From Bacteroidales bacterium (GTDB lineage: Bacteria > Bacteroidota > Bacteroidia > Bacteroidales > FEN-979), in contig JAUXWT010000096.1 in assembly GCA_030681475.1 (NCBI GenBank), forward strand, positions 1 to 64,000: DNA of 64,000 nt, written 5' to 3'. Position numbers and translations under genes: made by a program. How positions within the stretch are numbered: the first letter of the stretch is position 1; each line of letters begins with the position of its first letter. Shown piece by piece: positions 1 through 64,000 of this stretch. A model generated the notes under the pieces. The model was not told where the DNA came from, made no database searches, and saw only the letters and a list, made by a program, of their open reading frames with translations.

Positions 1-1
1 C

Positions 2-3000
2 GAACCGGTGACATCGGCGCCGGAAATGACCACCTGCCCGTCGGCAACCATTGCAGTGCCAATCAAAGTCGAATATTTTTTCAACGTCGGGGGCATCTCC
101 CTTACACTGAACTATGACCCTGCGATCCTCCAATACCAGAGCGTGGATCTCAATCCCGCCATCACGGGAAGTTTCAGCAATGGCGCAACCCCGGGGATTT
201 TCATCCTGAGCTTTACCAGTGATCCGGGTGTCACCCTGGCCAACAATGCCATGCTGTTTACACTGAAATTTACTGGTATCTGCCCGACTGCAGCAGTCAC
301 ATCCTATTTAACCTGGTCCGAAACCCCGCCCGAAGCGAATGAGTATTCCACCCCGGCCGGGATCGCCTACAACAAGGTTCCGTTTGGAAATTATTTTATC
401 AATGGAAGTGTAACCGTAATCCCTGACAACGAAGCGCCTGTTATTTCAACATCACCCGGTAGTCTTAACCGTACACTGGTTTGCAGCAATGCATCCGGAA
501 TCGCTGACGCCCTGGATTTGGTTCCTGCCGCAACAGATAATTGCACCAACCCGCCCATCATCCATCTGTTGAGTGACATAACCACACCTGATCCTGCCTG
601 TCTTACCGCCTATCAGCGGGTACGTACCTGGAACTTCACCGATCATTGCAACAATACCAGCGCCGACTATGTACAAACGATAACGGTAACCCCGCCAGCC
701 ATGCCGGTATTTGCATCAGTAAATGACATAACTGTAGACTGCGGACTGGCAACTGAATCCGATCTTTCCTACACCAACAGCCTGACCGGTGATTGCGAGA
801 TCAGCGGTAGCGTGACTTCAACCTTAAGCGCACAGAACCCTGCCGGGGTGTGCGGCGGAGACATCACCGAGACCTGGACCGTGATTATTTGTGGAAATAC
901 TATAACCAAATCGAGATTGATCCATGTCAGCCCAGCTGCACTGCCGGTTATGACACCGCTGGCCGCTACTTCCGTGCCTTGCGGCACACCGATGGTACCC
1001 ACCACGGTTAGTTATACCAATGGCCTGCCTGATGGTTGCCTGATCACCGGGACATCAGAACTGTCGACCTTTTCCATCACGCCAGGCCCATGTGGGGGAA
1101 CGATCACCGAGACCTGGACTGCCACAGATATTTGCGGAAGGGCCCTCTCACCGGTCAGCCGGACCATCACCGTCGAGGTTGCTGAATTGCCTGTTTTGAC
1201 ACCGCTTGCCGCTACTTCCGTGCCTTGCGGCACACCGATGGTACCCAGCGTCATTTCCTATACCAACGGGCTGACAGCCGGTTGCCTTGTTAACGGAACA
1301 TCAGATTTATCAACCTTCTCGGTAACTCCCGGATCATGCGGGGGAACGATCACCGAGACCTGGACTGCCACAGATATCTGCGGCAGGGCCCTGGCCCCGG
1401 TCAGCCGGACCATCACCGTCGAGGCTGCTGACCTGCCCGTTATGACACCGCTGGCAGCTACTTTCGTACCCTGTGGGACACCGATGGTACCCACTACGGT
1501 TGGTTATACCAATGGGCTGATAGGTGGTTGCCTTATAAACGGTACTTCAAATTTGTCAACATTTTCGACTACGCCAGGACCTTGTGGGGGAACGATCACC
1601 GAGACCTGGACAGCCACAGATATTTGCGGAAGGACCCTCTCACCGGTCAGCCGGACCATCACCGTCGAGGTTGCTGAATTGCCGGTTATGACACCGCTTG
1701 CCGCTACTTCCGTGCCTTGCGGAACACCGATGGTACCCAGCGCCGTTTCCTATACCAAACGCCTGCCAGCCGGATGGATTGTAAACGGAACATCAGATTT
1801 ATCAACCTTCTCGGTAACTCCCGGATCATGCGGGGGAACGATCACCGAGACCTGGACAGCCACAGATATTTGCGGAAGGACCCTGGCGCCGGTCAGCCGG
1901 ACCATCACCGTCGAGGTTGCTGAATTGCCGGTTATGACACCACTGGCCGCTACTTCCGTACCTTGCGGAACACCGATGGTACCCACCACCGTTTCCTATA
2001 CCAATAACCTGCCAAAAGGATGTTTGATCAACGGTACATCGAACCCTTCCACATTCTCTACTACCCCCGGACCATGCGGCGGAACAATTACCGAAACCTG
2101 GACGGCTGCCGATGTTTGCGGCCGGGCGCTTGCTTCTGTATCAAGAAGCATTACTGTTGAACCAGTAGCATTGCCAACGATCGTTCCGCTTCCTGACATT
2201 ACCGTTGCCTGCGGAACACCGATGATTCCCAGCGCTGTGCCTTATTCCAATGGTTTTCCCAAAGGTTGCCTGATCAGCGGAATGTCTGACTTATCAACTT
2301 TCTCTGCCACACCGGGCCCCTGCGGTGGAACCATAACAGAAACCTGGACAGCCACCGATATCTGTGGACGAGTTTTAACTCCTGTTTCAAGAATAATCAC
2401 AGTAAGCCCGGCTGCTCTGCCAACCATGACAGCCCTGGCCGACATCACCGTGGACTGTGGTGAAATCCCGTTACCCTCTACCCTCAGTTTCAGCAACGGA
2501 ATGAGTCCTGGTTGTCTGATCACCGGTACCTCAAATCCTTCTGTCATCACGATCACTGTTCCCGGAAACTGTAATGGAAAAGCAACAGAAACCTGGACTG
2601 CCGCTGACATATGCGGAAGGCCCCTTGCACCTGTTACAAGGATCATTACCATTCATGACAATACTGCCCCGACTATTTCTTGTCCCTCTTCACCGCAAAT
2701 AAGAATAATTTCAGAAGGATCGACCTCATATACTGCAAATGGCAATGAGTTTGATTACACCAGTTTAAATGACAATTGCGGCAATGTTTCCGCAACAAAT
2801 AACCTGAATGGTTTGCCAACACTTGCAGGCTATATATTTCCGCCGGGAATTACGGCAGTTACCTGGACCGCTTTGGATGAATGCGGTAATACAGCCTCAT
2901 GCACATTCGATGTAACGATATATGCGCCTTCTGTCATGCTTGAAAAGACCGGAATATTAGATTTGACGGTTGTGCCTCCGGATGATGTTGCAAACGTTGG

Positions 3001-6000
3001 CGATCAGATCAATTATATATTCACGGTAACCAACACCGGAAATTCGACCCTCACGAGTGTGGTGGTGACAGATCCCGTTCTTACAATCAATGGAATGGCC
3101 ATAACCCTCGCCCCCGGGGCATCGGATAATACCACTTTTACAGGCACTTACACGTTGCAAGTCTTAGATATCAGAGCCGGCACCTTCACAAATATAGCCA
3201 CAGCAACGGGATTTGACCCATTAGGCGGAGTGGTTAGCGATACCGATGATGATACGCAGAATTTTATTTTCATTGCAGGAAATATATATGACGATGCCGA
3301 TGGTATGAGCAACAGCATCGTTTCAGGTAGTCCGACCAACGGCTCCGGAAATATTTACATCAACCTGGTAAGTCCTGTCAAAGGCGTTGTTTCCTCAAAA
3401 TTGGTCAATCCTGATGGTACTTTTTATTTTACAATTGATGATGGTGTGGAGTTCGATGTAACCTACAACCTGATCCTTACAAATTCGCAGCAAGCCGAAG
3501 GAAGTACGCTTACTTCAGCTACCTACCCGACCAACTGGGTATCGACCGGTGAGATCCTGGGGGCGGGAACCGGCAACGATGGAATAATTGATGGAATACT
3601 TGCAGTAACCACGACAGGGGGAAGTGTCGACAATGCCAACTTCGGCCTCGATCAATTGCCTGTTGCATTCCCCGTCACAGGTTACTATGCAAACCCGGGA
3701 GGAACACTTACCGTTACCGTTCCATTGCTTCATGGAACAGATGCCGAGGATGGTCCACTGGGCAGTACGCATACGATCAAAATTATGACGCTGGCTGCCA
3801 ATGGAACCCTCTACTATAATGGCATTGCTGTGATCGCAGGTCAGACAATAATTGATTACAACCCTGCCTTTCTTGAAGCTGATCCGAATGACGGTGATGT
3901 CGTGGTTACATTTGCTTATGCTTTTATCGATGCCGCAGGAATGCTGGGCCCACCTGCAATTGTTACACTCTATTTTTACGCTTGTCCTGAGATTCTGACC
4001 CAGCCCATGAATGCAACCGCATGCCTTGGCGGTACTGTTGATCTTTCGATAAATGTCGATGGCGGAAGCAGTACGGTTGCATACCAATGGCAGGTATCTT
4101 TTGTTGATTGTCAAAACAGTTTCTCTGATATACAGGGCGCTACCAATTCAACGTTCACATCCCCGCCGATCAATGCCACCACGTATTTCAGGTGTTTGAT
4201 CGCTTCGTCGAATCCGTTATGTGCCACGATCGAATCTTCCTGTGCAACCATCACGGTAAACCCTGGTGGTCAGGTAAATCAACCAACGAGCATTGTCGTC
4301 TGCAATGGCTCAAATGCCTCAGTTGCATTCGAGACCATGAATACCGGTGGCACGACAACCTATTTGTGGTCTAACAACACAACATCCATTGGTCTTGAAG
4401 CAAGCGGTACGGGAGATATCTCCTTTACGGCTGTAAACACCGGTACCGCGTCAATTGCCGCTACGATCGTTGTTACGCCTGTACACACAATTGGTGGTGT
4501 AAGTTGTCCCGGACCTTCAAAATCTTTTACCATTACCGCAAATCCTTCCGGGCAGGTAAATGATGTTGCTTCGCAAGTGGTATGCAATGGTTCTTCCACC
4601 GATCCTGTGATCCTCACTACGGCCAACACTGGAGGGATTACCACCTATTCCTGGACGAATGATCAACCGGGCATCGGATTAGCATCAAGCGGTTCCGGAA
4701 ACATCCCTTCATTTACAGGCGTCAACACTGGCAATGCACCTGTTGTTGCCACCATTACGGTAACTCCGACGTTTGAAAAGAAAGCAGTAAGTTGTACGGG
4801 AGATGCGAAGACATTCACGATCACAGTCAATCCTGCAGGGCAGGTAAATGATCCCGGGGACCAGATAGTTTGCAATGGCGCTTATACCATGCCCGTAATT
4901 TTCTCTACGAACAATACAGGGGGGACAACAACATATTTCTGGACCATTGATCAACCGGGTATCGGACTAGTTTCCGGCGGATCAGGCAACATCCCGTTGT
5001 TTGCTGCCGTCAACTCCGGCAACACACCGGTTGTTGCGACCCTCACGGTTATACCTGTGTTTGAAAAGAAGGGAGTAAACTGTCCGGGGTCGTCTGAAAC
5101 TTTCACCATCACCGTAAATCCTTCGGGGCAGGTTAATGATCCTCCCGATCAGTTGGTTTGCAATGGCGTCATGACAAATGCGGTGATTTTTTCCACAAAT
5201 AATTTATTGGGAACTACAACCTACACCTGGACAAACAATACACCAACCATAGGTCTTTCTGCAAGTGGTTCGGGTAATATTGGTTCATTTACTGCCCTCA
5301 ACAGCAGTAATGCACCTGTGGTAGCCATGGTCACCGTAACTCCGCATTATTCATCCGGTTTATTAACCTGTGATGGAGTTGCAGAGACATTCACCATCAC
5401 CGTTAACCCATCAGGGCAGGTGAATGATCCTTCTGATCAGGCACTTTGCAATGGTTCACTAACAACTGCAATCGTATTCACAACAAATAACATTGTTGGA
5501 TCCACAACCTATACATGGACAAACAATGCGCCATCCATCGGCCTCGCAGCCAGCGGTTCGGGCAACATACCCGCATTTACTGCCTCAAACACCGGTACAT
5601 TACCATTGGTAGCCACGATAACCGTAACACCTCATTTTACTTTTGGATTTGTAAAGTGCGACGGCCCCTCAGAAATCATTCTCATCACAATCAATCCAAC
5701 ACCGATCCTTGTAACGAACCCACAGTCAGCTTGTTCACCCAACAAGGTTGACCTTACCGCGCCGGCTGTTACCTCAGGATCGACACCCGGGCTGATTTTC
5801 ACCTACTGGACAAACGCAGCAGCAACAGTTCCTTATCCCACTCCGACAATGGCGCCAGCAGGCACCTATTACATCAAGGGAACCTTACCGGCTACCGGTT
5901 GTTATGCAATTAAACCTGTAACGGTAACGATAAATCCTTTGCCTACAACGTTTTATGCCACCGGTAGCGGGGGTTACTGTGCGGGAGGACAGGGGCGTCA

Positions 6001-7015
6001 ACTCGGACTCAGTGGTTCACAAATCGGCGTCTTATACACGCTTTGGTATGATTGCTGTAATCCAGTGGGCGGGCCGGTTGCAGGCACCGGTGGGCCGATT
6101 GTATTTCCGGGATACCAGACTTTACCGGGATTTTATTCAGTACACGCTGAAAACACAACGACCCACTGCAGTGCAATGATGTACAATTGCGCTCTTATAT
6201 GGATAGATCAGCCGGTGCCGGTCGGCATTTCAATCCTGGTATCTGCAAATCCATCGCCCGCGGGCAATCCAGTTACCTTCACGGCCATCCCTGTCAACGG
6301 CGGAACAGCCCCCTTCTTTCAATGGAAGGTCAACAGCCTGGTTACCGGAACCAACAGTTCCATCTTCACTTATGTTCCGCTTAACGATGATGAAGTAACC
6401 TGTGTTCTGACTTCCAACGTCTATTGTGTTTCGGGCAATCCGGCTTCAGCCGCCGTGATTATGCAGGTTGATGGCATTATCCCTGCCATTACTGTTCCCG
6501 GGATCATCGGGAATGGACAGTTAAAATGTTACAGCGCAACGGAAACACTTACAGTTGCCGGCAACGGAAATACATTTACCGTGCAGGGTGGAGGAAGTGT
6601 GACCATGATTGCAGGTCTTAATATACGTTTTCTGCCCGGAACTACCGTTCAGCCATATGGATATCTGCATGGGTACATTACGATCAATAATCAATATTGC
6701 GGTCAGCAAACACCTTCAATACCTGCGGTGGTCGCCGGGGAGGCGGAGGCTGAAAGTATCTTACATCATCCGTATTTCTCAGTATATCCTAACCCGACAT
6801 CCGGTACTTTCACCCTTGAGCAAAAAAGCGCAGAGGTATTCGAAAAAGTGCAGGTTGAATTCTACGGAATGGGCAGCGGGAAAATAAAGACAGTAACCTT
6901 GCAGGGAGAGAAAAAGCACGACTTCTCGATTTCGGAATTTCCGGATGGTGTCTATTTGGTAAAAGTCATTACCGGGGGGTACGTAAAAATCTTCAAACTC
7001 ATCAAAACGAGATAG
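2..7015 (+). CDS. Giant T9SS-exported surface protein with two tandem-repeat families (5' partial)
   Basis: The reading frame is open to the left edge, so the N-terminus lies outside the window; the GTG at position 8 is not a credible start (residues below are counted from it). Residues about 10-130 resemble a cohesin fold (VPIKVEYFFNVGGISLTLNY, then YDPAILQYQ). Residues 232-884 are eight 80-82-residue units with Cys in PCGT, GCL, PCGG and ICGR contexts. A HYR-like domain (about 885-970, DNTAPTISCP) and a DUF11-like domain (about 973-1090, VTNTGNSTLTSVVVTD) follow. Residues 1418-1895 are five PKD-like units opening with NPSGQVND..VCNG. The C-terminus (about 2256-2335; VYPNPTSGTFTLE, then DGVYLVKV and KIFKLIKTR) is a type A T9SS sorting domain. 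It is therefore probably exported through the outer membrane and anchored on the surface. Adhesion is plausible but not shown. Confidence 0.9.
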   Translation, partial: EPVTSAPEMTTCPSATIAVPIKVEYFFNVGGISLTLNYDPAILQYQSVDLNPAITGSFSNGATPGIFILSFTSDPGVTLANNAMLFTLKFTGICPTAAVTSYLTWSETPPEANEYSTPAGIAYNKVPFGNYFINGSVTVIPDNEAPVISTSPGSLNRTLVCSNASGIADALDLVPAATDNCTNPPIIHLLSDITTPDPACLTAYQRVRTWNFTDHCNNTSADYVQTITVTPPAMPVFASVNDITVDCGLATESDLSYTNSLTGDCEISGSVTSTLSAQNPAGVCGGDITETWTVIICGNTITKSRLIHVSPAALPVMTPLAATSVPCGTPMVPTTVSYTNGLPDGCLITGTSELSTFSITPGPCGGTITETWTATDICGRALSPVSRTITVEVAELPVLTPLAATSVPCGTPMVPSVISYTNGLTAGCLVNGTSDLSTFSVTPGSCGGTITETWTATDICGRALAPVSRTITVEAADLPVMTPLAATFVPCGTPMVPTTVGYTNGLIGGCLINGTSNLSTFSTTPGPCGGTITETWTATDICGRTLSPVSRTITVEVAELPVMTPLAATSVPCGTPMVPSAVSYTKRLPAGWIVNGTSDLSTFSVTPGSCGGTITETWTATDICGRTLAPVSRTITVEVAELPVMTPLAATSVPCGTPMVPTTVSYTNNLPKGCLINGTSNPSTFSTTPGPCGGTITETWTAADVCGRALASVSRSITVEPVALPTIVPLPDITVACGTPMIPSAVPYSNGFPKGCLISGMSDLSTFSATPGPCGGTITETWTATDICGRVLTPVSRIITVSPAALPTMTALADITVDCGEIPLPSTLSFSNGMSPGCLITGTSNPSVITITVPGNCNGKATETWTAADICGRPLAPVTRIITIHDNTAPTISCPSSPQIRIISEGSTSYTANGNEFDYTSLNDNCGNVSATNNLNGLPTLAGYIFPPGITAVTWTALDECGNTASCTFDVTIYAPSVMLEKTGILDLTVVPPDDVANVGDQINYIFTVTNTGNSTLTSVVVTDPVLTINGMAITLAPGASDNTTFTGTYTLQVLDIRAGTFTNIATATGFDPLGGVVSDTDDDTQNFIFIAGNIYDDADGMSNSIVSGSPTNGSGNIYINLVSPVKGVVSSKLVNPDGTFYFTIDDGVEFDVTYNLILTNSQQAEGSTLTSATYPTNWVSTGEILGAGTGNDGIIDGILAVTTTGGSVDNANFGLDQLPVAFPVTGYYANPGGTLTVTVPLLHGTDAEDGPLGSTHTIKIMTLAANGTLYYNGIAVIAGQTIIDYNPAFLEADPNDGDVVVTFAYAFIDAAGMLGPPAIVTLYFYACPEILTQPMNATACLGGTVDLSINVDGGSSTVAYQWQVSFVDCQNSFSDIQGATNSTFTSPPINATTYFRCLIASSNPLCATIESSCATITVNPGGQVNQPTSIVVCNGSNASVAFETMNTGGTTTYLWSNNTTSIGLEASGTGDISFTAVNTGTASIAATIVVTPVHTIGGVSCPGPSKSFTITANPSGQVNDVASQVVCNGSSTDPVILTTANTGGITTYSWTNDQPGIGLASSGSGNIPSFTGVNTGNAPVVATITVTPTFEKKAVSCTGDAKTFTITVNPAGQVNDPGDQIVCNGAYTMPVIFSTNNTGGTTTYFWTIDQPGIGLVSGGSGNIPLFAAVNSGNTPVVATLTVIPVFEKKGVNCPGSSETFTITVNPSGQVNDPPDQLVCNGVMTNAVIFSTNNLLGTTTYTWTNNTPTIGLSASGSGNIGSFTALNSSNAPVVAMVTVTPHYSSGLLTCDGVAETFTITVNPSGQVNDPSDQALCNGSLTTAIVFTTNNIVGSTTYTWTNNAPSIGLAASGSGNIPAFTASNTGTLPLVATITVTPHFTFGFVKCDGPSEIILITINPTPILVTNPQSACSPNKVDLTAPAVTSGSTPGLIFTYWTNAAATVPYPTPTMAPAGTYYIKGTLPATGCYAIKPVTVTINPLPTTFYATGSGGYCAGGQGRQLGLSGSQIGVLYTLWYDCCNPVGGPVAGTGGPIVFPGYQTLPGFYSVHAENTTTHCSAMMYNCALIWIDQPVPVGISILVSANPSPAGNPVTFTAIPVNGGTAPFFQWKVNSLVTGTNSSIFTYVPLNDDEVTCVLTSNVYCVSGNPASAAVIMQVDGIIPAITVPGIIGNGQLKCYSATETLTVAGNGNTFTVQGGGSVTMIAGLNIRFLPGTTVQPYGYLHGYITINNQYCGQQTPSIPAVVAGEAEAESILHHPYFSVYPNPTSGTFTLEQKSAEVFEKVQVEFYGMGSGKIKTVTLQGEKKHDFSISEFPDGVYLVKVITGGYVKIFKLIKTR
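701..2656 (+). repeat. Eight 82-codon tandem units inside the giant surface protein
   Basis: Unit starts are at 701, 941, 1187, 1433, 1679, 1925, 2171 and 2417. The first unit is 240 bp and the rest are exactly 246 bp. Units 2-6 alternate between two types: GPCGG..LSPVSR and GSCGG..LAPVSR. This gives a 492-bp higher-order period. Long identical DNA stretches, for example around 1293-1362 and 1785-1854, show recent duplication or gene conversion in the middle of the array. Outer units are more diverged. Confidence 0.93.
4259..5692 (+). repeat. Five ~96-codon PKD-like tandem units inside the giant surface protein
   Basis: Units begin at 4259, 4541, 4829, 5117 and 5405, with steps of 282, 288, 288 and 288 bp. 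Each opens with NP[SAG]GQVN, then VCNG or LCNG, a Gly/Thr-rich TTTY.W segment and a GSGNI..F loop, and ends with a TFTITV-type strand. This matches PKD-like beta-sandwich repeats common in long Bacteroidetes surface proteins. DNA identity between units is lower than in the 246-bp array, so this expansion is older. Confidence 0.9.
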
Positions 7016-7055
7016 TCCGGTTTCGTTTTGAATGTGTTGAGCCTGAAATATTATT

Positions 7056-8000
7056 TTAATTGGGGATAAGCCGGTCTGTTCTGAAGTTAAGATCCTTCAA
7101 TGTAATGGGCCTTTCCAGCAACAAATAATTACCTGCTGAAAATTCCATGTTCAGTGATGGCTTTCCTTTAAGTTCGCAAAGTCGGTTTTTAATTTGCCGC
7201 AGATCATTTTCAATTGTTTCTGAATGACGTTGGCCGAAAACACGTATCTGACTGATTATATGCACAATATGATCAGCATCGCTAACCAACATATCAACTT
7301 TTTTCTGATTGAATGGGAGTTCACGATTTCTCAGGCCATTCCCCAGTTCCTTCATCACCTTTTCAATGGCCAGGGTAATGGTATTATTTAACTCGCTGAT
7401 CTCGTGTTTCATTCCGAATTTATGGTCAAGTTTAATTTCCGTTTCCGGAGAAGAGATCAACAGCCCGTATCCAGAATTTATAGTCTGCATGAAATCAGTC
7501 AGTTCTTGATTTGCATCACTAAGCCTTGCAAGCGCCAGTTGCAGGGCAATTGTTCTTGAAATCCGCCAGGTGAGTTCTTCAATGATCAGCTTTTCGAACC
7601 CGGTAGCAATCTCATCATGTTTAGATCCAAGATTCATGCACCCGACCACCTGTCCATAGTAAATCAGGGGGATCAGGGCAATTGCATGGGTTCCGCATTG
7701 TTCAAATGCTATTTTAACATGGAGCGGGATCTTTTGAAAACAATCGAAACCGGTTAGATCGGGTTGTATTACATCACCTTTCCGGGAATCATGGTTGAAC
7801 CTGATCATCCCGGTGAGTAGTTCATCATGAAGGTTACGATGGCAAATAAGGACGGGTTCACTCTCCCCCCGGTTAAATCTGAATATTCCTCCGTGATCAA
7901 CTCCCTCGAATTCGCAGATCAAGGAAAAAATATCATGAATGGTATTTTCCAGCACGCCGGTCAGTGGATCGATTAAACCGATATGATTGTCAGCAAACAA
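7056..8000 (-). CDS. GAF-domain protein with histidine-kinase-like dimerisation helices but no ATPase domain
   Basis: About 314 residues if translation begins at the TTG at 8000. No ATG precedes the conserved part and an in-frame stop lies 15 bases upstream of that TTG, so the start is uncertain. Residues about 10-165 form a GAF domain ending in EELTWRISRTIALQLALARL, which parallels ETVAWRIARIIGLYDAQLKL in the neighbouring kinase. Residues about 196-260 align by eye with the kinase's phospho-acceptor region: KHEISELNN against AHEINQPLV, with His199 at the acceptor position, and IISQIRVFGQ against IVDNMRIFAR. The N, G1 and G2 boxes of a catalytic ATPase domain are absent, and the frame stops 40 bases from the convergent surface-protein gene. 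It is last in the regulatory cluster. It may pair with the kinase as a sensor or phosphotransfer partner, or be a decayed kinase. Confidence 0.6.
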   Translation of the reverse strand: MFADNHIGLIDPLTGVLENTIHDIFSLICEFEGVDHGGIFRFNRGESEPVLICHRNLHDELLTGMIRFNHDSRKGDVIQPDLTGFDCFQKIPLHVKIAFEQCGTHAIALIPLIYYGQVVGCMNLGSKHDEIATGFEKLIIEELTWRISRTIALQLALARLSDANQELTDFMQTINSGYGLLISSPETEIKLDHKFGMKHEISELNNTITLAIEKVMKELGNGLRNRELPFNQKKVDMLVSDADHIVHIISQIRVFGQRHSETIENDLRQIKNRLCELKGKPSLNMEFSAGNYLLLERPITLKDLNFRTDRLIPN

Positions 8001-8260
8001 AATATCCCGATTTCAGAGGAACTTTAAATGATCATGTTTTTCAGCTGCATATGTATCTAAATATCTGCATCCCTGCAATACCGTAAAACAATAAATCTTC
8101 TTTGTGGAAATCCTCAGTGAAAGAGAGGTAGAAAAATGTTACTTAATTCAATATCTGCGAATTACACTGGCAACATGGCATAAATGTTTCACGCCTGATT
8201 TTTATGTCAAGAGCCATGAATTGCTATCAGCGTGCATTCTGACAACCTCTGCGGTGATAT
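8001..8260. other. Intergenic stretch of the regulatory cluster
   Basis: 260 bases between the GAF protein and the upstream response regulator, both on the minus strand. I see no second gene, no convincing terminator hairpin and no clear TTTG-N19-TAnnTTTG promoter. It could hold the promoter of the GAF gene. Confidence 0.5.
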
Positions 8261-9637
8261 TTAAATAGAGATTTTGAATTTGTCGATCTTGCGATCGAGT
8301 GCCTGACGTGAAATGTTGAGCAGGCGGGCGGCGTGGGATTTGACATATTTTGCCTTTGCCAGTGATTGGATGATGGTTTGTTTTTCAAGTTCATGCAAAC
8401 TGGTCATCCCGTCATCAGTTCTAATTGTGTATAAGTTACTTAATTTTTTTCCCGGGTTAATGAAATGACTCAAGTCGAGTGTTGTTCCGTTGCAAAGGAT
8501 GATGGCACGCTCGACCATATGTTTTAATTCCCTCACATTGCCTGGGAAATAATATTCTGGCAGCCATTCAAATACCCGTGAATCAACATTATCAATTTGT
8601 TTTTCGATGGCTTTGGCATAAGCCCGGAGAAAATGTTGAAAAAGGGGAATGATGTCTTCTTTCCTTTTCCTGAGGGGTGGAAGATGAATAGTAAATGAGT
8701 TGAGCCGGTAATAAAGGTCGGGACGGAAAAGTCCATCTTCAACCAGACTGTCTAGACTGTGGTTGGTCGCCGCAATAACCCTGACATCGATTTTGACCCC
8801 TTTCGTCGAACCGAGCCTGGTAACGATCATATCATCAAGCACCCGTAAAAATTTTGGCTGAGTGGACAATTTAAGATCCCCGATCTCATCCATAAACAGT
8901 GTACCGCGGTGTGAGGCCTCAAACCACCCGGCCTTTTCCGCTACAGCCCCTGAGAACGCTCCTTTTGTATGGCCAAAAAATTCACTTTCAAAAAGTTCAT
9001 CTGGAACGGAGGCACAATTGATTGAATGAAATGGCTGCCTTTTCCGCTGGCTCAGGTAATGAATTCCTTTTGCAACCAATTCCTTTCCGGTACCACTCTC
9101 TCCGGAGATGAGTACAGTAGTTTTATCAGAGGAAGAAACATTGCACATGAATTTTACCACCTCCTGCATTTGCCGGCTCGTTCCGATGATCTCATGGCCG
9201 ATAAAAGGCGCTAATTCATTTGAAACCTTGGAAATGGAAGCGGTACAGCTTTGTTGCTTGCTCTGAAATTGCAAATATGCTTTTGTTTTCTGAATTGCCC
9301 TGTCAAGGTCTTTTAACCGGAACGGCTTGTTAAAGAAATCAATGGCGCCCAGTCGCATGCAACGGATCACACTGTCCATTTCTCCATGGGCGGTGATCAT
9401 AATGACTTCCGTGTTCAGGTATTGTCTCTTAATTTCCTGCAATACGTCTATACCGTCCATTTCAGGTAACCTGATATCAACAATAGCCACATCTATTGTC
9501 CGCTCCCCCAGCAGCCTGAATGCTTCGGAAGGTGAACCTGCCTGGAATACTTCGAAATTCATCTCCACCAGGAATTCTTCAATTTCACTTCTGATCCCGG
9601 GTTCATCATCCAGAATAAGCACCTGAAGTTTTTCCAT
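8261..9637 (-). CDS. NtrC-family sigma-54-dependent response regulator (REC-AAA+-Fis HTH)
   Basis: 458 residues with the full NtrC architecture. Residues 1-125 are a receiver domain with acidic residues in LDDEP and the phospho-acceptor Asp54 in IVDIRLPEMDG. Residues about 145-375 are the sigma-54 interaction AAA+ domain with Walker A (SGESGTGKE), the sigma-54 contact loop written GAFSGA (GAFTGA in most family members) and Walker B (TLFMDEIGD). The C-terminus (SHAARLLNISRQALDRKI) is a Fis-type helix-turn-helix. It should activate promoters read by RpoN when phosphorylated. It lies 95 bases downstream of the histidine kinase gene on the same strand, so the kinase is its likely partner. The ATG at 9637 gives the usual short start before the receiver domain. 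Confidence 0.93.
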   Translation of the reverse strand: MEKLQVLILDDEPGIRSEIEEFLVEMNFEVFQAGSPSEAFRLLGERTIDVAIVDIRLPEMDGIDVLQEIKRQYLNTEVIMITAHGEMDSVIRCMRLGAIDFFNKPFRLKDLDRAIQKTKAYLQFQSKQQSCTASISKVSNELAPFIGHEIIGTSRQMQEVVKFMCNVSSSDKTTVLISGESGTGKELVAKGIHYLSQRKRQPFHSINCASVPDELFESEFFGHTKGAFSGAVAEKAGWFEASHRGTLFMDEIGDLKLSTQPKFLRVLDDMIVTRLGSTKGVKIDVRVIAATNHSLDSLVEDGLFRPDLYYRLNSFTIHLPPLRKRKEDIIPLFQHFLRAYAKAIEKQIDNVDSRVFEWLPEYYFPGNVRELKHMVERAIILCNGTTLDLSHFINPGKKLSNLYTIRTDDGMTSLHELEKQTIIQSLAKAKYVKSHAARLLNISRQALDRKIDKFKISI

Positions 9638-9732
9638 TGATCACCGCGTTTTGATAACTGTGAAATCAATCACAAAGTAAACGATATTTCGGCTATTTTC
9701 CAAAACAATTACATAATTTTTTTTTGTAGTCT

Positions 9733-11565
9733 TCAAACAGCAGGCAAGATAATCCTCACAATAGTAAATTCATCAACCTTACTGTTAACATCTATATCTC
9801 CGTTCATCTCTTTTACAATACCATAAACGATCGGCAAACCCAGTCCGGTGCCGGCCTCTTCTCTTTTCGTTGTAAAAAACGGGGTAAATAACTTTTCCAG
9901 ATGTTCCTTTTCAATGCCGATACCATTGTCGGATACTTCAATATGGAGGTCGGTCTTTCTTTGCATCGCCTTTATTTCAATTTGTTTCTGGAAATCAGGG
10001 GTCATGTTCCGGTTGAATTTTTCATTCACAGCATACCTTGAATTTGACAACAGATTCAGGAGTACCTGTTCCAACTTAAAAATATTCCCGATAACATGTG
10101 CCTTGCCATCAATTTTATCTGTGATGATCCTGATCCCTTCTGCCCTGAATTGAACACTTACCATCTCCATGGTTTTTAAGATCAATTCACCGATGTTCAC
10201 CTTCTCGAAGGTGATGCTTGACTGATCACGTGCGAAAATCCGCATGTTGTCAACAATTTGCTGAATCCGACTGACATTCAGAAGAATAGATTCAAATTTT
10301 CGTTGCAGATAGGCATTTGAAATGTTTTTTTCCCCAAGGAGCATTTTTTGCAATATATTTTCAATTGAAAGCGATATGATTACAAGTGGCTGGTTTATTT
10401 CATGTGCCATCCCGGCCGATAACTCCCCGAGTGATTCCATTTTTGATTTCTGGATCAGGATCTGTTGCTTGACCTTTAAATCACTGATGGTCTCATTCAA
10501 CTCAGCCACGGTTTTATTAAGTTTCAATTGGGCATCATACAGGCCGATGATCCTGGCAATACGCCAGGCAACGGTCTCCATGAATAATTTGTCCTCGCTG
10601 GTTATCTTGTCCGGATCATTGAGAATGACATTGAGGCTGCCAACAATTTGCTTTTCATTCATCAACGGGATTACCGAAACGGTTTTTTTACCAATTGCTG
10701 TCAAGTGGTTACGTGCTATTTCGGAAAGATCATCGGAAATGTCATATTGTGGAATCCCACGGGCAACAATGGCAAATTGCGTGGTATCAACACCTAATTC
10801 TGTCACCTTTTCTATAAATACATCAGGTAGATTGTAATGGTATAGCAGCTCAAGTTGTTGTTTTTCTTCGGTAAACAGGTACAATCCACCGGCAAAAATA
10901 CATTCAGCCTGGCATAATTTGAAAAAAATCTCTTTGATCGTCTCTTCGAGTCCATCGGAAAATGAAGTGATAATATTGATGCTATTTTCGATGGAGATGT
11001 ATTCGGCTTTCTTTTTGTCGGCGGTGATGTTATGGCCGATAATCAGAACGCCTATCACATCTCCATTGTCATCATGAATCGGATAGCCATGATTTTTAAC
11101 GTAAGATTCTCCTAATCCCTGCCTGACAATATCAACGAATGTTGATTCCCTGTTCTCTCTTGTAACCGGATCAAAGACTTCATTTTTGTATTTTTCACCA
11201 AACTCCTTCGCCATAATATCAAAGATTGATTTCCCAACCATTTCCATAATATTATGACCAAAAAGTTCAGCAGCCTTTTGATTTGCATAAATACAGGTTT
11301 CGGCAAGATCAAATACGAATACGATCTCGTCGATATTTTCGGCCATCACCCTGTATCGCTCTTCCATCAGCTTCCCGGCATTCAACAACATTGTATTTGT
11401 AAAAACAGTGTCCTGGATGCTTTTTTCCCTTTCCCTGATGGTCTGAACATGCCCGACATTATCTTCCAACTGCCTGCTGAGTTCAAGGGTCAGCTTGTCA
11501 ATTTTCAGCTTCAGGAGTGTATTTTCCTGAATAAGCGCATCGATAGTTTCAACGGCATTCATCAT
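9733..11565 (-). CDS. PAS-GAF sensor histidine kinase
   Basis: 610 residues with no membrane segment, so probably a cytoplasmic sensor. Residues 1-65 are a predicted coiled coil. Residues about 70-185 are a PAS domain (RYRVMAENIDEIVFVFDL, ending in GVLIIGHNIT). Residues about 190-345 are a GAF domain, and a helical linker follows. The HisKA domain holds the phospho-acceptor His388 in MAHEINQPL. The ATPase domain has an N box (EQVLLNLLSNSRYAV), a G1 box (VSDNGIGI), an F box (LFTPFFTTK) and a G2 box (GTGLGLPIVYGI). The gene is 34 bases downstream of one response regulator and 95 bases upstream of another, so it may signal to both. The HEINQPL form is typical of NtrB-like kinases that pair with sigma-54 activators. 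Confidence 0.93.
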   Translation of the reverse strand: MMNAVETIDALIQENTLLKLKIDKLTLELSRQLEDNVGHVQTIREREKSIQDTVFTNTMLLNAGKLMEERYRVMAENIDEIVFVFDLAETCIYANQKAAELFGHNIMEMVGKSIFDIMAKEFGEKYKNEVFDPVTRENRESTFVDIVRQGLGESYVKNHGYPIHDDNGDVIGVLIIGHNITADKKKAEYISIENSINIITSFSDGLEETIKEIFFKLCQAECIFAGGLYLFTEEKQQLELLYHYNLPDVFIEKVTELGVDTTQFAIVARGIPQYDISDDLSEIARNHLTAIGKKTVSVIPLMNEKQIVGSLNVILNDPDKITSEDKLFMETVAWRIARIIGLYDAQLKLNKTVAELNETISDLKVKQQILIQKSKMESLGELSAGMAHEINQPLVIISLSIENILQKMLLGEKNISNAYLQRKFESILLNVSRIQQIVDNMRIFARDQSSITFEKVNIGELILKTMEMVSVQFRAEGIRIITDKIDGKAHVIGNIFKLEQVLLNLLSNSRYAVNEKFNRNMTPDFQKQIEIKAMQRKTDLHIEVSDNGIGIEKEHLEKLFTPFFTTKREEAGTGLGLPIVYGIVKEMNGDIDVNSKVDEFTIVRIILPAV

Positions 11566-11599
11566 ATGCTGCGGATATCTGGAGATAAAAATAAGCTAA

Positions 11600-12757
11600 T
11601 TATGGTTGCAAAGCAAATCGCCTGACATCTTCGGCAGTGATTCTGCTGTCGCAAAGGATGGCCAGGCGTTCTACTACGTTCTTAAGTTCGCGGATGTTGC
11701 CTGACCATCGAAAATCTTTCATTGCATCCATCGCTTCCGGCATAATTTCCATCTGAGGTTTGCCCATACCCTGACAAAAATCGCTAAGAAAATGGCCGAC
11801 CAGCAACGGAATATCATCCAGCCGCTGACGGAGAGGCGGCACAGCGATCAGGATCACACTCAGCCTGTGATAAAGATCTTCGCGGAATGCCTTGTTTTTT
11901 ATCTCCTCCCGGATATTTTTATTGGTGGCCGCAATCACACGTACATCAACAGGAATATCTTTTTCTCCCCCTACACGGGTGATTTTATTTTCCTGCAGAG
12001 CCCGTAACACCTTTGACTGGGCAGAAAGGCTCATATCTCCGATCTCATCCAGAAAAAGCGTGCCACCGCTGGCTTGCTCAAAATCACCTTTGTGTTGCTT
12101 GATTGCTGATGTAAATGAACCTTTTTCGTGACCAAAAAGGTTGCTCTCGATCAGCTCGGCTGGGATGGCAGCACAGTTCACCTCAATGAATGGTCCTGTG
12201 TTACGGTTGCTCAAGGCATGGAGATGCCGTGCCACCAGCTCCTTTCCGGTTCCGTTCTCTCCGGTGATCAGCACGCGCGCATCAGTAGGCGCAACTTTGG
12301 CGATCATGGCCCGGATCTGCATCATCGGTTCGCTCTGGCCGATCATCTCATAGCTGGCGCCGATCCTGCGTTTCAGCAAACGCGTTTCATCCACCAATCT
12401 CGTACGGTCAAGGGCATTGCGCAAGGCGACCAGCAAACGGTTCAGGTCAATGGGTTTGGAGATATAATCGTAGGCTCCTTTTTTAATTGCCTCTACCGCT
12501 GTATCGATGGTTCCATGACCCGAGATCATGATCACAGGCGTGTCAGTGATTTCGAAAATATTCGTAAGCAACTCAATGCCATCCATTTTAGGCATCTTTA
12601 TGTCGCACAGGATCGTGTCATACTTTTGCTCCCTGACCATCTGCAATCCAACCTCGCCATCCGGGGCATCATCAACCAGGTACTTTTCATATTCCAGGAT
12701 CTCCCGAAGCGTGTTCCGGATACTTTTTTCGTCATCGATGATAAGGATACGGGGCAT
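11600..12757 (-). CDS. Sigma-54 activator-type response regulator without a C-terminal DNA-binding domain
   Basis: The ATG at 12757 (MPRILIIDDEKS) is chosen because the receiver fold starts there; an upstream ATG at 12814 adds 19 unconserved residues. The protein is about 385 residues. Residues 1-120 are a receiver domain with Asp52 in CDIKMPKMDG. Residues about 135-370 are an AAA+ domain with Walker A (TGENGTGKE), Walker B (TLFLDEIGD) and the arginine-containing sensor region. The sigma-54 contact loop reads GSFTSA rather than GAFTGA. The chain ends at AEDVRRFALQP, where NtrC proteins normally continue into a Fis helix-turn-helix. From memory, a Bacteroidetes subfamily has this same short form, so it may be normal there rather than truncated. 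It is first in the cluster with the kinase. Confidence 0.88.
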   Translation of the reverse strand: MPRILIIDDEKSIRNTLREILEYEKYLVDDAPDGEVGLQMVREQKYDTILCDIKMPKMDGIELLTNIFEITDTPVIMISGHGTIDTAVEAIKKGAYDYISKPIDLNRLLVALRNALDRTRLVDETRLLKRRIGASYEMIGQSEPMMQIRAMIAKVAPTDARVLITGENGTGKELVARHLHALSNRNTGPFIEVNCAAIPAELIESNLFGHEKGSFTSAIKQHKGDFEQASGGTLFLDEIGDMSLSAQSKVLRALQENKITRVGGEKDIPVDVRVIAATNKNIREEIKNKAFREDLYHRLSVILIAVPPLRQRLDDIPLLVGHFLSDFCQGMGKPQMEIMPEAMDAMKDFRWSGNIRELKNVVERLAILCDSRITAEDVRRFALQP

Positions 12758-12811
12758 TTTGATTTCAGATTTACGATTTCTCAAGTCGATCGGGACTAAA
12801 AAAGATTGATT

Positions 12812-12840
12812 CAAAGGTAAAAAAGATTTGGATAACTTTG
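12812..12840. promoter_or_regulatory. Back-to-back TAnnTTTG -7 boxes of divergent genes
   Basis: TACCTTTG on the minus strand (12819-12812) faces the response regulator, and TAACTTTG on the plus strand (12833-12840) faces the FG-GAP protein. Both match the Bacteroidetes -7 consensus. Neither has a good TTTG at -33, so the assignment is tentative. The plus-strand box ends four bases before the ATG at 12845, so transcription would begin at or next to the start codon. Confidence 0.4.
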
Positions 12841-12844
12841 TACG

Positions 12845-15136
12845 ATGATGCGAATCCCCCGGTCAACTGTCATATTTTTTTTAAATAATTTGCTGATCGT
12901 CAGTTTCTTTGGCATTTTCAGTTCAGGTCAGGCACAGTTTTCACAACCATCCGGCATTTCTTTAAAATTTCCATGGGCCGGGGGGATGAATTCATGCCAG
13001 TTTTGTTCGATCGATCTAAACCTCGACGGGATCAACGACCTGCTTGTCTTCGACCGGCATGGCAACCGCAAGGTGACCTTTGTCAACCATGGAACCCCGA
13101 ACAAAGTTGATTTTTCCTTTGCACCTGCCTATACGCTCCTTCTTCCCGACATGCACGATTGGGTGATCACGGTCGATTACAACTGCGACGGGAAAATGGA
13201 TATTTTCACTTATGGCATGGGTGGCGTACGCGTCTTTAAGAACGTTTCTGATACCGCCTTGAAATTCAAACTAATAACAGACCTGTTGGAGTCGTATTAT
13301 TATATTGGCAAAGTAGGCATCCTGGTAACCTATGTTGACTATCCTGCGCTGGCAGATATTGATAATGACGGGGATATTGACATGCTCACATTTTTTGGTT
13401 TGGGATCGTATGTTGAATATCACAAAAACCTGTCGATGGAGAAATATGGCCATTGCGACAGCCTGGATTTCATCCTGGCCGATCCCTGCTGGGGAAAGTT
13501 TAAAGAGAGTGAAGGAGGAAACAGAATTACTTTAAACGCAGGTTGCCCGTTTAATGATCACGAATTTCGGGTCACGTGTCACGCGTCACCCGTCACGCGT
13601 CACCCGTCACGCGTCACGAACTCCCGCCACACCGGATCTACGTTGCTGGCCACGGATCTTAACAACGACGGGCTTAAAGATTTGATCATCGGAGATGTTG
13701 ATTACCCTGGCCTTGGTGCGCTGTTCAATGGCGGCACCCACGATTCGGCTTTTATGATATCCCAGGATACCGCCTTTCCGTCAACATCACGGCCGGTGCA
13801 TCTTTTCTCATTCCCGACAGCTTCATGTGTCGATATCGACAATGACGGACGCAACGACCTGGTGGTCTCTCCATTTGATCCGGCCCTTAGTACCTCCGAA
13901 AATTACAACAGTGTGTGGTTTTATAAAAACAACGGGTCGAATACCCTTCCTCAATATGAATTTCAGTCGGAACAACTGCTTCGTGACGACATGCTGGATT
14001 TTGGATCTGCCTCACATCCTGTCCTGTATGATTTCGACATGGATGGCCTGCCGGATCTCTTTGTCGGCAATTTCGGATTCTACGACTCTTCCTATTATAA
14101 AGAAGCGGTTCTATATTCGGTTTATATTTCAAAACTTGCTTTTTATAGAAATACAGGAACCACCACTGTTCCTGTTTTCAACTTTGTAACCGATGATCTT
14201 GCCGGCATTTCCGGGATGAAGATGCTAGGCGCTTATCCGGCCTTGGGTGATCTGAACGGAGATGGCCGCACCGACCTTCTCGTTGGGAGCAGTGACGGAA
14301 GTCTGATCCTGTTCATCAATGCCGGCAGCAGTTCTGATATCCCGGTTTTTGAAACACCCATATTGAAATGGCAGGGGATCGATGTTGGCGATTACAGCAC
14401 GCCCCAACTGTTCGATCTCGATAAAGACAACATTCCCGACCTGATCATCGGTGAGCAAAACGGAAACATCAACTATTATAAAAATACGGGAACTGAAGTG
14501 AACCCGCTGTTTAAGTTCATTACTGACAGTCTCGGCAAGGTGAATGTCACCAATTACAATTTATCTTACAAGGGATTCAGCACACCCTGCTTTTCGAGGC
14601 GAACGGATGGCACAACGTTCCTGATCACCGGTTCGGATGAAGGACGAATTCATCTTTTCGGGAATATTGATCAAAACCTGAACGGAAAATTCACAGAGTC
14701 CCAGGGGTTGTACAATTGGCTCTCGTCCACACCGAATGACACGCTTTTCGGTTGGCAGACCTCCCCTGCCGTTGGTCAATTAACCGATCCTGAAGGTTTT
14801 GACCTGATCACCGGGAACTTTGCCGGAGGATTAAATTATATTACCAAACGAAACCCCGCGGTGATCATCCCGGGCATTTATGAAGTCAATTCATTGCCGC
14901 AAAGTTCATTAAAGGTTTATCCCAACCCGGCAGATCATACCGTAACTGTTGAACTCACCGGATCCCCTGTTCACGCCCGCCGATCCACGATCATGGTCTT
15001 CAATATCTTTGGCAGGCAAATCCTTGATCTCCCATTCAGCGGATCAATAACCATCCCGGTCACAGAACTCCCGGCAGGGATCTATTTTATCCGCATCGGG
15101 GATGTCACCGCCAAAATGATCATTCTGCATCCGTGA
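12845..15136 (+). CDS. FG-GAP/VCBS-repeat surface protein with T9SS sorting domain
   Basis: 763 residues. The N-terminus has a signal peptide (hydrophobic stretch VIFFLNNLLIVSFFGIF, then SGQAQ). The body repeats D.N.DG..D motifs typical of calcium-binding FG-GAP/VCBS beta-propeller blades, for example DLNLDGINDLLVFD, DIDNDGDIDML, DLNNDGLKDLIIGD, DFDMDGLPDLFVG, DLNGDGRTDLLVG and DLDKDNIPDLIIGE. The last ~80 residues (LKVYPNPADHTVTVE, then LPAGIYFIRIGD) are a type A T9SS sorting domain, so it is probably secreted to the cell surface. Residues about 243-258 (TCHASPVTRHPSRVT) are written by a GTCACGC/GTCACCC heptamer array and look like an insertion between blades. A second ATG three bases downstream is an equally good start. 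Confidence 0.9.
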   Translation: MMRIPRSTVIFFLNNLLIVSFFGIFSSGQAQFSQPSGISLKFPWAGGMNSCQFCSIDLNLDGINDLLVFDRHGNRKVTFVNHGTPNKVDFSFAPAYTLLLPDMHDWVITVDYNCDGKMDIFTYGMGGVRVFKNVSDTALKFKLITDLLESYYYIGKVGILVTYVDYPALADIDNDGDIDMLTFFGLGSYVEYHKNLSMEKYGHCDSLDFILADPCWGKFKESEGGNRITLNAGCPFNDHEFRVTCHASPVTRHPSRVTNSRHTGSTLLATDLNNDGLKDLIIGDVDYPGLGALFNGGTHDSAFMISQDTAFPSTSRPVHLFSFPTASCVDIDNDGRNDLVVSPFDPALSTSENYNSVWFYKNNGSNTLPQYEFQSEQLLRDDMLDFGSASHPVLYDFDMDGLPDLFVGNFGFYDSSYYKEAVLYSVYISKLAFYRNTGTTTVPVFNFVTDDLAGISGMKMLGAYPALGDLNGDGRTDLLVGSSDGSLILFINAGSSSDIPVFETPILKWQGIDVGDYSTPQLFDLDKDNIPDLIIGEQNGNINYYKNTGTEVNPLFKFITDSLGKVNVTNYNLSYKGFSTPCFSRRTDGTTFLITGSDEGRIHLFGNIDQNLNGKFTESQGLYNWLSSTPNDTLFGWQTSPAVGQLTDPEGFDLITGNFAGGLNYITKRNPAVIIPGIYEVNSLPQSSLKVYPNPADHTVTVELTGSPVHARRSTIMVFNIFGRQILDLPFSGSITIPVTELPAGIYFIRIGDVTAKMIILHP
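13571..13618 (+). repeat. 7-bp tandem array (GTCACGC/GTCACCC) inside a coding region
   Basis: Near-perfect heptamers alternate as GTCACGC and GTCACCC within the FG-GAP protein gene, read in frame without a stop. The encoded segment is rich in His, Arg, Thr and Val and does not resemble the blade motifs on either side. Confidence 0.9.
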
Positions 15137-15224
15137 TGATGTATTACCTTTTCTTCTTTTACCGATTAAGCATTATTTACCGGAACGAACCATTTTTATT
15201 TTACTAAGTTATCACAGGGACTAA

Positions 15225-15316
15225 CCTCTCTGTGGCTCTCTGTGGCTCCTCTGTGAACTCTGTGTAACAAATAATTACACTGAGAACCACAGAGAAGACA
15301 CTGAGAACCACAGAGA
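15225..15316 (+). repeat. Left repeat block of the decayed GxxExxY locus
   Basis: A forward run of CTCTCTGTGG-type decamers (15225-15267) is followed by an inverted copy (15276-15316, CACTGAGAACCACAGAGAAG units), giving a potential hairpin. The inverted copy faces the right-hand block at 15534-15580, so the gene remnant lies between inverted repeats, as at the intact GxxExxY locus at 40938-41407. Confidence 0.8.
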
Positions 15317-15329
15317 AAAATATTGTGTT

Positions 15330-15526
15330 ATGGAACTTAACCGGATTATGGTTACAGGATAGACATTCTTGTGGAAAAAACAGTGATTGTTGAACTAAAA
15401 ACAATAGAGCTATTTTCTCCGATTCATGAAGCTCAAATACTGACCTATATGAAGTTTGCACAAAAAAGTAATGGTCTGTTGATCAACTTTAATGTAACCG
15501 TACTCAAAAATGGAATCAGGAGATAA
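15330..15526 (+). pseudogene. GxxExxY-family gene remnant with internal deletion
   Basis: An ATG at 15330 opens MELNRIMVTG and then hits a stop at 15360. This resembles the usual start of the family (MELNRITG). A different frame from 15365 to the stop at 15526 reads ILVEKTVIVELKT, then HEAQILTYMKFA and GLLINFNVTVLKNGIRR. That is clearly homologous to the C-terminal half of the intact copy (MVESRIIVEIKS, HLAQILTYLKLS, GLLVNFNVSSLKKGIRR). About 60-70 codons are missing in the middle, including the GxxExxY motif itself and the catalytic Asp; the ExK pair is kept. It is a dead copy. Confidence 0.85.
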
Positions 15527-15533
15527 AAATATA

Positions 15534-15580
15534 AACTCTGTGGCTCTCTGTGGCTTCTCTGTGTCTCTCTGTGTAATAAA
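15534..15580 (+). repeat. Right repeat block of the decayed GxxExxY locus
   Basis: CTCTGTGG/CTCTCTGTG-type units start eight bases after the remnant's stop codon. They are a direct copy of the block at 15225-15267 and an imperfect inverted copy of the block at 15276-15316. From here to the MraZ operator at 15716 I see no other feature. Confidence 0.8.
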
Positions 15581-15715
15581 AACCTTATTGCCGGTAAAAA
15601 AAAGTTTTATCCGCGGAACCGTGTTGATTTTTTCTGCAAAATAACGCAGAGAGCGGCAAGCAGAAGGCTTTCACTAACCATTGACAATATCTGTTATAAA
15701 AAAAAGTTATTAACA

Positions 15716-15741
15716 GTGGAGAGAAGTGGAGGGTTGTGGAG
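15716..15741 (+). promoter_or_regulatory. MraZ operator: three GTGGA boxes at 10-bp spacing
   Basis: GTGGA occurs at 15716, 15726 and 15736, each followed by G, in exact 10-bp register on one face of the helix, 33 bases before the mraZ ATG. In E. coli, MraZ binds three TGGGN repeats with 5-base spacers, also a 10-bp period, upstream of its own gene. By position and geometry this is the autoregulatory operator of the dcw cluster, with a GTGGAG half-site. The GTG at 15726 is part of the operator and not a start codon. Confidence 0.8.
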
Positions 15742-15773
15742 ATTTTTTATATATATTTACACTCGGAAAAAAG

Positions 15774-16259
15774 ATGCTTGTGACAACAACAAACTTGATC
15801 GGTGAATTTGAATGCAGGCTTGATGATAAAAGCCGCATTATACTTCCTGCTGCCCTGAAAAAACAGATCAGTCCGGAGGCCCATGATAAGTTTGTCATCA
15901 ACCGTGGGTTTGAAGGTTGTCTTGTACTTTACCCTCAGGATGTCTGGGATGAGACAACAGGTAAAATGAATAAACTCAACCTGTTCGTAAAGGATCATCG
16001 TCAGTTTTTGCGGGCTTTTCACAACGGCGCCACCCCGGTTTCGCTCGACAGCCAGAACAGGCTGTTATTACCAAAGTCGTTGCTTGATTATGCATCAATT
16101 GACAAGGAGATCATTCTATTTGCCTATTCAGACCGGATTGAGGTGTGGAACAAGAAAACTTATCTGGATCTGGTATCCGGCGAACCGGTTGATTTTGCAC
16201 AATTGGCCGAAAAAGTAATGGGAACTCCGAATATAAAAGCCAACGATGATTTATCATAA
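15774..16259 (+). CDS. mraZ: MraZ, transcriptional regulator of the dcw cluster
   Basis: 161 residues from the ATG at 15774 (MLVTTTNLIGEFECRLDDK), a little longer than the usual ~150. The protein has the two AbrB-like swapped-hairpin halves of MraZ: residues ~8-55 (GEFECRLDDKSRIILPAALK) and ~80-125 (LDSQNRLLLPKSLLDYA). It is expected to form a ring-shaped oligomer, bind the GTGGA boxes just upstream and repress its own operon. It overlaps rsmH by 14 bases, the normal first gene pair of a dcw operon. An upstream GTG in frame would start translation inside the operator and is rejected. Confidence 0.95.
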   Translation: MLVTTTNLIGEFECRLDDKSRIILPAALKKQISPEAHDKFVINRGFEGCLVLYPQDVWDETTGKMNKLNLFVKDHRQFLRAFHNGATPVSLDSQNRLLLPKSLLDYASIDKEIILFAYSDRIEVWNKKTYLDLVSGEPVDFAQLAEKVMGTPNIKANDDLS

Positions 16260-17142
16260 AAGTGTATTGCTTGATGAAAGTATCGAATCGCTGGCGATCA
16301 GGCCCGAAGGAACCTATGTGGATGCTACCTATGGTGGGGGGGGACATTCAAGGGCTATTCTCAACCGGCTGAAGGGAGGAAAACTGGTTGCTTTTGACCA
16401 GGATGAAGAAGCCATCGCGAACAGGATTGATGATCCGCGGCTGATCATGGTCAATAATAATTTTCGCTTTCTCCGTAATTTTTTGAAGTTGCACCGTGTT
16501 TTTCCGGTTGATGGGATCCTGGCCGACCTTGGCATCTCCTCCCATCAGATTGATCAGCCCACCCGGGGATTTTCAACACGATTCGACGGCGAACTCGACA
16601 TGCGCATGGATCGGAAAAAAAAGCAGACGGCCAGTGATGTCGTCAACAATTTCAGCCAAGAGAACCTGAGTAATATTTTTTTTCAATACGGCGAGATACG
16701 GAATGCGCGGAAACTTGCATCCCGGATCATCGAGGCGAGAAAATTTAACCCTGTGGAAACAACCGGACAACTCAAAGAGATTGCGAACACGTGTGCTGTC
16801 CGTGGAAAAGAGTTCAAATACCAGGCACAGATCTTTCAGGCCTTGCGCATTGAAGTCAACCAGGAATTGGATGCACTGCGTGACTTTCTGAAACAAGCAA
16901 TGCAGTCGTTAAAACCCGGCGGAAGGTTGGTGGTGATCGCCTATCATTCGCTGGAAGATAAACTTGTAAAAAACTATTTCCGCTCCGGGAATTTCGAGGG
17001 TGTGTTGGAAAAAGATTTCTATGGCAATGTGCTTGCGCCATTAAAAGTGATCACACGGAAAGCTATCGTACCAACAGATAAAGAAATCGAAGCAAACAGC
17101 CGCGCCCGCAGTGCAAAACTTCGGGTAGCAGAAAAAAAGTGA
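16246..17142 (+). CDS. rsmH: RsmH, 16S rRNA (cytosine-1402-N4)-methyltransferase
   Basis: 298 residues, the normal length. The N-terminus YHKSVLLDESIESLAI, the SAM-binding motif DATYGGGGHS, the LADLGISSHQID segment, the RGFSTRFDGELDMRMD segment and the C-terminal IAYHSLEDKLVK are all family signatures. It methylates N4 of C1402 in the ribosomal P site. Translation is coupled: the start lies inside the end of mraZ and the TGA overlaps the next ATG (TGATG). Confidence 0.97.
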   Translation: MIYHKSVLLDESIESLAIRPEGTYVDATYGGGGHSRAILNRLKGGKLVAFDQDEEAIANRIDDPRLIMVNNNFRFLRNFLKLHRVFPVDGILADLGISSHQIDQPTRGFSTRFDGELDMRMDRKKKQTASDVVNNFSQENLSNIFFQYGEIRNARKLASRIIEARKFNPVETTGQLKEIANTCAVRGKEFKYQAQIFQALRIEVNQELDALRDFLKQAMQSLKPGGRLVVIAYHSLEDKLVKNYFRSGNFEGVLEKDFYGNVLAPLKVITRKAIVPTDKEIEANSRARSAKLRVAEKK

Positions 17143-17633
17143 TGGTGAAGGAAAACCTTAAATATCAGGACAAGGTTGAGGGTATGAATGGATCATCAAC
17201 ACCCCGGAATCCACCGGGGGAGGATAATCCGGGATTTTCCGTGTCCGGGCCCGTCACAGCCCATGTTAAGGCTTCGAGAAGGGTCAGTAAAAGCCGCAAA
17301 GCTGTTCAGGAATTCCTTGGGGGTGACTATCTTTCTAAGGAATGGGTAACCGGTAATCTGACCTACATCCTCTATGTGGCTCTTCTTGCCATGATCTACA
17401 TTGCAAACACCTATTACACTGAGAAAAAATTCAAGGCTATTGATCGAACAAAAAACCAACTGAAGGAGTTACGATACGAGTACATCACCACCAAGTCGAT
17501 CCTGATGTTTCAGGGACGCCAGTCTATGATTTCAAAACGTGCCGTGATGCAGGGACTTAAGGAGGTTAAAATGCCGCCTTACAAGATCCTTTATTCGGGC
17601 GAATCATTACACTCAGAACCCGGGATGAAATGA
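17142..17633 (+). CDS. ftsL: FtsL-like divisome protein
   Basis: About 163 residues from the ATG at 17142, which overlaps the rsmH stop; a GTG codon three bases earlier is possible. A long polar cytoplasmic N-terminus (~75 residues) is followed by one membrane segment (LTYILYVALLAMIYIANTYY) and a short periplasmic coiled coil (KKFKAIDRTKNQLKELRYEY). This is the FtsL layout, and the place between rsmH and ftsI is the usual ftsL position. The sequence itself is weakly conserved, so the call rests mainly on topology and synteny. FtsL recruits and activates the FtsW-FtsI synthase with FtsQ and FtsB. Confidence 0.85.
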   Translation: MVKENLKYQDKVEGMNGSSTPRNPPGEDNPGFSVSGPVTAHVKASRRVSKSRKAVQEFLGGDYLSKEWVTGNLTYILYVALLAMIYIANTYYTEKKFKAIDRTKNQLKELRYEYITTKSILMFQGRQSMISKRAVMQGLKEVKMPPYKILYSGESLHSEPGMK

Positions 17634-19777
17634 AGCAGATCAAAAAGGATATATTGATCCGTGTCTATTTAGTGTACTTCGTCGTATTGCTATTCGGGAT
17701 TTTCATTATAGCAAGAGTTGTGATGATACAGCAATTTGAAAAGAACGAGTTCCTGGAAATGGCGAAAAAACAAGAAATCCGCCTGTTTGAGCTGGAGGCG
17801 ATCCGTGGAAATATCCTTGCCGATGATGGGAGCCTGCTCGCGGTGTCAATTCCTATTTTCGAGGTCCGCATGGATGTCATGACTGACTCGATCACCGATA
17901 AGGTTTTCAATCATAACGTTGATTCCCTTTCCCTGCGTCTTTCACAGTTATTTATGGATCGAACACCATCCGAATACAAAGACCTGCTTTGGGAAGGCCG
18001 AAGAAATAAAACCCGATACCTGTTGATCCATCGAGATGTTACCTATCCTGACCTGAATAAACTCAAGAAATTTCCCATTTTCAGGCGGGGACAATACAAG
18101 GGCGGACTTATCGTACATGCGCAATTCGATCGCGAACTGCCTTACAAATCACTCGCCCGTCGTATCATCGGATATGAGAGCGGGGATGGCAACAAAAAGG
18201 TTTACGTCGGCCTGGAGGGATCATTCACAAAAAACCTGGAGGGCATCAAGGGGCAGCGACTCATGCGTCGCATCAGTGGCCAGGCATGGGTTCCTGTTGA
18301 TCCGGAAAGCCAGATTGAACCACAAAACGGCAACGATGTAATTACCACGCTCGATGTGAACCTTCAGGACCTGGCTGAAACATCTCTTCTCAAGGAACTC
18401 ATTGCCGACAGCGCCGATCATGGTTGTGTGGTTTTGATGGAGGTAAAGACCGGTTACATAAGAGCCATGGCAAACCTTGGCCTCACGAAAAAAGGAACTT
18501 ACGAAGAGATTTTCAACTACGCGATCGGAGAAAGTCAGGAAACAGGATCAACTTTTAAACTGGCCTCCTTCCTTGTAGCGCTTGACGACCGCAAAATTGA
18601 CCTGACGACACCGATAAACTGCACGGGTGGAATTACTTACTTTGCCGGGCGCAAGATGGAGGACTCTCATCACGGTTTACAGGTGCTCCCTGCATTGCAG
18701 GTATTCGAAAAATCGTCGAATGTAGGCACCTCACGGATGGTCTATAATGCATATGCTGACTCTGCCCAAAAATTCATTGATGGTCTTTACCGTATCGGCA
18801 TCAACCGCCCGCTAGGTCTTCAAATAGCAGGGGAAGGCAGGCCATATATTAAAACCACCAAAAGTAAATACTGGTCGGCCCTGTCATTACCCTGGATGTC
18901 GATCGGTTATGAAATCTCTCTGGCGCCCATTCACCTGCTTACCCTCTATAACGCTGTCGCTAACAATGGTGTGATGGTAAAACCTTTGTTTGTCCGCGAA
19001 ATTCGCAAGAACGGACAATTGGTGCAGCGATTCAATCCTGTGGTGGTCAATCCGCAAATTGTCTCACCATGGGCCATCCAACAGGCCAAACTTATGCTTG
19101 AAGGCGTGGTGGAGGAGGGTACCGGGGCGAGCATTAAAACGCCGAACTATAAAATCGCCGGTAAGACTGGTACGTGTCAGATTGCAGCCGGAAATAAAGG
19201 ATACCGCCAGGGGACCAAAGAGGTACAGTACAAGGGATCGTTCGTGGGATATTTCCCTGCCGACAATCCCAAATATTCCATGATCGTTGTGATCGTCAAC
19301 CCCAAAAAAGGAAAATATTATGGAGGAGCAGTAGCTGCACCGGTTTTTCGTGAGTTATCGGATAAACTCTTCGCGATACGGCCCGACATCATGATCCCGT
19401 TACCGGTAGATACGAATTCTTCGCCTCTCCCTTATGCCCGGGCCGGGTATGTCAAAGACCTTGCAGATGTGTTTGCCATGCTTAACCTCAAAGTCCGTCC
19501 CTTAAATGGAAATTCCTCGCTGGTACGCCCTGCGATTTCATCTGACACCATTGTGCTGACCGCTGCAAGGATTGTTAAAGGAACCATGCCCGACGTTTGC
19601 GGCATGGGGCTGAGAGACGCACTATTTCTTCTTGAACAGCAAGGACTTAACGTCCTGGTGAATGGCAAGGGAACAGTGGTAAAACAATCTATCCACCCCG
19701 GAATTATCATTTCAAAAGGTATGCCCGTTGTGATCGAACTTAAAGTAAACCAAGATAAGCCCGGAACCCAGGCATGA
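17630..19777 (+). CDS. ftsI: FtsI/PBP3-type division transpeptidase with PASTA domain
   Basis: 715 residues. One N-terminal membrane anchor (VYLVYFVVLLFGIFIIARVV) precedes a PBP dimerisation domain (~residues 50-220) and a transpeptidase domain. The latter carries Ser307 in STFK, an SSN motif (EKSSNVGTS) and the KTG triad (AGKTGTCQ). A single PASTA domain closes the protein (MPDVCGMGLRDALFLLEQQG, then VVIELKV). It cross-links septal peptidoglycan in complex with FtsW. The start overlaps the ftsL stop as ATGA, and the end overlaps murE in the same way. Confidence 0.96.
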   Translation: MKQIKKDILIRVYLVYFVVLLFGIFIIARVVMIQQFEKNEFLEMAKKQEIRLFELEAIRGNILADDGSLLAVSIPIFEVRMDVMTDSITDKVFNHNVDSLSLRLSQLFMDRTPSEYKDLLWEGRRNKTRYLLIHRDVTYPDLNKLKKFPIFRRGQYKGGLIVHAQFDRELPYKSLARRIIGYESGDGNKKVYVGLEGSFTKNLEGIKGQRLMRRISGQAWVPVDPESQIEPQNGNDVITTLDVNLQDLAETSLLKELIADSADHGCVVLMEVKTGYIRAMANLGLTKKGTYEEIFNYAIGESQETGSTFKLASFLVALDDRKIDLTTPINCTGGITYFAGRKMEDSHHGLQVLPALQVFEKSSNVGTSRMVYNAYADSAQKFIDGLYRIGINRPLGLQIAGEGRPYIKTTKSKYWSALSLPWMSIGYEISLAPIHLLTLYNAVANNGVMVKPLFVREIRKNGQLVQRFNPVVVNPQIVSPWAIQQAKLMLEGVVEEGTGASIKTPNYKIAGKTGTCQIAAGNKGYRQGTKEVQYKGSFVGYFPADNPKYSMIVVIVNPKKGKYYGGAVAAPVFRELSDKLFAIRPDIMIPLPVDTNSSPLPYARAGYVKDLADVFAMLNLKVRPLNGNSSLVRPAISSDTIVLTAARIVKGTMPDVCGMGLRDALFLLEQQGLNVLVNGKGTVVKQSIHPGIIISKGMPVVIELKVNQDKPGTQA

Positions 19778-21246
19778 TGTTGCTCAGCGAAATCACCGGC
19801 AATTATAAAGTCACCGGCATTACCGGCAGGAACGATATCCCCATCAGCGGGATACAGTTCGATTCGCGGAAGGTCAGGCCGGGCAATCTGTTTTTCGCTA
19901 TTCGCGGTACAACGTTCGATGGCCATGAATATATTGATCAGGCGATTGCGAAAGGTGCATCCGCGGTCGTTTGCGAACAGCTTCCCGAGGTTGTCAATGA
20001 CAAAGTCACCTACGTTGTCACCGCAAAAACCAGCGCTGCTTTAGGCCATGTGGCATCCATTTTCTATGGCAACCCGTCGGAAAAGCTTAAGTTGATCGGG
20101 ATAACCGGAACCAACGGTAAAACAACCACGGTAACACTTCTGTACCGATTGTTTCTTGAACTTGGATTTGGCGCCGGACTGATCTCCACCATCAGCAATA
20201 TGATAAACCAGACAGAGATACCGGCTACCTATACAACACCAGACCCGGTACAACTCAACGAACTGCTTGCCAGGATGGTACATGACGGATGTACCTACTG
20301 TTTCATGGAAGTCTCCTCTCATGCCATTGATCAGCAGAGGATCGCAGGCCTCTCTTTCGCCGGAGGTATTTTCACAAACCTGACGCACGATCATCTCGAT
20401 TATCATAAAACCTTCGACCAATACCTGCAGACAAAGAAATCGTTTTTCGACCACCTTCCCGAGTCCGCCTTTGCCCTTATAAACAAGGACGACAGAAATG
20501 GTAAGGTCATGGTCCAGAATACGCAGGCCGCCAAATTTACATACAGCCTGCAGTCAATGTCCGATTTCCGTTGCAGGATCGTCGAGAACCGGTTCCACGG
20601 AATACAATTAAACCTGGATGGAACGGAAGCATGGTTTAAGCTCATCGGAACCTTCAACGCGTACAACCTCCTTGCCGTATATGCTTCAGCGGTTTTGCTC
20701 GGACAGGATAAAACAGAGATACTCACCTCCCTCAGCAAGATGGAACCTGTCGCCGGCCGGTTCAATTACGTGATGTCTCCCGATCAGGTCACAGCCATTG
20801 TGGATTATTCACATACCCCCGATGCTTTGAAAAACGTTCTGGAAACCATCAATGAAATCAGGGGGCGCCACGAACAGGTTATTACGGTGGTAGGTGCAGG
20901 CGGAAACCGGGATGTCGCCAAACGGCCGGTGATGGCCAAAATCGCGACTAACCTTAGCGACCGGGTCATCCTTACCTCTGATAATCCCCGGAACGAAGAA
21001 CCGGAGGCGATCCTGGCTGAAATGTTTGCAGGGGTGGAAATCCATCAAGAAAAAAAAGTACTCGTCATTGTCAACCGCCTGGAGGCCATCAAGACGGCGT
21101 GTGCCCTTGCCAAACCCGGCGACATCATCCTGGTGGCAGGAAAAGGACATGAGAATTACCAGGAGATCAAAGGAGTGAGGCACCATTTTAACGACAAGGA
21201 GGCGCTTCAGAAAATTTTCGGGATCAATAACATGGTAAACAGTTAA
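19774..21246 (+). CDS. murE: MurE, UDP-MurNAc-tripeptide ligase
   Basis: 490 residues, full length. The three Mur ligase domains are all present: an N-terminal substrate domain ([20 protein letters not shown]), a central domain with the ATP loop [11 protein letters not shown] and the switch segment EVSSHAIDQ, and a C-terminal domain with [10 protein letters not shown]. The DNPR motif ([10 protein letters not shown]) marks enzymes that add meso-diaminopimelate, so the cell wall is likely of the DAP type. It is coupled to ftsI by an ATGA overlap and to mraY by a 4-base gap. Confidence 0.97.
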
Positions 21247-21250
21247 GCCT

Positions 21251-22504
21251 ATGTTGTACTATCTTTTTACGTGGTTGCACACAGCGTTCAATATTCCCGG
21301 AGCAGGTGTATTTCAATACATATCATTCAGGGCAGCGGCAGCCTTGATCACCTCTTTGTTTATTTCCATGATCATTGGAAAGCGGCTCATCGGCTTTCTG
21401 CGTAAAAAACAGGTGGGTGAAACCGTGCGCGATCTTGGGCTGGAAGGTCAGAAAAGAAAACAGGGAACACCTACAATGGGGGGCCTCATCATTCTGGCAG
21501 CCATCCTGATTCCGTCGCTCCTGTTTGCAAAGTTGAACAATCTTTACATCATCGTAATACTGGCATCCACCGTTTGGCTGGGTTTGATCGGATTCCTGGA
21601 TGATTATATTAAAGTATTCAAGAAAGATAAAAAGGGGCTGCCCGGAAAACTTAAGATACTCGGACAGGTCGGATTGGGTTTGATCGTTGGTCTCACCATG
21701 TTTTTCAGCGACCGCATCGTGATCCGCGAACGAATTACCCATGCCGCATATGTACCTGCCTCCGATGTTTTTGTGATGGAACCTGTAACTGATAAAAGTA
21801 AAATATTTTCCAAGACTCCTGTAAAATCGAGTAAAACCACGATCCCTTTTGTGAAAAACAACGAGTTTGATTATAGTTCGCTGGTTTCGTGGATGGGTGA
21901 CGGGGCAAAAAAATGGACCTGGCTGGTCTTTATCCCTATCGTGATATTTATCATCATAGCTGTCTCCAATGGAGCCAACCTCACCGACGGACTCGACGGA
22001 CTCGCCACAGGTACCTCCGCCATTATCGGGCTGACATTGGGCGTCCTGGCCTATGTTTCGGGCAATATAGTATTTGCCAATTACCTGAACATCATGTACA
22101 TTCCGAACACAGGCGAGCTTGCTATTTACATCTCAGCATTTGTGGGAGCATGCATCGGTTTTTTGTGGTATAATTCATATCCGGCGCAGGTATTCATGGG
22201 CGATACCGGTAGTCTTGCCCTTGGAGGCATCATTGCCGTTTTTGCGATCATGATCCGTAAAGAGATATTGATTCCTATTTTTTGCGGGGTTTTTCTGGCC
22301 GAAAATCTTTCGGTGGTCATGCAGGTTACCTGGTTTAAATATACAAAACACAAATACGGCGCAGGGCGGAGAATATTCAAAATGTCTCCGCTGCATCACC
22401 ATTTTCAAATATTAGGCTACCATGAGTCAAAGATCGTGATGCGATTCCTGATCATAGGTATCATGCTGGCCGTTTTAACCATTGTCACACTCAAACTAAG
22501 ATAG
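21251..22504 (+). CDS. mraY: MraY, phospho-MurNAc-pentapeptide transferase
   Basis: 417 residues with about ten membrane segments. The family motifs are present: GTPTMGG near the N-terminus, the Asp-rich [19 protein letters not shown], and the C-terminal [12 protein letters not shown] loop of about 50 residues around [13 protein letters not shown] is an insertion seen in Bacteroidetes homologues. It makes lipid I from UDP-MurNAc-pentapeptide and undecaprenyl phosphate. It lies between murE and the murD fragment. Confidence 0.97.
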
Positions 22505-22509
22505 AAACC

Positions 22510-23058
22510 ATGACCTTCGAAGCATTGGCAAAACAGGGACAAGAAACGGTGTATCAATCGCTGGCAGCCTCCATCGGCCCCAGGATACGCGATATCAGGA
22601 AAGAGTCAATCAAAGAGAGCTTTAATGGTTTTCAACAGGTTGATCATCGTCTTGAAACCGTTGTTATCATCAAAGACATGGAATTTATCAACGATTCCAA
22701 ATCCTCAACTTTGAATTCAACCTGGTACGCCCTCGAAAATACGTCAAGGCCGATCATATGGATCGTGGGAGGTGTCGAAAGTGGCAACGATTACGCAATT
22801 TTACGCCACCTTGTACGAACCAAGGTGAAAGGGATCATTTGCCTTGGAACCGGGACCAGCCGCATTCATGAAGCATTTGACGATATTGACATCCCGATCA
22901 CCAATGCTTTGACAATGGACGAAGCAGTTCAGAATGCATATTATATGGGGAACAGCGGGGATGCAATCCTTCTTTCGCCTGCATGCCCCTCCTTCGATCT
23001 TTTTAAGGACTATGAAGCGCGCGGCAATGCCTTCCGCAAAGCTGTAAAAAATTTATAA
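22510..23058 (+). CDS. murD: MurD C-terminal domain only (N-terminal and ATP-binding domains missing)
   Basis: 182 residues, where MurD normally has ~440-450. From residue 1 the sequence matches the end of the central domain (family: LALQGKHN.YNSLAA; here LAKQGQETVYQSLAAS). It then continues through the complete C-terminal ligase domain (VDHRLETV, INDSKSSTLNSTWYAL, WIVGGVESGNDY, LLSPACPSFDLFKDYEARG). The UDP-binding domain and the ATP loop GTNGKT are absent, and the conserved HN before the C-terminal domain is replaced by ET. It cannot be an active D-glutamate ligase on its own. The frame has its own ATG five bases after the mraY stop, so the operon looks undisturbed. It is a real deletion with MurD supplied elsewhere, or an assembly join. 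Confidence 0.9.
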   Translation: MTFEALAKQGQETVYQSLAASIGPRIRDIRKESIKESFNGFQQVDHRLETVVIIKDMEFINDSKSSTLNSTWYALENTSRPIIWIVGGVESGNDYAILRHLVRTKVKGIICLGTGTSRIHEAFDDIDIPITNALTMDEAVQNAYYMGNSGDAILLSPACPSFDLFKDYEARGNAFRKAVKNL

Positions 23059-23070
23059 TACCGATTTACC

Positions 23071-24282
23071 ATGTTAAAAGTTGCAAAAGATATCAAGGGA
23101 GATAAAGTGATCTGGATCGTTGTGGTCATCCTTTGCATTTTTTCACTGCTTGCCGTTTACAGCTCAACAGGGACCCTTGCTAATAAAAAACAACATGGCA
23201 ATACCGAGTATTACCTCTTCAAACATTTTATGATCCTGGCTTTTGGTCTCGGATTGATGTACATAACGCACCTTGTCAAATATACCTATTATTCGCGTAT
23301 TTCTCAGATCGGGCTTTTCCTGACTTTACCACTGCTGCTTACAACATTGATTTCGGGGACAAACATCAATGATGCCAACCGTTGGCTTACCGTTCCCATC
23401 GTGAATCTGACCTTTCAGAGTTCGGATGTGGCCAAACTGTTTCTCATCATGTACCTTGCCCGCGTGTTAAGCAAGAAGCAGGAGCTGGTTCAGGATTTTC
23501 GCAAAGGCTTCCTTCCGGTGATCATCCCGGTAATTATCGTCACCATTCTGATCCTGCCGGCAAACTTTTCCACCGCCGCTATTTTATTCGTCACCTGCAT
23601 TGTATTGATGTTCATTGGAAGGATTAGCCTTAAGTACATGCTTTCGCTGGCAGTACTTGGGACTGTTGGCATTGTGATGATTTTTATGTTGTCAAAAACA
23701 TTTCCCGAATTGTTCCCGCGTGGAACGACCTGGGTTGCCCGCATCGATCATTTTATCAATAACAAGGAGGCGGATACCGATGCCACTTACCAGGTTGACC
23801 AGGCCAAGATCGCCATTGTTCAGGGCGGGATTATGGGCAAATCGCCCGGTAAAAGCACCCAACGCAATTTTCTGCCCCATCCCTATTCCGATTTCATTTT
23901 TGCCATCATCATCGAAGAGTACGGACTGATTGGCGGCGCCTTTCTTTTGCTGCTTTACCTGATTTTGTTTTTCAGGGTAATAAGAATTGCAACACGAAGC
24001 CAGGGGAATTTCGGTTCATTGCTGAGCATCGGGATTGGTTTCAGCCTGGTCTTCCAGGCGCTGATCAACATGGCAGTTGCTGTAAACCTGTTCCCGGTTA
24101 CCGGTCAAACACTTCCCCTGGTGAGCATGGGTGGGACTTCGATATGGTTTACCAGTATTTCACTCGGTATTGTTTTGAGCGTCAGTCGTACTGCAGATAT
24201 CGAAACCAAAAATGGAACTGAGGTTGAAATACTTCAGGAGTCATCCCGTAGTAAAAACTCCCAAACACTTCAAACCGCATGA
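23071..24282 (+). CDS. ftsW: FtsW, septal peptidoglycan glycosyltransferase
   Basis: 403 residues of the SEDS family, with about ten membrane helices. Visible signatures are WIVVVILCIFSLLAVYSSTG at the N-terminus, the NDANRWLTVP loop, QSSDVAKLFLIMYLAR, and the C-terminal TGQTLPLVSMGGTS. The large extracytoplasmic loop (HFINNKEADTDATYQVDQAK) matches FtsW. It polymerises lipid II together with the FtsI transpeptidase encoded upstream. The stop overlaps the next start (ATGA). Confidence 0.96.
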   Translation: MLKVAKDIKGDKVIWIVVVILCIFSLLAVYSSTGTLANKKQHGNTEYYLFKHFMILAFGLGLMYITHLVKYTYYSRISQIGLFLTLPLLLTTLISGTNINDANRWLTVPIVNLTFQSSDVAKLFLIMYLARVLSKKQELVQDFRKGFLPVIIPVIIVTILILPANFSTAAILFVTCIVLMFIGRISLKYMLSLAVLGTVGIVMIFMLSKTFPELFPRGTTWVARIDHFINNKEADTDATYQVDQAKIAIVQGGIMGKSPGKSTQRNFLPHPYSDFIFAIIIEEYGLIGGAFLLLLYLILFFRVIRIATRSQGNFGSLLSIGIGFSLVFQALINMAVAVNLFPVTGQTLPLVSMGGTSIWFTSISLGIVLSVSRTADIETKNGTEVEILQESSRSKNSQTLQTA

Positions 24283-26810
24283 TCCGGGTCATTATCAGCG
24301 GCGGGGGCACCGGCGGTCATATATTCCCGGCAATCGCCATTGCCGATGCCCTGAAGGCAAGAGTCCGCGATATCGATATCCTTTTCATCGGCGCCAAAGG
24401 GCGGATGGAGATGGAAAAGGTACCAGCCGCGGGATATCCGATTGAAGGGCTTGTGATAAGTGGTTTCCAGCGGAGGCTGACCTGGAAAAACCTCACATTC
24501 CCGTATAAACTCACCGGCAGCATACTCAAGGCGCGTTCAATCATCTCGAAGTTTAAACCCGATGTGGTGATCGGTGTGGGTGGATATGCAAGCGGTCCAA
24601 CCTTGCTCATGGCCGTCTCGAAAAAGATCCCATCGCTTATCCAGGAACAAAACTCCTATCCCGGGGTAACGAACAGACTGCTAGGCGGCAAAGTATTGAA
24701 AATATGCGTGGCTTATGAAGGAATGAATAAATACTTCCCGGAAAATAAAATTGTGTTTACCGGTAATCCTGTTAGACAGGATGTGGTGAAAATTTCCGGA
24801 AAGAGAGATGAGGCGATGCAATATTTTGGACTTGCCCCGGAACGAAAAACAGTGCTTGTTGTAGGAGGCAGCCTTGGGGCAGGTACAATCAACCAGGCCA
24901 TGATGAAATTTGCCGGTGAACATTCAGTTGACCAAAGCATCCAGGCGCTGTGGCAGACCGGAAAATTCTATTACGAAAATATTGAAACTGAAATTGGAAA
25001 TCTGAAATCTGAAATCAGTAAGATAATCATCGTTCCCTTTATCGAACGGATGGACCTTGCCTATGCCGCGGCCGACATCATTGTGTCCCGGGCAGGCGCC
25101 ATCGCCATTTCTGAACTTTGTGTAGTTGGTAAACCGGTCATCCTTGTTCCTTCTCCCAATGTTTCGGAGGACCACCAAACGAAAAATGCCCGTGCCCTTG
25201 AATCCCGCAAGGCTGCAATTCTGATCCCCGATGCCGAAGCCGTAAGCAGACTGGGAAAGACGATCATAGAAACGCTTGGAAATGAAAGCCTTCGATCGGA
25301 CATGAGAAAGAACATCCTGGCGCTTGGAATTACCGATGCCGCGGACAAAATAGCAGGGGTAGCGTTTTCGCTCGCAGGGTTCGGTTCCCAAATCGTAAAT
25401 CGCAAATCTGAATTCGTCAATCCCAAATCGGTCTATTTTATCGGTATCGGAGGAATCGGCATGAGCGCCCTGGCAAGATATTTTATATCGCAGGGGGCTG
25501 CGGTTTCGGGCTATGATAAAACACCTACAGTCCTTACCCGCCAATTGATCAGCGAAGGAATGCACATCCACTTTGATGAGGATGTCGGCTTATTGCCTTC
25601 TGATCCTGAACTTGTTATTTTCACCTCGGCTGTTCCGGAAGACCATAAAGAATTACAATATTTCAGGAAACATGGTACGCCATTGAAAAAGCGCGCTGAA
25701 GCGCTTGGACTGATTGCAAGGCATCACAAAACAATTGCTGTTGGAGGCACTCATGGAAAAACCACCACCTCCACCATGATCGCTCACATGCTTCGAACTG
25801 CCGGAGTTGAAACCATGGCATTTCTTGGCGGGATCTCAACGAATTATGGAACAAATTTCCTGAAGGGATCCGTGAGTGACGAAGCTGCAGGATTACAAGG
25901 AACCAACGAAGGATCCTTCTGCGTTGTTGAGGCAGATGAATATGACAAATCATTCCTGCAACTCGAGCCATATATCGCGATCATCACCGCTGCAGATGCC
26001 GATCATTTAGATATTTACGGCAGCGATGGGGAGATGAAAAAAACCTACGCTGACTTCACAGCGAAAATTGTCAGTGGCGGTTCCCTGATCATGAAAACCG
26101 GAACCATGATCACTCCATTGAATACTGACAATTACAGCCTGTATCAATACGCATTGTCCCCAGATGCAGCCTTTTACGCGAAAAATATTCATATCGTTGA
26201 CGGATTATTTCATTTTGATTTTGTAAACCCGGATGGTATAGTTAACGGGCTCGTCCTTGGTATCCCCGGGCGGTTCAACCTCGAAAACGCCATTGCTGCC
26301 CTTTCGGTCGGATATCTTCTTGGTCTTGATTTCCAGCTTGTTAAAAACTCGCTCCTGACTTACCGGGGCGTACAACGCCGTTTCGAGTTCAGGATCCGCC
26401 GCGCCGATTTGGTTTACATCGACGATTACGCACATCATCCGGAAGAACTCAGGGCGTGCATCAGCGCTGTCCGTGAATTGTACCCGGAGAAAAAAATCAC
26501 AGGAGTGTTCCAACCACACCTCTTTTCACGGACCCGCGACCTCGTTGACGACTTTGCCAGGAGTCTTGAACTGCTTGACGAATTACTTTTGCTCGACATT
26601 TATCCTGCCCGGGAAAAACCAATTCCCGGAGTTACATCAAAACTGTTGTTCGACCGGGTCAATCTGCATAGCAAATTAATGGTCAGAAAAGAAGACCTTC
26701 TCCGGGAGATCCGGGATTGCCAATGCGAAGTCCTGATAACCATGGGTGCCGGGGATATCGACCTGTTTGTTGAACCAATCACTGATTTATTCTCAGAATC
26801 AAACGTTTAA
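24279..26810 (+). CDS. murG-murC: Fused MurG (lipid II GlcNAc transferase) and MurC (UDP-MurNAc:L-Ala ligase)
   Basis: 843 residues. Residues 1-~370 are MurG: GGGTGGHIFPAIAIADAL, VIGVGGYASGP, LIQEQNSYPGVTNRLL, VVGGSLGAGTIN and SRAGAIAISEL. Residues ~385-843 are MurC: FIGIGGIGMSALARYF, the ATP loop VGGTHGKTTTSTM, VVEADEYDKSFL and YIDDYAHHPEEL. The two are normally separate neighbouring genes. Here no stop separates them, and residues ~371-383 (SQIVNRKSEFVNPK) are written by a 7-bp tandem array at 25389-25430. A second heptamer run at 24984-25017 lies in a MurG loop. MurG would sit at the membrane and MurC acts on a cytoplasmic precursor, so both active sites could still work. Confidence 0.93.
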   Translation: MIRVIISGGGTGGHIFPAIAIADALKARVRDIDILFIGAKGRMEMEKVPAAGYPIEGLVISGFQRRLTWKNLTFPYKLTGSILKARSIISKFKPDVVIGVGGYASGPTLLMAVSKKIPSLIQEQNSYPGVTNRLLGGKVLKICVAYEGMNKYFPENKIVFTGNPVRQDVVKISGKRDEAMQYFGLAPERKTVLVVGGSLGAGTINQAMMKFAGEHSVDQSIQALWQTGKFYYENIETEIGNLKSEISKIIIVPFIERMDLAYAAADIIVSRAGAIAISELCVVGKPVILVPSPNVSEDHQTKNARALESRKAAILIPDAEAVSRLGKTIIETLGNESLRSDMRKNILALGITDAADKIAGVAFSLAGFGSQIVNRKSEFVNPKSVYFIGIGGIGMSALARYFISQGAAVSGYDKTPTVLTRQLISEGMHIHFDEDVGLLPSDPELVIFTSAVPEDHKELQYFRKHGTPLKKRAEALGLIARHHKTIAVGGTHGKTTTSTMIAHMLRTAGVETMAFLGGISTNYGTNFLKGSVSDEAAGLQGTNEGSFCVVEADEYDKSFLQLEPYIAIITAADADHLDIYGSDGEMKKTYADFTAKIVSGGSLIMKTGTMITPLNTDNYSLYQYALSPDAAFYAKNIHIVDGLFHFDFVNPDGIVNGLVLGIPGRFNLENAIAALSVGYLLGLDFQLVKNSLLTYRGVQRRFEFRIRRADLVYIDDYAHHPEELRACISAVRELYPEKKITGVFQPHLFSRTRDLVDDFARSLELLDELLLLDIYPAREKPIPGVTSKLLFDRVNLHSKLMVRKEDLLREIRDCQCEVLITMGAGDIDLFVEPITDLFSESNV
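24984..25017 (+). repeat. 7-bp repeat run (GAAATCT) inside the MurG domain
   Basis: About five GAAATCT-like units encode the segment around ETEIGNLKSEISK, between WQTGKFYYE and IIVPFIERMDLAYAAAD. The flanks are conserved in MurG; the repeat falls in a loop between them. Confidence 0.75.
25389..25430 (+). repeat. Six-unit 7-bp array forming the MurG-MurC linker
   Basis: CAAATCG, TAAATCG, CAAATCT, GAATTCG, TCAATCC, CAAATCG: six heptamers with no gap. They lie exactly where the murG stop, the intergenic bases and the murC start would be expected. Confidence 0.85.
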
Positions 26811-27613
26811 TGAGGAAATTTTTAAAAATATTGTTGATCGTTTTCTGGATACTCCTTGTGGCCGGAGCAGGAGTGCTGATTGGGTTTGTAGAGGTTAAAC
26901 ACTACAGTCATGCCTGTAAAAAGGTGGAGATCAGCATAAACTATGGGGCAGCCGATGTTTTGATCACAAAAAAGGTCGTTGACTCCATCCTGATGAAAAC
27001 TGCGGGAAGTCTCAAGGGTAAACCACTGGGCTATATCAATCTTGGATCCATTGAAAACGCACTCCGCAAGCAGCCATATGTGGCAAAAGTGGCAGTTTTT
27101 GAAAATAATGAAGGTACATTGTTCATCGAAATCCGACAACGTGAGCCATTGCTGCGTGTTATCAACCGGAAGTATGAGAGTTTTTATCTTGATGAGTCCG
27201 GCACACTCCTTCCCGTCAACCCGAATTTTTCAGCTCGCGTCCTGGTGGCCAATGGATTCATTGATGATTCGTATATAAAAAACCCTAACTATCAGGTCAA
27301 TATCCTCGCTTTATCCGACTCTGGTTTTTATGATTCCCTGTTGACCAACCTTTACAAATTAACCATGTACATAACGCATGATAAATTTCTGAAGGCCCAG
27401 ATCGCACAAATCTATGTGAATGAATCGAGGGAATTCGAACTCATTCCCAGTATCGGTAATCATGTGATACTGTTGGGCAAAGCAGAGGACCTTGATGATA
27501 AATTCAAACGTTTATATGCATTCTATAAATTTGGATTGAGTAAGATCGGATGGAATAAATACAATGTAATCAATATCAAATATAAGAATCAAGTGGTTTG
27601 TTCTAAAATTTAA
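26810..27613 (+). CDS. ftsQ: FtsQ-like divisome protein
   Basis: 267 residues. There is one N-terminal membrane helix (ILLIVFWILLVAGAGVLIGFV) and a periplasmic part. The latter begins with a POTRA-like segment (residues ~38-115, ending VAVFENNEGTLFIEIRQREP) and continues into the FtsQ beta domain (FYLDESGTLLPVNPNFSARV). Its place between murC and ftsA is the standard one. The start ATG overlaps the murG-murC stop (TAATG). It links FtsA-side proteins to the periplasmic FtsL/FtsI complex. Confidence 0.92.
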   Translation: MRKFLKILLIVFWILLVAGAGVLIGFVEVKHYSHACKKVEISINYGAADVLITKKVVDSILMKTAGSLKGKPLGYINLGSIENALRKQPYVAKVAVFENNEGTLFIEIRQREPLLRVINRKYESFYLDESGTLLPVNPNFSARVLVANGFIDDSYIKNPNYQVNILALSDSGFYDSLLTNLYKLTMYITHDKFLKAQIAQIYVNESREFELIPSIGNHVILLGKAEDLDDKFKRLYAFYKFGLSKIGWNKYNVINIKYKNQVVCSKI

Positions 27614-27619
27614 ATACGC

Positions 27620-28954
27620 ATGGAAAAATCAGGCATTATTGTCGGACTCGACATCGGTACAACAAAAATCGCGGTAATTGTTGGCCGGAAAAACGAACAT
27701 GGGAAAATTGATATCCTTGGATATGGAAAGGTACCGTCCATTGGTGTAAAACGCGGGGTGGTCGCCAATATTGACAACACCGTGCAATCGATAAAAGATG
27801 CTGTTGCAGAGGCTTCAACCAAATCAGGTGTCGACATTAAATATGTGAATGTCGGTATCGCAGGTCAGCATATCAAGAGTTTGCAGCACAGAGGCAGCAT
27901 GATCCGTGAAGACTGTGAAACTGAAATAAGCCAGCAGGACATCGACAAGCTGTGCAACAGCATGTACAACCTGAACATGAATCCCGGCGAAGAGATTCTC
28001 GATGTGATTCCACAGGAGTTCAGCATCGACGGGGAACATGGCAATATGGCGCCCAAAGGGATGATCGGTAGTTCGCTCGAAGCCAACTTCCATATTATCA
28101 TCGGGCAAACCGCGGCAGCCAAAAACATTTACAAATGTGTGCGAAAAGCCGATCTCGAAGTTGTGGAGCTGATCATTGAACCAATGGCATCTGCAGAGGC
28201 CGTGCTCAGCGAAGAAGAAAAAGAAGCCGGTGTGGTGCTGGTTGATATTGGTGGCGGAACTTCCGACATCGCGATCTTTCACGGTGGAATTATCCGTCAT
28301 ACTGCAGTGATTCCACTTGGCGGCGAGATCATTACCGAGGATATCAAGGAAGGTTGTTCAATTATTAAAAAACATGCCGAAGAACTGAAAGTGAAATTTG
28401 GCTCCTCGCTGGCCCGTGAAAATCGTGAAGAAGAGATTGTTGCCATTCCGGGTTTGCGCGGCAGGACCCCCAAGGAGATCAGTCTTAAAAACCTCGCTTC
28501 GATCATCCAGGCCCGTATGGAGGAGATTATTGAACACATTTATTACGAGATCAAAAACTCAGGGTATGAGAAAAAACTGATCGGGGGCATCGTCCTGACT
28601 GGAGGTGGGGCACAGTTGAAACATATCGCCCAGCTCACCGAATTCATGACCGGACTCGACACCCGGATCGGCTATCCGAACGAACACCTCTCTCCGGATG
28701 TTTTACCAGATATGGCTTCACCGATGTTCGCAACGGGGGTTGGCCTGGTGATTGAAGGGATCGGGAGATACCAGAAAGAGGTAGAAAAAATTAAACCGGC
28801 AGACGTTGTCCTTGAGCCGGAGATCGCTGAAACGACAGATAAGAAAAAAAAGACAAAAGAAAAAAAGATCAAGGATCCTACGAAACCAACAAGACGCTTT
28901 CCGGAAATTTTTCTCGATAAGATCAGGAATATCTTTGAAGAAGATGTTGAATAA
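27620..28954 (+). CDS. ftsA: FtsA, actin-like membrane tether of FtsZ
   Basis: 444 residues. The actin fold signatures are visible: phosphate-1 loop GLDIGTTKIAVIVG, the SHS2/1C region, phosphate-2 VLVDIGGGTSDIAIF, and adenosine motif GGIVLTGGGAQL. The C-terminus has a basic Lys-rich segment (TTDKKKKTKEKKIKDPTK) and ends in RFPEIFLDKIRNIFEEDV, which can form the amphipathic helix that binds the membrane. It anchors FtsZ filaments. It is separated from ftsZ by 96 bases, the first real gap in the cluster. Confidence 0.96.
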   Translation: MEKSGIIVGLDIGTTKIAVIVGRKNEHGKIDILGYGKVPSIGVKRGVVANIDNTVQSIKDAVAEASTKSGVDIKYVNVGIAGQHIKSLQHRGSMIREDCETEISQQDIDKLCNSMYNLNMNPGEEILDVIPQEFSIDGEHGNMAPKGMIGSSLEANFHIIIGQTAAAKNIYKCVRKADLEVVELIIEPMASAEAVLSEEEKEAGVVLVDIGGGTSDIAIFHGGIIRHTAVIPLGGEIITEDIKEGCSIIKKHAEELKVKFGSSLARENREEEIVAIPGLRGRTPKEISLKNLASIIQARMEEIIEHIYYEIKNSGYEKKLIGGIVLTGGGAQLKHIAQLTEFMTGLDTRIGYPNEHLSPDVLPDMASPMFATGVGLVIEGIGRYQKEVEKIKPADVVLEPEIAETTDKKKKTKEKKIKDPTKPTRRFPEIFLDKIRNIFEEDVE

Positions 28955-29050
28955 CCATTCTATTAACAACGGTACGTTGATAAATAAACGAATATACCCA
29001 TTTTCCAATTTACTTTCTTAATACTTTTAAACCCTTTAAACCCCGAAATC
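28955..29050 (+). promoter_or_regulatory. ftsA-ftsZ intergenic gap, possible ftsZ promoter region
   Basis: This 96-base AT-rich gap is the only substantial space inside the dcw operon. It contains TTTACTTTC and TACTTTT stretches near the -7 form but no exact TAnnTTTG, so a separate ftsZ promoter is possible but not demonstrated. Confidence 0.3.
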
Positions 29051-30661
29051 ATGGCCGATATGTTAAAATTCGAATTACCTAAAAACCAGTCCTCTATAAT
29101 TAAAGTTATCGGGGTTGGCGGTGGTGGCAGCAATGCGGTAAACCACATGTTCAAGCAAGGAATAAAGGGAGTGGATTTTATTATCTGCAATACCGATGCC
29201 CAGGCCATGGAATCGAGCCCGGTCCCGACAAGGATTCAACTCGGGGCGAATCTCACAGGTGGGTTAGGTGCCGGAGCGGCGCCATCGGTCGGGCGAAATG
29301 CTGCGCTTGAAAATTCCGATGATATCAGGGAGGTCCTTGATAAAGGGACCAAAATGCTTTTCATCACAGCCGGCCTGGGTGGTGGAACCGGAACCGGCGC
29401 TGCGCCTGTGATTGCCCAGATCTCCAGGGAACTGGATATCCTTACCGTAGGAATTGTAACCATCCCCTTCTCATTTGAAGGGCGAAAACGCCGCCAGTCG
29501 GCCGATGACGGTATCCGTCAACTGAAACAGCATGTTGACGCACTGCTGATCATCAGCAACGATAAACTGCGGCTCCTTTGCGGCGACCTGCCACTATCTG
29601 AAGCCTTTACCCGCGCTGACAATGTTTTGACAACCGCGGCCAAAGGAATCGCGGAGATCATCACCGTTGCCGGTTATATCAACGTCGATTTTGAAGATGT
29701 GAAAACCGTGATGAAAAACAGCGGGGTGGCGATCATGGGAACAGGCATTGCGAATGGCCCCAACCGGGCCCAAATTGCCGTTGAGGAGGCGCTTAACTCT
29801 CCGCTTCTTGATAACAACGACATCAATGGCGCCGGAAATCTATTGCTATACATATCCTCCGGGAAAAATGAGATCACCATGGATGAGGTGACTGAAATTA
29901 CCGATTATATCCAGGAAAAGACACAATCAACCGGGGATATCATCTGGGGCAATGGTTTTGAAGAGAGCCTCGAAGACAAGATCAGTGTAACGATCATCGC
30001 AACCGGGTTTGATGAAGATCATAAGCAAAAAGGCCCAAGTGAGCCGGAAATTGTGAAAGTCTTTGGACTCTACGATAATGCAGCTCCAAAAATCGAAAAA
30101 CGGGTATTGACCCCTGAACCGGAAGTTGCAGAATCTGTCGATTCAACAATTGAACAATTGGTCGAACCGGTGATTAGCGATTCCGAAGAACATGCTGAAG
30201 AACCTGAACTTGATGTTGTTGAGCCTCTGCGAAGTATTGAGTTCTCCTTCGAAAAACCCGAACACGATCTAAAGCCTGAACCGTCAGAGACCATCGTTGA
30301 TGAATCTCAGCCGGCAGTCAAGGAGGAGCTGACCGAACCTCAGATCATTTTCAGATCCCAGCCGGTCAATCCCACTCAACAGCCTGCCGAACCTGATATC
30401 AATGATTTTCAATCCAAAAAGGCCTCTGAACGTGTTTCAAAATTGCGTCAGCTTAGTGAGAAGTTGAAAACACATCAGCCCATCGAATCTAATCTGCACG
30501 AAATCGAGAACGTTCCAGCCTATAAGCGGCGTAATGTTGAATTAAACGATGTAACTCCGTCATCTGAATCTCAGATTGCCGATTATTCTGTAAATGAAAA
30601 TACAGATAAAACAATAGAACTCAGAAGCGAGAACAAATTTCTTAATAAAAAGGTCGACTAA
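29051..30661 (+). CDS. ftsZ: FtsZ, tubulin-like cytokinetic GTPase
   Basis: 536 residues. The GTPase core (~15-325) has GVGGGGSNAVNHMF, the tubulin signature GGGTGTGAAPVI, and the T7 loop NVDFEDVKTVM with catalytic Asp. Beyond it is a long acidic, Pro/Glu-rich linker (~330-480), as in other Bacteroidetes. A conserved C-terminal peptide NVPAYKRRNVEL (~488-499) is the docking site for FtsA and other partners. A further ~37 residues follow this peptide. It forms the division ring. Confidence 0.97.
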   Translation: MADMLKFELPKNQSSIIKVIGVGGGGSNAVNHMFKQGIKGVDFIICNTDAQAMESSPVPTRIQLGANLTGGLGAGAAPSVGRNAALENSDDIREVLDKGTKMLFITAGLGGGTGTGAAPVIAQISRELDILTVGIVTIPFSFEGRKRRQSADDGIRQLKQHVDALLIISNDKLRLLCGDLPLSEAFTRADNVLTTAAKGIAEIITVAGYINVDFEDVKTVMKNSGVAIMGTGIANGPNRAQIAVEEALNSPLLDNNDINGAGNLLLYISSGKNEITMDEVTEITDYIQEKTQSTGDIIWGNGFEESLEDKISVTIIATGFDEDHKQKGPSEPEIVKVFGLYDNAAPKIEKRVLTPEPEVAESVDSTIEQLVEPVISDSEEHAEEPELDVVEPLRSIEFSFEKPEHDLKPEPSETIVDESQPAVKEELTEPQIIFRSQPVNPTQQPAEPDINDFQSKKASERVSKLRQLSEKLKTHQPIESNLHEIENVPAYKRRNVELNDVTPSSESQIADYSVNENTDKTIELRSENKFLNKKVD

Positions 30662-31114
30662 ATGAGCCTCGAACTGAAGATCAACGCCGACATTAAATCA
30701 GCTATGCTTGCACGTGATGCGGAAAAACTTGAGGCGCTGCGGGCTGTCAAGGCGGCCATCCTGGTTGAAAAGACCAAAGAGGGCGCAACAGATGAAATTA
30801 CCGTAGAAACGGAACTGAAAATCCTTCAGAAATTAGTCAAACAACGCCGCGAATCTGCGGAAATTTACAGTCAGGCAAATCGCCAGGATCTCGCACAGAC
30901 AGAGAGCTTCGATGCCTCGATCATTGAGACCTACCTGCCCCGCCAAATGTCAGAAGCCGAAGTAATAGCGGTGATAAAAAAGATTGTTGCAGAAACCGGA
31001 GCCACCTCTGTCAAAGAGATGGGAAAAGTGATGGGACTGGCAGCGAAAGAACTGGCAGGCAAGGCTGACAATAAGATGATCTCGGGGATTGTCAAAGGTT
31101 TGCTGAATGTGTGA
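30662..31114 (+). CDS. GatB/YqeY-domain protein
   Basis: 150 residues, full length for the family. It begins LELKINADIKSAMLARDAEKLEALRAVKAAI and ends with GKADNKMISGIVKGLL, the helical YqeY domain related to the tail of the GatB amidotransferase subunit. Its role is unknown; related domains bind tRNA. It starts one base after the ftsZ stop and closes the operon, as in many Bacteroidetes. Confidence 0.93.
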   Translation: MSLELKINADIKSAMLARDAEKLEALRAVKAAILVEKTKEGATDEITVETELKILQKLVKQRRESAEIYSQANRQDLAQTESFDASIIETYLPRQMSEAEVIAVIKKIVAETGATSVKEMGKVMGLAAKELAGKADNKMISGIVKGLLNV

Positions 31115-31124
31115 GAAAATTGTG

Positions 31125-31172
31125 GACAGGGGGACAGGGTGACAGGGTGACAGGGTAACAGGGGAACAGGGG
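31125..31172 (+). repeat. 8-bp tandem array (GACAGGGK) between convergent genes
   Basis: Six octamers: GACAGGGG, three GACAGGGT and two AACAGGGG. They fill the gap between yqeY and the convergent FAD-dependent reductase. The phrase is the same as in the array at 43027-43114. Confidence 0.88.
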
Positions 31173-31183
31173 AACCTTATACA

Positions 31184-32401
31184 TCAGTACTTTTTGAAAC
31201 CTGTTTTGGAAAACCGGTTCGAAGAATAGTCCGAAATCCATTTTGAGAGATAGCAGGCCACACCCCACATCACTTTCCATTTGCCAAAACCCGCCGGAAC
31301 ATCTGCATACCAGCGCTCGCCCCGCAATATTTTGACAAATGCCCGCCATGCCCTGTCGCTGTCGCGTACAAAATGGTGAATCCTGCGCGGCACGGTGTTA
31401 AACAGATGTTTGATCCGGTTTGCTTCCAGCAACTCACTCATTAGTTCATCATTCACTGCCTTTGTGTACGATTCCAGGGATGGTGTTGCGGCGTGAAGAT
31501 ATTCATGACAGCGCCTTGCCGCGATTACACCGCTCTTTAAAGCATAATAGATACCTTCGCCGGTGAGCGGGTCGGTGAGCCCTGCGGCATCACCTGCCAC
31601 AAGGATGCGCCCGTTATGGAACCGGCTTCTTTTTATCCGTACCGGGATGGGCCATGATTTAAGGGAAATAGTCTCAAGCGCGTGTATTCCGTGATCCGCG
31701 GCAAGATATCCCAGTAATTTTTCATAATATGGCATCATCCATTTCGACAAACTTGCCGGCCCCCCGACACCGACAGAGAAATGGCCACCTTTGGGAAATA
31801 CCCAGCCATATCCACCGGGAAATGTACCCCAATCGAGAAATACAGTCTGAGCAAAGGCCTTAACAGTTGCCGGATCTGCCCTAATTTCCGCCTCCCACGC
31901 CAACCCCGGTAAAATATTTTCACGCAACCCGGATGAACGAGCAACAGAACTTGACGCACCATCAGCTCCGATCACCAGTTTTGAACAAAAGCTTCCATCT
32001 CTGGTCTTAACTGTCACGAATTCCATGCTTTGCGCCACTTCTGTGACCTTAGCGCCATGAATGACCCTTGCCCCCGCTTCAATCGCTTTTTTCAACAGGA
32101 AATCGTCAAGTTTATCACGGTTCGTGCAATACATGATCGCCTCGGTCGAGTAACGTGTAAATCTCTCCGACAATCCTTTTGAAAAAGTTATGTTATGAAT
32201 CCGGGTTTCGATAACAGGAGAAATATCAAATGGGATCTCTCCCAGTATTTTATGTGTTAACCCGGCGCCACAGACCTTGTAGCGTGGGAATTGAGATTTT
32301 TCAAGAATCAGTACGGAAATACCATTTGTGGCGAGTTCATACGCTGCCAGGGTACCGGCAGGGCCGGCGCCGGCAATGATTACATCGGCGTCGGTCATCA
32401 T
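31184..32401 (-). CDS. FAD-dependent reductase of the geranylgeranyl reductase family
   Basis: 405 residues. The N-terminus has a Rossmann FAD-binding motif (IIAGAGPAGTLAAYELA), then LEKSQFPRYKVCGAGLT, the conserved start of the geranylgeranyl-reductase/digeranylgeranylglycerophospholipid-reductase group. The second FAD motif is ILVAGDAAGLTDPLTGEGI. Members reduce isoprenoid double bonds or act on other lipid-linked substrates; which one cannot be told here. It is last in an operon with heptose kinase (3-base gap), ABC ATPase and methyltransferase. A menaquinone- or lipid-related role fits the nearby UbiA gene but is inference. Confidence 0.85.
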   Translation of the reverse strand: MMTDADVIIAGAGPAGTLAAYELATNGISVLILEKSQFPRYKVCGAGLTHKILGEIPFDISPVIETRIHNITFSKGLSERFTRYSTEAIMYCTNRDKLDDFLLKKAIEAGARVIHGAKVTEVAQSMEFVTVKTRDGSFCSKLVIGADGASSSVARSSGLRENILPGLAWEAEIRADPATVKAFAQTVFLDWGTFPGGYGWVFPKGGHFSVGVGGPASLSKWMMPYYEKLLGYLAADHGIHALETISLKSWPIPVRIKRSRFHNGRILVAGDAAGLTDPLTGEGIYYALKSGVIAARRCHEYLHAATPSLESYTKAVNDELMSELLEANRIKHLFNTVPRRIHHFVRDSDRAWRAFVKILRGERWYADVPAGFGKWKVMWGVACYLSKWISDYSSNRFSKTGFKKY

Positions 32402-32404
32402 CAG

Positions 32405-33412
32405 TTACAATAACCCCATTACTTCCTTCAGCAGTTTTTCCTTATTTATCGGAACAACGCCAACCTCCTCGCAAACAAGACCTCCTGCAAGATTGGATAT
32501 ATAGGCGATCTCGTTGGGGCTGCGGTTCAGCGCCAGACATAATGAAGCCACACTGATCACGGTGTCACCGGCGCCTGATACATCGGAGATCATCCGCATG
32601 TGTGCAGGGATGAAAATATTTTGATCCTCATTACGGTCATTCAGGGTTATTAAAACGCCCTTTTCAGACATCGTGGTAAGCACAAACCGGCAATCGAGCA
32701 TGGTTCGCAATTGCTGGGCGGCTTCCATAACCGAATGATTGTCAAGCAACTCATGCTCAAGATTCAACCCTTCCTTCATCTCTTTCAGATTGGGTTTGAA
32801 CAATGTTACCTGCTGATATGCCATGAAGTTTTTTCTTTTCGGATCAACGGCAACTGGTATATCAGCTTCCAGCGCCCGCTTGACCACCTCCCTGATTAAC
32901 TTTTGCGAGATTACTCCCTTGTCATAATCCTGAAAGATGATGCAATCAACCTTCACCTTTGAAAGGATCTGGTCGATGACACGGATCAATGTCAGAAAAT
33001 CACCCTGAACAAGGTCGTTGTCCATCTCTTCATCCACACGGAGCATCTGGTGTGAATTGCCAAAAATCCTGAACTTAGTTGTTGTGATGCGTCTCGAACT
33101 GCGTACTATTCCATCATCGGTAATTTTCTCTTTCTTCAACAAGTCAAGAAACTGATCTCCTTTTTCATCAGAGCCTATCACCGAGCACAGGATGGGATTC
33201 GCGCCCATCGAACGGATGTTCATCGCTACGTTGGCAGCGCCGCCCATACGGTTCTCGCGCTTACGCAATGCAACGATCGGAATTGGCGCTTCGGGTGAGA
33301 TGCGTTCCACCTTGCCCCACAAATAAGAATCGACCATCACATCACCTATGATCATGATGTTGAGTCTGTTGAAATCGTTGAATAACTTTTTATAATTGCC
33401 CTCTTTATGCAT
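32405..33412 (-). CDS. rfaE1: D-glycero-beta-D-manno-heptose-7-phosphate kinase (RfaE1-like)
   Basis: 335 residues of the ribokinase/PfkB family. It shows IMIGDVMVDSYLWGKVERISPEAPIPIV, GGAANVAMNIRSMGANP and the catalytic anion-hole motif SGAGDTVISV near the C-terminus. The ERISPEAPIP start is characteristic of the kinase half of HldE. No nucleotidyltransferase half is attached. It phosphorylates heptose-7-phosphate at C1 toward ADP-heptose for lipopolysaccharide. It is third in the operon. Confidence 0.9.
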   Translation of the reverse strand: MHKEGNYKKLFNDFNRLNIMIIGDVMVDSYLWGKVERISPEAPIPIVALRKRENRMGGAANVAMNIRSMGANPILCSVIGSDEKGDQFLDLLKKEKITDDGIVRSSRRITTTKFRIFGNSHQMLRVDEEMDNDLVQGDFLTLIRVIDQILSKVKVDCIIFQDYDKGVISQKLIREVVKRALEADIPVAVDPKRKNFMAYQQVTLFKPNLKEMKEGLNLEHELLDNHSVMEAAQQLRTMLDCRFVLTTMSEKGVLITLNDRNEDQNIFIPAHMRMISDVSGAGDTVISVASLCLALNRSPNEIAYISNLAGGLVCEEVGVVPINKEKLLKEVMGLL

Positions 33413-33449
33413 TTGTCATAAATTTTTTACCATAGAACCGGGATGAAAA

Positions 33450-34184
33450 TTACTGTGTTGCTTCAGTGAAATGGTAATCGGCAATTGTTTTGATGTTACC
33501 GTTGACTTCATCAGAATTTACTTTGCCGTCCATAAGCCTGATGATCCGGTGTGCATGCTGGGCAATATCCTCTTCATGGGTGACGATGATCACAGTGTTC
33601 CCCATCTTATGGATCTCTTCAAGAAGACCGAGAATTTCGATGGAAGTCTTTGAGTCGAGGTTCCCGGTTGGTTCATCGGCCAGGATAATTGCCGGATTAT
33701 TTACCAGGGCACGTGCGATTGCAACCCGTTGACGTTGTCCGCCCGACAACTCATTCGGCCGGTGGGCCATCCTGTCTCCAAGTTTAACCTCTTCCAGCGT
33801 TTGTTTTGCAAGTTCCAGCCGCTTTGCTTTTCCAATCCCGGCGTAGATCAGTGGGAGCATCACATTTTCAAGCGCCGTTGACCGGGGTAACAAATTGAAT
33901 GTTTGAAACACAAAGCCAATCTGACGATTCCTGATCTCCGCGAGTGAATTATCATCCATTTTACTAACATCCTCCCCGTTGAGCAGGTAGCTCCCGCTGG
34001 TTGGAGTATCCAGGCATCCCAGGATATTCATCAGGGTTGATTTTCCGGAACCTGATGGCCCCATCAAAGCGACGAATTCGTTTTTCCGGATAACAAGAGA
34101 AACAGAGCACAACGCTTCGACCAGGATCGTGCCGATCTTATAAGTTTTTACAATATTCCCGAGGCGGATTATTTCGTTGTTCAT
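33450..34184 (-). CDS. ABC transporter ATP-binding protein, MacB/LolD type
   Basis: 244 residues. Walker A (GPSGSGKST), Q-loop ([26 protein letters not shown]), signature ([32 protein letters not shown], combining signature and Walker B) and the H-loop His (VTHEEDIA) are all intact. This subfamily powers MacB/FtsX-like permeases that move lipoproteins, peptides or toxins. No permease gene adjoins it, so its partner lies elsewhere. It is second in the operon. Confidence 0.93.
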
Positions 34185-34195
34185 GGAGTAAAATA

Positions 34196-34990
34196 TTAAA
34201 AGCGAATGGTAAAATCTTCCTTGCTTAATTCTTCTCTGAAAAAGACAATCCCCATATGATAAATATCAATACTGACCTTTACCTGAGGATGTTTACGGAT
34301 AACGTTCCAGGCTTCTTCCATTCCGGCTGACCAGTGAATGTCATCAAAGATAAAGATGGTTCCGGGATGAATATGTGGCAGACATTGTTCAAAGTATGTC
34401 AGCGTTGGTTCAAGTTTATGGTTGCCATCGAAAAAAACAAGATCCGGAGAAGGCATCTCTACAAGGGCTTCTGAAAGTTTATCTTTAAAATCGCCGGTGA
34501 GGACTTGAATGTTTTTCAGCCCGGTCTTTTCAAAATTCTCACGCGCCAGATTGGCCGAATCTATGCATCCTTCAATGGTAATGATCTTGCTTTCAGGGGC
34601 GGCAAGCCCGAAATACATGGCGCTGATACCAAGCGAAGTCCCCAATTCGAGTATGGAGGATGGTTTATACTGACGAATTAACCTGAACAGGAATTCACCA
34701 TTTTTACGGCTTACCGACGAATGGTTGATAATGTCCTTTACCCTTACAAACCGCTGATCACTTGGATATTCCTTGCACCTGACTCCGAGATCCTTTCGCT
34801 TGATAAACCGGCTTACCGTTCCAAGTTCGTTGCGTAACCGGTTTACAACACGGTATTGGGTGTACGTTTTTTCATCCTTTAAGACATTCTGATAAAAACC
34901 ATAGACAAATGGGGAGTGTAAACGATACTTTGATTGCGCCCTGACTGCATGTTTCAAATAACCAACCATGGCTTCGACCTGCCTGCTCAT
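34196..34990 (-). CDS. Class I SAM-dependent methyltransferase, O-methyltransferase-like
   Basis: 264 residues. The SAM fold starts around residue 110 with [17 protein letters not shown] (motif I), followed by [14 protein letters not shown] (motif II) and [15 protein letters not shown] (motif IV/acceptor region). The order matches small-molecule O-methyltransferases of the Methyltransf_24 kind. The substrate is unknown. It is first in the operon and is preceded by a good promoter at 35010-35040. Confidence 0.85.
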
Positions 34991-35009
34991 CGTTAATAAT
35001 TATAGCTGC

Positions 35010-35040
35010 AAATTTAGCTTAAAATCTGTAGAATGACAAG
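35010..35040 (-). promoter_or_regulatory. Bacteroidetes-type promoter of the methyltransferase operon
   Basis: On the minus strand: CTTG (35040-35037), 19 bases, then TAAATTTG (35017-35010), 19 bases before the ATG at 34990. The -7 box matches TAnnTTTG exactly, the spacing is right, and the -33 box is one base off TTTG. Confidence 0.7.
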
Positions 35041-35127
35041 TTTGACGATCGTATCATGAAATAGTTACACAGGGTATAAAAGCGGCAAGATTGGTTTTAC
35101 TAACTTTGTCCCAAAATATCAGCCCGA

Positions 35128-36003
35128 ATGACGAAAGTGATGACTTCAAAAATCGCCGACTATTTTTCCCTTATTAAGATCAATCATACCATTTTTTCTT
35201 TACCATTCGCACTGATCGGGTTTTTCCTGGCTGTAAAAACCGGTCATCATGACCTGAGTCTCCGGTTGTTGATGCTGGTTTTGCTCTCTGTTTTTTTTGC
35301 ACGGAATGCGGCCATGGGTTTCAACCGTTTTGCTGACCGCAAGTTTGATAAAAAGAATCCGCGGACATCTTTTCGTGAAATTCCGAATGACATCATCGCT
35401 CCTGCCTCAGCCCTGTTATTTATCGTCATCAATGCACTTCTTTTTATTGCAACGAGTTGGTTCATAAATTTTTTATGCTTTCTGCTCTCCCCTGTCGCAT
35501 TGCTGGTTGTTATGGGTTACAGTATGACCAAGCGCTTTACCTACTTGTCGCATTTTTTTCTTGGCCTGGGGCTTGGACTGGCGCCCATCGGGGCTTATCT
35601 GGCTGTGACGGCGCGGTTTGATCTGCTGCCGGTGATCTATTCCTTCGTTGTGATATTTTGGGTTGCCGGTTTCGATATCTTGTACGCCCTTCAGGATATT
35701 GAGTTTGACCGGATGGAAAAGCTGAGATCATTACCTGCGAGGCTTGGCCGACGAAAAGCGCTGATACTTTCTTCCCTGCTCCACCTTGTCGCAATTATTC
35801 TTGTAGGAATTGGCGGGATACTTGGTGATTTCCAATTACTTTATTGGATCGGCGCAATCGTTTTTGCAATTCTGCTGGGTTACCAACATGTCATAGTAAA
35901 GCCCACAGACATTTCAAGGGTCAACCTTGCCTTTGCCACACTCAACGGAACGGCTTCCGTTATCTTTGCCTGCTTTGTGATCTCCGATCTTTATTTCAGG
36001 TAA
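35128..36003 (+). CDS. UbiA-family prenyltransferase, likely menaquinone pathway
   Basis: 291 residues with eight or nine predicted membrane helices. The first Asp-rich motif reads NRFADRKFDKKNPRT and the second YALQDIEFDRMEKLRSLP. These are the Mg-diphosphate sites of aromatic prenyltransferases. Spacing and length fit 4-hydroxybenzoate/MqnP-type enzymes, which attach a polyprenyl tail to an aromatic acid in ubiquinone or futalosine-route menaquinone synthesis. A TAACTTTG -7 box lies at 35101-35108 but without a clear -33 element. An alternative ATG lies 12 bases downstream. Confidence 0.88.
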   Translation: MTKVMTSKIADYFSLIKINHTIFSLPFALIGFFLAVKTGHHDLSLRLLMLVLLSVFFARNAAMGFNRFADRKFDKKNPRTSFREIPNDIIAPASALLFIVINALLFIATSWFINFLCFLLSPVALLVVMGYSMTKRFTYLSHFFLGLGLGLAPIGAYLAVTARFDLLPVIYSFVVIFWVAGFDILYALQDIEFDRMEKLRSLPARLGRRKALILSSLLHLVAIILVGIGGILGDFQLLYWIGAIVFAILLGYQHVIVKPTDISRVNLAFATLNGTASVIFACFVISDLYFR

Positions 36004-36028
36004 CGAATGATAAAAGCGTTCATCGTCC

Positions 36029-39000
36029 TTACTGGTGGTAATATTCTGATTTCTGAAACTGTTTTTTGGGTAAGATTACAGGTTCCATATAATTTTGAAT
36101 CCCGGAAGCGATGAGCAGGTTCCTGGCAAATGCGCTAACAAGGCCCTGCTCAGAATCTGCCAGGTCAAAAAGTGTTTTACGATCTGCCTCGTAAATATAT
36201 AAAACGTCGTTCCGGTCGATGGAAACGCTTTCAAGGACATGGAAAAATTTGACATACGCCTGATGGACCAACTTTTGGTTATCATCAAGTGGGATTAAGT
36301 TCGTCGCCTGCCTTAAAATCTCAAATCCTTCTTTATATTCACCGCGCTGAAAATAAAGTGAGGTAAGATCGTATGTTGATTCTATGGACTTGTTCGAGGC
36401 AAGCAAATGGATCAGACTGTCATATTTGAATCCATAAATTGTATCGTACCTGTAATGACGAATGAGTTCAAGGTAGTTACGACTCCGTTCCGATTTCCAG
36501 TAATCCCTTTGGGACATGAGCATCTCTTTCCTTCTGTTAATGGTTTTTTCCGGCTGAAGTCCGGTTGATTCTCCGTCTTCAAGTGTTGATAGGATAATAC
36601 TTATTTTTTCGGTCATTATTTCTGCGTCAGCAATTTCATCCTTGATTTCCTCGATCCCTACAGTGCCGGCTTGACTTGAAGGACAGGCAGTTGCATCGGA
36701 ATATGGAACATTTACACCGGTCGCATTAATTAATCCATTCCTGAAATCAGGCCTGAGTCTTGTTTGGTTTGGTAAAGTACCTGAATGGTAATAATAATTT
36801 ATGTTCAGTAGTCCATTATCAAGGTCCCAATGAGGCGCTTTGGCATTATAATCGAAAACGTTCCCGGCAGGAGCAGAAGGGATCTGCAATCCGGCTCCCT
36901 GGTTAACTGCAATACCGAAGCTGTGTATCACGCTTAAGCCGGGTGTACTGGTGACCGTAATATCTGAATAGTTGTTGGAGAATTTGTTGCATTTATAACA
37001 CAACCCCTCTCCGGTGAGCGCATTCCTGTTCGTGTTCTGGGCGATGGTCGCATAGGCAAGATTCCTGAAGGTATTCCTGTAGATACGGTTGATATCCGCA
37101 GGGTTATTGACAACTGAATTGTTGACAATCAATCCGGTTCCATCACTGGGGATGCCTGTTGAATAAAAAACATTCTCTTCAACCTGGTACCCGGAACACT
37201 GGTCAAGGTAAACCCCGTAAGAATCCACAATATTTTCTCCCGGCCTGACGACCCTGAAATTGCAACTCACAATGGCTGAATTGGCAATTCCTGCAGATCC
37301 GCTGAAGTAGATTCCTTTCAGGTTATCGTAGAAGTCTGTATTTTTTATTTTGGCAAATGTGACACTTCCACTATTGATCGCATAAACCCCTTTTGATAAC
37401 CTATCAAAAGAACCGCGTATCGTTGAATTGCAAGGTACAGTCTGATTCTTGCATCCCTCATGAACGAAAATCCGGGAATTGAAGCTATAAATTCCTGTGC
37501 CGCGGTCGGGTGCAGGCATTGCATTCCAGGCGCTGGTATTCTTAAACGAGCATCCTAGAAACCTGATCTCTGAATAGCCATACGCTTTGACAAAGCAATC
37601 TGGCAGGGCGCCATCATTCAGGGCGCCGCTGGTGAGGAAAGTTGTATTGTGAAAATAGGAATGGCTATATCCATTGTGTGGAGTAAAGTATACGGCCACT
37701 TTATTGTTATTAAAACTCGCATTGGTGCACTGTATTATGCCACCCCCAAACGCCGGATCATAACCGGCGTTGTTACCCAGGCTCTTTCCGGCCAATATTC
37801 CAATTTCGGCATTTTCGATCACTCCACCACCGGTGATCTCTATCTTTCCCTGTTTGGCCAACGGATTCTGTGGTATATATGAGTTGCGCCAAAGTTCAAT
37901 ACCTTTCCAGAGAAAGCCGCAATTTTGGGTGATCCTCCCGCCATCAATAATCAGTTCAGCCCCCGGTTCAACAATGATCCTGGAGTCCTTGGGCATATAA
38001 ACTGTGTTGGTGATTCTCAGGGTAAATGGGGCTTTGATCTTGATACTGTTCTGCAGGATCCTTTCGTTTGACCAGGTTTCGTTGGCCTTGATCTCCTGGT
38101 ACACATTGTTGGATGGGAGCAGGTCCGTTTCCCAGATTCCCCTTCCGAACGTGGAGGCAACAAGTTTTCCTGTGCAAGGATTGATCTTCAATTCGGTCAC
38201 CCTGACGTTCGGAATATTCCCATACCTGGTCCACGGGCTGCCTGCAGAGTTTTTAACATAAACCCCGGCATCCGTGGCGATAAACAAACGGTCGTTTGTC
38301 CCTTCCTGATAGACAATTCCGTTTACCGGCAAGTTGGCCAAATTTCCATTGGGGTCCTCATTTACCCAGTTTAAACCGCCATTTGAAGAACTATAAACTT
38401 TAAGATCAGCATAATACCCCGTGAAACAAAGCCATATTTTTTTCGGATCTGCCGGATGAACGGCAATGCCGGTAATGATCGGATGGAAAATAGTCGTGTT
38501 TCCAGGAATGACAGGCAGATAAGGTGTCAAATCGGAGAACTTGGGTTGTGATCCAAATGTTCCATAATTGAGCCCGGTTTCTGAACAATATAGCTGAGGC
38601 GGAACTATGCCGTAAGTGGGATGTATCTGTCCGCCAACAACGATATAGATATAATTTTTATCAGATGGGGCAATCGCAAACTCCGTGATCTGTCTTTTCC
38701 ATGAAGGCTGTACTACTTTATATATATCGGATTCCTGTTCCCACAGCGTGGCGCCCGATCCGCCGGGAACCTTCATCTTCCTTTCGTAGAGTTCCGTCAA
38801 CCCGAATATCGGGTTTGTCTCCGAGATGTGTTTATGTATTTGAAAAGTGTTCGGCAAAAGCGACATGGCGGGAACAGTATCATTGAGGACAGGATCCGCC
38901 GGAATATAAACATCGGTTTCAAATATAGCATGAGGCTGATTCTGACTGGTAAAGGACAACCTTTGAAGCATTTTGTTTGTGCTGAAAAAAGCAATCCTGT

Positions 39001-40702
39001 CCGATTCATAACCGATCCTGGCTCCATATCCATCAGCCAGTCCCACATCCTTCCATACCAGGTTACCATTATTCATGAAACGAATTTTTGTTCCGTTGCA
39101 CTGATACCCGGAGATCAGTATATCCTTGTACATTTTTGAAAGATCGAAACCCCACACCATCGAGATATTCAATCCATTGTATTTTTCCTCCCAGTTTTTA
39201 ATACTGGCGTTTTCCAATAGATTTTTGGCATTCACCCCGCCATGCGTACCGGCATAGAGCATTGGGTTGTCAGGAACATAGGGTTGAAATGCTAAGGCAT
39301 GACAATCAGCATGATAAGAATAGTAGTTATAACTCGACTCTTCATCCCAGTCCTTGCCTGGATCTGAAACATTTCTGCACCCTTTAACTTTGGTGTAGCC
39401 GAAAAAGAGTTGGTTAGCGTCAACAGGTGATGCGGCGAATCCCATCCACGATGGTGAAAGTTGATTTATACCATCTGAATAATGGTTGCCACTCAGTGGA
39501 TCAACCATATGGCAATCCTGCTTGTGCAGCATCGTCCAGGTTTCGTTTTTAAACATGTAGATGATGGCAATTTGTCCGGCGCTGCAGGAGGGTATTGTCG
39601 GACAAATATAGGTTCCCTCAATGTAGGCATACAACCTGGATGGATCTGCCGGAGTAACCGCAAGATTGATCGTATTGACCCGGCAATCGGGTAATTGCGT
39701 AATTTTAGGGTTGGAATTTGCCGTTATGCTCTTCCAGGTATTCCCACCATCCTCAGAACGATAGATATCCTTCCCGCTGGCATATACCGTGGTTGGGGTT
39801 CCCGGTTTAAATTCCAGTCCGCGATACGCCATATCTGATAAATCCAGCCCCGATGTCATCCTTTGCCAGGTTGGATACTGGGCTAAAGCATCGTTTGTCC
39901 TGAATATTCCTTCAGATGTTGCCACAAACAACTGATTTGAATTCTGCGGATTGATGATGATCCTTCTGGTAGTTCTGGGGGTCGGGGAAAATGACATGAA
40001 TCCATTGTTTATCGGAGCCCAGTTAAGTCCCCCGTTGACTGACCGGTATATGCCGCTTGTAACGATTGGGTTTACGAATCCCCAGTTCGGATTTGAGATC
40101 AGTTCAAGACTGCCATCACCATATCCGGTGGAGATAAAAATATTGTCTGAGTTGTTAAAATCGACTGCAACATCAGAAACACTGGCAACCGGCAATTGCA
40201 GATCTGTATTGAGCACATTCCAGGAATCTCCGTTGTCAACACTTTTCCACAGACCACTAAAGGCAGATGCAGCGTAAATTGTCCTATTGGTGGTATTATT
40301 GTATTGCGGATCGAAGGTGATCCGGTGGATCTGCCCCATACCATTCGTCTGGGAATTCGTGTTGTCGGCAACAAAGGGACCAAGCGGTGTCCAGTTGACC
40401 GTACTGTAAGGCTGGCTGCCGGGCGCTTGATAAAGGTAATTCTGACAATAGGAATTCATTGCAGCTACTCCTGTCTGAACATTGCCCTGCGGGTACAATC
40501 GGGGAAGCCATGTTGAAAAGGCCCTGTCAAAATCCTTTTCAAGTCCGCTGCGCTTGATGTTCTCATTCTCTGTGAAATAGTTATTTTGTTTGTAATAACT
40601 GATCATGATATCATTCAGGTTCTTTGCAGGTTGTCTCTTGTTTTTCATCACAGTACATGACGAAAACACCATAACAATGGATAGGATAAAGATCTTTTTC
40701 AT
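36029..40702 (-). CDS. Very large lipoprotein with sortilin/BNR-like propeller and beta-helix regions
   Basis: 1557 residues. The N-terminus is a lipoprotein signal (MKKIFILSIVMVFSSC; Cys16 as the lipid site). Residues ~75-850 repeat BNR/sortilin-type motifs (GLWKSVDNGDSWNV, GIYRSVNGGLNWAP, DIYRSEDGGNTWKS, KVYSSSNGGLNWVN), typical of seven- or ten-bladed propellers. Residues ~880-1320 resemble a right-handed beta-helix (repeated short strands with N/G turns such as GIYFSGSAGIANSAIVSCNF). The last ~200 residues look helical. No T9SS sorting domain is present, so lipid anchoring to the outer membrane is the likely mode. The function is unknown; carbohydrate binding or lysis would be guesses. 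Confidence 0.85.
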   Translation of the reverse strand: MKKIFILSIVMVFSSCTVMKNKRQPAKNLNDIMISYYKQNNYFTENENIKRSGLEKDFDRAFSTWLPRLYPQGNVQTGVAAMNSYCQNYLYQAPGSQPYSTVNWTPLGPFVADNTNSQTNGMGQIHRITFDPQYNNTTNRTIYAASAFSGLWKSVDNGDSWNVLNTDLQLPVASVSDVAVDFNNSDNIFISTGYGDGSLELISNPNWGFVNPIVTSGIYRSVNGGLNWAPINNGFMSFSPTPRTTRRIIINPQNSNQLFVATSEGIFRTNDALAQYPTWQRMTSGLDLSDMAYRGLEFKPGTPTTVYASGKDIYRSEDGGNTWKSITANSNPKITQLPDCRVNTINLAVTPADPSRLYAYIEGTYICPTIPSCSAGQIAIIYMFKNETWTMLHKQDCHMVDPLSGNHYSDGINQLSPSWMGFAASPVDANQLFFGYTKVKGCRNVSDPGKDWDEESSYNYYSYHADCHALAFQPYVPDNPMLYAGTHGGVNAKNLLENASIKNWEEKYNGLNISMVWGFDLSKMYKDILISGYQCNGTKIRFMNNGNLVWKDVGLADGYGARIGYESDRIAFFSTNKMLQRLSFTSQNQPHAIFETDVYIPADPVLNDTVPAMSLLPNTFQIHKHISETNPIFGLTELYERKMKVPGGSGATLWEQESDIYKVVQPSWKRQITEFAIAPSDKNYIYIVVGGQIHPTYGIVPPQLYCSETGLNYGTFGSQPKFSDLTPYLPVIPGNTTIFHPIITGIAVHPADPKKIWLCFTGYYADLKVYSSSNGGLNWVNEDPNGNLANLPVNGIVYQEGTNDRLFIATDAGVYVKNSAGSPWTRYGNIPNVRVTELKINPCTGKLVASTFGRGIWETDLLPSNNVYQEIKANETWSNERILQNSIKIKAPFTLRITNTVYMPKDSRIIVEPGAELIIDGGRITQNCGFLWKGIELWRNSYIPQNPLAKQGKIEITGGGVIENAEIGILAGKSLGNNAGYDPAFGGGIIQCTNASFNNNKVAVYFTPHNGYSHSYFHNTTFLTSGALNDGALPDCFVKAYGYSEIRFLGCSFKNTSAWNAMPAPDRGTGIYSFNSRIFVHEGCKNQTVPCNSTIRGSFDRLSKGVYAINSGSVTFAKIKNTDFYDNLKGIYFSGSAGIANSAIVSCNFRVVRPGENIVDSYGVYLDQCSGYQVEENVFYSTGIPSDGTGLIVNNSVVNNPADINRIYRNTFRNLAYATIAQNTNRNALTGEGLCYKCNKFSNNYSDITVTSTPGLSVIHSFGIAVNQGAGLQIPSAPAGNVFDYNAKAPHWDLDNGLLNINYYYHSGTLPNQTRLRPDFRNGLINATGVNVPYSDATACPSSQAGTVGIEEIKDEIADAEIMTEKISIILSTLEDGESTGLQPEKTINRRKEMLMSQRDYWKSERSRNYLELIRHYRYDTIYGFKYDSLIHLLASNKSIESTYDLTSLYFQRGEYKEGFEILRQATNLIPLDDNQKLVHQAYVKFFHVLESVSIDRNDVLYIYEADRKTLFDLADSEQGLVSAFARNLLIASGIQNYMEPVILPKKQFQKSEYYHQ

Positions 40703-40937
40703 AACACACTTATTTTGAATTAAATATTCTGATATAATTCGGAAAATATTTTAAAGTTGGTCCGTTTATATTTTTTCAAGGTGTATGAAGATGGGGAGTA
40801 GTGTTATGGCAAATATATAAAATATTTATCAATATGTCAAGGATTTTGTTCTTAAAAAAACAGACATTCAGCAAGTTTTTTTCAGGAATCGTTGTCACTT
40901 TGAAATAAAATTGGCGACAAGGAGACGGAATCAAATG
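40703..40937. other. AT-rich intergenic stretch
   Basis: Upstream of the large lipoprotein gene. I see no gene and no full Bacteroidetes promoter; an AT-rich run just before the lipoprotein start is all that stands out. Confidence 0.4.
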
Positions 40938-40977
40938 AACCACGAAGGACACAAAGTACTGCACGGAGGACACAAAG
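40938..40977 (+). repeat. Left 40-bp inverted repeat of the GxxExxY cassette
   Basis: It begins AACCACGAAGGACACAAAG and pairs with the reverse complement of 41368-41407 with three mismatches in 40. It contains internal 9-bp phrases (CACGAAGGA, CACAAAG). Its inner end lies nine bases beyond the GxxExxY stop codon. Confidence 0.92.
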
Positions 40978-40986
40978 ATTCATTAA

Positions 40987-41358
40987 TCAGATTATTACTC
41001 TTCGGATCCCTTTTTTTAGTGAACTAACGTTGAAATTTACAAGTAGCCCGAGATGGAGCTTTGATAACTTCAGGTATGTAAGGATTTGCGCCAGGTGAAC
41101 ATCATTGAGCGCCTCCACTGATTTTATTTCCACAATGATCCGGCTTTCAACCATCAGATCAATTCTGTATCCAATTTCCATGATTTCTCCGTCATAGACC
41201 AGGGGCATGGACTTTTGTCTCTCGACACGCAAACCTGCTTTCCTAAGCTCAAATACTAAGCATTCTTCATAAGCGCTTTCCAGTAATCCTGGACCAAGGC
41301 TTGAATGCATCCTGAAAGAACAATCCAGTAGCAACTTAAAAATCTGCTCATCATTCAT
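40987..41358 (-). CDS. GxxExxY-family protein, putative PD-(D/E)XK nuclease fold
   Basis: 123 residues from the ATG at 41358, chosen because an unusually strong Shine-Dalgarno (AAGGAGGTGAT) precedes it and because the upstream in-frame extension translates the flanking repeat. The name-giving motif GLLESAY is at residues 24-30. Asp67 (RIDLMVE) and the Glu77-x-Lys79 pair (VEIKS) match a PD-(D/E)XK core, as in the PDDEXK_3 family. Function is unknown; family members are usually single small genes. The gene lies between 40-bp inverted repeats that start nine bases from each end of the reading frame. A dead relative lies at 15330-15526. Confidence 0.9.
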   Translation of the reverse strand: MNDEQIFKLLLDCSFRMHSSLGPGLLESAYEECLVFELRKAGLRVERQKSMPLVYDGEIMEIGYRIDLMVESRIIVEIKSVEALNDVHLAQILTYLKLSKLHLGLLVNFNVSSLKKGIRRVII

Positions 41359-41367
41359 TATCACCTC

Positions 41368-41407
41368 CTTTGTGTCCTTCGTGCAGTACTTTGTGCCCTT
41401 TGTGGTT
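41368..41407 (-). repeat. Right 40-bp inverted repeat of the GxxExxY cassette
   Basis: Inverted partner of 40938-40977 with three mismatches in 40. Its inner end supplies part of the Shine-Dalgarno of the GxxExxY gene. Its outer end lies ten bases from the stop codon of the YifB/ComM gene. Confidence 0.92.
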
Positions 41408-41417
41408 AAATAAATAA

Positions 41418-42956
41418 TCATCTCCCCCAACTGTCCCTGTCCAGCGACCGGTAATTGATCGCTTCTGCCAGGTGTTCCAACTGGATGTCTGCGGATTGAT
41501 CAAGGTCGGCAATGGTTCTCGAGACTTTCAGGATCCTGTCATATGCACGGGCTGAGAGCCCCAGTTTTTCCATAGCTGTTTTTAACAATTGATTTCCGGT
41601 ATCAGAGATCCTGCATACATCCCGCAACATTCTTGAAGGAATTTGTGCGTTGCTGTGGATCTTCTCCATCCCCTCAAAACGTTTGCCCTGGATTTGCCTT
41701 GCCCTTATCACTCTCTCCCTGATGACGTTGCTGTATTCTGTCGGCCGGGTATCACTCAACCGTTTAAAATCGACAGGTACCACTTCAATATGGATATCGA
41801 TACGGTCAAACAGCGGTCCGGAGATCCGGTTGATATATTTCTGCACCTCACCCGATTTGCACTGGCAGGCAATGGTCGGATGGTTGTAATATCCGCAGGG
41901 GCAAGGGTTCATTGCGGCGATCAACATGAAACTGGCTGGAAATTCCAGGGTCATCTTAGCCCTGGAAATGGTCACCAGGCGATCTTCCATGGGTTGCCGG
42001 AGCACTTCCAGAACTGTACGTTTAAACTCCGGCAATTCATCGAGGAACAGCACGCCGTTATGGGCAAGCGATATCTCCCCCGGCTGTGGAATGCTCCCCC
42101 CACCAACCAGGGCCATATCGGAAATCGTATGATGCGGAGCCCTGAAGGGTCTCATCGAAACCAACGACCTGTGGCTCCCTAATTTACCCGCTACTGAGTG
42201 TATCTTTGTGGTTTCCAAAGCCTCCTGCTGGTTCAATGGGGGCAGAATGGATGGTATTCGTTTTGCCAGCATCGTTTTACCAGCCCCGGGCGGCCCGATT
42301 AAAATAACATTATGCCCTCCGGCAGCCCCGATCTCCAGCGCTCTTTTTATGTTCTCTTGTCCGCGCACATCCGCAAAATCGTGTTCAAAGTGAATGGCCT
42401 TCCTTGTTTGATCCCCATAAGACTCCATCCTGGTCGGGGATAATTGCCCCTGATCGTTGAAAAATCCGATCACCTCCGTAATCGCAGTAATACCATATAC
42501 TTCAAGCTCGCTTACGATCGATGCCTCCCGCGCATTCTGCAATGGCAGCAGAATTCCCTTAAAACCCCTATCCCGTGCCTCAAGGGCGATGGGAAGGGCT
42601 CCTTTGATCGGCAACAATCCTCCGTCAAGGGATAGTTCCCCCATGATCATGTATTTTTCCAGCTTCTCTGTTTTGATGACCCCATTTGCTGCAAGGATCC
42701 CCATAGCTATCGTCAGATCGTACGAAGAGCCTTCCTTACGGATATCGGCAGGCGCCATGTTAATGATGATCTTTTTTCCCGGAATACGCTGGCCGTTGTT
42801 ACGCAGCGCGGATTCAATCCGTTGATGACTCTCCTTCACAGCATTATCAGGCAGTCCGACCATAAAAAACTGAATTCCCTGGTCCATATATACCTCAACC
42901 GTAACTGTAATGGCTTTGATGCCGAATACAGCGCTTCCATATGTCTTTACAAGCAT
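41418..42956 (-). CDS. comM: YifB/ComM-family Mg-chelatase-like AAA+ ATPase
   Basis: 512 residues from the ATG at 42956 ([20 protein letters not shown]), the standard family start. A longer frame would translate a C-rich repeat ([10 protein letters not shown]) and is rejected. Residues ~1-170 are the Lon-like ChlI domain ([14 protein letters not shown]). The AAA+ domain follows, with Walker [16 protein letters not shown], Walker [12 protein letters not shown] and a zinc-like cluster ([14 protein letters not shown]). The C-terminal Mg-chelatase domain has [19 protein letters not shown]. In ComM-type proteins this is a hexameric branch-migration helicase that aids integration of incoming DNA during transformation; that role is inferred. 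Confidence 0.93.
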
Positions 42957-43026
42957 GATCAAGCAGTTTATAATGGTTAATCGGAAAAACGGGAAAAGGT
43001 AATACGGAAATTTGGGAAAGTTATTA

Positions 43027-43114
43027 ACAGGGGGACAGGGGGACAGGGGGACAGGGGGACAGGGGGACAGGGGGACAAGGGGACAAGGGGACAAGGGGAC
43101 GGGGGGACAGGCGG
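43027..43114 (+). repeat. 8-bp G-rich tandem array (ACAGGGGG)
   Basis: Eleven octamers: six ACAGGGGG, three ACAAGGGG and two diverged copies. The plus strand carries runs of four to six G separated by three or four bases, a strong G-quadruplex pattern. It sits between gldB and comM, both on the minus strand. The same phrase occurs at 31125-31172. Confidence 0.93.
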
Positions 43115-43155
43115 ACTGCAAACTGCTGACTGCCGACTGCTGACTGCTGACTGGA
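43114..43155 (+). repeat. 7-bp tandem array (GACTGCT) next to the G-rich array
   Basis: GACTGCA, AACTGCT, GACTGCC, GACTGCT, GACTGCT, GACTGGA: six heptamers directly abutting the octamer array and ending ten bases before the gldB stop codon. Confidence 0.9.
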
Positions 43156-43164
43156 AACTCGTAA

Positions 43165-44163
43165 TTATTTCTGAGGTTTATAGCCTGACATGGTTAATAT
43201 TTTCTGGGCGTCTAATTCGGTCATAACTTCCTGAAACGTAATCTTGGGTTGGTTTTCATAATATTTTCTGACGATTTGCCAACCGAGCCATGCGCCGAGC
43301 CGGGTTGGAGCGTCCTTCGAGAACTCCGCCATGAAAGGGCCGTCGGCCATGAATGACCGGATAAGTTTTCCATCCGTGGTATATAGGATCCTGTTTTCGA
43401 TGATGGCGGTCCATACATGCGCCTCATGGTTGACGACCCAGTCATATTGCTCTTTTGAATATCCGATCTTTAACCGGTCTTCGGTTTGCGGAATCATGGC
43501 ATCCACGAACAGCAACCGTTTTCCGGCATCGATCATTTGTTCGAGCATGGTATTTCCCGGAAACCTTACAGGATAGGTGATCATCCCCAAGACTCTCATG
43601 CAGTCAGGTACCACATGCGCAGAAGACATGCGCGAAATCCGGTACGCGGGCAGGCCATCGGCAACGTACGGTTTGAAATCCTTTCCAAGGTAGTTATCCA
43701 GCCCGATCAGCAAAACACTGTCGGCAAACTGAACCGGATAATCATAATCACCCCCTGAAATATAGGTGTAGATCCTCGGAACTTTAAATCCCGGATAATA
43801 ATAGCCGTAATGTTTAAGCGCCTGGGAAAGATCCTTCTCCAGTGATGTGATTTGTTTGTACTGATTTACAACGGCGGCATGAAATTCCTGATTCCGCGGA
43901 CTTTCAAGATATGCTTTCATCTCTGCCAGCTTTGCAGGATCACTAAGATCTGTGTCAAGAAAAAAAAGGTAGGCCGGTTTCAATGCTTCAAGGTTGGTCT
44001 GAAGCTGATCAGGATTCACTGTAAAAAGATCAAGATCGTACCTGTGAATCTTCACCTGTTCAATCTTTACATTGGAAATATCCGGATTGAGTCTTTTCTT
44101 TCCATGGCCGCAACCAGAGAAAATTACAATGCAAAAAATAAAATAAAGTCCAAAAAATCTCAT
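43165..44163 (-). CDS. gldB: GldB-family gliding motility/T9SS-associated lipoprotein
   Basis: About 332 residues. Of the candidate starts (44202, 44178, 44175, 44163), the ATG at 44163 gives a normal 17-residue lipoprotein signal ([18 protein letters not shown]), and a TAACTTTG box lies just upstream at 44181-44188. Family signatures are [48 protein letters not shown] and [18 protein letters not shown]. GldB is an outer-membrane-associated lipoprotein required for gliding in Flavobacterium and present in many non-gliding Bacteroidetes. It fits the two T9SS cargo genes in this window. Confidence 0.9.
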
Positions 44164-44180
44164 CGTTCGGTTCATCATAA

Positions 44181-44188
44181 CAAAGTTA
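44181..44188 (-). promoter_or_regulatory. -7 box (TAACTTTG) next to the gldB start
   Basis: Exact TAnnTTTG match on the minus strand. No TTTG lies 19-20 bases upstream. Its closeness to the ATGs at 44178/44175 supports translation from the ATG at 44163. Confidence 0.4.
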
Positions 44189-44426
44189 CTTCTACCCTTC
44201 AACTTTTTTATTGCTGCTAAAGCGCAAAGACGTTAAATAAGTAATCAATAGGTCATTCAGGTGAAAATAAACTTTTGTCGGGCACTTTCCCAGTGGAAAT
44301 CCTGTTATTGCTAACGGTTATCCCTGTTGATTATTTTTGGATAAATATATAAAGAATCAATGAATGCCGGGAGGATTAATAACTACTTTTGTCCGGTATA
44401 ATTCAATTTTATAATAAATGACCGAA

Positions 44427-45119
44427 ATGAAAAAAATATTTACCCTTGGATTAATGCTCACGCTGTTCGGAATCGTCGGCGCGGGCTTCAGCCAAACAAA
44501 ATTTCCGATGAAACTTGGATTGAAAGTTGCCCCGAACATCGGCTGGATGAGCCCGGGAACAAAAGGTTATTCCAGTGATGGCGCCAGGCTTGGGGGCACT
44601 ATCGGATTTGTAAGCGATTTCTATTTCGCCGAAAATTATGCCTTTTCCACAGGATTTAATTTTCAGTTTATCAATGGGAAACTTAACTACACTGATCTGT
44701 TGCAAGTCGATACAACCATGGTGAATGAAGATGTTTTCCGTAAATACAGTTTCCTATACCTCGAAATCCCGTTGATGATCAAGATGAAGACCAAAAAGTT
44801 CGGTAATATAGCGTATTTCGGACAGATCGGGATCGGAACGGCATTCCGGCTAAAAGCTACCATCAAGGATAATTTAGTGCCTGCAACAAGTGAGATGGGA
44901 ACTCCGGAAAATTTCAATGATGGTACAACACTCATCCGGGAATCAATTATTATTGGCATTGGTTGTGAATACCATATTGATGAGTCCTCAAGGATTCTTA
45001 TTGGAATTTCATATTCCAACGCGCTCAACAACATCCTTACCGGGGTTAACAGAAAATCGAACCTTAATGAAAAAAGTCAGCTTAATTTCGCTGAAATAAA
45101 TATCGGATTTCTTTTTTAA
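44427..45119 (+). CDS. Outer-membrane beta-barrel protein (PorT-like family)
   Basis: About 230 residues. The ATG at 44427 (MKKIFTLGLMLTLFGIVGAGFSQ) gives a clean signal peptide; an ATG nine bases upstream is also possible. The mature part alternates short amphipathic strands rich in aromatic residues (KLGLKVAPNIGW, GGTIGFVSDFYFAENYAFSTG, FLYLEIPLMIKMK, AYFGQIGIGTAF, NFAEINIGFLF). This is the OMP_b-brl_2 pattern. PorT of the type IX system belongs to this broad group, but a specific PorT role is not shown. A TACTTTTG -7 box lies at 44394-44401. nadE follows after 8 bases. Confidence 0.82.
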   Translation: MKKIFTLGLMLTLFGIVGAGFSQTKFPMKLGLKVAPNIGWMSPGTKGYSSDGARLGGTIGFVSDFYFAENYAFSTGFNFQFINGKLNYTDLLQVDTTMVNEDVFRKYSFLYLEIPLMIKMKTKKFGNIAYFGQIGIGTAFRLKATIKDNLVPATSEMGTPENFNDGTTLIRESIIIGIGCEYHIDESSRILIGISYSNALNNILTGVNRKSNLNEKSQLNFAEINIGFLF

Positions 45120-45127
45120 TCTGTCTG

Positions 45128-46828
45128 ATGAGAATTGCCCTGGCTCAGTTGAATTATCATGTTGGCGATTTCGTGAACAATGTTTCGCGGATCACAGAAG
45201 CTATTGAGAAAGCCAAAGCACAACAGGCTGATCTGGTCATTTTTGCCGAACTTTCAATATGCGGCTACCCACCGCGGGATTTCCTTGAATTCGATGATTT
45301 TATACGGCGGTGCAACGAGGCTGTTGCCTCGATCGCCGGCAAATGCCAGGGTATCGCGGCCATCGTTGGCGCCCCTTCAAAAAATACCGCCCCAAAAGGA
45401 AAACCATTGTACAATACGGCTTATTTTCTGGCTGACGGGAAAATTCTTGCCAAAGTTCATAAAACGCTGCTTCCGAATTACGATGTGTTCGATGAATACA
45501 GGTATTTTGAACCGAACAGGCTTCCGTATATGGTTACAGAATACCAGGGATATCGCTTTGCAGTGACGATATGCGAAGACCTGTGGAATATTTCCGATGA
45601 TCCGCTTTATGTGCGCAACCCGATGGACGAACTGGCCAAACTGAACCCGGACTTCCTCATCAATATCGCGGCCTCGCCATTCAGTTATAATCAGGCTGAG
45701 ATCAGGCGTGAAGTCCTGTCACGGAATGCACGAACCTATTCCCTGCCGGCGGTTTATGTAAACCAGGTTGGCGGACAAACAGAACTTATTTTCGACGGAG
45801 GTTCGATGGTCGTTGATTCACAGGGAGAAGTAGTTGCGGCATTGAATGAATTTGAGGAAGATCTGCTTGTCTGGGAAATGCCGAATGCAAAATGCAAAAT
45901 GCAAAATGCAAAACCGGAGGTCACAGAGCCGGTAAATCATCAAATCTTCAAATCTTCAAATCATCAAATCTTCAAATCATCAAATCATCAAATTCCGTTG
46001 ATAAACTCCGCCCTGACCCTGGGAATTAAGGATTATTTCGGGAAAATGGGCTTTTCCAGGGCTGTCGTCGGGTTATCAGGTGGGATAGATTCAGCGGTCA
46101 CGCTGGTGTTGGCCGCGAATGCTCTTGGAAATGAGAATGTAAGGGCTGTTTTGCTGCCATCACAGTACTCCTCTGATCACAGCATTGCAGATGCAGTGTC
46201 GCTGGCCGGCAATCTTAATGTTCAATACGACATCATACCGATTGAGGATGCCTATCATTCAATCGGGAAAGCGCTTCAGCCACATTTTGCAGGATTGCCG
46301 TTCAACCTTGCCGAAGAGAACATCCAGGCCAGGATCCGTGCAGTCATTCTCATGGCAATTTCCAATAAATTCGGCCATATCCTGCTTAACACTTCCAATA
46401 AAAGTGAAGCGGCAGTTGGCTTCGGTACCCTCTATGGCGACATGTGTGGGGGATTATCCGTGCTTGGAGATGTATATAAAACACAGGTGTATGAGTTAGC
46501 GCGTTTCATTAACAAAGACAGGGAGATCATTCCCCTGAATTCGATTTTGAAACCGCCTTCTGCCGAATTGCGTCCCGACCAGAAAGATTCGGATTCGCTG
46601 CCTGACTATGAGATCCTCGACCAGGTGCTGTACCTGTATATTGAACAACGAAAAGGTCCGGATGATCTTATCGCGGCAGGTTTTGATGAAAGTGTGGTGC
46701 AAAGAGTACTTAAACTTGTCAATACCACCGAACACAAACGCCATCAAACCCCTCCTATTTTGCGGGTTTCGCCTAAGGCGTTCGGCATGGGGCGCCGGAT
46801 GCCCATTGTGGCGAAATATTTATCGTAA
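45128..46828 (+). CDS. nadE: NadE, glutamine-dependent NAD+ synthetase
   Basis: 566 residues. The N-terminal nitrilase-type glutaminase (~1-250) has the Glu-Lys-Cys triad in FAELSICGYPP, KTLLPNYDVFDEYRYF and VTICEDLW. The C-terminal synthetase (~295-566) has the PP-loop GLSGGIDSAVTLVLA, NTSNKSEAAVGFGTLYGDM and PSAELRPDQKDSDSLPDYE. It amidates nicotinate adenine dinucleotide using ammonia channelled from glutamine. Residues ~253-289 are written by two short tandem arrays (period 7, then period 8) and read NAKCKMQNAK and two NHQIFKSS units. They sit exactly in the interdomain linker. Confidence 0.95.
   Translation: MRIALAQLNYHVGDFVNNVSRITEAIEKAKAQQADLVIFAELSICGYPPRDFLEFDDFIRRCNEAVASIAGKCQGIAAIVGAPSKNTAPKGKPLYNTAYFLADGKILAKVHKTLLPNYDVFDEYRYFEPNRLPYMVTEYQGYRFAVTICEDLWNISDDPLYVRNPMDELAKLNPDFLINIAASPFSYNQAEIRREVLSRNARTYSLPAVYVNQVGGQTELIFDGGSMVVDSQGEVVAALNEFEEDLLVWEMPNAKCKMQNAKPEVTEPVNHQIFKSSNHQIFKSSNHQIPLINSALTLGIKDYFGKMGFSRAVVGLSGGIDSAVTLVLAANALGNENVRAVLLPSQYSSDHSIADAVSLAGNLNVQYDIIPIEDAYHSIGKALQPHFAGLPFNLAEENIQARIRAVILMAISNKFGHILLNTSNKSEAAVGFGTLYGDMCGGLSVLGDVYKTQVYELARFINKDREIIPLNSILKPPSAELRPDQKDSDSLPDYEILDQVLYLYIEQRKGPDDLIAAGFDESVVQRVLKLVNTTEHKRHQTPPILRVSPKAFGMGRRMPIVAKYLS
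45884..45994 (+). repeat. Heptamer and octamer arrays in the nadE interdomain linker
   Basis: Four AATGCAA heptamers (45884-45911) and seven CAAATCTT/CAAATCAT octamers (45941-45994), separated by about 29 bases, all in frame and without stops. The translation repeats every 7 or 8 residues accordingly. Confidence 0.93.
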
Positions 46829-46829
46829 A

Positions 46830-47078
46830 TTATTCCGCGGAAACCGACTCTACCGATTTTATTTCCGGAAGGGCTCTGATCACGGCAGCTTCGATCCCGT
46901 TTTTCAGGGTCATCTGGCTGTGAGGACAATTCCCGCACATACCCAGCAAGCGGATGTTCACGGTATTATCTTCGGTAAGATTTACATATTCCACATCCCC
47001 GCCATCTGCCTGGAGATACGGACGGATTTGTTCCAGTACATTTTTTACTTTCGACTCGAGCTCTTCGTTTGCAATCAT
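46830..47078 (-). CDS. NifU-like Fe-S scaffold domain protein
   Basis: 82 residues, a free-standing C-terminal NifU domain. It begins LESKVKNVLEQIRPYLQADGGDVEYV and carries the Cys pair Cys48-x-x-Cys51 in GMCGNCPHSQMTLK. Such proteins hold or deliver Fe-S clusters. Its stop lies one base from the stop of the convergent nadE gene, leaving no room for a terminator. A TAAATTTG -7 box is at 47141-47134 upstream, without a clear -33 element. Confidence 0.92.
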   Translation of the reverse strand: MIANEELESKVKNVLEQIRPYLQADGGDVEYVNLTEDNTVNIRLLGMCGNCPHSQMTLKNGIEAAVIRALPEIKSVESVSAE

Positions 47079-47412
47079 GAGATTAAATTATTGAATTATT
47101 TAGCGGGTTGGATCAAAATCATAAACAACCCTGCAAATTTACATAAAAACAGAACACGATTTTTTTTCATGTCTCACATCAATAAAATTCGGACTAAAAG
47201 TGAATTTGGATATCTGAACAACTATGAAAAAATGATGCTATTGCCAATAATATAAATACGATACTGATGATTCCGATCAATCAATAAATATATTATTAAG
47301 GGAGCCTGGTCAAACAATGGGACGATTCAACAAGCGACTAGCTTTGATAACCAAACTTCACTTCGTAATTGCCCTTTTTGAAAATCAGGCCATGAACCAA
47401 CCTGATAATATT
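47079..47412. other. Intergenic stretch without a supported gene
   Basis: 334 bases between the NifU-like gene and the end of the peroxiredoxin gene. It holds the -7-like box near 47134 and a 28-codon frame at 47169-47255 with no support. The rest is AT-rich. Confidence 0.4.
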
Positions 47413-48171
47413 TTATTGCTGGTTGCTTCCTTTTTTAAAACGCATGTACCAACTATACTGATAATAATCGGGGTTGGTATTATCAGTCAGTTTATCTTCT
47501 TCAGAAGTGTATTTAATGTAAGGAATCAGGACATCTTCTCCCTTGTTCCAGTTGGCAGGAATAAGCACCTGTTCCATTTCAGCGGTTTGCAATGCTACAA
47601 TCGTTCTTTTGATTTCAGCCAGGTTCCTTCCGATATTCATCGGGTAAAAAAAGATTGCCTGGATTTTGTTTTTCGGGTCAATAATAAATACTCCCCTGAC
47701 ATCCTTGGTAGAATGTGTATTTGCCTGAACCTTACCGTTTGGCTGTATCATTCCATACGCCCTGGAAACCTGCAGGCTTACATCAGAAACCAGCGGAAAA
47801 TTAATCTTGAAAGTTTCCCTGTCTTTATAGTTGATGGTCTCCATGCTTTTAATCCACTCGTTGTGGCTTTGAAGGTTATCAACCGACATGACAACGATTT
47901 TGACGCCAAGATCATCAAAATCTTTCTGTGCGGCAGCAAGTTCAAGGATCTCTGAGGTGCATACCGGTGTGAAATCGGCCGGATGGCTGAACAGTACCTT
48001 CCATTGGGTGTTGTAATCAGCCGGGAAATTCACTGTTCCTTTTGTCGATTCAGCTGTAAAAGCAGGTGCATCGTCCCCTAACATGGGATAGTTACTATAC
48101 ATTTTTTCCTGTGCCCATATCTGGGTTGCAGAAAAAAACAAAATTGCAGATAATAATATGATCTTTTTCAT
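47413..48171 (-). CDS. Exported 1-Cys peroxiredoxin (AhpC/Prx6-like)
   Basis: About 252 residues from the ATG at 48171 (MKKIILLSAILFFSATQIWAQ), a signal peptide. The mature domain starts LGDDAPAFTAESTKG and has the peroxidatic Cys in PADFTPVCTSE. No other Cys is present in the mature chain, so it belongs to the one-Cys mechanism and needs an outside thiol. The long C-terminal extension (NIGRNLAEIKRTIVALQTAE, then NPDYYQYSWYMRFKK) resembles Prx6-type enzymes. It reduces hydrogen peroxide or organic peroxides, here outside the cytoplasm. It has the clearest promoter of the window. Confidence 0.93.
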   Translation of the reverse strand: MKKIILLSAILFFSATQIWAQEKMYSNYPMLGDDAPAFTAESTKGTVNFPADYNTQWKVLFSHPADFTPVCTSEILELAAAQKDFDDLGVKIVVMSVDNLQSHNEWIKSMETINYKDRETFKINFPLVSDVSLQVSRAYGMIQPNGKVQANTHSTKDVRGVFIIDPKNKIQAIFFYPMNIGRNLAEIKRTIVALQTAEMEQVLIPANWNKGEDVLIPYIKYTSEEDKLTDNTNPDYYQYSWYMRFKKGSNQQ

Positions 48172-48278
48172 TTTTTTAAGTTTTAGATTAATATTACTTA
48201 AAAATTTTTCCAACAATCATTCATGTAATACCATTTGAATCGATCATTGAAATTAATTTTATTTAGACTGATTAAATA

Positions 48279-48309
48279 CAAAGGTAACCTATTTTATTGT
48301 AAAAGACAA
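48279..48309 (-). promoter_or_regulatory. Consensus Bacteroidetes promoter of the peroxiredoxin gene
   Basis: TTTG (48309-48306), exactly 19 bases, then TACCTTTG (48286-48279) on the minus strand. Both boxes match the sigma-ABfr consensus perfectly. The predicted leader is about 100 bases. Confidence 0.85.
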
Positions 48310-48370
48310 ATTAATCGAATGAAAAAATTTCAATATCAATGTTTATCCTTCATAAGGTTTTCATATTAGG

Positions 48371-48400
48371 AAAAAAAAATCCCCATCAAAAATGATGAGG
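48371..48400 (-). terminator. Rho-independent terminator after the initiator tRNA
   Basis: On the minus strand CCTCATCA, a four-base loop and TGATGGGG form an 8-bp stem with one G-T pair, followed directly by A and nine T (48380-48371). It lies ten bases after the tRNA 3' end. Confidence 0.85.
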
Positions 48401-48409
48401 ATTCCGACT

Positions 48410-48484
<75 letters not shown>

Positions 48485-48520
48485 ATATTTTTTAATAGAA
48501 TTGCGTTTCTATTCAGTCTG

Positions 48521-48554
48521 CAAAGATAGCGTTTCTATTGAACTAATCCAAAAA
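48521..48554 (-). promoter_or_regulatory. Promoter of the initiator tRNA gene
   Basis: TTTTTGG (48554-48548), 19 bases, then TATCTTTG (48528-48521) on the minus strand, 36 bases before the tRNA 5' end. The -7 box is an exact TAnnTTTG match. Confidence 0.75.
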
Positions 48555-48573
48555 CCACGTTGTTTTTTATTTA

Positions 48574-48987
48574 ATGGATAAAGATTACCCTGAAAAACCA
48601 TCATTAATTCAAAATAAGGTCTTAAGGATCATTGTTCTGCTGGGTGGATTTGTGTTTACTTTCCTTGCCGGTCTTGGCGCAATACTTCCCTTGCTGCCTA
48701 CCACACCATTTCTGATCGTAGCTGCTGCCTGTTTTCACAAGAGCTCACCCCGTTTTTACCGACTGATCATGAATAATAGGTTTTTTGGACATTACCTCCG
48801 CGACTATCAGTCGGGAAAAGGTATTTCGCCCCGGGTAAAAATAGCCGCGCTGACGTTCCTTTGGGTAACTTCAATAGTTTCAGTGTTCCTCTTTATCCCC
48901 TACCTTTGGTTCAAAATCCTCGTTATTGCCATGGCCATGGGCGTTACTGTCCACATTTACATGATCAAGACAAAAAAGGGAACTTAA
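48574..48987 (+). CDS. YbaN-family (DUF454) inner-membrane protein
   Basis: 137 residues with three predicted membrane segments. The family signature GAILPLLPTTPFLIVAAACF is followed by HKSSPRFYRLIMNNRFFGHYLRDYQSGKGIS and a hydrophobic C-terminal half (ALTFLWVTSIVSVFLFIPYL). Function is unknown. It starts 90 bases from the divergent tRNA. Confidence 0.92.
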   Translation: MDKDYPEKPSLIQNKVLRIIVLLGGFVFTFLAGLGAILPLLPTTPFLIVAAACFHKSSPRFYRLIMNNRFFGHYLRDYQSGKGISPRVKIAALTFLWVTSIVSVFLFIPYLWFKILVIAMAMGVTVHIYMIKTKKGT

Positions 48988-49032
48988 TGGTTATAAATCC
49001 ATTCTGCCAGTGACTCTGAAAGGCCGGCAATC

Positions 49033-49061
49033 TTGCCAACCCGATTTTTTCCGTACCTTTG
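49033..49061 (+). promoter_or_regulatory. Promoter of era
   Basis: TTG (49033-49035), 18 bases, then TACCTTTG (49054-49061), an exact -7 match with near-ideal spacing. The predicted leader is about 65 bases before the ATG at 49132. Confidence 0.75.
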
Positions 49062-49131
49062 CAGCGTTACGACCTAATAATCAGAATGGTTTATGGTCGC
49101 ACCCGCTGAAAAACCGGATTAAACAGTTATC

Positions 49132-50013
49132 ATGTCACATAAAGCTGGATTTGTCTCAATAATCGGATATCCTAACGTTGGGAAATCCACCCTTATGAAT
49201 GCATTGCTTGGTGAATCCCTGTCAATCATCACACCAAAAGCACAAACCACCCGCCACCGTATCATGGGTATTTTCAGCGCTGATGATTATCAAATCGTTT
49301 ATTCCGATACACCAGGGGTAATCACCCCGCATTATAAGTTGCACCGCGCCATGATGTCGGCTGTATTCGCTGCCCTCGATGATGCGGATGTCGTCCTGCT
49401 GGTCACTGAACCTAACAATGATTTCAGGCAGGCAGAAATTTTAAGTAAGCTTAAAGAGTCTGCCATCCCGGTGATCGTTGTCATCAACAAAATTGACCTC
49501 GGCAACATGACCGTTCTTGAAACGGAGGTCGCCAAATGGATGAAACTCATGGAGAATGCAACTGTCCTGCCTGTTTCAGCTTTGCACAATCTTAATCTGG
49601 ACCAGGTGTTCAAGGCCATTCTTCATCATTTGCCGGAATCCCCTGCATTTTATCCCAAAGATGAACTTACCGACCGCAGTCAGCGCTTTTTTATCTCCGA
49701 AATCATCCGGGAAAAGATCCTGCTGAACTTTTCACAGGAGGTGCCCTACTCTACCGAAGTTGCTGTGGAATCGTTTAAAGAGGAGGACCACATTACCCGG
49801 ATCACTGCAACTATTTTTGTTGCCAGGGATACCCAAAAAGGTATTTTATTAGGCCATCAGGGGTCAGCCATTAAAAACCTTGGTACCCAGGCAAGAAGAG
49901 ATATCGAAGCATTCCTCGATAAGCACATTTTCCTGGAGTTGCGCGTGAAAGTAGCTAAAGACTGGCGGGAAGATGAACGGGCGCTGAAGAGGTTCGGGTA
50001 CTCTGTAGAATAA
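49132..50013 (+). CDS. era: Era, ribosome-assembly GTPase
   Basis: 293 residues, full length. G1 is GYPNVGKSTLMN, G2/switch includes KAQTTRHRIMGI, G3 is SDTPG and G4 is VINKIDL. The C-terminal KH domain (EVAVESFKEEDHITRITATI, then LGHQGSAIKNLGTQARRDIE) carries the GxxG-type loop. It binds the 3' end of 16S rRNA during 30S maturation. der follows about 60 bases downstream. Confidence 0.97.
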   Translation: MSHKAGFVSIIGYPNVGKSTLMNALLGESLSIITPKAQTTRHRIMGIFSADDYQIVYSDTPGVITPHYKLHRAMMSAVFAALDDADVVLLVTEPNNDFRQAEILSKLKESAIPVIVVINKIDLGNMTVLETEVAKWMKLMENATVLPVSALHNLNLDQVFKAILHHLPESPAFYPKDELTDRSQRFFISEIIREKILLNFSQEVPYSTEVAVESFKEEDHITRITATIFVARDTQKGILLGHQGSAIKNLGTQARRDIEAFLDKHIFLELRVKVAKDWREDERALKRFGYSVE

Positions 50014-50032
50014 TGAATGAAATGCAAACAAT

Positions 50033-50072
50033 TTCATCTTCAAATCTTCAAATCAACATATCTTCAAATTAT
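50033..50072 (+). repeat. 8-bp array (CAAATCTT type) between era and der
   Basis: CATCTT, CAAATCTT, CAAATCAA, CATATCTT, CAAATTAT in register, ending four bases before the der ATG. The same octamer phrase fills the nadE linker at 45941-45994. Confidence 0.82.
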
Positions 50073-50076
50073 ATAC

Positions 50077-51396
50077 ATGACAAACATCATCGCAATTGTT
50101 GGCCGCCCGAATGTTGGAAAATCCACCTTGTTTAACCGCCTTTGCGGAGGGCGCGAGGCTATCGTCGACCCTACAAGCGGGGTCACCCGCGACCGGCATT
50201 ACGGACATGGAGATTGGAACGGTAAATTTTATTCAGTCATCGATACCGGTGGATATGTTCATCAATCGGGCGACATATTTGAAGATGAGATTAAAAAGCA
50301 GGTAAAACTGGCCATTGATGAATCGGATGTGATTCTCTTCATGGTAGATGCAAAGGAAGGGCTCACCGCCATGGATGATGATGTTGCCAAAATGTTGCGC
50401 AAGTCGAAAAAGCGTGTCATCCTGATTGCCAACAAAGTTGACAGTTATAAAATGGTTGACGATATCCACGAATTTCATTCCCTGGGATTAGGTGAGATTT
50501 TCTCGATCGCTTCTACCAGCGGAAGCGGAACAGGTGATCTGATGGATGAGGTGGTAAAGGGATTCGAGGAGGTTGAAACCAATGTGGATAACCAGTCCCC
50601 CCTTGACAGCCTGCCAAAAATTGCTATCGTGGGCCGGCCGAATGCAGGAAAATCATCCCTGGTCAATATGCTGCTGGGGAATGAACGGAATATTGTCACG
50701 CCGGTTCCCGGAACAACAAGAGATTCAATACATACTCATTATCAATATTTCGGGCTCGATTTCAACCTGATCGACACGGCTGGGATAAGAAAAAAGGCCA
50801 AGGTGACTGAAAATATTGAATTCTATTCCGTAATGCGAGCCATCCGTTCCATCGAAAGCAGCGATGTTTGTATCTTAATGGTGGATGCTGAACGAGGTTT
50901 TGAAGCCCAGGATCTGAATATCTTTTCCCTGATCGAGAAAAACCATAAAGGCGTGGTCATCGTGGTGAATAAATGGGACCTGGTTGAAAAGGAGACAAAC
51001 ACCCACAAATTTTTTGAAGAGGGGATTCATGAACAGATAAAGCCGTTCAGCGATGTTCCGGTAATTTTCACCTCGGTGGTTACTAAGCAGCGAATTTTCA
51101 AAGCGGTGGAGACTGCCATTCAAGTCTATAAAAACCGTTCGAAAAAGGTCGGGACCTCCGTGCTGAATGATTATATCCTTCCTATCATCCAGAACATGCC
51201 ACCCCCGGTAATAAAAGGGAAATATGTCAGGATAAAATATGCCATGCAGCTTCCGACTGTTTTTCCTTCGTTTGCTTTTTTTTGTAACCATCCTCAATAC
51301 TTAAAGGAGCCTTATAAACGTTTTATTGAGAACAAGCTTCGGGAAAAATTTGATTTCAGCGGGGCTCCGATTGAAATTTATTTCCGGCAAAAATAG
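50077..51396 (+). CDS. der: Der (EngA), double-GTPase ribosome assembly factor
   Basis: 439 residues from the ATG at 50077 (MTNIIAIVGRPNVGKSTLFN), the usual start; a longer frame from 50017 would translate the octamer array upstream. Two G domains in tandem: the first with GRPNVGKST, DTGGY and NKVD, the second with GRPNAGKSS, DTAGIRKK and NKWDLVEKE. A KH-like C-terminal domain follows (PPVIKGKYVRIKYAMQLPTV). It acts in 50S subunit biogenesis. Confidence 0.97.
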   Translation: MTNIIAIVGRPNVGKSTLFNRLCGGREAIVDPTSGVTRDRHYGHGDWNGKFYSVIDTGGYVHQSGDIFEDEIKKQVKLAIDESDVILFMVDAKEGLTAMDDDVAKMLRKSKKRVILIANKVDSYKMVDDIHEFHSLGLGEIFSIASTSGSGTGDLMDEVVKGFEEVETNVDNQSPLDSLPKIAIVGRPNAGKSSLVNMLLGNERNIVTPVPGTTRDSIHTHYQYFGLDFNLIDTAGIRKKAKVTENIEFYSVMRAIRSIESSDVCILMVDAERGFEAQDLNIFSLIEKNHKGVVIVVNKWDLVEKETNTHKFFEEGIHEQIKPFSDVPVIFTSVVTKQRIFKAVETAIQVYKNRSKKVGTSVLNDYILPIIQNMPPPVIKGKYVRIKYAMQLPTVFPSFAFFCNHPQYLKEPYKRFIENKLREKFDFSGAPIEIYFRQK

Positions 51397-51400
51397 GTTG

Positions 51401-51787
51401 ATGGAACGTGGTATCCGCATTGATAAATGGCTGTGGGCAGTACGAATCTTCAAAACACGTAGTCTTGCCACAGATGCATGCCGGTCGGGAAAAGTGAAGA
51501 TTCTCGACCAGGCTATAAAACCCTCGCATGAAGTAAAAACCGGGGAGTTGATCTCCATATTGCTGACTCCGGTCACAAAAACCGTGAAAGTTATAGCCCC
51601 TTTAAGCAACCGCGTTTCAGCAAAACTGGTCGCCGGGTTCATGGAAGACCTGACACCAGATTCAGAGTATCAGAAACTGAAACGTTCGAACGATATTGAC
51701 TTTGGTTTCCGTGCACGTGGAACCGGGCGGCCGACAAAGAGGGACCGCCGGGAGATAGAATTTCTTAAGTCATATCCTGACGAATGA
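51401..51787 (+). CDS. S4-domain RNA-binding protein, Hsp15 (HslR)-like
   Basis: 128 residues from the ATG at 51401 (MERGIRIDKWLWAVRIFKTR), four bases after the der stop. The S4 domain follows the classical pattern RIDKWLWAVRIFKTRSLATD, then GKVKI and SHEVKTGELISI. The basic C-terminus (GRPTKRDRREIEFLK) matches HslR, which binds stalled 50S subunits carrying nascent chains. It overlaps the tonB start as ATGA. Confidence 0.93.
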   Translation: MERGIRIDKWLWAVRIFKTRSLATDACRSGKVKILDQAIKPSHEVKTGELISILLTPVTKTVKVIAPLSNRVSAKLVAGFMEDLTPDSEYQKLKRSNDIDFGFRARGTGRPTKRDRREIEFLKSYPDE

Positions 51788-52572
51788 CCGGCGGACGTGT
51801 ACAAGGATTGGATGAATTAGCCTTCGAGGGAAGAAATAAGTCTTATGGGGCTTATTATCTCAGGAAAAATTATCACCGGTTTTTATTGGTCTCCTTTATT
51901 ACCGGCACTTTTATTGTTGTACTTACCGTTTTTATATTCTGGCTTTACTACAGTTTTGAGGATATCCCTTTGGTTGAAGGAGAGATGATCTATGAAGTTG
52001 AATATTACAACCTGAACCCACTGCCTGATTATGAAGTTAACAAAGTCGCCCAGGCCTTTTCAAAACCTGAGAAGGAAATCGAGCAGGCGCCTGTTGTTAC
52101 GGATTCCATTAAACCTGAAGAACCCAAAAAAGTCGTTGAACCACCGGTTGAAAAACATGAAGACGTGGAAACAAACACCGATTCGGCAGCGAAACCGGGA
52201 AGCTCAGGCCTTGGTAAAGGGATTGGGGATGAAACCGGGCTTAATACCGCCATTGATGTTTACCCGCGATATCCCGGGGGCGATGAATCCAGGTTGTATT
52301 ACCTACGCAAAAATGTGCGGTATCCCGAAGCTGCACTGAAAAGCAATGTGCAGGGGGTCGTGATGGTCGTATTTGTTGTAGAGGTTGATGGATCCATCAC
52401 AAATGTCGATGCAGCCAGAAGGATCGGAGAAGGTTGTGACGAAGAGGCGATCAGGGTTACGAAGGAGATGCCACGTTGGGAACCCGGAAAACGAAACGGT
52501 CGTGCAGTGCGTGTCATGGTTCGCATGCCCATCGTCTTCAGAATCCCTGGAAAAGCCGCTACAGGCAATTAA
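51784..52572 (+). CDS. TonB-family energy transducer
   Basis: 262 residues. The short N-terminus LDELAFEGRNKSYGAYYLRK is the Bacteroidetes TonB form, followed by one membrane helix (FLLVSFITGTFIVVLTVFIF). A Pro/Lys/Glu-rich periplasmic linker (~90-140) leads to the TonB C-terminal domain (RYPEAALKSNVQGVVMVVFV, then GCDEEAIRVTKEMPRWEPG). It would pass proton-motive energy to outer-membrane receptors. The ExbBD partners are not in the window. A terminator follows at once. Confidence 0.93.
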   Translation: MTGGRVQGLDELAFEGRNKSYGAYYLRKNYHRFLLVSFITGTFIVVLTVFIFWLYYSFEDIPLVEGEMIYEVEYYNLNPLPDYEVNKVAQAFSKPEKEIEQAPVVTDSIKPEEPKKVVEPPVEKHEDVETNTDSAAKPGSSGLGKGIGDETGLNTAIDVYPRYPGGDESRLYYLRKNVRYPEAALKSNVQGVVMVVFVVEVDGSITNVDAARRIGEGCDEEAIRVTKEMPRWEPGKRNGRAVRVMVRMPIVFRIPGKAATGN

Positions 52573-52596
52573 AAAAAGGGGCAATCGCCCCTTTTT
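52573..52596. terminator. Bidirectional terminator after tonB
   Basis: AAAAAGGGGC, loop AATC, GCCCCTTTTT: a 10-bp perfect stem with A and T tails. It can stop tonB transcription on the plus strand and that of the convergent small secreted protein gene on the minus strand. Confidence 0.88.
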
Positions 52597-52623
52597 ATTA
52601 TTCAATATAACGCTACAGTCTGA

Positions 52624-52869
52624 TTACTTCTTTTCAGGAGCAGGTGTAGCGGGAACTGCCTTTTTTGCATCTTTTGCACAACAGCTTGAGCTTTTTTTCA
52701 CATCACTGCAAGCTGATTTGGTTTTATGGTCGCATCCGGCTTTTGAATCCTTCACGCACTCCTTTTTATCAGCTGGTTTTGCAGCTTTTTCCTGAACCTG
52801 TGGCGTCTGTGCAAAAGTCAAACCTGCAAACAGAACAACCGCGGAGAATAACAAAACAACTTTTTTCAT
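52624..52869 (-). CDS. Small secreted Cys/Lys-rich protein
   Basis: 81 residues. The signal peptide (MKKVVLLFSAVVLFAGLTFAQ) is followed by a ~60-residue mature part very rich in Lys, Ala and Asp. Its five Cys are in the contexts KECVKD, AGCDHK, SACSD and SSCCAK. No known domain is recognised. The Cys/His/Lys content could bind metal or form disulfides, but nothing proves it. A good promoter lies upstream (52913-52943), which supports a real gene. Confidence 0.75.
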   Translation of the reverse strand: MKKVVLLFSAVVLFAGLTFAQTPQVQEKAAKPADKKECVKDSKAGCDHKTKSACSDVKKSSSCCAKDAKKAVPATPAPEKK

Positions 52870-52912
52870 GGTATTTGGGTTTAGTTTGTTTATTTACTTA
52901 TTTAGAACGGTA

Positions 52913-52943
52913 CAAAAGTACATCAAGTATTTTACATAACCAA
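52913..52943 (-). promoter_or_regulatory. Promoter of the small secreted protein
   Basis: TTG (52943-52941), 20 bases, then TACTTTTG (52920-52913) on the minus strand, 43 bases before the ATG at 52869. The -7 box is an exact match and the spacing is acceptable. Confidence 0.65.
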
Positions 52944-52991
52944 CATCAAATTGTTAATTTTTTGTTAATTATGGTTATTATATGGTATTCT

Positions 52992-53444
52992 CTATTCCTT
53001 ATTCTTAGTGTCCATGATGATGGTTACCGGCCCATCGTTCACCAGCTCAACGTGCATCATTGCGCCAAATTTTCCGGTTTGCACCTTTTTTCCAAGAAAA
53101 TTTTCGAGTTGTAAAACAAATATGTTGTATAGCGGAATTGCCGTCAAAGGTTTTGCAGCACGTATATATGAAGGGCAGTTTCCCTTTTTCGTGCTGGCAT
53201 GAAGCGTAAACTGGCTGACTATCAATATGTCACCCCCGGTTTTCAGGATGGAATCATTCATAACCCCCTGATCATCACTGAAAATTCTCAGATTAACTAT
53301 CTTGGAACACAACCATTCAATGTCCAGGTTATCATCGCTCTCTTCAATTCCAAGAAAAATCAGCAACCCCGGGCCGATTTGACCTGATATTTCATCCTCA
53401 ATGGTAACGGATGCCTGAGAAACCCGCTGAATGACTGCCCGCAT
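52992..53444 (-). CDS. dtd: Dtd, D-aminoacyl-tRNA deacylase
   Basis: 150 residues, normal length. Signatures are MRAVIQRVSQASVTIEDEISG at the start, the active-site SQFTLHAST, the FGAMMHVELVNDGPVT segment with the Gly-Pro motif, and LLIFLGIEESD. It hydrolyses D-amino acids wrongly attached to tRNA, and Gly-tRNA-Ala. Confidence 0.95.
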   Translation of the reverse strand: MRAVIQRVSQASVTIEDEISGQIGPGLLIFLGIEESDDNLDIEWLCSKIVNLRIFSDDQGVMNDSILKTGGDILIVSQFTLHASTKKGNCPSYIRAAKPLTAIPLYNIFVLQLENFLGKKVQTGKFGAMMHVELVNDGPVTIIMDTKNKE

Positions 53445-53584
53445 TTTTTTTTCAAACTTACAGAATAATCACGATTCATTTACTCTCCGTATAAAAATAA
53501 ATCTCGAACATTCCTGAATGGTAAAAAACTATTGTGTTTCCTGGATTTTGAGTTTTATTGTAGCTTTGCACGAAACCACCTGAA

Positions 53585-54301
53585 ATGACCAAACTTAGTG
53601 TAAACATAAATAAAATTGCAACGCTTCGGAATGCACGCGGCGGCGATCTTCCGAATGTGATAAAAACTGCCATGGATTGTGAAAGGTTCGGGGCCCAGGG
53701 CATAACCGTTCATCCGCGCCCGGATGAACGACATATCCGGTATCGGGATGTTTTGGATCTGAAACCTTTGTTAACCACAGAGTTTAATATTGAAGGTTAT
53801 CCTTCACGCGAATTTATTGATCTTGTGACAGGTGTACGGCCTGCCCAGGTCACTTTGGTCCCTGATCCGCCCGGGGTTTTGACCTCTAACGCAGGATGGG
53901 ATACCATTCATCATGAATCCTTCCTGAAAGAGGTAATTGACGCGTTTCATAAGCACGGGATACGAACTTCCATTTTCATTGAAGCAGATCCGGCCATGAT
54001 CAGGCAGGCCATCAAAACCGGTACCGATCGCATTGAACTCTATACCGAATCATATGCAAAGAATTTCCATTCAGGGCGTGAAGAGGCGATCAAACCTTTT
54101 ATTGATGCAGCAAACGCTGCAATTGAATCAGGACTTGGGATCAACGCCGGTCATGATCTGAATCTGGAGAACCTTAAATATTTTGCGGCTCAGATTCCGG
54201 GATTACTTGAAGTGTCGATTGGCCATGCATTAATCTGTGACGCGCTTTATTATGGGCTGGAGAATACCATCCAGCTTTATTTGAGACAACTCAGAACCTG
54301 A
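53585..54301 (+). CDS. pdxJ: PdxJ, pyridoxine 5'-phosphate synthase
   Basis: 238 residues, full length. It starts [41 protein letters not shown] carries the phosphate and substrate contacts. Later blocks are [39 protein letters not shown] and [13 protein letters not shown]. It condenses 1-deoxyxylulose 5-phosphate with 3-amino-2-oxopropyl phosphate. A TAGCTTTG -7 box lies at 53561-53568 without a clear -33 element. Confidence 0.97.
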
Positions 54302-54305
54302 AAAT

Positions 54306-54347
54306 GCAAATGGCAAAGTGCAAGGCGCAAATGGCAAAGTGCAAAAA
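54306..54347 (+). repeat. 7-bp array (GCAAATG/GCAAAGT) between pdxJ and the dipeptidase
   Basis: GCAAATG, GCAAAGT, GCAAGGC, GCAAATG, GCAAAGT, GCAAAAA: six heptamers, with the first two repeated after 21 bases. It fills most of the gap between the two genes. Confidence 0.88.
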
Positions 54348-54375
54348 TTCGATATAAAAATTTCAATAAACAATA

Positions 54376-55623
54376 ATGAAGAAAATATTACCCTCGCTTA
54401 TTTTAGGTTTCCTTACCCTCATAGGCAGTTATGCTGCAGAAAAACCTGGTGCGCTGGAGAGAAAAGCGGCGGAGATCCACAGGGCTGTGCTGACCATTGA
54501 CTCCCACACAGATACTCCGCTTCAGATGATCAGGAAGGGATTTGACATTTCGGTGAGGCATGATGCCCGCAAGGAATATTCGAAAATTGATCTCCCTAGG
54601 ATGAAGGAAGGCGGGCTTGACGGGGCTTTTTTTGGTGTCTTTGTTTCACAAGGCCCGCGTAACGCTGAAGGCAATGAACAAGTCAGGATGAGGGCGCTCA
54701 TGATATTTGACACCATCACCGCTGCCATACTGCGCAACAAAAAGTTGGCTGAGATCGCCGTCACCCCCGCAGACGCGATCCGGTTAAAAAAAATTGGTAA
54801 AAGAGCAATTTTCCTGGGTATCGAGAACGGGTATGCCATCGGGAAGGATCTTTCACTGATCAGCGCCTATTATCTGCGTGGAAACCGTTATATAACGTTG
54901 TGCCACACGAAGAACAATGATATTTGCGACTCCTCTACAGATACGGTTGAACACAACGGACTCAGTAAGTTTGGATCTGAGGTGGTTCAGGAAATGAACC
55001 ATGTTGGAGTAATGGTTGATGTTTCACACATTTCAGATAAAGCCCTTACCGATGTTCTGGCGATTACAAAAGCGCCGGTTATCGCTTCTCACTCCTGTGC
55101 CAAAGCGCTGTGCGACAACCCGAGAAACCTGACAGATAAATTGTTAAAAGAGATAGCCAGGAATGGCGGAGTTGTTCAGATGTGCATCCTCAGTGATTAT
55201 GTAAAAACCCCTTTACCCAACCCGCGGCGTGACTCTGCCAGGGCAGCCGTTCGTGCAAAATTCAGGGATTTTGACGATTTAACCGATGAAGAGATGAAAG
55301 CTGCCCGAAGTGAATGGTATGCTATCATTGATTTATTTCCCCAGAAACTGGCCTCGGTTTCCGATGTGGTTGATCATATCGATCATATCGTCAAAGTAGC
55401 GGGTATCAGTCATGTGGGAATCGGAACAGACTTCGACGGCGGCGGCGGGGTTGATGGCTGCTTTGATGTGAGTGAAATAGGAAACATCACCCTTGAATTG
55501 GTCCGACGGGGATATTCAAAAAATGAAATCCGGAAAATCTGGGGTGGGAATCTGATGCGCGTAATGAAAAAAACGGATCGGGTCGCCCGGAAATACAAGA
55601 ACCGCTGTGATTGTAATGGATAG
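54376..55623 (+). CDS. Exported membrane dipeptidase (renal dipeptidase, peptidase M19)
   Basis: 415 residues. Signal peptide MKKILPSLILGFLTLIGSYA. The family's binuclear zinc motifs are visible: IDSHTDTPLQM (His-x-Asp), LGIENGYAIG (bridging Glu), DVSHISDK and ASHSCAKALC (His). The late block HVGIGTDFDGGGGV carries the final Asp. It cleaves dipeptides outside the cytoplasm. The last bases overlap the next gene by eight bases. Confidence 0.93.
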   Translation: MKKILPSLILGFLTLIGSYAAEKPGALERKAAEIHRAVLTIDSHTDTPLQMIRKGFDISVRHDARKEYSKIDLPRMKEGGLDGAFFGVFVSQGPRNAEGNEQVRMRALMIFDTITAAILRNKKLAEIAVTPADAIRLKKIGKRAIFLGIENGYAIGKDLSLISAYYLRGNRYITLCHTKNNDICDSSTDTVEHNGLSKFGSEVVQEMNHVGVMVDVSHISDKALTDVLAITKAPVIASHSCAKALCDNPRNLTDKLLKEIARNGGVVQMCILSDYVKTPLPNPRRDSARAAVRAKFRDFDDLTDEEMKAARSEWYAIIDLFPQKLASVSDVVDHIDHIVKVAGISHVGIGTDFDGGGGVDGCFDVSEIGNITLELVRRGYSKNEIRKIWGGNLMRVMKKTDRVARKYKNRCDCNG

Positions 55624-56548
55624 CATCAAATATTTTCGCCAACTGCCGAAAAGCGATCTTCACAATCATTGCCTGCTCGGCGGAAAACGATCGGTCATTG
55701 AAAACCATCTGGGCAGGAAATTATCGCCTTTCAGCGCGACAAAGCCGGGGATTGATGATTTGAACCGGTGGATTGGAAAAGAACTTCGTCCATATTTTCA
55801 ATTACCCGGGGCCTTTGAAAAAGCAGTGGAGGCATCCTTCGTCCAGGCCAGGTTTGATGGAGTAATCAGGCTTGAAATGAGTATTGACGTGTTATTCGGG
55901 ATAATGTTCAACGTGCCGGCAAAAAGGATTGTGGATGTTTTGCAGCACTGCCATCAAACCATAGCGCCGGAAATTGATTTTCTCCCGGAACTGGGATTTC
56001 AGCGTAACAAGTCACTGCGTGTGTTACTTGCCGGTTTCACATCATTTGTTGATCTTGACTATTTCAAATCGGTTGACCTTTACGACGATGAATTTGCACA
56101 ACCCATCGCCAACTTCCGTGAACTTTACCGTGTTGCCAAATCACTGGGGATGAAATGCAAGGCCCATGCCGGCGAATTTGGCGCTGCCGATTCGGTGAAG
56201 GAAGCCGTGGAGACGCTGGAATTAGATGCAGTTCAGCATGGAATTGGCGCAGCGAACTCGCCGGATGTAATGAAATGGCTTGCAGACCATGAAATTTCGC
56301 TAAATGTTTGTCCCACAAGCAATATCAGATTGAAACGGGTAGTTTCGTATAAAACCCATCCCATCAAGATCTTATTCGATCATGGTGTTAAGGTGACCGT
56401 CAATACAGATGATGCGCTGGTTTTCGGGGATGGCGTTTCAGAACAATACCTTAAGCTATTCAGAGCAGGGGTTTTCACCCTGAAGGAGCTGGATCAAATC
56501 CGTATGAACGGTTTGGATATGACCACTAACGATCAATCCTTCAAATAA
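55616..56548 (+). CDS. Adenosine deaminase-family metal hydrolase
   Basis: About 310 residues from the ATG at 55616, which overlaps the dipeptidase end; a GTG nine bases earlier is a weaker choice. Zinc-site motifs are SDLHNHC (HxH), KAHAGE, QHGIG and VNTDDALVF, in the order of adenosine/AMP deaminases. The chain is a little shorter than canonical enzymes (~335-350), so the exact substrate is uncertain. Coupling to a dipeptidase is not explained. Confidence 0.83.
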   Translation: MDSIKYFRQLPKSDLHNHCLLGGKRSVIENHLGRKLSPFSATKPGIDDLNRWIGKELRPYFQLPGAFEKAVEASFVQARFDGVIRLEMSIDVLFGIMFNVPAKRIVDVLQHCHQTIAPEIDFLPELGFQRNKSLRVLLAGFTSFVDLDYFKSVDLYDDEFAQPIANFRELYRVAKSLGMKCKAHAGEFGAADSVKEAVETLELDAVQHGIGAANSPDVMKWLADHEISLNVCPTSNIRLKRVVSYKTHPIKILFDHGVKVTVNTDDALVFGDGVSEQYLKLFRAGVFTLKELDQIRMNGLDMTTNDQSFK

Positions 56549-56563
56549 ATTATTCATGTCCAT

Positions 56564-59500
56564 TTATGAGTTCTCAACAGTTTTAATTTCTTCACTGGTC
56601 AAGCCATAAATTTGATACACCATCTGGTCGATTCCTATTTCCAAAGCGCTGACATTTGCGGTGGGGTTGTCTCTTTTAACCTGAAGAACCTGATTGACAC
56701 TATCTGTTAGCCGTGATTTGGTTTCATGTGTCATTTCCGGAATAGGTATCTGTTCAAAATATTGTGGTTTAACTTCGATGAATCCACCATTCCTCACGAC
56801 ACAGATACTTGAAAGGAAATACCAAATAAGTTTTGAGTTTAAAATCCCCAATAAATATTTATCCTTCGTCGGAAGAAAAACTGAGGGGGCGTTTAAATAT
56901 GAACCTGATTCGTCAAAGGCAAATTTATTGGAGTTTTGAAGGTTTGGGAATATTATTTTTGATTGGCCAAACAGGTTATAATAAGCACAATTCCTAAGTT
57001 CCCACCAATATTCACCTTTGTCATATCTTACTTTTGCCCTTTCTTCAAAGCGCAATAAATGATCGAAAATTTCAGGGAACATAGTTGACATCTTTTCTTT
57101 CGCAACTTCCTCAGAAAGATCACCAAATCTTTGATTTGTAGATTTACTTTGAAAGGTAATTATCCATTTGAAAGGTAAAGGTGTAATCCACTTTTTAATA
57201 TCTTTTCCATCATAAACCCTATGCAATTCAGGGTTTTCAGATAGTTGTTTGTTTAAAATAAATGCTTCATTCAATGATGTTTTTATTCCATAAAAGCATT
57301 TACCATAAACCTCTCGGATACAACTGATTTTTGCAAGTTTGGTCAATATCTTGGATTCACTTTCATTTCTGAAATTCCAGACACTGTCACTTAATGAGTT
57401 TTGCCTGAGTTGTTTGAAATCAAATTTAATGAGCAATTTTTCCTTCTCCAATAATTTGGTTTCATCTACTTTGAAATAATCGAAAATATTGTTTGTTTTA
57501 GGTGATTTTGAGGCCAGGAGTATTATCGGATAGGTAGTTGCTTCCTCAAAGACAACGACCGAAGTAAGATCAATGTATTGAAGAATATTAAAATTGTTCA
57601 GGACGAATTCACGAAGTGCCTTGCCTGCCTTTGTTTTGTCGTATGTGTTATTAATAAAACAAAAGGCGCCAAGATTTGATAAAATTCTATGCGATAATTC
57701 ATAGAAATATGAAAAAATATCCCCGGCAGGAACAAATAGTTTAAAATTAACCTTGAGATATTCCTTGAAAACTCCTAATTCTTCTGCCCTGATATACGGT
57801 GGATTCCCAATCACCACATCAAACCCGATAAAATCTCCATCATCATTCAATACTTCGGGAAATTCAAAACGCCATTCAAAGGCATGTTCATAAATTTTAT
57901 TGCTCTTTACATCTGCAATCTCCTGATTCAGCGTTGCAATTTCAGCTTCAAGTTTTTGTCGCTCCTTTTTAGCTTTTTCTTTCAGTTTTTCATTGCCATA
58001 TTCTGTCTCGGGGTCGAAAAGGAAGGCGCCGGTAAAGCGATGATATAATTCGTTCAGCAATTTATCAAGTCGCTTTTTCCTTGGATCATTCTTCCCGATC
58101 TCAACCTGGAAATCATTCTTGATCGAGGCGATAAGCCTTTCCATTTCCCGTTTCTGAGCTTTGTCTGCGGTATTCCGGTAGGTCATGATCGCTGCCCGGT
58201 AACTCTCCATCGAAAACCGGCTCTTTTTCAATGCCTGTTTAAGGTCTGCATCCAACGCATAACGCGAGATCAGTGAATTGCCGCATTTAATATTGATATC
58301 AATGTTGGGCAGGGTTTCCAACTCCCACTCCCACTCACCGGCATTGAAAGGGGGCCGTGGAGTGAGGTAATATGCATTCTTCAATAGTTCAATCCACAAA
58401 CGCAACCGGCAAATTTTCACGGAATTGGGGTTAATATCAACACCAAACAGACAGTTTTCAATGATGGTTTGCTTTTCATGAAAAAGAGCCTCCTGAACAC
58501 GTTGACTTTCAAGACTTTTTGGATTATATTCAAATAATTCACCATTTTCGTCGGTGACTATAAGTTCGTCGTTAACCACTTCAAAATGATATTCTTTGAG
58601 CCGCTTATCATTCCTGTCCGACAATATTTTCAATTCACTTTTGATGGCAATGATCTCATTCAGGGTTGATACAAGGAAATGTCCGGAACCAACTGCAGGA
58701 TCACAGATTTTAATCTGATTGATAATCGCATTGGCCTCTTTTGTGTTTTCTATTTTATTATATACTTCTCCCAAATCCTGACAAGTCCATCCCTTCATCA
58801 CATTAAATTTCTGCACGACCGCCCTGCGGATCGTTTCCCTGCACATGTACATGGTAATAAAACCGGGGGTGAAGAAGGAGCCATCTTTATATCCATTGAT
58901 TTTTTCGAATATCAAGCCAAGCACAGAGGCGTTGATCAGCGTTTTGTTTTCCTCCTGTATCTCTTCAGATCCTTCGCCGGCGAAATCGTAGGCATCGAGA
59001 AATTTCAACAGGTATTCCAGCGTCAAAATCTCACCGCTACTCTTTTTACCGCTATTATTTCTCAATACCGTTGAGGTGATGACAGGCAACTTCCCGTTCT
59101 TCAACTGGCTGATGAATAAACAGGAATGTTCAATGTCAGATGGTTCAAACAGAGAACTGTTGAGGTAGGGTACTTTTGCAAAAACATTTCTCAATTCATC
59201 ATCGCGTTCGCCAGGTTTTTTGGCAAGCACGCTAAAGTATAGACTGTTCAGGTCATCGAAATCTGTAACTTTTTCGCTATTCAGAAAGGCAAAAGTGGGA
59301 TCCCCTTTGTGGTACCTGATCAATTGCGCTTCCATGAGTTTCAGAAAAAGAATGCGGTTAATCCAGGTAATGCAGAGTTCGAGGGCTACATTGAATAACT
59401 GTTCCTGGTGAGTGTCACCATACTGTGAAGACTTTTCAAGGCGTGAAATTTTATCCAGGCTGTTGAGCTGGGTAATTGCGCTCTCGATCAATGAACCGGA

Positions 59501-60343
59501 GTTACGTTCGCCATCATTTTTCCGTCCGATCAATTTTTTCCCGCCCTTCTTGATTTCGGTTAAACCAATGATATGAAGCAATTCAGCATAGAACGTCTTG
59601 TCGAGGCTATTGCTGTCGTTTAAAAACGGCAGCTTGAGCAGGTGTTCAGGCGAAAGCAGCTTATAAAGGGCAATGAGCCTGGAATCATCTCTCTTTTCGT
59701 CATTTCGTAAAAGGTGACTATATTCCCGGAAATCGAACATGGAAAAGCAAATTTCCGATGTCAAACCCGCCATGAAGGGTTCGGCAATTTCCTTGTAAAA
59801 GAAATCTGTGGTTTTATCTGCCAGCCTGCCTTCTTCAAAATCGGTAAACTGTTTAACAAGGATTTTATTCTGGGAAAATATTTTTTCAAAAACATTGGCG
59901 TCAAAAACAAACCATTCGTAAATATTTGTCACAATGAGATGTTTGATTTCCAGGTTATGATTGGTGATCCGTTCACGTAAATAATACAGGATAAGTTCAT
60001 GAAACGCTTTTGAATTCAGGTTATCCGGCCGTACCATTTCGGATTTATTTGTTGGTCTTTTTGCCTCGATCAAAACCCCGGGAAGGCTCTTTGAACCCTG
60101 CCCATTGTGTATTACAAGATCGGTACGGTCTTTTGTATTGATATAGTACTTTGGATGATAGTAAGTATTCTTGAGAAAATCGCCCAGGTCATTTTTATTA
60201 TGCTCTTCCGATTCATTATTATCCAGCCCATCAATCAGGATGATAAGGTTTTTCTTAAAATGTTCAATTTCGTTTCTTGATGGTTTTACCTTCAAATATG
60301 CTTTATTCAGCGCTTTTCGGGGGGATAATCGTATCAGTTTCAT
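56564..60343 (-). CDS. Single-chain restriction-modification enzyme (Eco57I/type IIG-like)
   Basis: 1259 residues from the ATG at 60343 (MKLIRLSPRKALNKAYLKVK), the conserved family start; an upstream ATG at 60394 adds 17 residues. An N-terminal nuclease core has Asp75 (TDLVIHNG) and Glu93-x-Lys95 (VLIEAKRP). A helical region follows. The N6-adenine methyltransferase domain has motif I CDPAVGSGHFL (~545) and motif IV DVVIGNPPYI (~843). The last ~400 residues should recognise DNA. No separate methylase, specificity or nuclease gene adjoins it. The 3' half is visibly more AT-rich than the flanking genes, which fits horizontal acquisition. It should cut and methylate the same site. Confidence 0.9.
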   Translation of the reverse strand: MKLIRLSPRKALNKAYLKVKPSRNEIEHFKKNLIILIDGLDNNESEEHNKNDLGDFLKNTYYHPKYYINTKDRTDLVIHNGQGSKSLPGVLIEAKRPTNKSEMVRPDNLNSKAFHELILYYLRERITNHNLEIKHLIVTNIYEWFVFDANVFEKIFSQNKILVKQFTDFEEGRLADKTTDFFYKEIAEPFMAGLTSEICFSMFDFREYSHLLRNDEKRDDSRLIALYKLLSPEHLLKLPFLNDSNSLDKTFYAELLHIIGLTEIKKGGKKLIGRKNDGERNSGSLIESAITQLNSLDKISRLEKSSQYGDTHQEQLFNVALELCITWINRILFLKLMEAQLIRYHKGDPTFAFLNSEKVTDFDDLNSLYFSVLAKKPGERDDELRNVFAKVPYLNSSLFEPSDIEHSCLFISQLKNGKLPVITSTVLRNNSGKKSSGEILTLEYLLKFLDAYDFAGEGSEEIQEENKTLINASVLGLIFEKINGYKDGSFFTPGFITMYMCRETIRRAVVQKFNVMKGWTCQDLGEVYNKIENTKEANAIINQIKICDPAVGSGHFLVSTLNEIIAIKSELKILSDRNDKRLKEYHFEVVNDELIVTDENGELFEYNPKSLESQRVQEALFHEKQTIIENCLFGVDINPNSVKICRLRLWIELLKNAYYLTPRPPFNAGEWEWELETLPNIDINIKCGNSLISRYALDADLKQALKKSRFSMESYRAAIMTYRNTADKAQKREMERLIASIKNDFQVEIGKNDPRKKRLDKLLNELYHRFTGAFLFDPETEYGNEKLKEKAKKERQKLEAEIATLNQEIADVKSNKIYEHAFEWRFEFPEVLNDDGDFIGFDVVIGNPPYIRAEELGVFKEYLKVNFKLFVPAGDIFSYFYELSHRILSNLGAFCFINNTYDKTKAGKALREFVLNNFNILQYIDLTSVVVFEEATTYPIILLASKSPKTNNIFDYFKVDETKLLEKEKLLIKFDFKQLRQNSLSDSVWNFRNESESKILTKLAKISCIREVYGKCFYGIKTSLNEAFILNKQLSENPELHRVYDGKDIKKWITPLPFKWIITFQSKSTNQRFGDLSEEVAKEKMSTMFPEIFDHLLRFEERAKVRYDKGEYWWELRNCAYYNLFGQSKIIFPNLQNSNKFAFDESGSYLNAPSVFLPTKDKYLLGILNSKLIWYFLSSICVVRNGGFIEVKPQYFEQIPIPEMTHETKSRLTDSVNQVLQVKRDNPTANVSALEIGIDQMVYQIYGLTSEEIKTVENS

Positions 60344-60539
60344 ATTATTGTCACAATCGTTTTTTGCGCCTGAATAAAATGTTTTTAAGCGCATGAATAA
60401 ATCAGGATTAAGATTTGTCGGTAAATTTAATGAACTATCCGAAATTAGGTGATTTATTAATAATCCTATCCTTTAAGGTTATCAATAAACCATAAAGTTA
60501 CGTATCTTTGTTATTTCAGGCAAACAGTAGTGCATTAAA

Positions 60540-61790
60540 ATGAAAACGCTCAGATCTGTCTTTCTTCTTTCTATCTTCACAATATTGTTTTCAGCCTGTC
60601 AAAAACAGGATACCTCCTTTTATAAACCAATTTCCACCGAAGAGATCCGTATCGGAGTTTTGATTTCATTGTCTGGTTCCGGCTACTCCTCCGTTGAGAG
60701 TTCCTCAGTTGCCATAGCGCTTGCCCGCCAGGATATCACCGGATATTTTGCATCTGCCGGAATTAAGGAATACCTTGTCCTTGATATCGTGGATACCAGG
60801 ACTGACACCGCAGAAGCCCTGAAACAGATGAAGTCACTCTATGACAGGGGAATTCGCATGGTAATCGGACCATATACCAGCGCCGAACTTGCCCATGTCA
60901 AAAGTTTCGCGGATACGCATGGGATGCTGGTGGTAAGTCCATCCAGTGTTTCAGTGTCACTTGCACAACCCGGCGACAATATCTTCCGGCTTGTCCCTTC
61001 TGATGTGATCCAGGGAAAAGCGATGAGCAAATTGTTGGCTGATGATAAGATCAGAGTAATTGTACCGCTTGTTCGCGATGACGTATGGGGCAATGATCTC
61101 GTGAATGCGACCCGTAATGATTTTATTAAATCCGGGGGCCTGGTTCAACCCGCCATTAAATACGACCCTGCCACCATCGATTTTACGACTGTGTTGGACA
61201 ATCTGCACATCGCGGTGGCAGATGAATTAACACATCATAACCCGAATGAAGTTGCCGTGTATATGATATCTTTGGGAGAGGGAACGACGATTCTTTCCGA
61301 GGCAAAAAAACATTCACATCTCAACAATGTATATTGGTATGGAAGTTCTGGTATCGCGCAGAATGCCTCTCTACTTAATGACACAACTGCCGCCCTTTTT
61401 GCCTATACGCACGGTTTACCATGTCCGGTTTTTGGATTGGATGATGCGGCAAAAAACCTGTGGCAACCATTGAGAGACAGGATAGCGGGACAAATCGGCC
61501 GGATTCCGGATGTGTATGCCTTCACATCGTATGATGCCTTGTGGGTACTGATAAAGACATACCGTGCCGCCGGCAAGGATCCACCCATTGACGTGTTAAG
61601 GAATATTTTCATCAATGAGGCCAATAGTTATTTCGGGGTATCAGGAAATACGCAATTGGATACAAATGGAGACAGGGCTTCGGGGAACTATGATTTTTGG
61701 GCCGTCAAGACTGACACTGCCGGCTATTGCTGGAAACGGGTTGCCCGCTATAATTCGCTAAACGGAACCCTAAACAGGGTTATCAGGTAA
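60540..61790 (+). CDS. Solute-binding lipoprotein, branched-chain amino acid type
   Basis: 416 residues. Lipoprotein signal with Cys20 (FLLSIFTILFSAC). The mature part is a Peripla_BP_6/Leu-Ile-Val-binding fold: IRIGVLISLSGSGYSSVESS, MVIGPYTSAELAHVKSFAD, VVSPSSVSVSLAQPGDNIFR and DVYAFTSYDALWVL. No permease or ATPase gene adjoins it, so it may be a sensor or an orphan binding protein. A TATCTTTG box at 60503-60510 lacks a -33 element. Confidence 0.87.
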   Translation: MKTLRSVFLLSIFTILFSACQKQDTSFYKPISTEEIRIGVLISLSGSGYSSVESSSVAIALARQDITGYFASAGIKEYLVLDIVDTRTDTAEALKQMKSLYDRGIRMVIGPYTSAELAHVKSFADTHGMLVVSPSSVSVSLAQPGDNIFRLVPSDVIQGKAMSKLLADDKIRVIVPLVRDDVWGNDLVNATRNDFIKSGGLVQPAIKYDPATIDFTTVLDNLHIAVADELTHHNPNEVAVYMISLGEGTTILSEAKKHSHLNNVYWYGSSGIAQNASLLNDTTAALFAYTHGLPCPVFGLDDAAKNLWQPLRDRIAGQIGRIPDVYAFTSYDALWVLIKTYRAAGKDPPIDVLRNIFINEANSYFGVSGNTQLDTNGDRASGNYDFWAVKTDTAGYCWKRVARYNSLNGTLNRVIR

Positions 61791-61813
61791 GGCCGGATGA
61801 TCTGACAATTGCA

Positions 61814-62290
61814 CTACAGTCTCTTCACGAAAAACACTTTACCATCACCCTTTTTGTAGAAATCTTCTATTTGTGCCTCTTTCGCATAACCGATACGGTC
61901 GTAGAAATGTCGCGTCGGAGCATACTTTTCCATCGTTGAGGTCTCTGCAATAACGATGCGGCCGCCCATCTCCTTAATCCTTTTATGGGTCTCCGCGATC
62001 AGGAGATTTCCAATCCCTTTCCCCCGGTGATCGTCATGGGTGGCTATCCAATACAGGTCGAAACTTCCTTCAGTTGCCGCAATGGGGCCGAAACAACTAT
62101 ATGACACCGTTTTACCGTCTATTTCCGCAAACAGGAAATGGTAATCGCTCGCGTCACCCAAATCAATCCTGTCCTGTACAAGTTCAAGCGCAACCGGGAT
62201 TTCAAAATCGTAAAAAAAACCGGTGGATACAATAATATCCCTGACAGTTTCCAAATCTTCGGGACGTACCTCCGTTCGAAAAGTTATCAT
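61814..62290 (-). CDS. GNAT-family N-acetyltransferase
   Basis: 158 residues. Visible GNAT motif A: WIATHDDHRGKGIGNLLIAE (acetyl-CoA pyrophosphate loop), preceded by FLFAEIDGKTVSYSCF and followed by FYDRIGYAKEAQIEDFYKKG. The substrate is unknown. It is last in a minus-strand set with two ATP-grasp ligases (8-base gap), which suggests it acetylates or finishes their product. Confidence 0.88.
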   Translation of the reverse strand: MITFRTEVRPEDLETVRDIIVSTGFFYDFEIPVALELVQDRIDLGDASDYHFLFAEIDGKTVSYSCFGPIAATEGSFDLYWIATHDDHRGKGIGNLLIAETHKRIKEMGGRIVIAETSTMEKYAPTRHFYDRIGYAKEAQIEDFYKKGDGKVFFVKRL

Positions 62291-62298
62291 ACTTAAAT

Positions 62299-63282
62299 TT
62301 AATTTTTTCTGGTTGCATCTTCAAGTACTCTTTCAATGACCTCTTCAAATTTCAACCCTCTCTTTTTTGACGCGGCCATAAATCCACCCGATTCTGAAAG
62401 GCAGGGATTGAGATTGATGTCAATGACCAGCGGTTCAGATTTATTGGTTACCCTGAAATCAATGCGTACATATCCCTTAAGCCCCAGTTCATTCCAGCAT
62501 TTTTTGCAAATCGCTGTCAATTGTTTCCTGAGATGATCATCCTCCTTCCCCAGCCGGAAAGTCCGGCGGGTATGTGTATATTCGAAAGATCTATCATCCC
62601 ATTTTGACTTATATCCCATCATTTTGGGTTTTCCGGCAGGATAGTCATGAAAGGTCATCTCAGCAAGCGGCAGAACTTCCGGCCCATCGGCGCTATATAA
62701 AATGGAGATGTTGAATTCACGGCCATCGATGAACTCTTCAATAAAATAATGCTGCCGGCTTTTTTTCATGATCCTGTTGATAAAATCAGTGTCCGAACCC
62801 ATAAAAACGCAATCTTCGTCCAATTCGAGCGATCCCTCCTCCCAGATCGGCTTGATGATGTATTTTCCGGTGGGCAACAGCTTATGACACTCATCAAGCA
62901 TAAAGCCCGCCGGGGTTTTTACGCCAATTGCCTTCAACTCCTTCCTGGCCAGATATTTATTTGAACATTGAAACATCGGGATCAATGGGGAACCCGTATA
63001 GGGGATCCGGACAAAATTTAACACAGAATTCGCAAGAAAAGTGAACTCCCCCTTGTTCCCGATCGTTTCGGCAAGGTTGAAAATAATATCCGGTCCGATG
63101 CGCTTTATACCGCTGATGGCCGCCTTTAGATTCAGATCTATCTGGAGATACCTGACTTCATATTTCAGCTTTTGTAGGGCGCTTGCAACAAGGTTTACCT
63201 GTTCAATGACATCAGCCTCGTCATCTTTGGGTGTTTTCGATAATTTGTTATAGAGTATCAGAACGATTTTTTTCATCAGCAA
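62299..63282 (-). CDS. ATP-grasp enzyme, D-Ala-D-Ala ligase-like (copy 1)
   Basis: 327 residues. The fold follows D-alanine-D-alanine ligases: an N-terminal preATP domain (IVLILYNKLSKTPKDDEADV, then IGPDIIFNLAE), SPLIPMFQCSNKYLARKELKAIGVKTPAGF, KYIIKPIWEEGSLEL (ATP lid), FIEEFIDGREFNISI, and the metal-binding end YVRIDFRVTNKSEPLVIDINLNPCLSE. The length is near that of Ddl. It is unlikely to be the cell-wall Ddl because a paralogue lies next to it and the substrate end differs; a peptide or amino-acid ligase is more plausible. It is 10 bases from the upstream paralogue's stop. Confidence 0.85.
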   Translation of the reverse strand: MLMKKIVLILYNKLSKTPKDDEADVIEQVNLVASALQKLKYEVRYLQIDLNLKAAISGIKRIGPDIIFNLAETIGNKGEFTFLANSVLNFVRIPYTGSPLIPMFQCSNKYLARKELKAIGVKTPAGFMLDECHKLLPTGKYIIKPIWEEGSLELDEDCVFMGSDTDFINRIMKKSRQHYFIEEFIDGREFNISILYSADGPEVLPLAEMTFHDYPAGKPKMMGYKSKWDDRSFEYTHTRRTFRLGKEDDHLRKQLTAICKKCWNELGLKGYVRIDFRVTNKSEPLVIDINLNPCLSESGGFMAASKKRGLKFEEVIERVLEDATRKN

Positions 63283-63292
63283 GTAATAGAAA

Positions 63293-64000
63293 TTACATCA
63301 GTCCGGCTCTTTTTCTTGCCGAAAGCATGATCTCACGGATGATCCGTTCAAAATCATAGCCATGCATATACGCCAGGATGGGCAGATCGGAATGAACCTT
63401 GTCCAGGCCTGCCAGTGGATTCACCTCGATGAAATTCGGGATGCCGGACCGGTCAACCCTGATGTCAACCCTTCCGCCATCGAGGCAACCCAACACCTTC
63501 CAGGTTTTCAGGGCAAGGGCTATACATTTTTCAGCAATCTCCGGTTCCGGAATTTTATATTCAACAGATTTCAGGTATTCCGATTTGGTCTGATAGGAAT
63601 AGATCCCATTTGTTTCATCTTTTTTATACAGAATCTCCATGATACCAATGGCGTAACTTTCATGCCCGGTTCCAAGTATGCCGACCGTAAATTCACGGCC
63701 GGAAAGAAATTCCTCCACCAGCAAACCTGAAGGATACCGTATAAGCAGGTCTATGCATATCCGCTTCAATTCTTCGGGATAATTTACCCGCGACAGTGCA
63801 TTTATCCCCTTTCCCGTGCCCTCTGCGTTTGGTTTAACAAACAAAGGATATGGGATGTCAACTTCAGCACAATCCTCCACTTTTTCAACGATAACAAATG
63901 CTGGTGTGGGAATCCCGGAATCCCTGACCACCCGTTTGGTCATTCCTTTATGTAGGGTAAGTGAAAGTACCATCGGGTCGGAAAATGTATATGGAATCTG
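63293..64000 (-). CDS. ATP-grasp enzyme, D-Ala-D-Ala ligase-like (copy 2, 5' partial)
   Basis: The frame continues past the right edge. In-window codons before the internal ATG read QIPYTFSDP and then MVLSLTLHKGMTKRVV, matching the IPYTGSDP..ALTLDK.LTK segment of Ddl-like enzymes, so the N-terminal ~90-100 residues are missing. The rest has PYPLFVKPNAEGTGKGI (ATP lid), LLVEEFLSGREFTVGIL and GRVDIRVDRSGIPNFIEVNPLAGL (metal and ATP site). The C-terminus ends normally. It is paralogous to the neighbouring gene. Confidence 0.88.
   Translation of the reverse strand, partial: QIPYTFSDPMVLSLTLHKGMTKRVVRDSGIPTPAFVIVEKVEDCAEVDIPYPLFVKPNAEGTGKGINALSRVNYPEELKRICIDLLIRYPSGLLVEEFLSGREFTVGILGTGHESYAIGIMEILYKKDETNGIYSYQTKSEYLKSVEYKIPEPEIAEKCIALALKTWKVLGCLDGGRVDIRVDRSGIPNFIEVNPLAGLDKVHSDLPILAYMHGYDFERIIREIMLSARKRAGLM

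Follow-up and report, generated by a model that had tools for sequence, protein, structure and literature searches.

A fused murG-murC gene in Bacteroidales with a joint probably rewritten by seven-base repeats

MurG and MurC are encoded in one open reading frame

The window, by which we mean the whole 64,000-nucleotide stretch of Bacteroidales DNA that was analyzed, carries a dcw cluster in which nucleotides 24279-26810 of the plus strand form a single open frame of 843 amino acids plus a stop codon. This murG-murC fused gene lies between ftsW and an ftsQ-like gene (Table 1). A preliminary description had read the frame as a complete MurG joined to a complete MurC, and both halves did exceed the curated cut-offs of their families. 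Residues 1-359 matched positions 5-350 of the 353 in TIGR01133 with 281 bits (cut-off 250.25), and residues 385-832 matched positions 2-446 of the 449 in TIGR01082 with 354.9 bits (cut-off 335.1). Five Pfam domains were found in the expected order.

Table 1. Features of the fused gene and its neighbors, with positions in the window
Feature	Position	Strand	Remarks
ftsW	23071..24282	+	4-base overlap with murG start
MurG part	24279..25355	+	residues 1-359; TIGR01133; Foldseek 1f0k, 3s2u
Heptamer array, TGAAATC type, in MurG loop	24983..25016	+	in frame, residues about 236-246; purer than linker array
MurG-MurC linker	25356..25424	+	23 codons; no in-frame ATG/GTG/TTG; pLDDT <50 at residues 369-377
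Degenerate six-unit heptamer array in linker	25389..25430	+	last unit runs into MurC's own AAATCGG (K-S-V)
MurC part	25425..26807	+	residues 383-843; TIGR01082; 2f00 alignment; Foldseek 2f00, 1p3d
Variable MurC loop	25869..25916	+	residues 531-546; pLDDT <50 at 536-542
ftsQ-like gene	26810..27613	+	ATG overlaps murC stop; named by position, no family match

The structure model of the protein had a mean pLDDT of 91.9 and a pTM of 0.62, and because of the latter value the mutual placing of the two enzymes is not readable from it. Each fold was nonetheless recovered by Foldseek, that of MurG against 3s2u (TMt 0.91) and 1f0k (TMt 0.80), and that of MurC against 2f00 and 1p3d. In an alignment with E. 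coli MurC (2f00), the motifs GTHGKTTT, EADEyD, and DDYaHHP were in register; we take the first to be the ATP-binding motif and the other two to be further active-site motifs of MurC. The frame is uninterrupted, no second copy of either enzyme was found, and where it could be computed the rough dN/dS was about 0.07 to 0.13 in both halves, with dS saturated. The sequence thus supports the view that murG-murC is a true single-copy bifunctional gene.

The linker holds a degenerate heptamer array

The linker contains six seven-base units, CAAATCG, TAAATCG, CAAATCT, GAATTCG, TCAATCC, and CAAATCG, placed where separate relatives have the murG stop, the gap, and the murC start. The preliminary description was right as to this position, but had called the array perfect, which must be rejected: neighboring units match at 6, 5, 4, 3, and 4 of 7 bases, and Tandem Repeats Finder gave 62% matches with a score of 35. 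The array is degenerate yet beyond chance. Its lag-7 identity of 0.52 over 49 nt is among the highest 0.44% of positions in the window, a level that ten separate regions reach, and of 5000 stretches of 110 nt simulated under a first-order Markov model, 0.2% attained it. That the array can be read as a linker was borne out, its 42 nucleotides being divisible by 3 and free of in-frame stops.

A second heptamer array, in a loop of the MurG part, had been overlooked. The length of this loop varies in the genus, and several relatives carry the same kind of heptapeptide there. The variable MurC loop is enlarged relative to the outgroups, and octamer arrays lie in it in two relatives, G013 and G015. 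When lag-7 and lag-8 arrays were scored over 18 genus loci (318 kb), 12 were found in murGC, from 9 genomes, and these fall on the MurG loop, the linker, and the MurC loop. None was found in rsmH, ftsI, murE, mraY, murD-C, ftsW, ftsQ, ftsA, or ftsZ of the same 18 loci, and 10 lay outside the eleven named genes. In the structure model, the linker and the MurC loop hold the sole segments of at least 3 residues under pLDDT 50, and the MurG loop block at residues 241-250 has a mean pLDDT of 76.

Elsewhere in the window, a heptamer array of GTCACGC type (13571-13618) lies in frame inside a long open reading frame (12845-15136), and further 7- or 8-base tandem arrays of varied units are found at 31124-31172, 43027-43153, 45876-45993, and 54301-54345.

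Most of the genus carries the fusion

A search of the genus at E<=1e-60 matched 18 of 19 genomes, G003 (81% complete) giving none. One frame was found at 15 of the 18 loci (G000, G001, G002, G004, G005, G007, and G010 to G018); among these the G001 frame runs off the contig and that of G004 begins inside MurG. The fused proteins are 57 to 74% identical to the window protein. In the same search each fused genome showed one murGC copy alone, the two matches in G001 and in G012 being pieces of one copy or a contig break. The genes are separate in G006, G008, and G009, where the frames differ and 43, 53, and 104 nt lie between the genes, and they are separate in all 12 family or order loci read.

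Beyond the genus, at least six of 393 genomes of an order sample hold a stop-free single frame (the window, G092, G234, G238, G229, and G128); the count, made at E<=1e-200 from the two candidates that were scored in each genome, is for that reason a lower bound. Among 395 genomes of a phylum sample the window was the sole stop-free fusion at E<=1e-190, a sample that may miss distant fusions because here too two candidates were scored per genome. Three of the 80 named loci listed were fused: L098 (Bacteroidales MAG), L099 (Lewinellaceae SD302), and L105 (Bacteroidaceae MAG). From the order sample and the named loci, fusion of MurG to MurC is therefore rare and recurrent in Bacteroidota. In eight other Bacteroidota fusions, seven joints are short with no visible array, and L099 has a short repeat-like stretch.

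Repeat units at the joint differ among species

Comparison of the junctions among relatives, as the preliminary description had suggested, showed the frame to be kept at 15 of the 18 genus loci and an array to be present in nine of the 15 fused joints and missing from six. Over the 110 nt that precede the core of MurC, lag-7 identity was 0.64 to 1.00 in the nine (G000, G018, G002, G017, G014, G007, G015, G001, and G012), 0.29 to 0.46 in the six (G016, G013, G011, G004, G010, and G005), and at most 0.57 in 15 separate junctions. At a threshold of 0.64, which is the window's own value and was set after looking, 9 of the 15 fused junctions qualify and none of the 15 separate ones, which is an association rather than a test of independent events because the genomes are related.

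Arrays of the relatives at the same place are longer and purer than that of the window, being near pure in G012, G015, G001, and G002 and reaching about 10 units in the first three. The unit is AAATCCC in G012, GAAATCY in G015, GAAATGC in G001, and TTCAATA in G002. Trimers of TTCAATA matched 18 times in G002 and 11 times in all 18 other genomes combined, and trimers of AAATCCC matched 17 times in G012, 2 times in G015, and 0 times in the other 17, with 0 for both reversed controls; the two test units were picked from the linkers themselves. G002 and G012 each have, as linker unit, the repeat that recurs across their own genome. The same could not be said of a third unit, GGCGGACA, the repeat of the G013 MurC loop, which is present in 4 of 19 genomes and thus not confined to G013, its reversed control not being informative. 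Matches to (AAATCNN)4 range from 0 to 340 per genus genome and are near zero across most of the order sample; the window's genome has only 6, and its joint therefore seems to have been inherited and to have decayed since.

An in-frame ATG, GTG, or TTG occurs in the linker of nine of the 15 fused genomes, and in those nine MurC may also have an internal start. No such codon occurs in the linker of the other six, the window included; a separate MurC may arise from an unusual start or by cleavage of the linker.

The branching history allows a gain and a return

A tree of nine other dcw proteins, with G001 left out and G004 29% filled, placed the separate pair G006 and G009 first, followed by the fused pair G010 and G005 with 85/91 support. 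The next branches were fused G007 together with separate G008 (100/100), and then 11 fused genomes. On this tree the minimum is two state changes, a single gain plus a reversion in G008. A tree of MurG plus MurC gave three, of which well-supported branches force only one. More than one gain of the fusion is possible, given that the G010/G005 linker has no visible likeness to the rest. A boundary, CCCAAATC (P-K-S), is common to G000, G018, G017, G012, and G015, across both main fused clades, and suggests that an array may already have stood at the joint in the ancestor of both.

The G008 locus (L129) has separate murG and murC although it is the sister of fused G007. Its MurG tail is nearest that of separate G022 (16 of 21 residues, against 10 of 21 for G007) in a comparison in which G018 was mis-anchored and no tail was anchored for G000 or G009. 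Over longer parts of both proteins, G008 did not stand particularly close to G022. The separate genes of G008 may represent re-splitting, a short recombination tract, or the old state kept.

Origin of the fusion and of its joint

The reading that we consider probable, from comparison of the sequences, is that of a genuine bifunctional MurG-MurC whose joint is a tolerant site rewritten by the seven-base repeats of each species with the frame kept. In the ancestor of most of the genus, a short stop/start junction between murG and murC would have been exchanged for an in-frame stretch, giving one protein. The joint is a disordered tether, 19 to 47 codons long, from the end of MurG to the core of MurC. 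By the genetic code, an array of (AAATCNN)n type gives every frame the same seven-codon cycle, and where that cycle is free of stops the array is readable in any entry frame. The comparison suggests that the current seven-base family of a species is written into the joint again and again and then decays, and that selection there holds the reading frame only. Two further flexible loops of the protein probably undergo the same turnover. The likely benefit would be 1:1 synthesis, with the first Mur ligase (MurC) kept on the membrane-peripheral enzyme of the last cytoplasmic step (MurG). Direct channeling is unlikely because the MurC and MurG steps are not consecutive.

As to how the genes were first joined, an ordinary small indel or stop loss may have come first, with arrays colonizing the tolerant linker later, and to this order of events we give not quite an even chance. 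It accords with the array-free fused relatives, the deepest pair included, with array-free fusions elsewhere in the order, and with the presence of arrays in two loops unconnected with the joint, although today's absence of an array is weak evidence for it because arrays decay. The branch joining G010/G005 to the other fused genomes has, however, only 85/91 support, and with that support and a linker sharing no visible feature this pair may be a separate event.

The reverse order, in which heptamers were inserted or expanded over the murG stop and the murC start, changing the frame, opening it, and so leaving a ready-made linker, is a possibility we hold more tentatively. Since the separate relatives have the genes in different frames, a join requires both stop loss and a net insertion or deletion whose length is not divisible by 3. 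Seven-base units can supply both. The AAATCSG of MurC itself can serve as a seed for the unit, and the CCCAAATC boundary recurs in both main fused clades. Yet the deepest fused pair, G010/G005, has no array, nor have G011, G004, G013, and G016, and seven of the eight other Bacteroidota fusions have short joints with none visible. The preliminary description had held that the repeat created the fusion; an array-derived linker and the association of 9 of 15 against 0 of 15 stand, but creation itself stays unproven, with six of 15 fused joints having no array.

A broader proposal, which we think unlikely, is that dispersed seven-base families act as genome-wide writers of linkers: a stop-free unit being readable in every frame, copies arriving at a gene joint or in a loop would serve as protein linkers at once. 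One such copy would have fused MurG to MurC in this genus, and three sites of the protein would still be overwritten by the repeat family of each species. A phase-variable switch, in which seven-base slippage would toggle MurC off and on, appears very improbable. The near-pure arrays of about 10 units (G012, G015, and G001) should slip and thereby shift the frame, but MurC is single-copy and taken as essential, six of 15 linkers have no ordinary start, and the window array is degenerate, as expected with selection against slippage. Each species is represented here by a single assembly. Finally, a frameshift or assembly artefact mimicking a fusion can be dismissed: all the genomes are draft assemblies, but the same frame recurs in 15 of them at 57 to 74% protein identity to the window, with purifying selection on both halves.

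Relation to known fusions and repeat arrays

The preliminary description knew of no earlier MurG-MurC case, but such fusions are in print. A passage of Laddomada 2016 (PMC4929429) names a MurG-MurC fusion in the actinomycete C. gilvus, and MurG/MurC fusions are mentioned in part of Laddomada 2019 (PMC6420597). The C. gilvus protein is likewise MurG and MurC as one polypeptide from neighboring dcw genes, as far as that passage of PMC4929429 goes; the host here is instead a member of the Bacteroidota, and the protein may also differ in its linker, which is built from, or replaced by, species-specific short tandem repeats. According to sections of PMC6420597, MurE-MurF of Bordetella pertussis also unites two Mur enzymes in one polypeptide, but with consecutive steps, whereas MurG-MurC here combines the first ligase with the last cytoplasmic step; MurC-Ddl and MurB-MurC likewise involve MurC, with another partner. 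The same sections put forward MurG as a scaffold. The view that Mur enzymes act in complexes gains further cases here from the Bacteroidota, the first ligase being tied to a membrane-peripheral glycosyltransferase.

Heptanucleotide arrays are described for Beggiatoaceae, cyanobacteria, and some Bacteroidetes in part of MacGregor 2015 (PMC4679880), and resemble the present ones as seven-base tandem arrays scattered over the genome. Those arrays are, in that part of the work, mainly intergenic TAACTGA and give stops when translated, while the arrays here are stop-free and lie inside an enzyme gene and at its joint. A literature search on array-made fusions returned no title on the point. Such fusions are already known; for a joint rewritten by repeats, no description was found in the literature. 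Separate genes, an array-free fusion, a decayed array, and a fresh array form a series at one locus of central enzymes, along which it may be possible to trace how a protein linker arises from simple repeats and is then turned over.

A short MurD lies beside the fused gene

The MurD of the dcw cluster (22510-23058 in the window) consists of the C-terminal half only. Such a short dcw MurD was found in 39 of 43 family genomes searched, and a MurD over the family cut-off elsewhere in 40 of the 43. Its rough dN/dS of 0.05 to 0.09, with dS saturated, indicates purifying selection. Within the genus, its NDS and SPACxSFD motifs are retained but the K of GGxDK is lost, a position at which MurD2 copies have R. 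A full-length MurD2-like ligase (L152:5552-6994) lies away from the dcw cluster and adjoins a MurL homologue; in the window's genome the full-length copy comes directly after this homologue, which scored 278 bits (E 9e-83), under that model's cut-off of 700. This arrangement points to the MurD2/MurL route treated in part of PMC8788868. A literature search on truncated MurD returned no title on the point. Much more diverged dcw MurD proteins of 179-191 amino acids were seen at named Bacteroidales or Bacteroidetes loci (L039, L042, L066, L073, L093, L095, L096, L100, and L112).

Follow-up and report, generated by a model that had tools for sequence, protein, structure and literature searches.

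Is a small GxxExxY gene, enclosed between two nearly identical inverted repeats in a Bacteroidales genome, part of a mobile element, and if so, of what kind? The locus lies in a 64,000-nt stretch of DNA (positions 1 to 64,000 of contig JAUXWT010000096.1, assembly GCA_030681475.1), hereafter the window. To our knowledge, the family to which the gene belongs (TIGR04256/PF13366; GxxExxY, PDDEXK_3) has no described function. The features of the window that bear on the question are the following.

40938-40977, plus strand: left arm, AACCACGAAGGACACAAAGTACTGCACGGAGGACACAAAG, with four units at 40941-40947, 40950-40956, 40962-40968, and 40971-40977, spaced 9, 12, and 9
40987-41358, minus strand: GxxExxY gene, 123 aa, predicted PD-(D/E)XK (Cas4/RecB-like) nuclease (TIGR04256, PF13366, AlphaFold2 model, and fold matches)
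41360-41371, minus strand: Shine-Dalgarno AAAGGAGGTGAT, read from the sequence, its first four bases belonging to the right arm
41368-41407, minus strand: right arm, an inverted copy of the left arm with identical layout and matching spacers
15228-15573, no strand assigned: second, decayed cassette with CACAGAG-type units and a GxxExxY remnant within 15308-15523
15228-15255 (minus), 15278-15315 (plus), and 15536-15573 (minus): arrays of the decayed cassette, in the order array, array, gene remnant, array

The two 40-nt arms, which lie 390 nt apart, are complementary at 37 of 40 positions (93%), as a preliminary description of the locus had reported. By our arithmetic, random sequence would yield such an inverted match within 1 kb about 1e-11 times per 64 kb. 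The gene runs from an ATG at 41358 to a stop that ends at 40987, and these coordinates bear out the gap of nine bases between the gene and either arm. AAAGGAGGTGAT starts inside the right arm, which does therefore contribute part of the Shine-Dalgarno. The arms are not the plain terminal repeats for which they had been taken. Each is a phased array in which four 7-bp units with the consensus CRCNNAG are spaced 9-12-9 bp, and such arrays are specific to each protein lineage.

Profile searches leave no doubt about the identity proposed for the gene. The window protein scores 142.9 bits against TIGR04256 (cut-off 35, E 5e-42) and 139.1 against PF13366 (cut-off 22, E 1.1e-40). Across 65 GxxExxY proteins, the invariant columns are G22, G24, E27, Y30, D67, E77-x-K79, and Q91. 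The nearest structure to the AlphaFold2 model (pLDDT 96) in Foldseek is Cas4 SSO0001 (4ic1; probability 1.00, E 6e-3), for which VIA gives a Z of 10.1 over 98 residues. Holliday junction resolvases and restriction enzymes follow with lower, less telling Z scores. Cas4 profiles match 19 of the 65 relatives weakly (best 7e-6) and leave the window protein unmatched. By motif and modeled fold, the protein fits the PD-(D/E)XK superfamily, nearest to the Cas4/RecB type, and nuclease activity is predicted. The Cas4/RecB family (AddB, AdnAB, lambda exonuclease) has the closest fold and shares with GxxExxY proteins the motif order E, D, ExK, QxxxY. Cas4 differs in its four Fe-S cysteines, which are absent from the 65-protein alignment (no cysteine is invariant, and C33 alone is conserved at 90% or above); GxxExxY proteins also lack Cas neighbors and are minimal in size. 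A sequence search of the PDB found no relative of the window protein, PADLOC matched it to no defence family, and the viral contigs that we searched held no relatives.

The gene is widespread, and so are its arms. Of 19 genomes of the genus, 12 carry TIGR04256, as do 152 of 296 sampled Bacteroidota. We compiled 137 non-redundant GxxExxY loci, mainly from Bacteroidota and occasionally from other phyla, and most of them carry traces of arms of the four-unit type. When upstream flanks were aligned with reverse-complemented downstream flanks, the mean local score was 34.1 for a locus's own flanks, compared with 18.3 for those of other loci and 15.8 for shuffled sequence. Two or more strict units occur on both sides in 68 of the 137 loci; at the remainder, arms are degenerate, one-sided, or of another type, and several loci have none. 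Arms are also present in Verrucomicrobia, a Planctomycetota MAG, Ignavibacteria, and a Bacteroides plasmid, and GxxExxY loci of Gemmatirosa and Sphingomonas have arrays on one side only. On a Fusobacteria plasmid (L359), the gene is flanked by similar sequences as direct, not inverted, repeats. An Rfam search of eight cassette or array loci returned no family match.

Inward-facing units occur near GxxExxY genes at 12.7 times background density, with spacings concentrated at 9-10 and 21 (137 loci). Among the 52 recognizable four-unit arms of relatives, spacings of 10-11-10 and 9-12-9 are commonest; the two outer spacings match in 41, and the center spacing exceeds both outer ones in 44. Either pattern places units 1 and 3, and units 2 and 4, 21 bp apart, and a separation of exactly 21 bp between units 1 and 3 is seen in 29 of the 52. 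Since 21 bp corresponds to two turns of B-DNA, this phase suggests that each arm is contacted by two dimers on the same face of the DNA. A general 16-mer repeat, in which unit 1 equals unit 3 and unit 2 equals unit 4, was rejected: it is true of the window arm but fails on average over four-unit arms.

Unit sequence varies by locus (CACAGAG, CACGAAG, CGCAGAG, CACAATAG, and others), yet it matches between both arms of one locus. Furthermore, arm similarity follows protein identity (Spearman 0.46 over all pairs), and the relationship persists below 75% identity (Spearman 0.44; none of 500 permutations as high). Mapped onto the protein tree, the type of arm unit changes 34 times, compared with a minimum of 47 among 200 shuffles. 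Thus, at the level of sequence, arms and protein behave as one co-varying unit, which indicates that gene and arms travel together. Note that this correlation does not amount to proof of recognition, because common descent in one lineage yields it too.

We compared four conserved sites among relatives: one after comM, which holds the window cassette, one after a map-like gene in a Flavobacterium-like genus, and the sites C54 and C65. At each of them, relatives have unlike cassette types, remnants, scars or gene-less palindromes, and vacant sites; these filled and empty sites come from draft genomes, one per species, whose divergence is too large to define exact junctions or a target-site duplication. 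Among congeners, the comM site has the same cassette in G011, a different one in G016 and G013, and remnants or nothing elsewhere. G013 carries a gene-less palindrome at both C54 and C65. The map-like-gene and C54 sites have been re-occupied by unrelated cassettes, and vacant examples of the former (L321, L330, and L331) lack any array. Cassettes of the CACGAAG family lie at C65 in this genome, and G001 and G018 carry them at C54, with proteins 78% and 77% identical, respectively, to that at C65; this genome's own C54 cassette encodes a protein just 43 to 44% identical to those two. Some Flavobacterium cassettes of one type keep one site across species and could be old and vertical. In two Flavobacterium-like genomes (L309 and L312), a remnant of an array precedes a different palindrome, CCTGCAAGGTTTTCAAAACCTTGTAGG, at the cassette site. 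DNA identity between the window cassette and that of G011 is 84%, compared with 73% for comM, which suggests transfer after the species split. A 45-bp motif beside the cassettes at C54 and C65, considered as an element end, probably acts as promoter for the gene downstream, judged by eye.

This genome contains 10 copies or remnants of GxxExxY, and pattern and region searches gave dozens of sites with arrays. The triple-unit array pattern has 74 matches and its reversed form 2. GxxExxY-positive congeners have 2 to 99 matches and negative congeners 0 to 4; beyond the genus, no match occurs in 20 sampled negative genomes or, under the strict pattern, in many positive ones. One cassette family comprises the intact copy at C65 and five shortened copies elsewhere in the genome. 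Three of the five, at dispersed places, carry an identical internal deletion, as if copied after the deletion arose. Other arrays are gene-less palindromes with short spacers (L285 and L286). We also observed a dispersed short gene-less element (L010-L020 and L284-L286) with ends GAGGGTGTCTCAAAAG and a pair of inverted four-unit arrays separated by about 22 bp. Conserved sequence extends beyond the arms in some dispersed array families, one of which has terminal repeats of its own, GAGGGTGTCTCAAAAG; some arrays may therefore move as passengers. Because 50 to 100 bp outside the arms are common to some families, the moving unit may also be longer than 470 bp.

Further copies and empty sites, for which the preliminary description had proposed to look, were both found, the copies in this genome and in relatives, the empty sites in relatives. 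The pattern that it named as speaking against mobility, the same gene with the same flanks at the same place in all relatives, is not what we see, as congener sites differ in content. Comparison of these sequences establishes that fixed positions between genes have acquired, lost, and exchanged cassettes and that gene-less derivatives have dispersed. Mobility is well supported by the same, unrelated, gene-less, or missing cassettes at the four sites together with the dispersed deleted copies. The unit had been proposed to be a non-autonomous mobile element: 'mobile' stands, whereas 'non-autonomous' is unsupported for a unit with an intact nuclease gene that retains all motif residues.

We consider it fairly probable that the 470-bp unit exemplifies a widespread, minimal, RAYT/REP-like mobile element in which a Cas4/RecB-like nuclease gene lies between inverted four-unit arms that its own nuclease reads. 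We infer that the nuclease drives mobility. By analogy with RAYT proteins acting on REP sequences, the nuclease, probably multimeric, would recognize its own arms by their phased units, pair the two arms or read a hairpin formed by them, and cut there; host repair or recombination would then copy the unit, and shortened copies, into new sites. We know of no strand-transfer activity in a lone PD-(D/E)XK nuclease, so movement must depend on the host or another enzyme. More tentatively, and as a possibility that we would not yet bet on, GxxExxY cassettes may represent a novel type of mobile element in prokaryotes, occurring in roughly half of the Bacteroidota sampled as well as in other phyla, and spreading with one 120-residue Cas4/RecB-like nuclease but without any transposase or recombinase. 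This enzyme would read two 21-bp unit pairs per arm and co-evolve with them, and gene-less arrays would be derivatives mobilized in trans.

An unlikely but serious alternative is a homing-type parasite. Homing enzymes of the PD-(D/E)XK type are known, and here the nuclease would cut an unoccupied gene-less palindromic array, into which the gene would be copied by double-strand-break repair; the two matched arms would then derive from one palindrome split by the gene. Palindromes that lack the gene and have short spacers do exist, both in this genome and at two sites in G013, and the same sites have been occupied anew by unrelated cassettes. However, some gene-less copies retain gene remnants and one common deletion, which means that there the gene was lost, not yet to be gained. 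Related cassettes also sit at different sites in sister genomes, and some vacant sites have no array.

We doubt that the gene is instead a passenger, or a gene useful to the host, that other elements and homologous recombination move, with arms that act as operator or terminator or are hairpins kept alike by template switching. Such an account could draw on the arrays inside elements with their own terminal repeats, on recombination through flanking genes, which could bring either cassette type to the comM site, and on the frequent position of arms just past a stop codon (within 15 nt in 29 of 84 3'-end neighbors). It is at odds with the co-variation of protein and arm, the deleted copies dispersed in the genome, and a layout that recurs with diverse neighbors in several phyla. 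An ordinary vertical gene with flanks inverted by chance or local duplication, and losses only, is hardly credible despite the one-type Flavobacterium cassettes at a common site, being already contradicted by site comparisons in which one site has unrelated cassettes, related cassettes occupy different sites, and copies are dispersed in one genome.

The RAYT/REP-like reading can be set against described systems. RAYT/REP elements (PMC2817692) are likewise small single-gene units between inverted short repeats, each protein lineage is matched with a particular repeat type, and repeats and doublets lacking the gene are scattered between genes. They differ in that RAYTs are HUH tyrosine transposases related to IS200/IS605, whereas PD-(D/E)XK is the only domain found in GxxExxY proteins, and in that REPs are palindromic, GC-rich, and headed by GT(A/G)G, whereas the GxxExxY arm consists of four phased, mostly non-palindromic units. 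Pfam found no HUH (Transposase_17) domain in the window protein and nothing but PF13366. MITEs and insertion sequences likewise have terminal inverted repeats and dispersed copies with internal deletions; in contrast to their repeats, GxxExxY arms are lineage-specific arrays. The 470-bp unit has no DDE or other known transposase, its sole ORF being PDDEXK_3. We found no description linking GxxExxY to inverted phased arrays in the open-access literature searched, where the literal repeat strings gave chance matches only. Going by that literature, the GxxExxY cassette looks like an undescribed minimal mobile element.

Our findings give GxxExxY proteins, found in half of sampled Bacteroidota without a known role, a candidate role via lineage-specific phased arrays. 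These arrays explain the common CACAGAG- and CACGAAG-like intergenic repeats, as well as repeat-coded N-termini that arise from start sites called too early. As side observations in the window, the ORF of the comM homologue reaches upstream into a repetitive coding stretch (42950-43121), probably a false N-terminus, and an NAD synthetase-like ORF (45128-46828) has an in-frame repetitive insert (NAKCKMQNAK..., NHQIFKSSNHQIFKSS). The cassettes point to a possible nuclease-only route of gene mobility beside RAYTs and homing enzymes, and they may have a bearing on the origin of Cas4-like nucleases.
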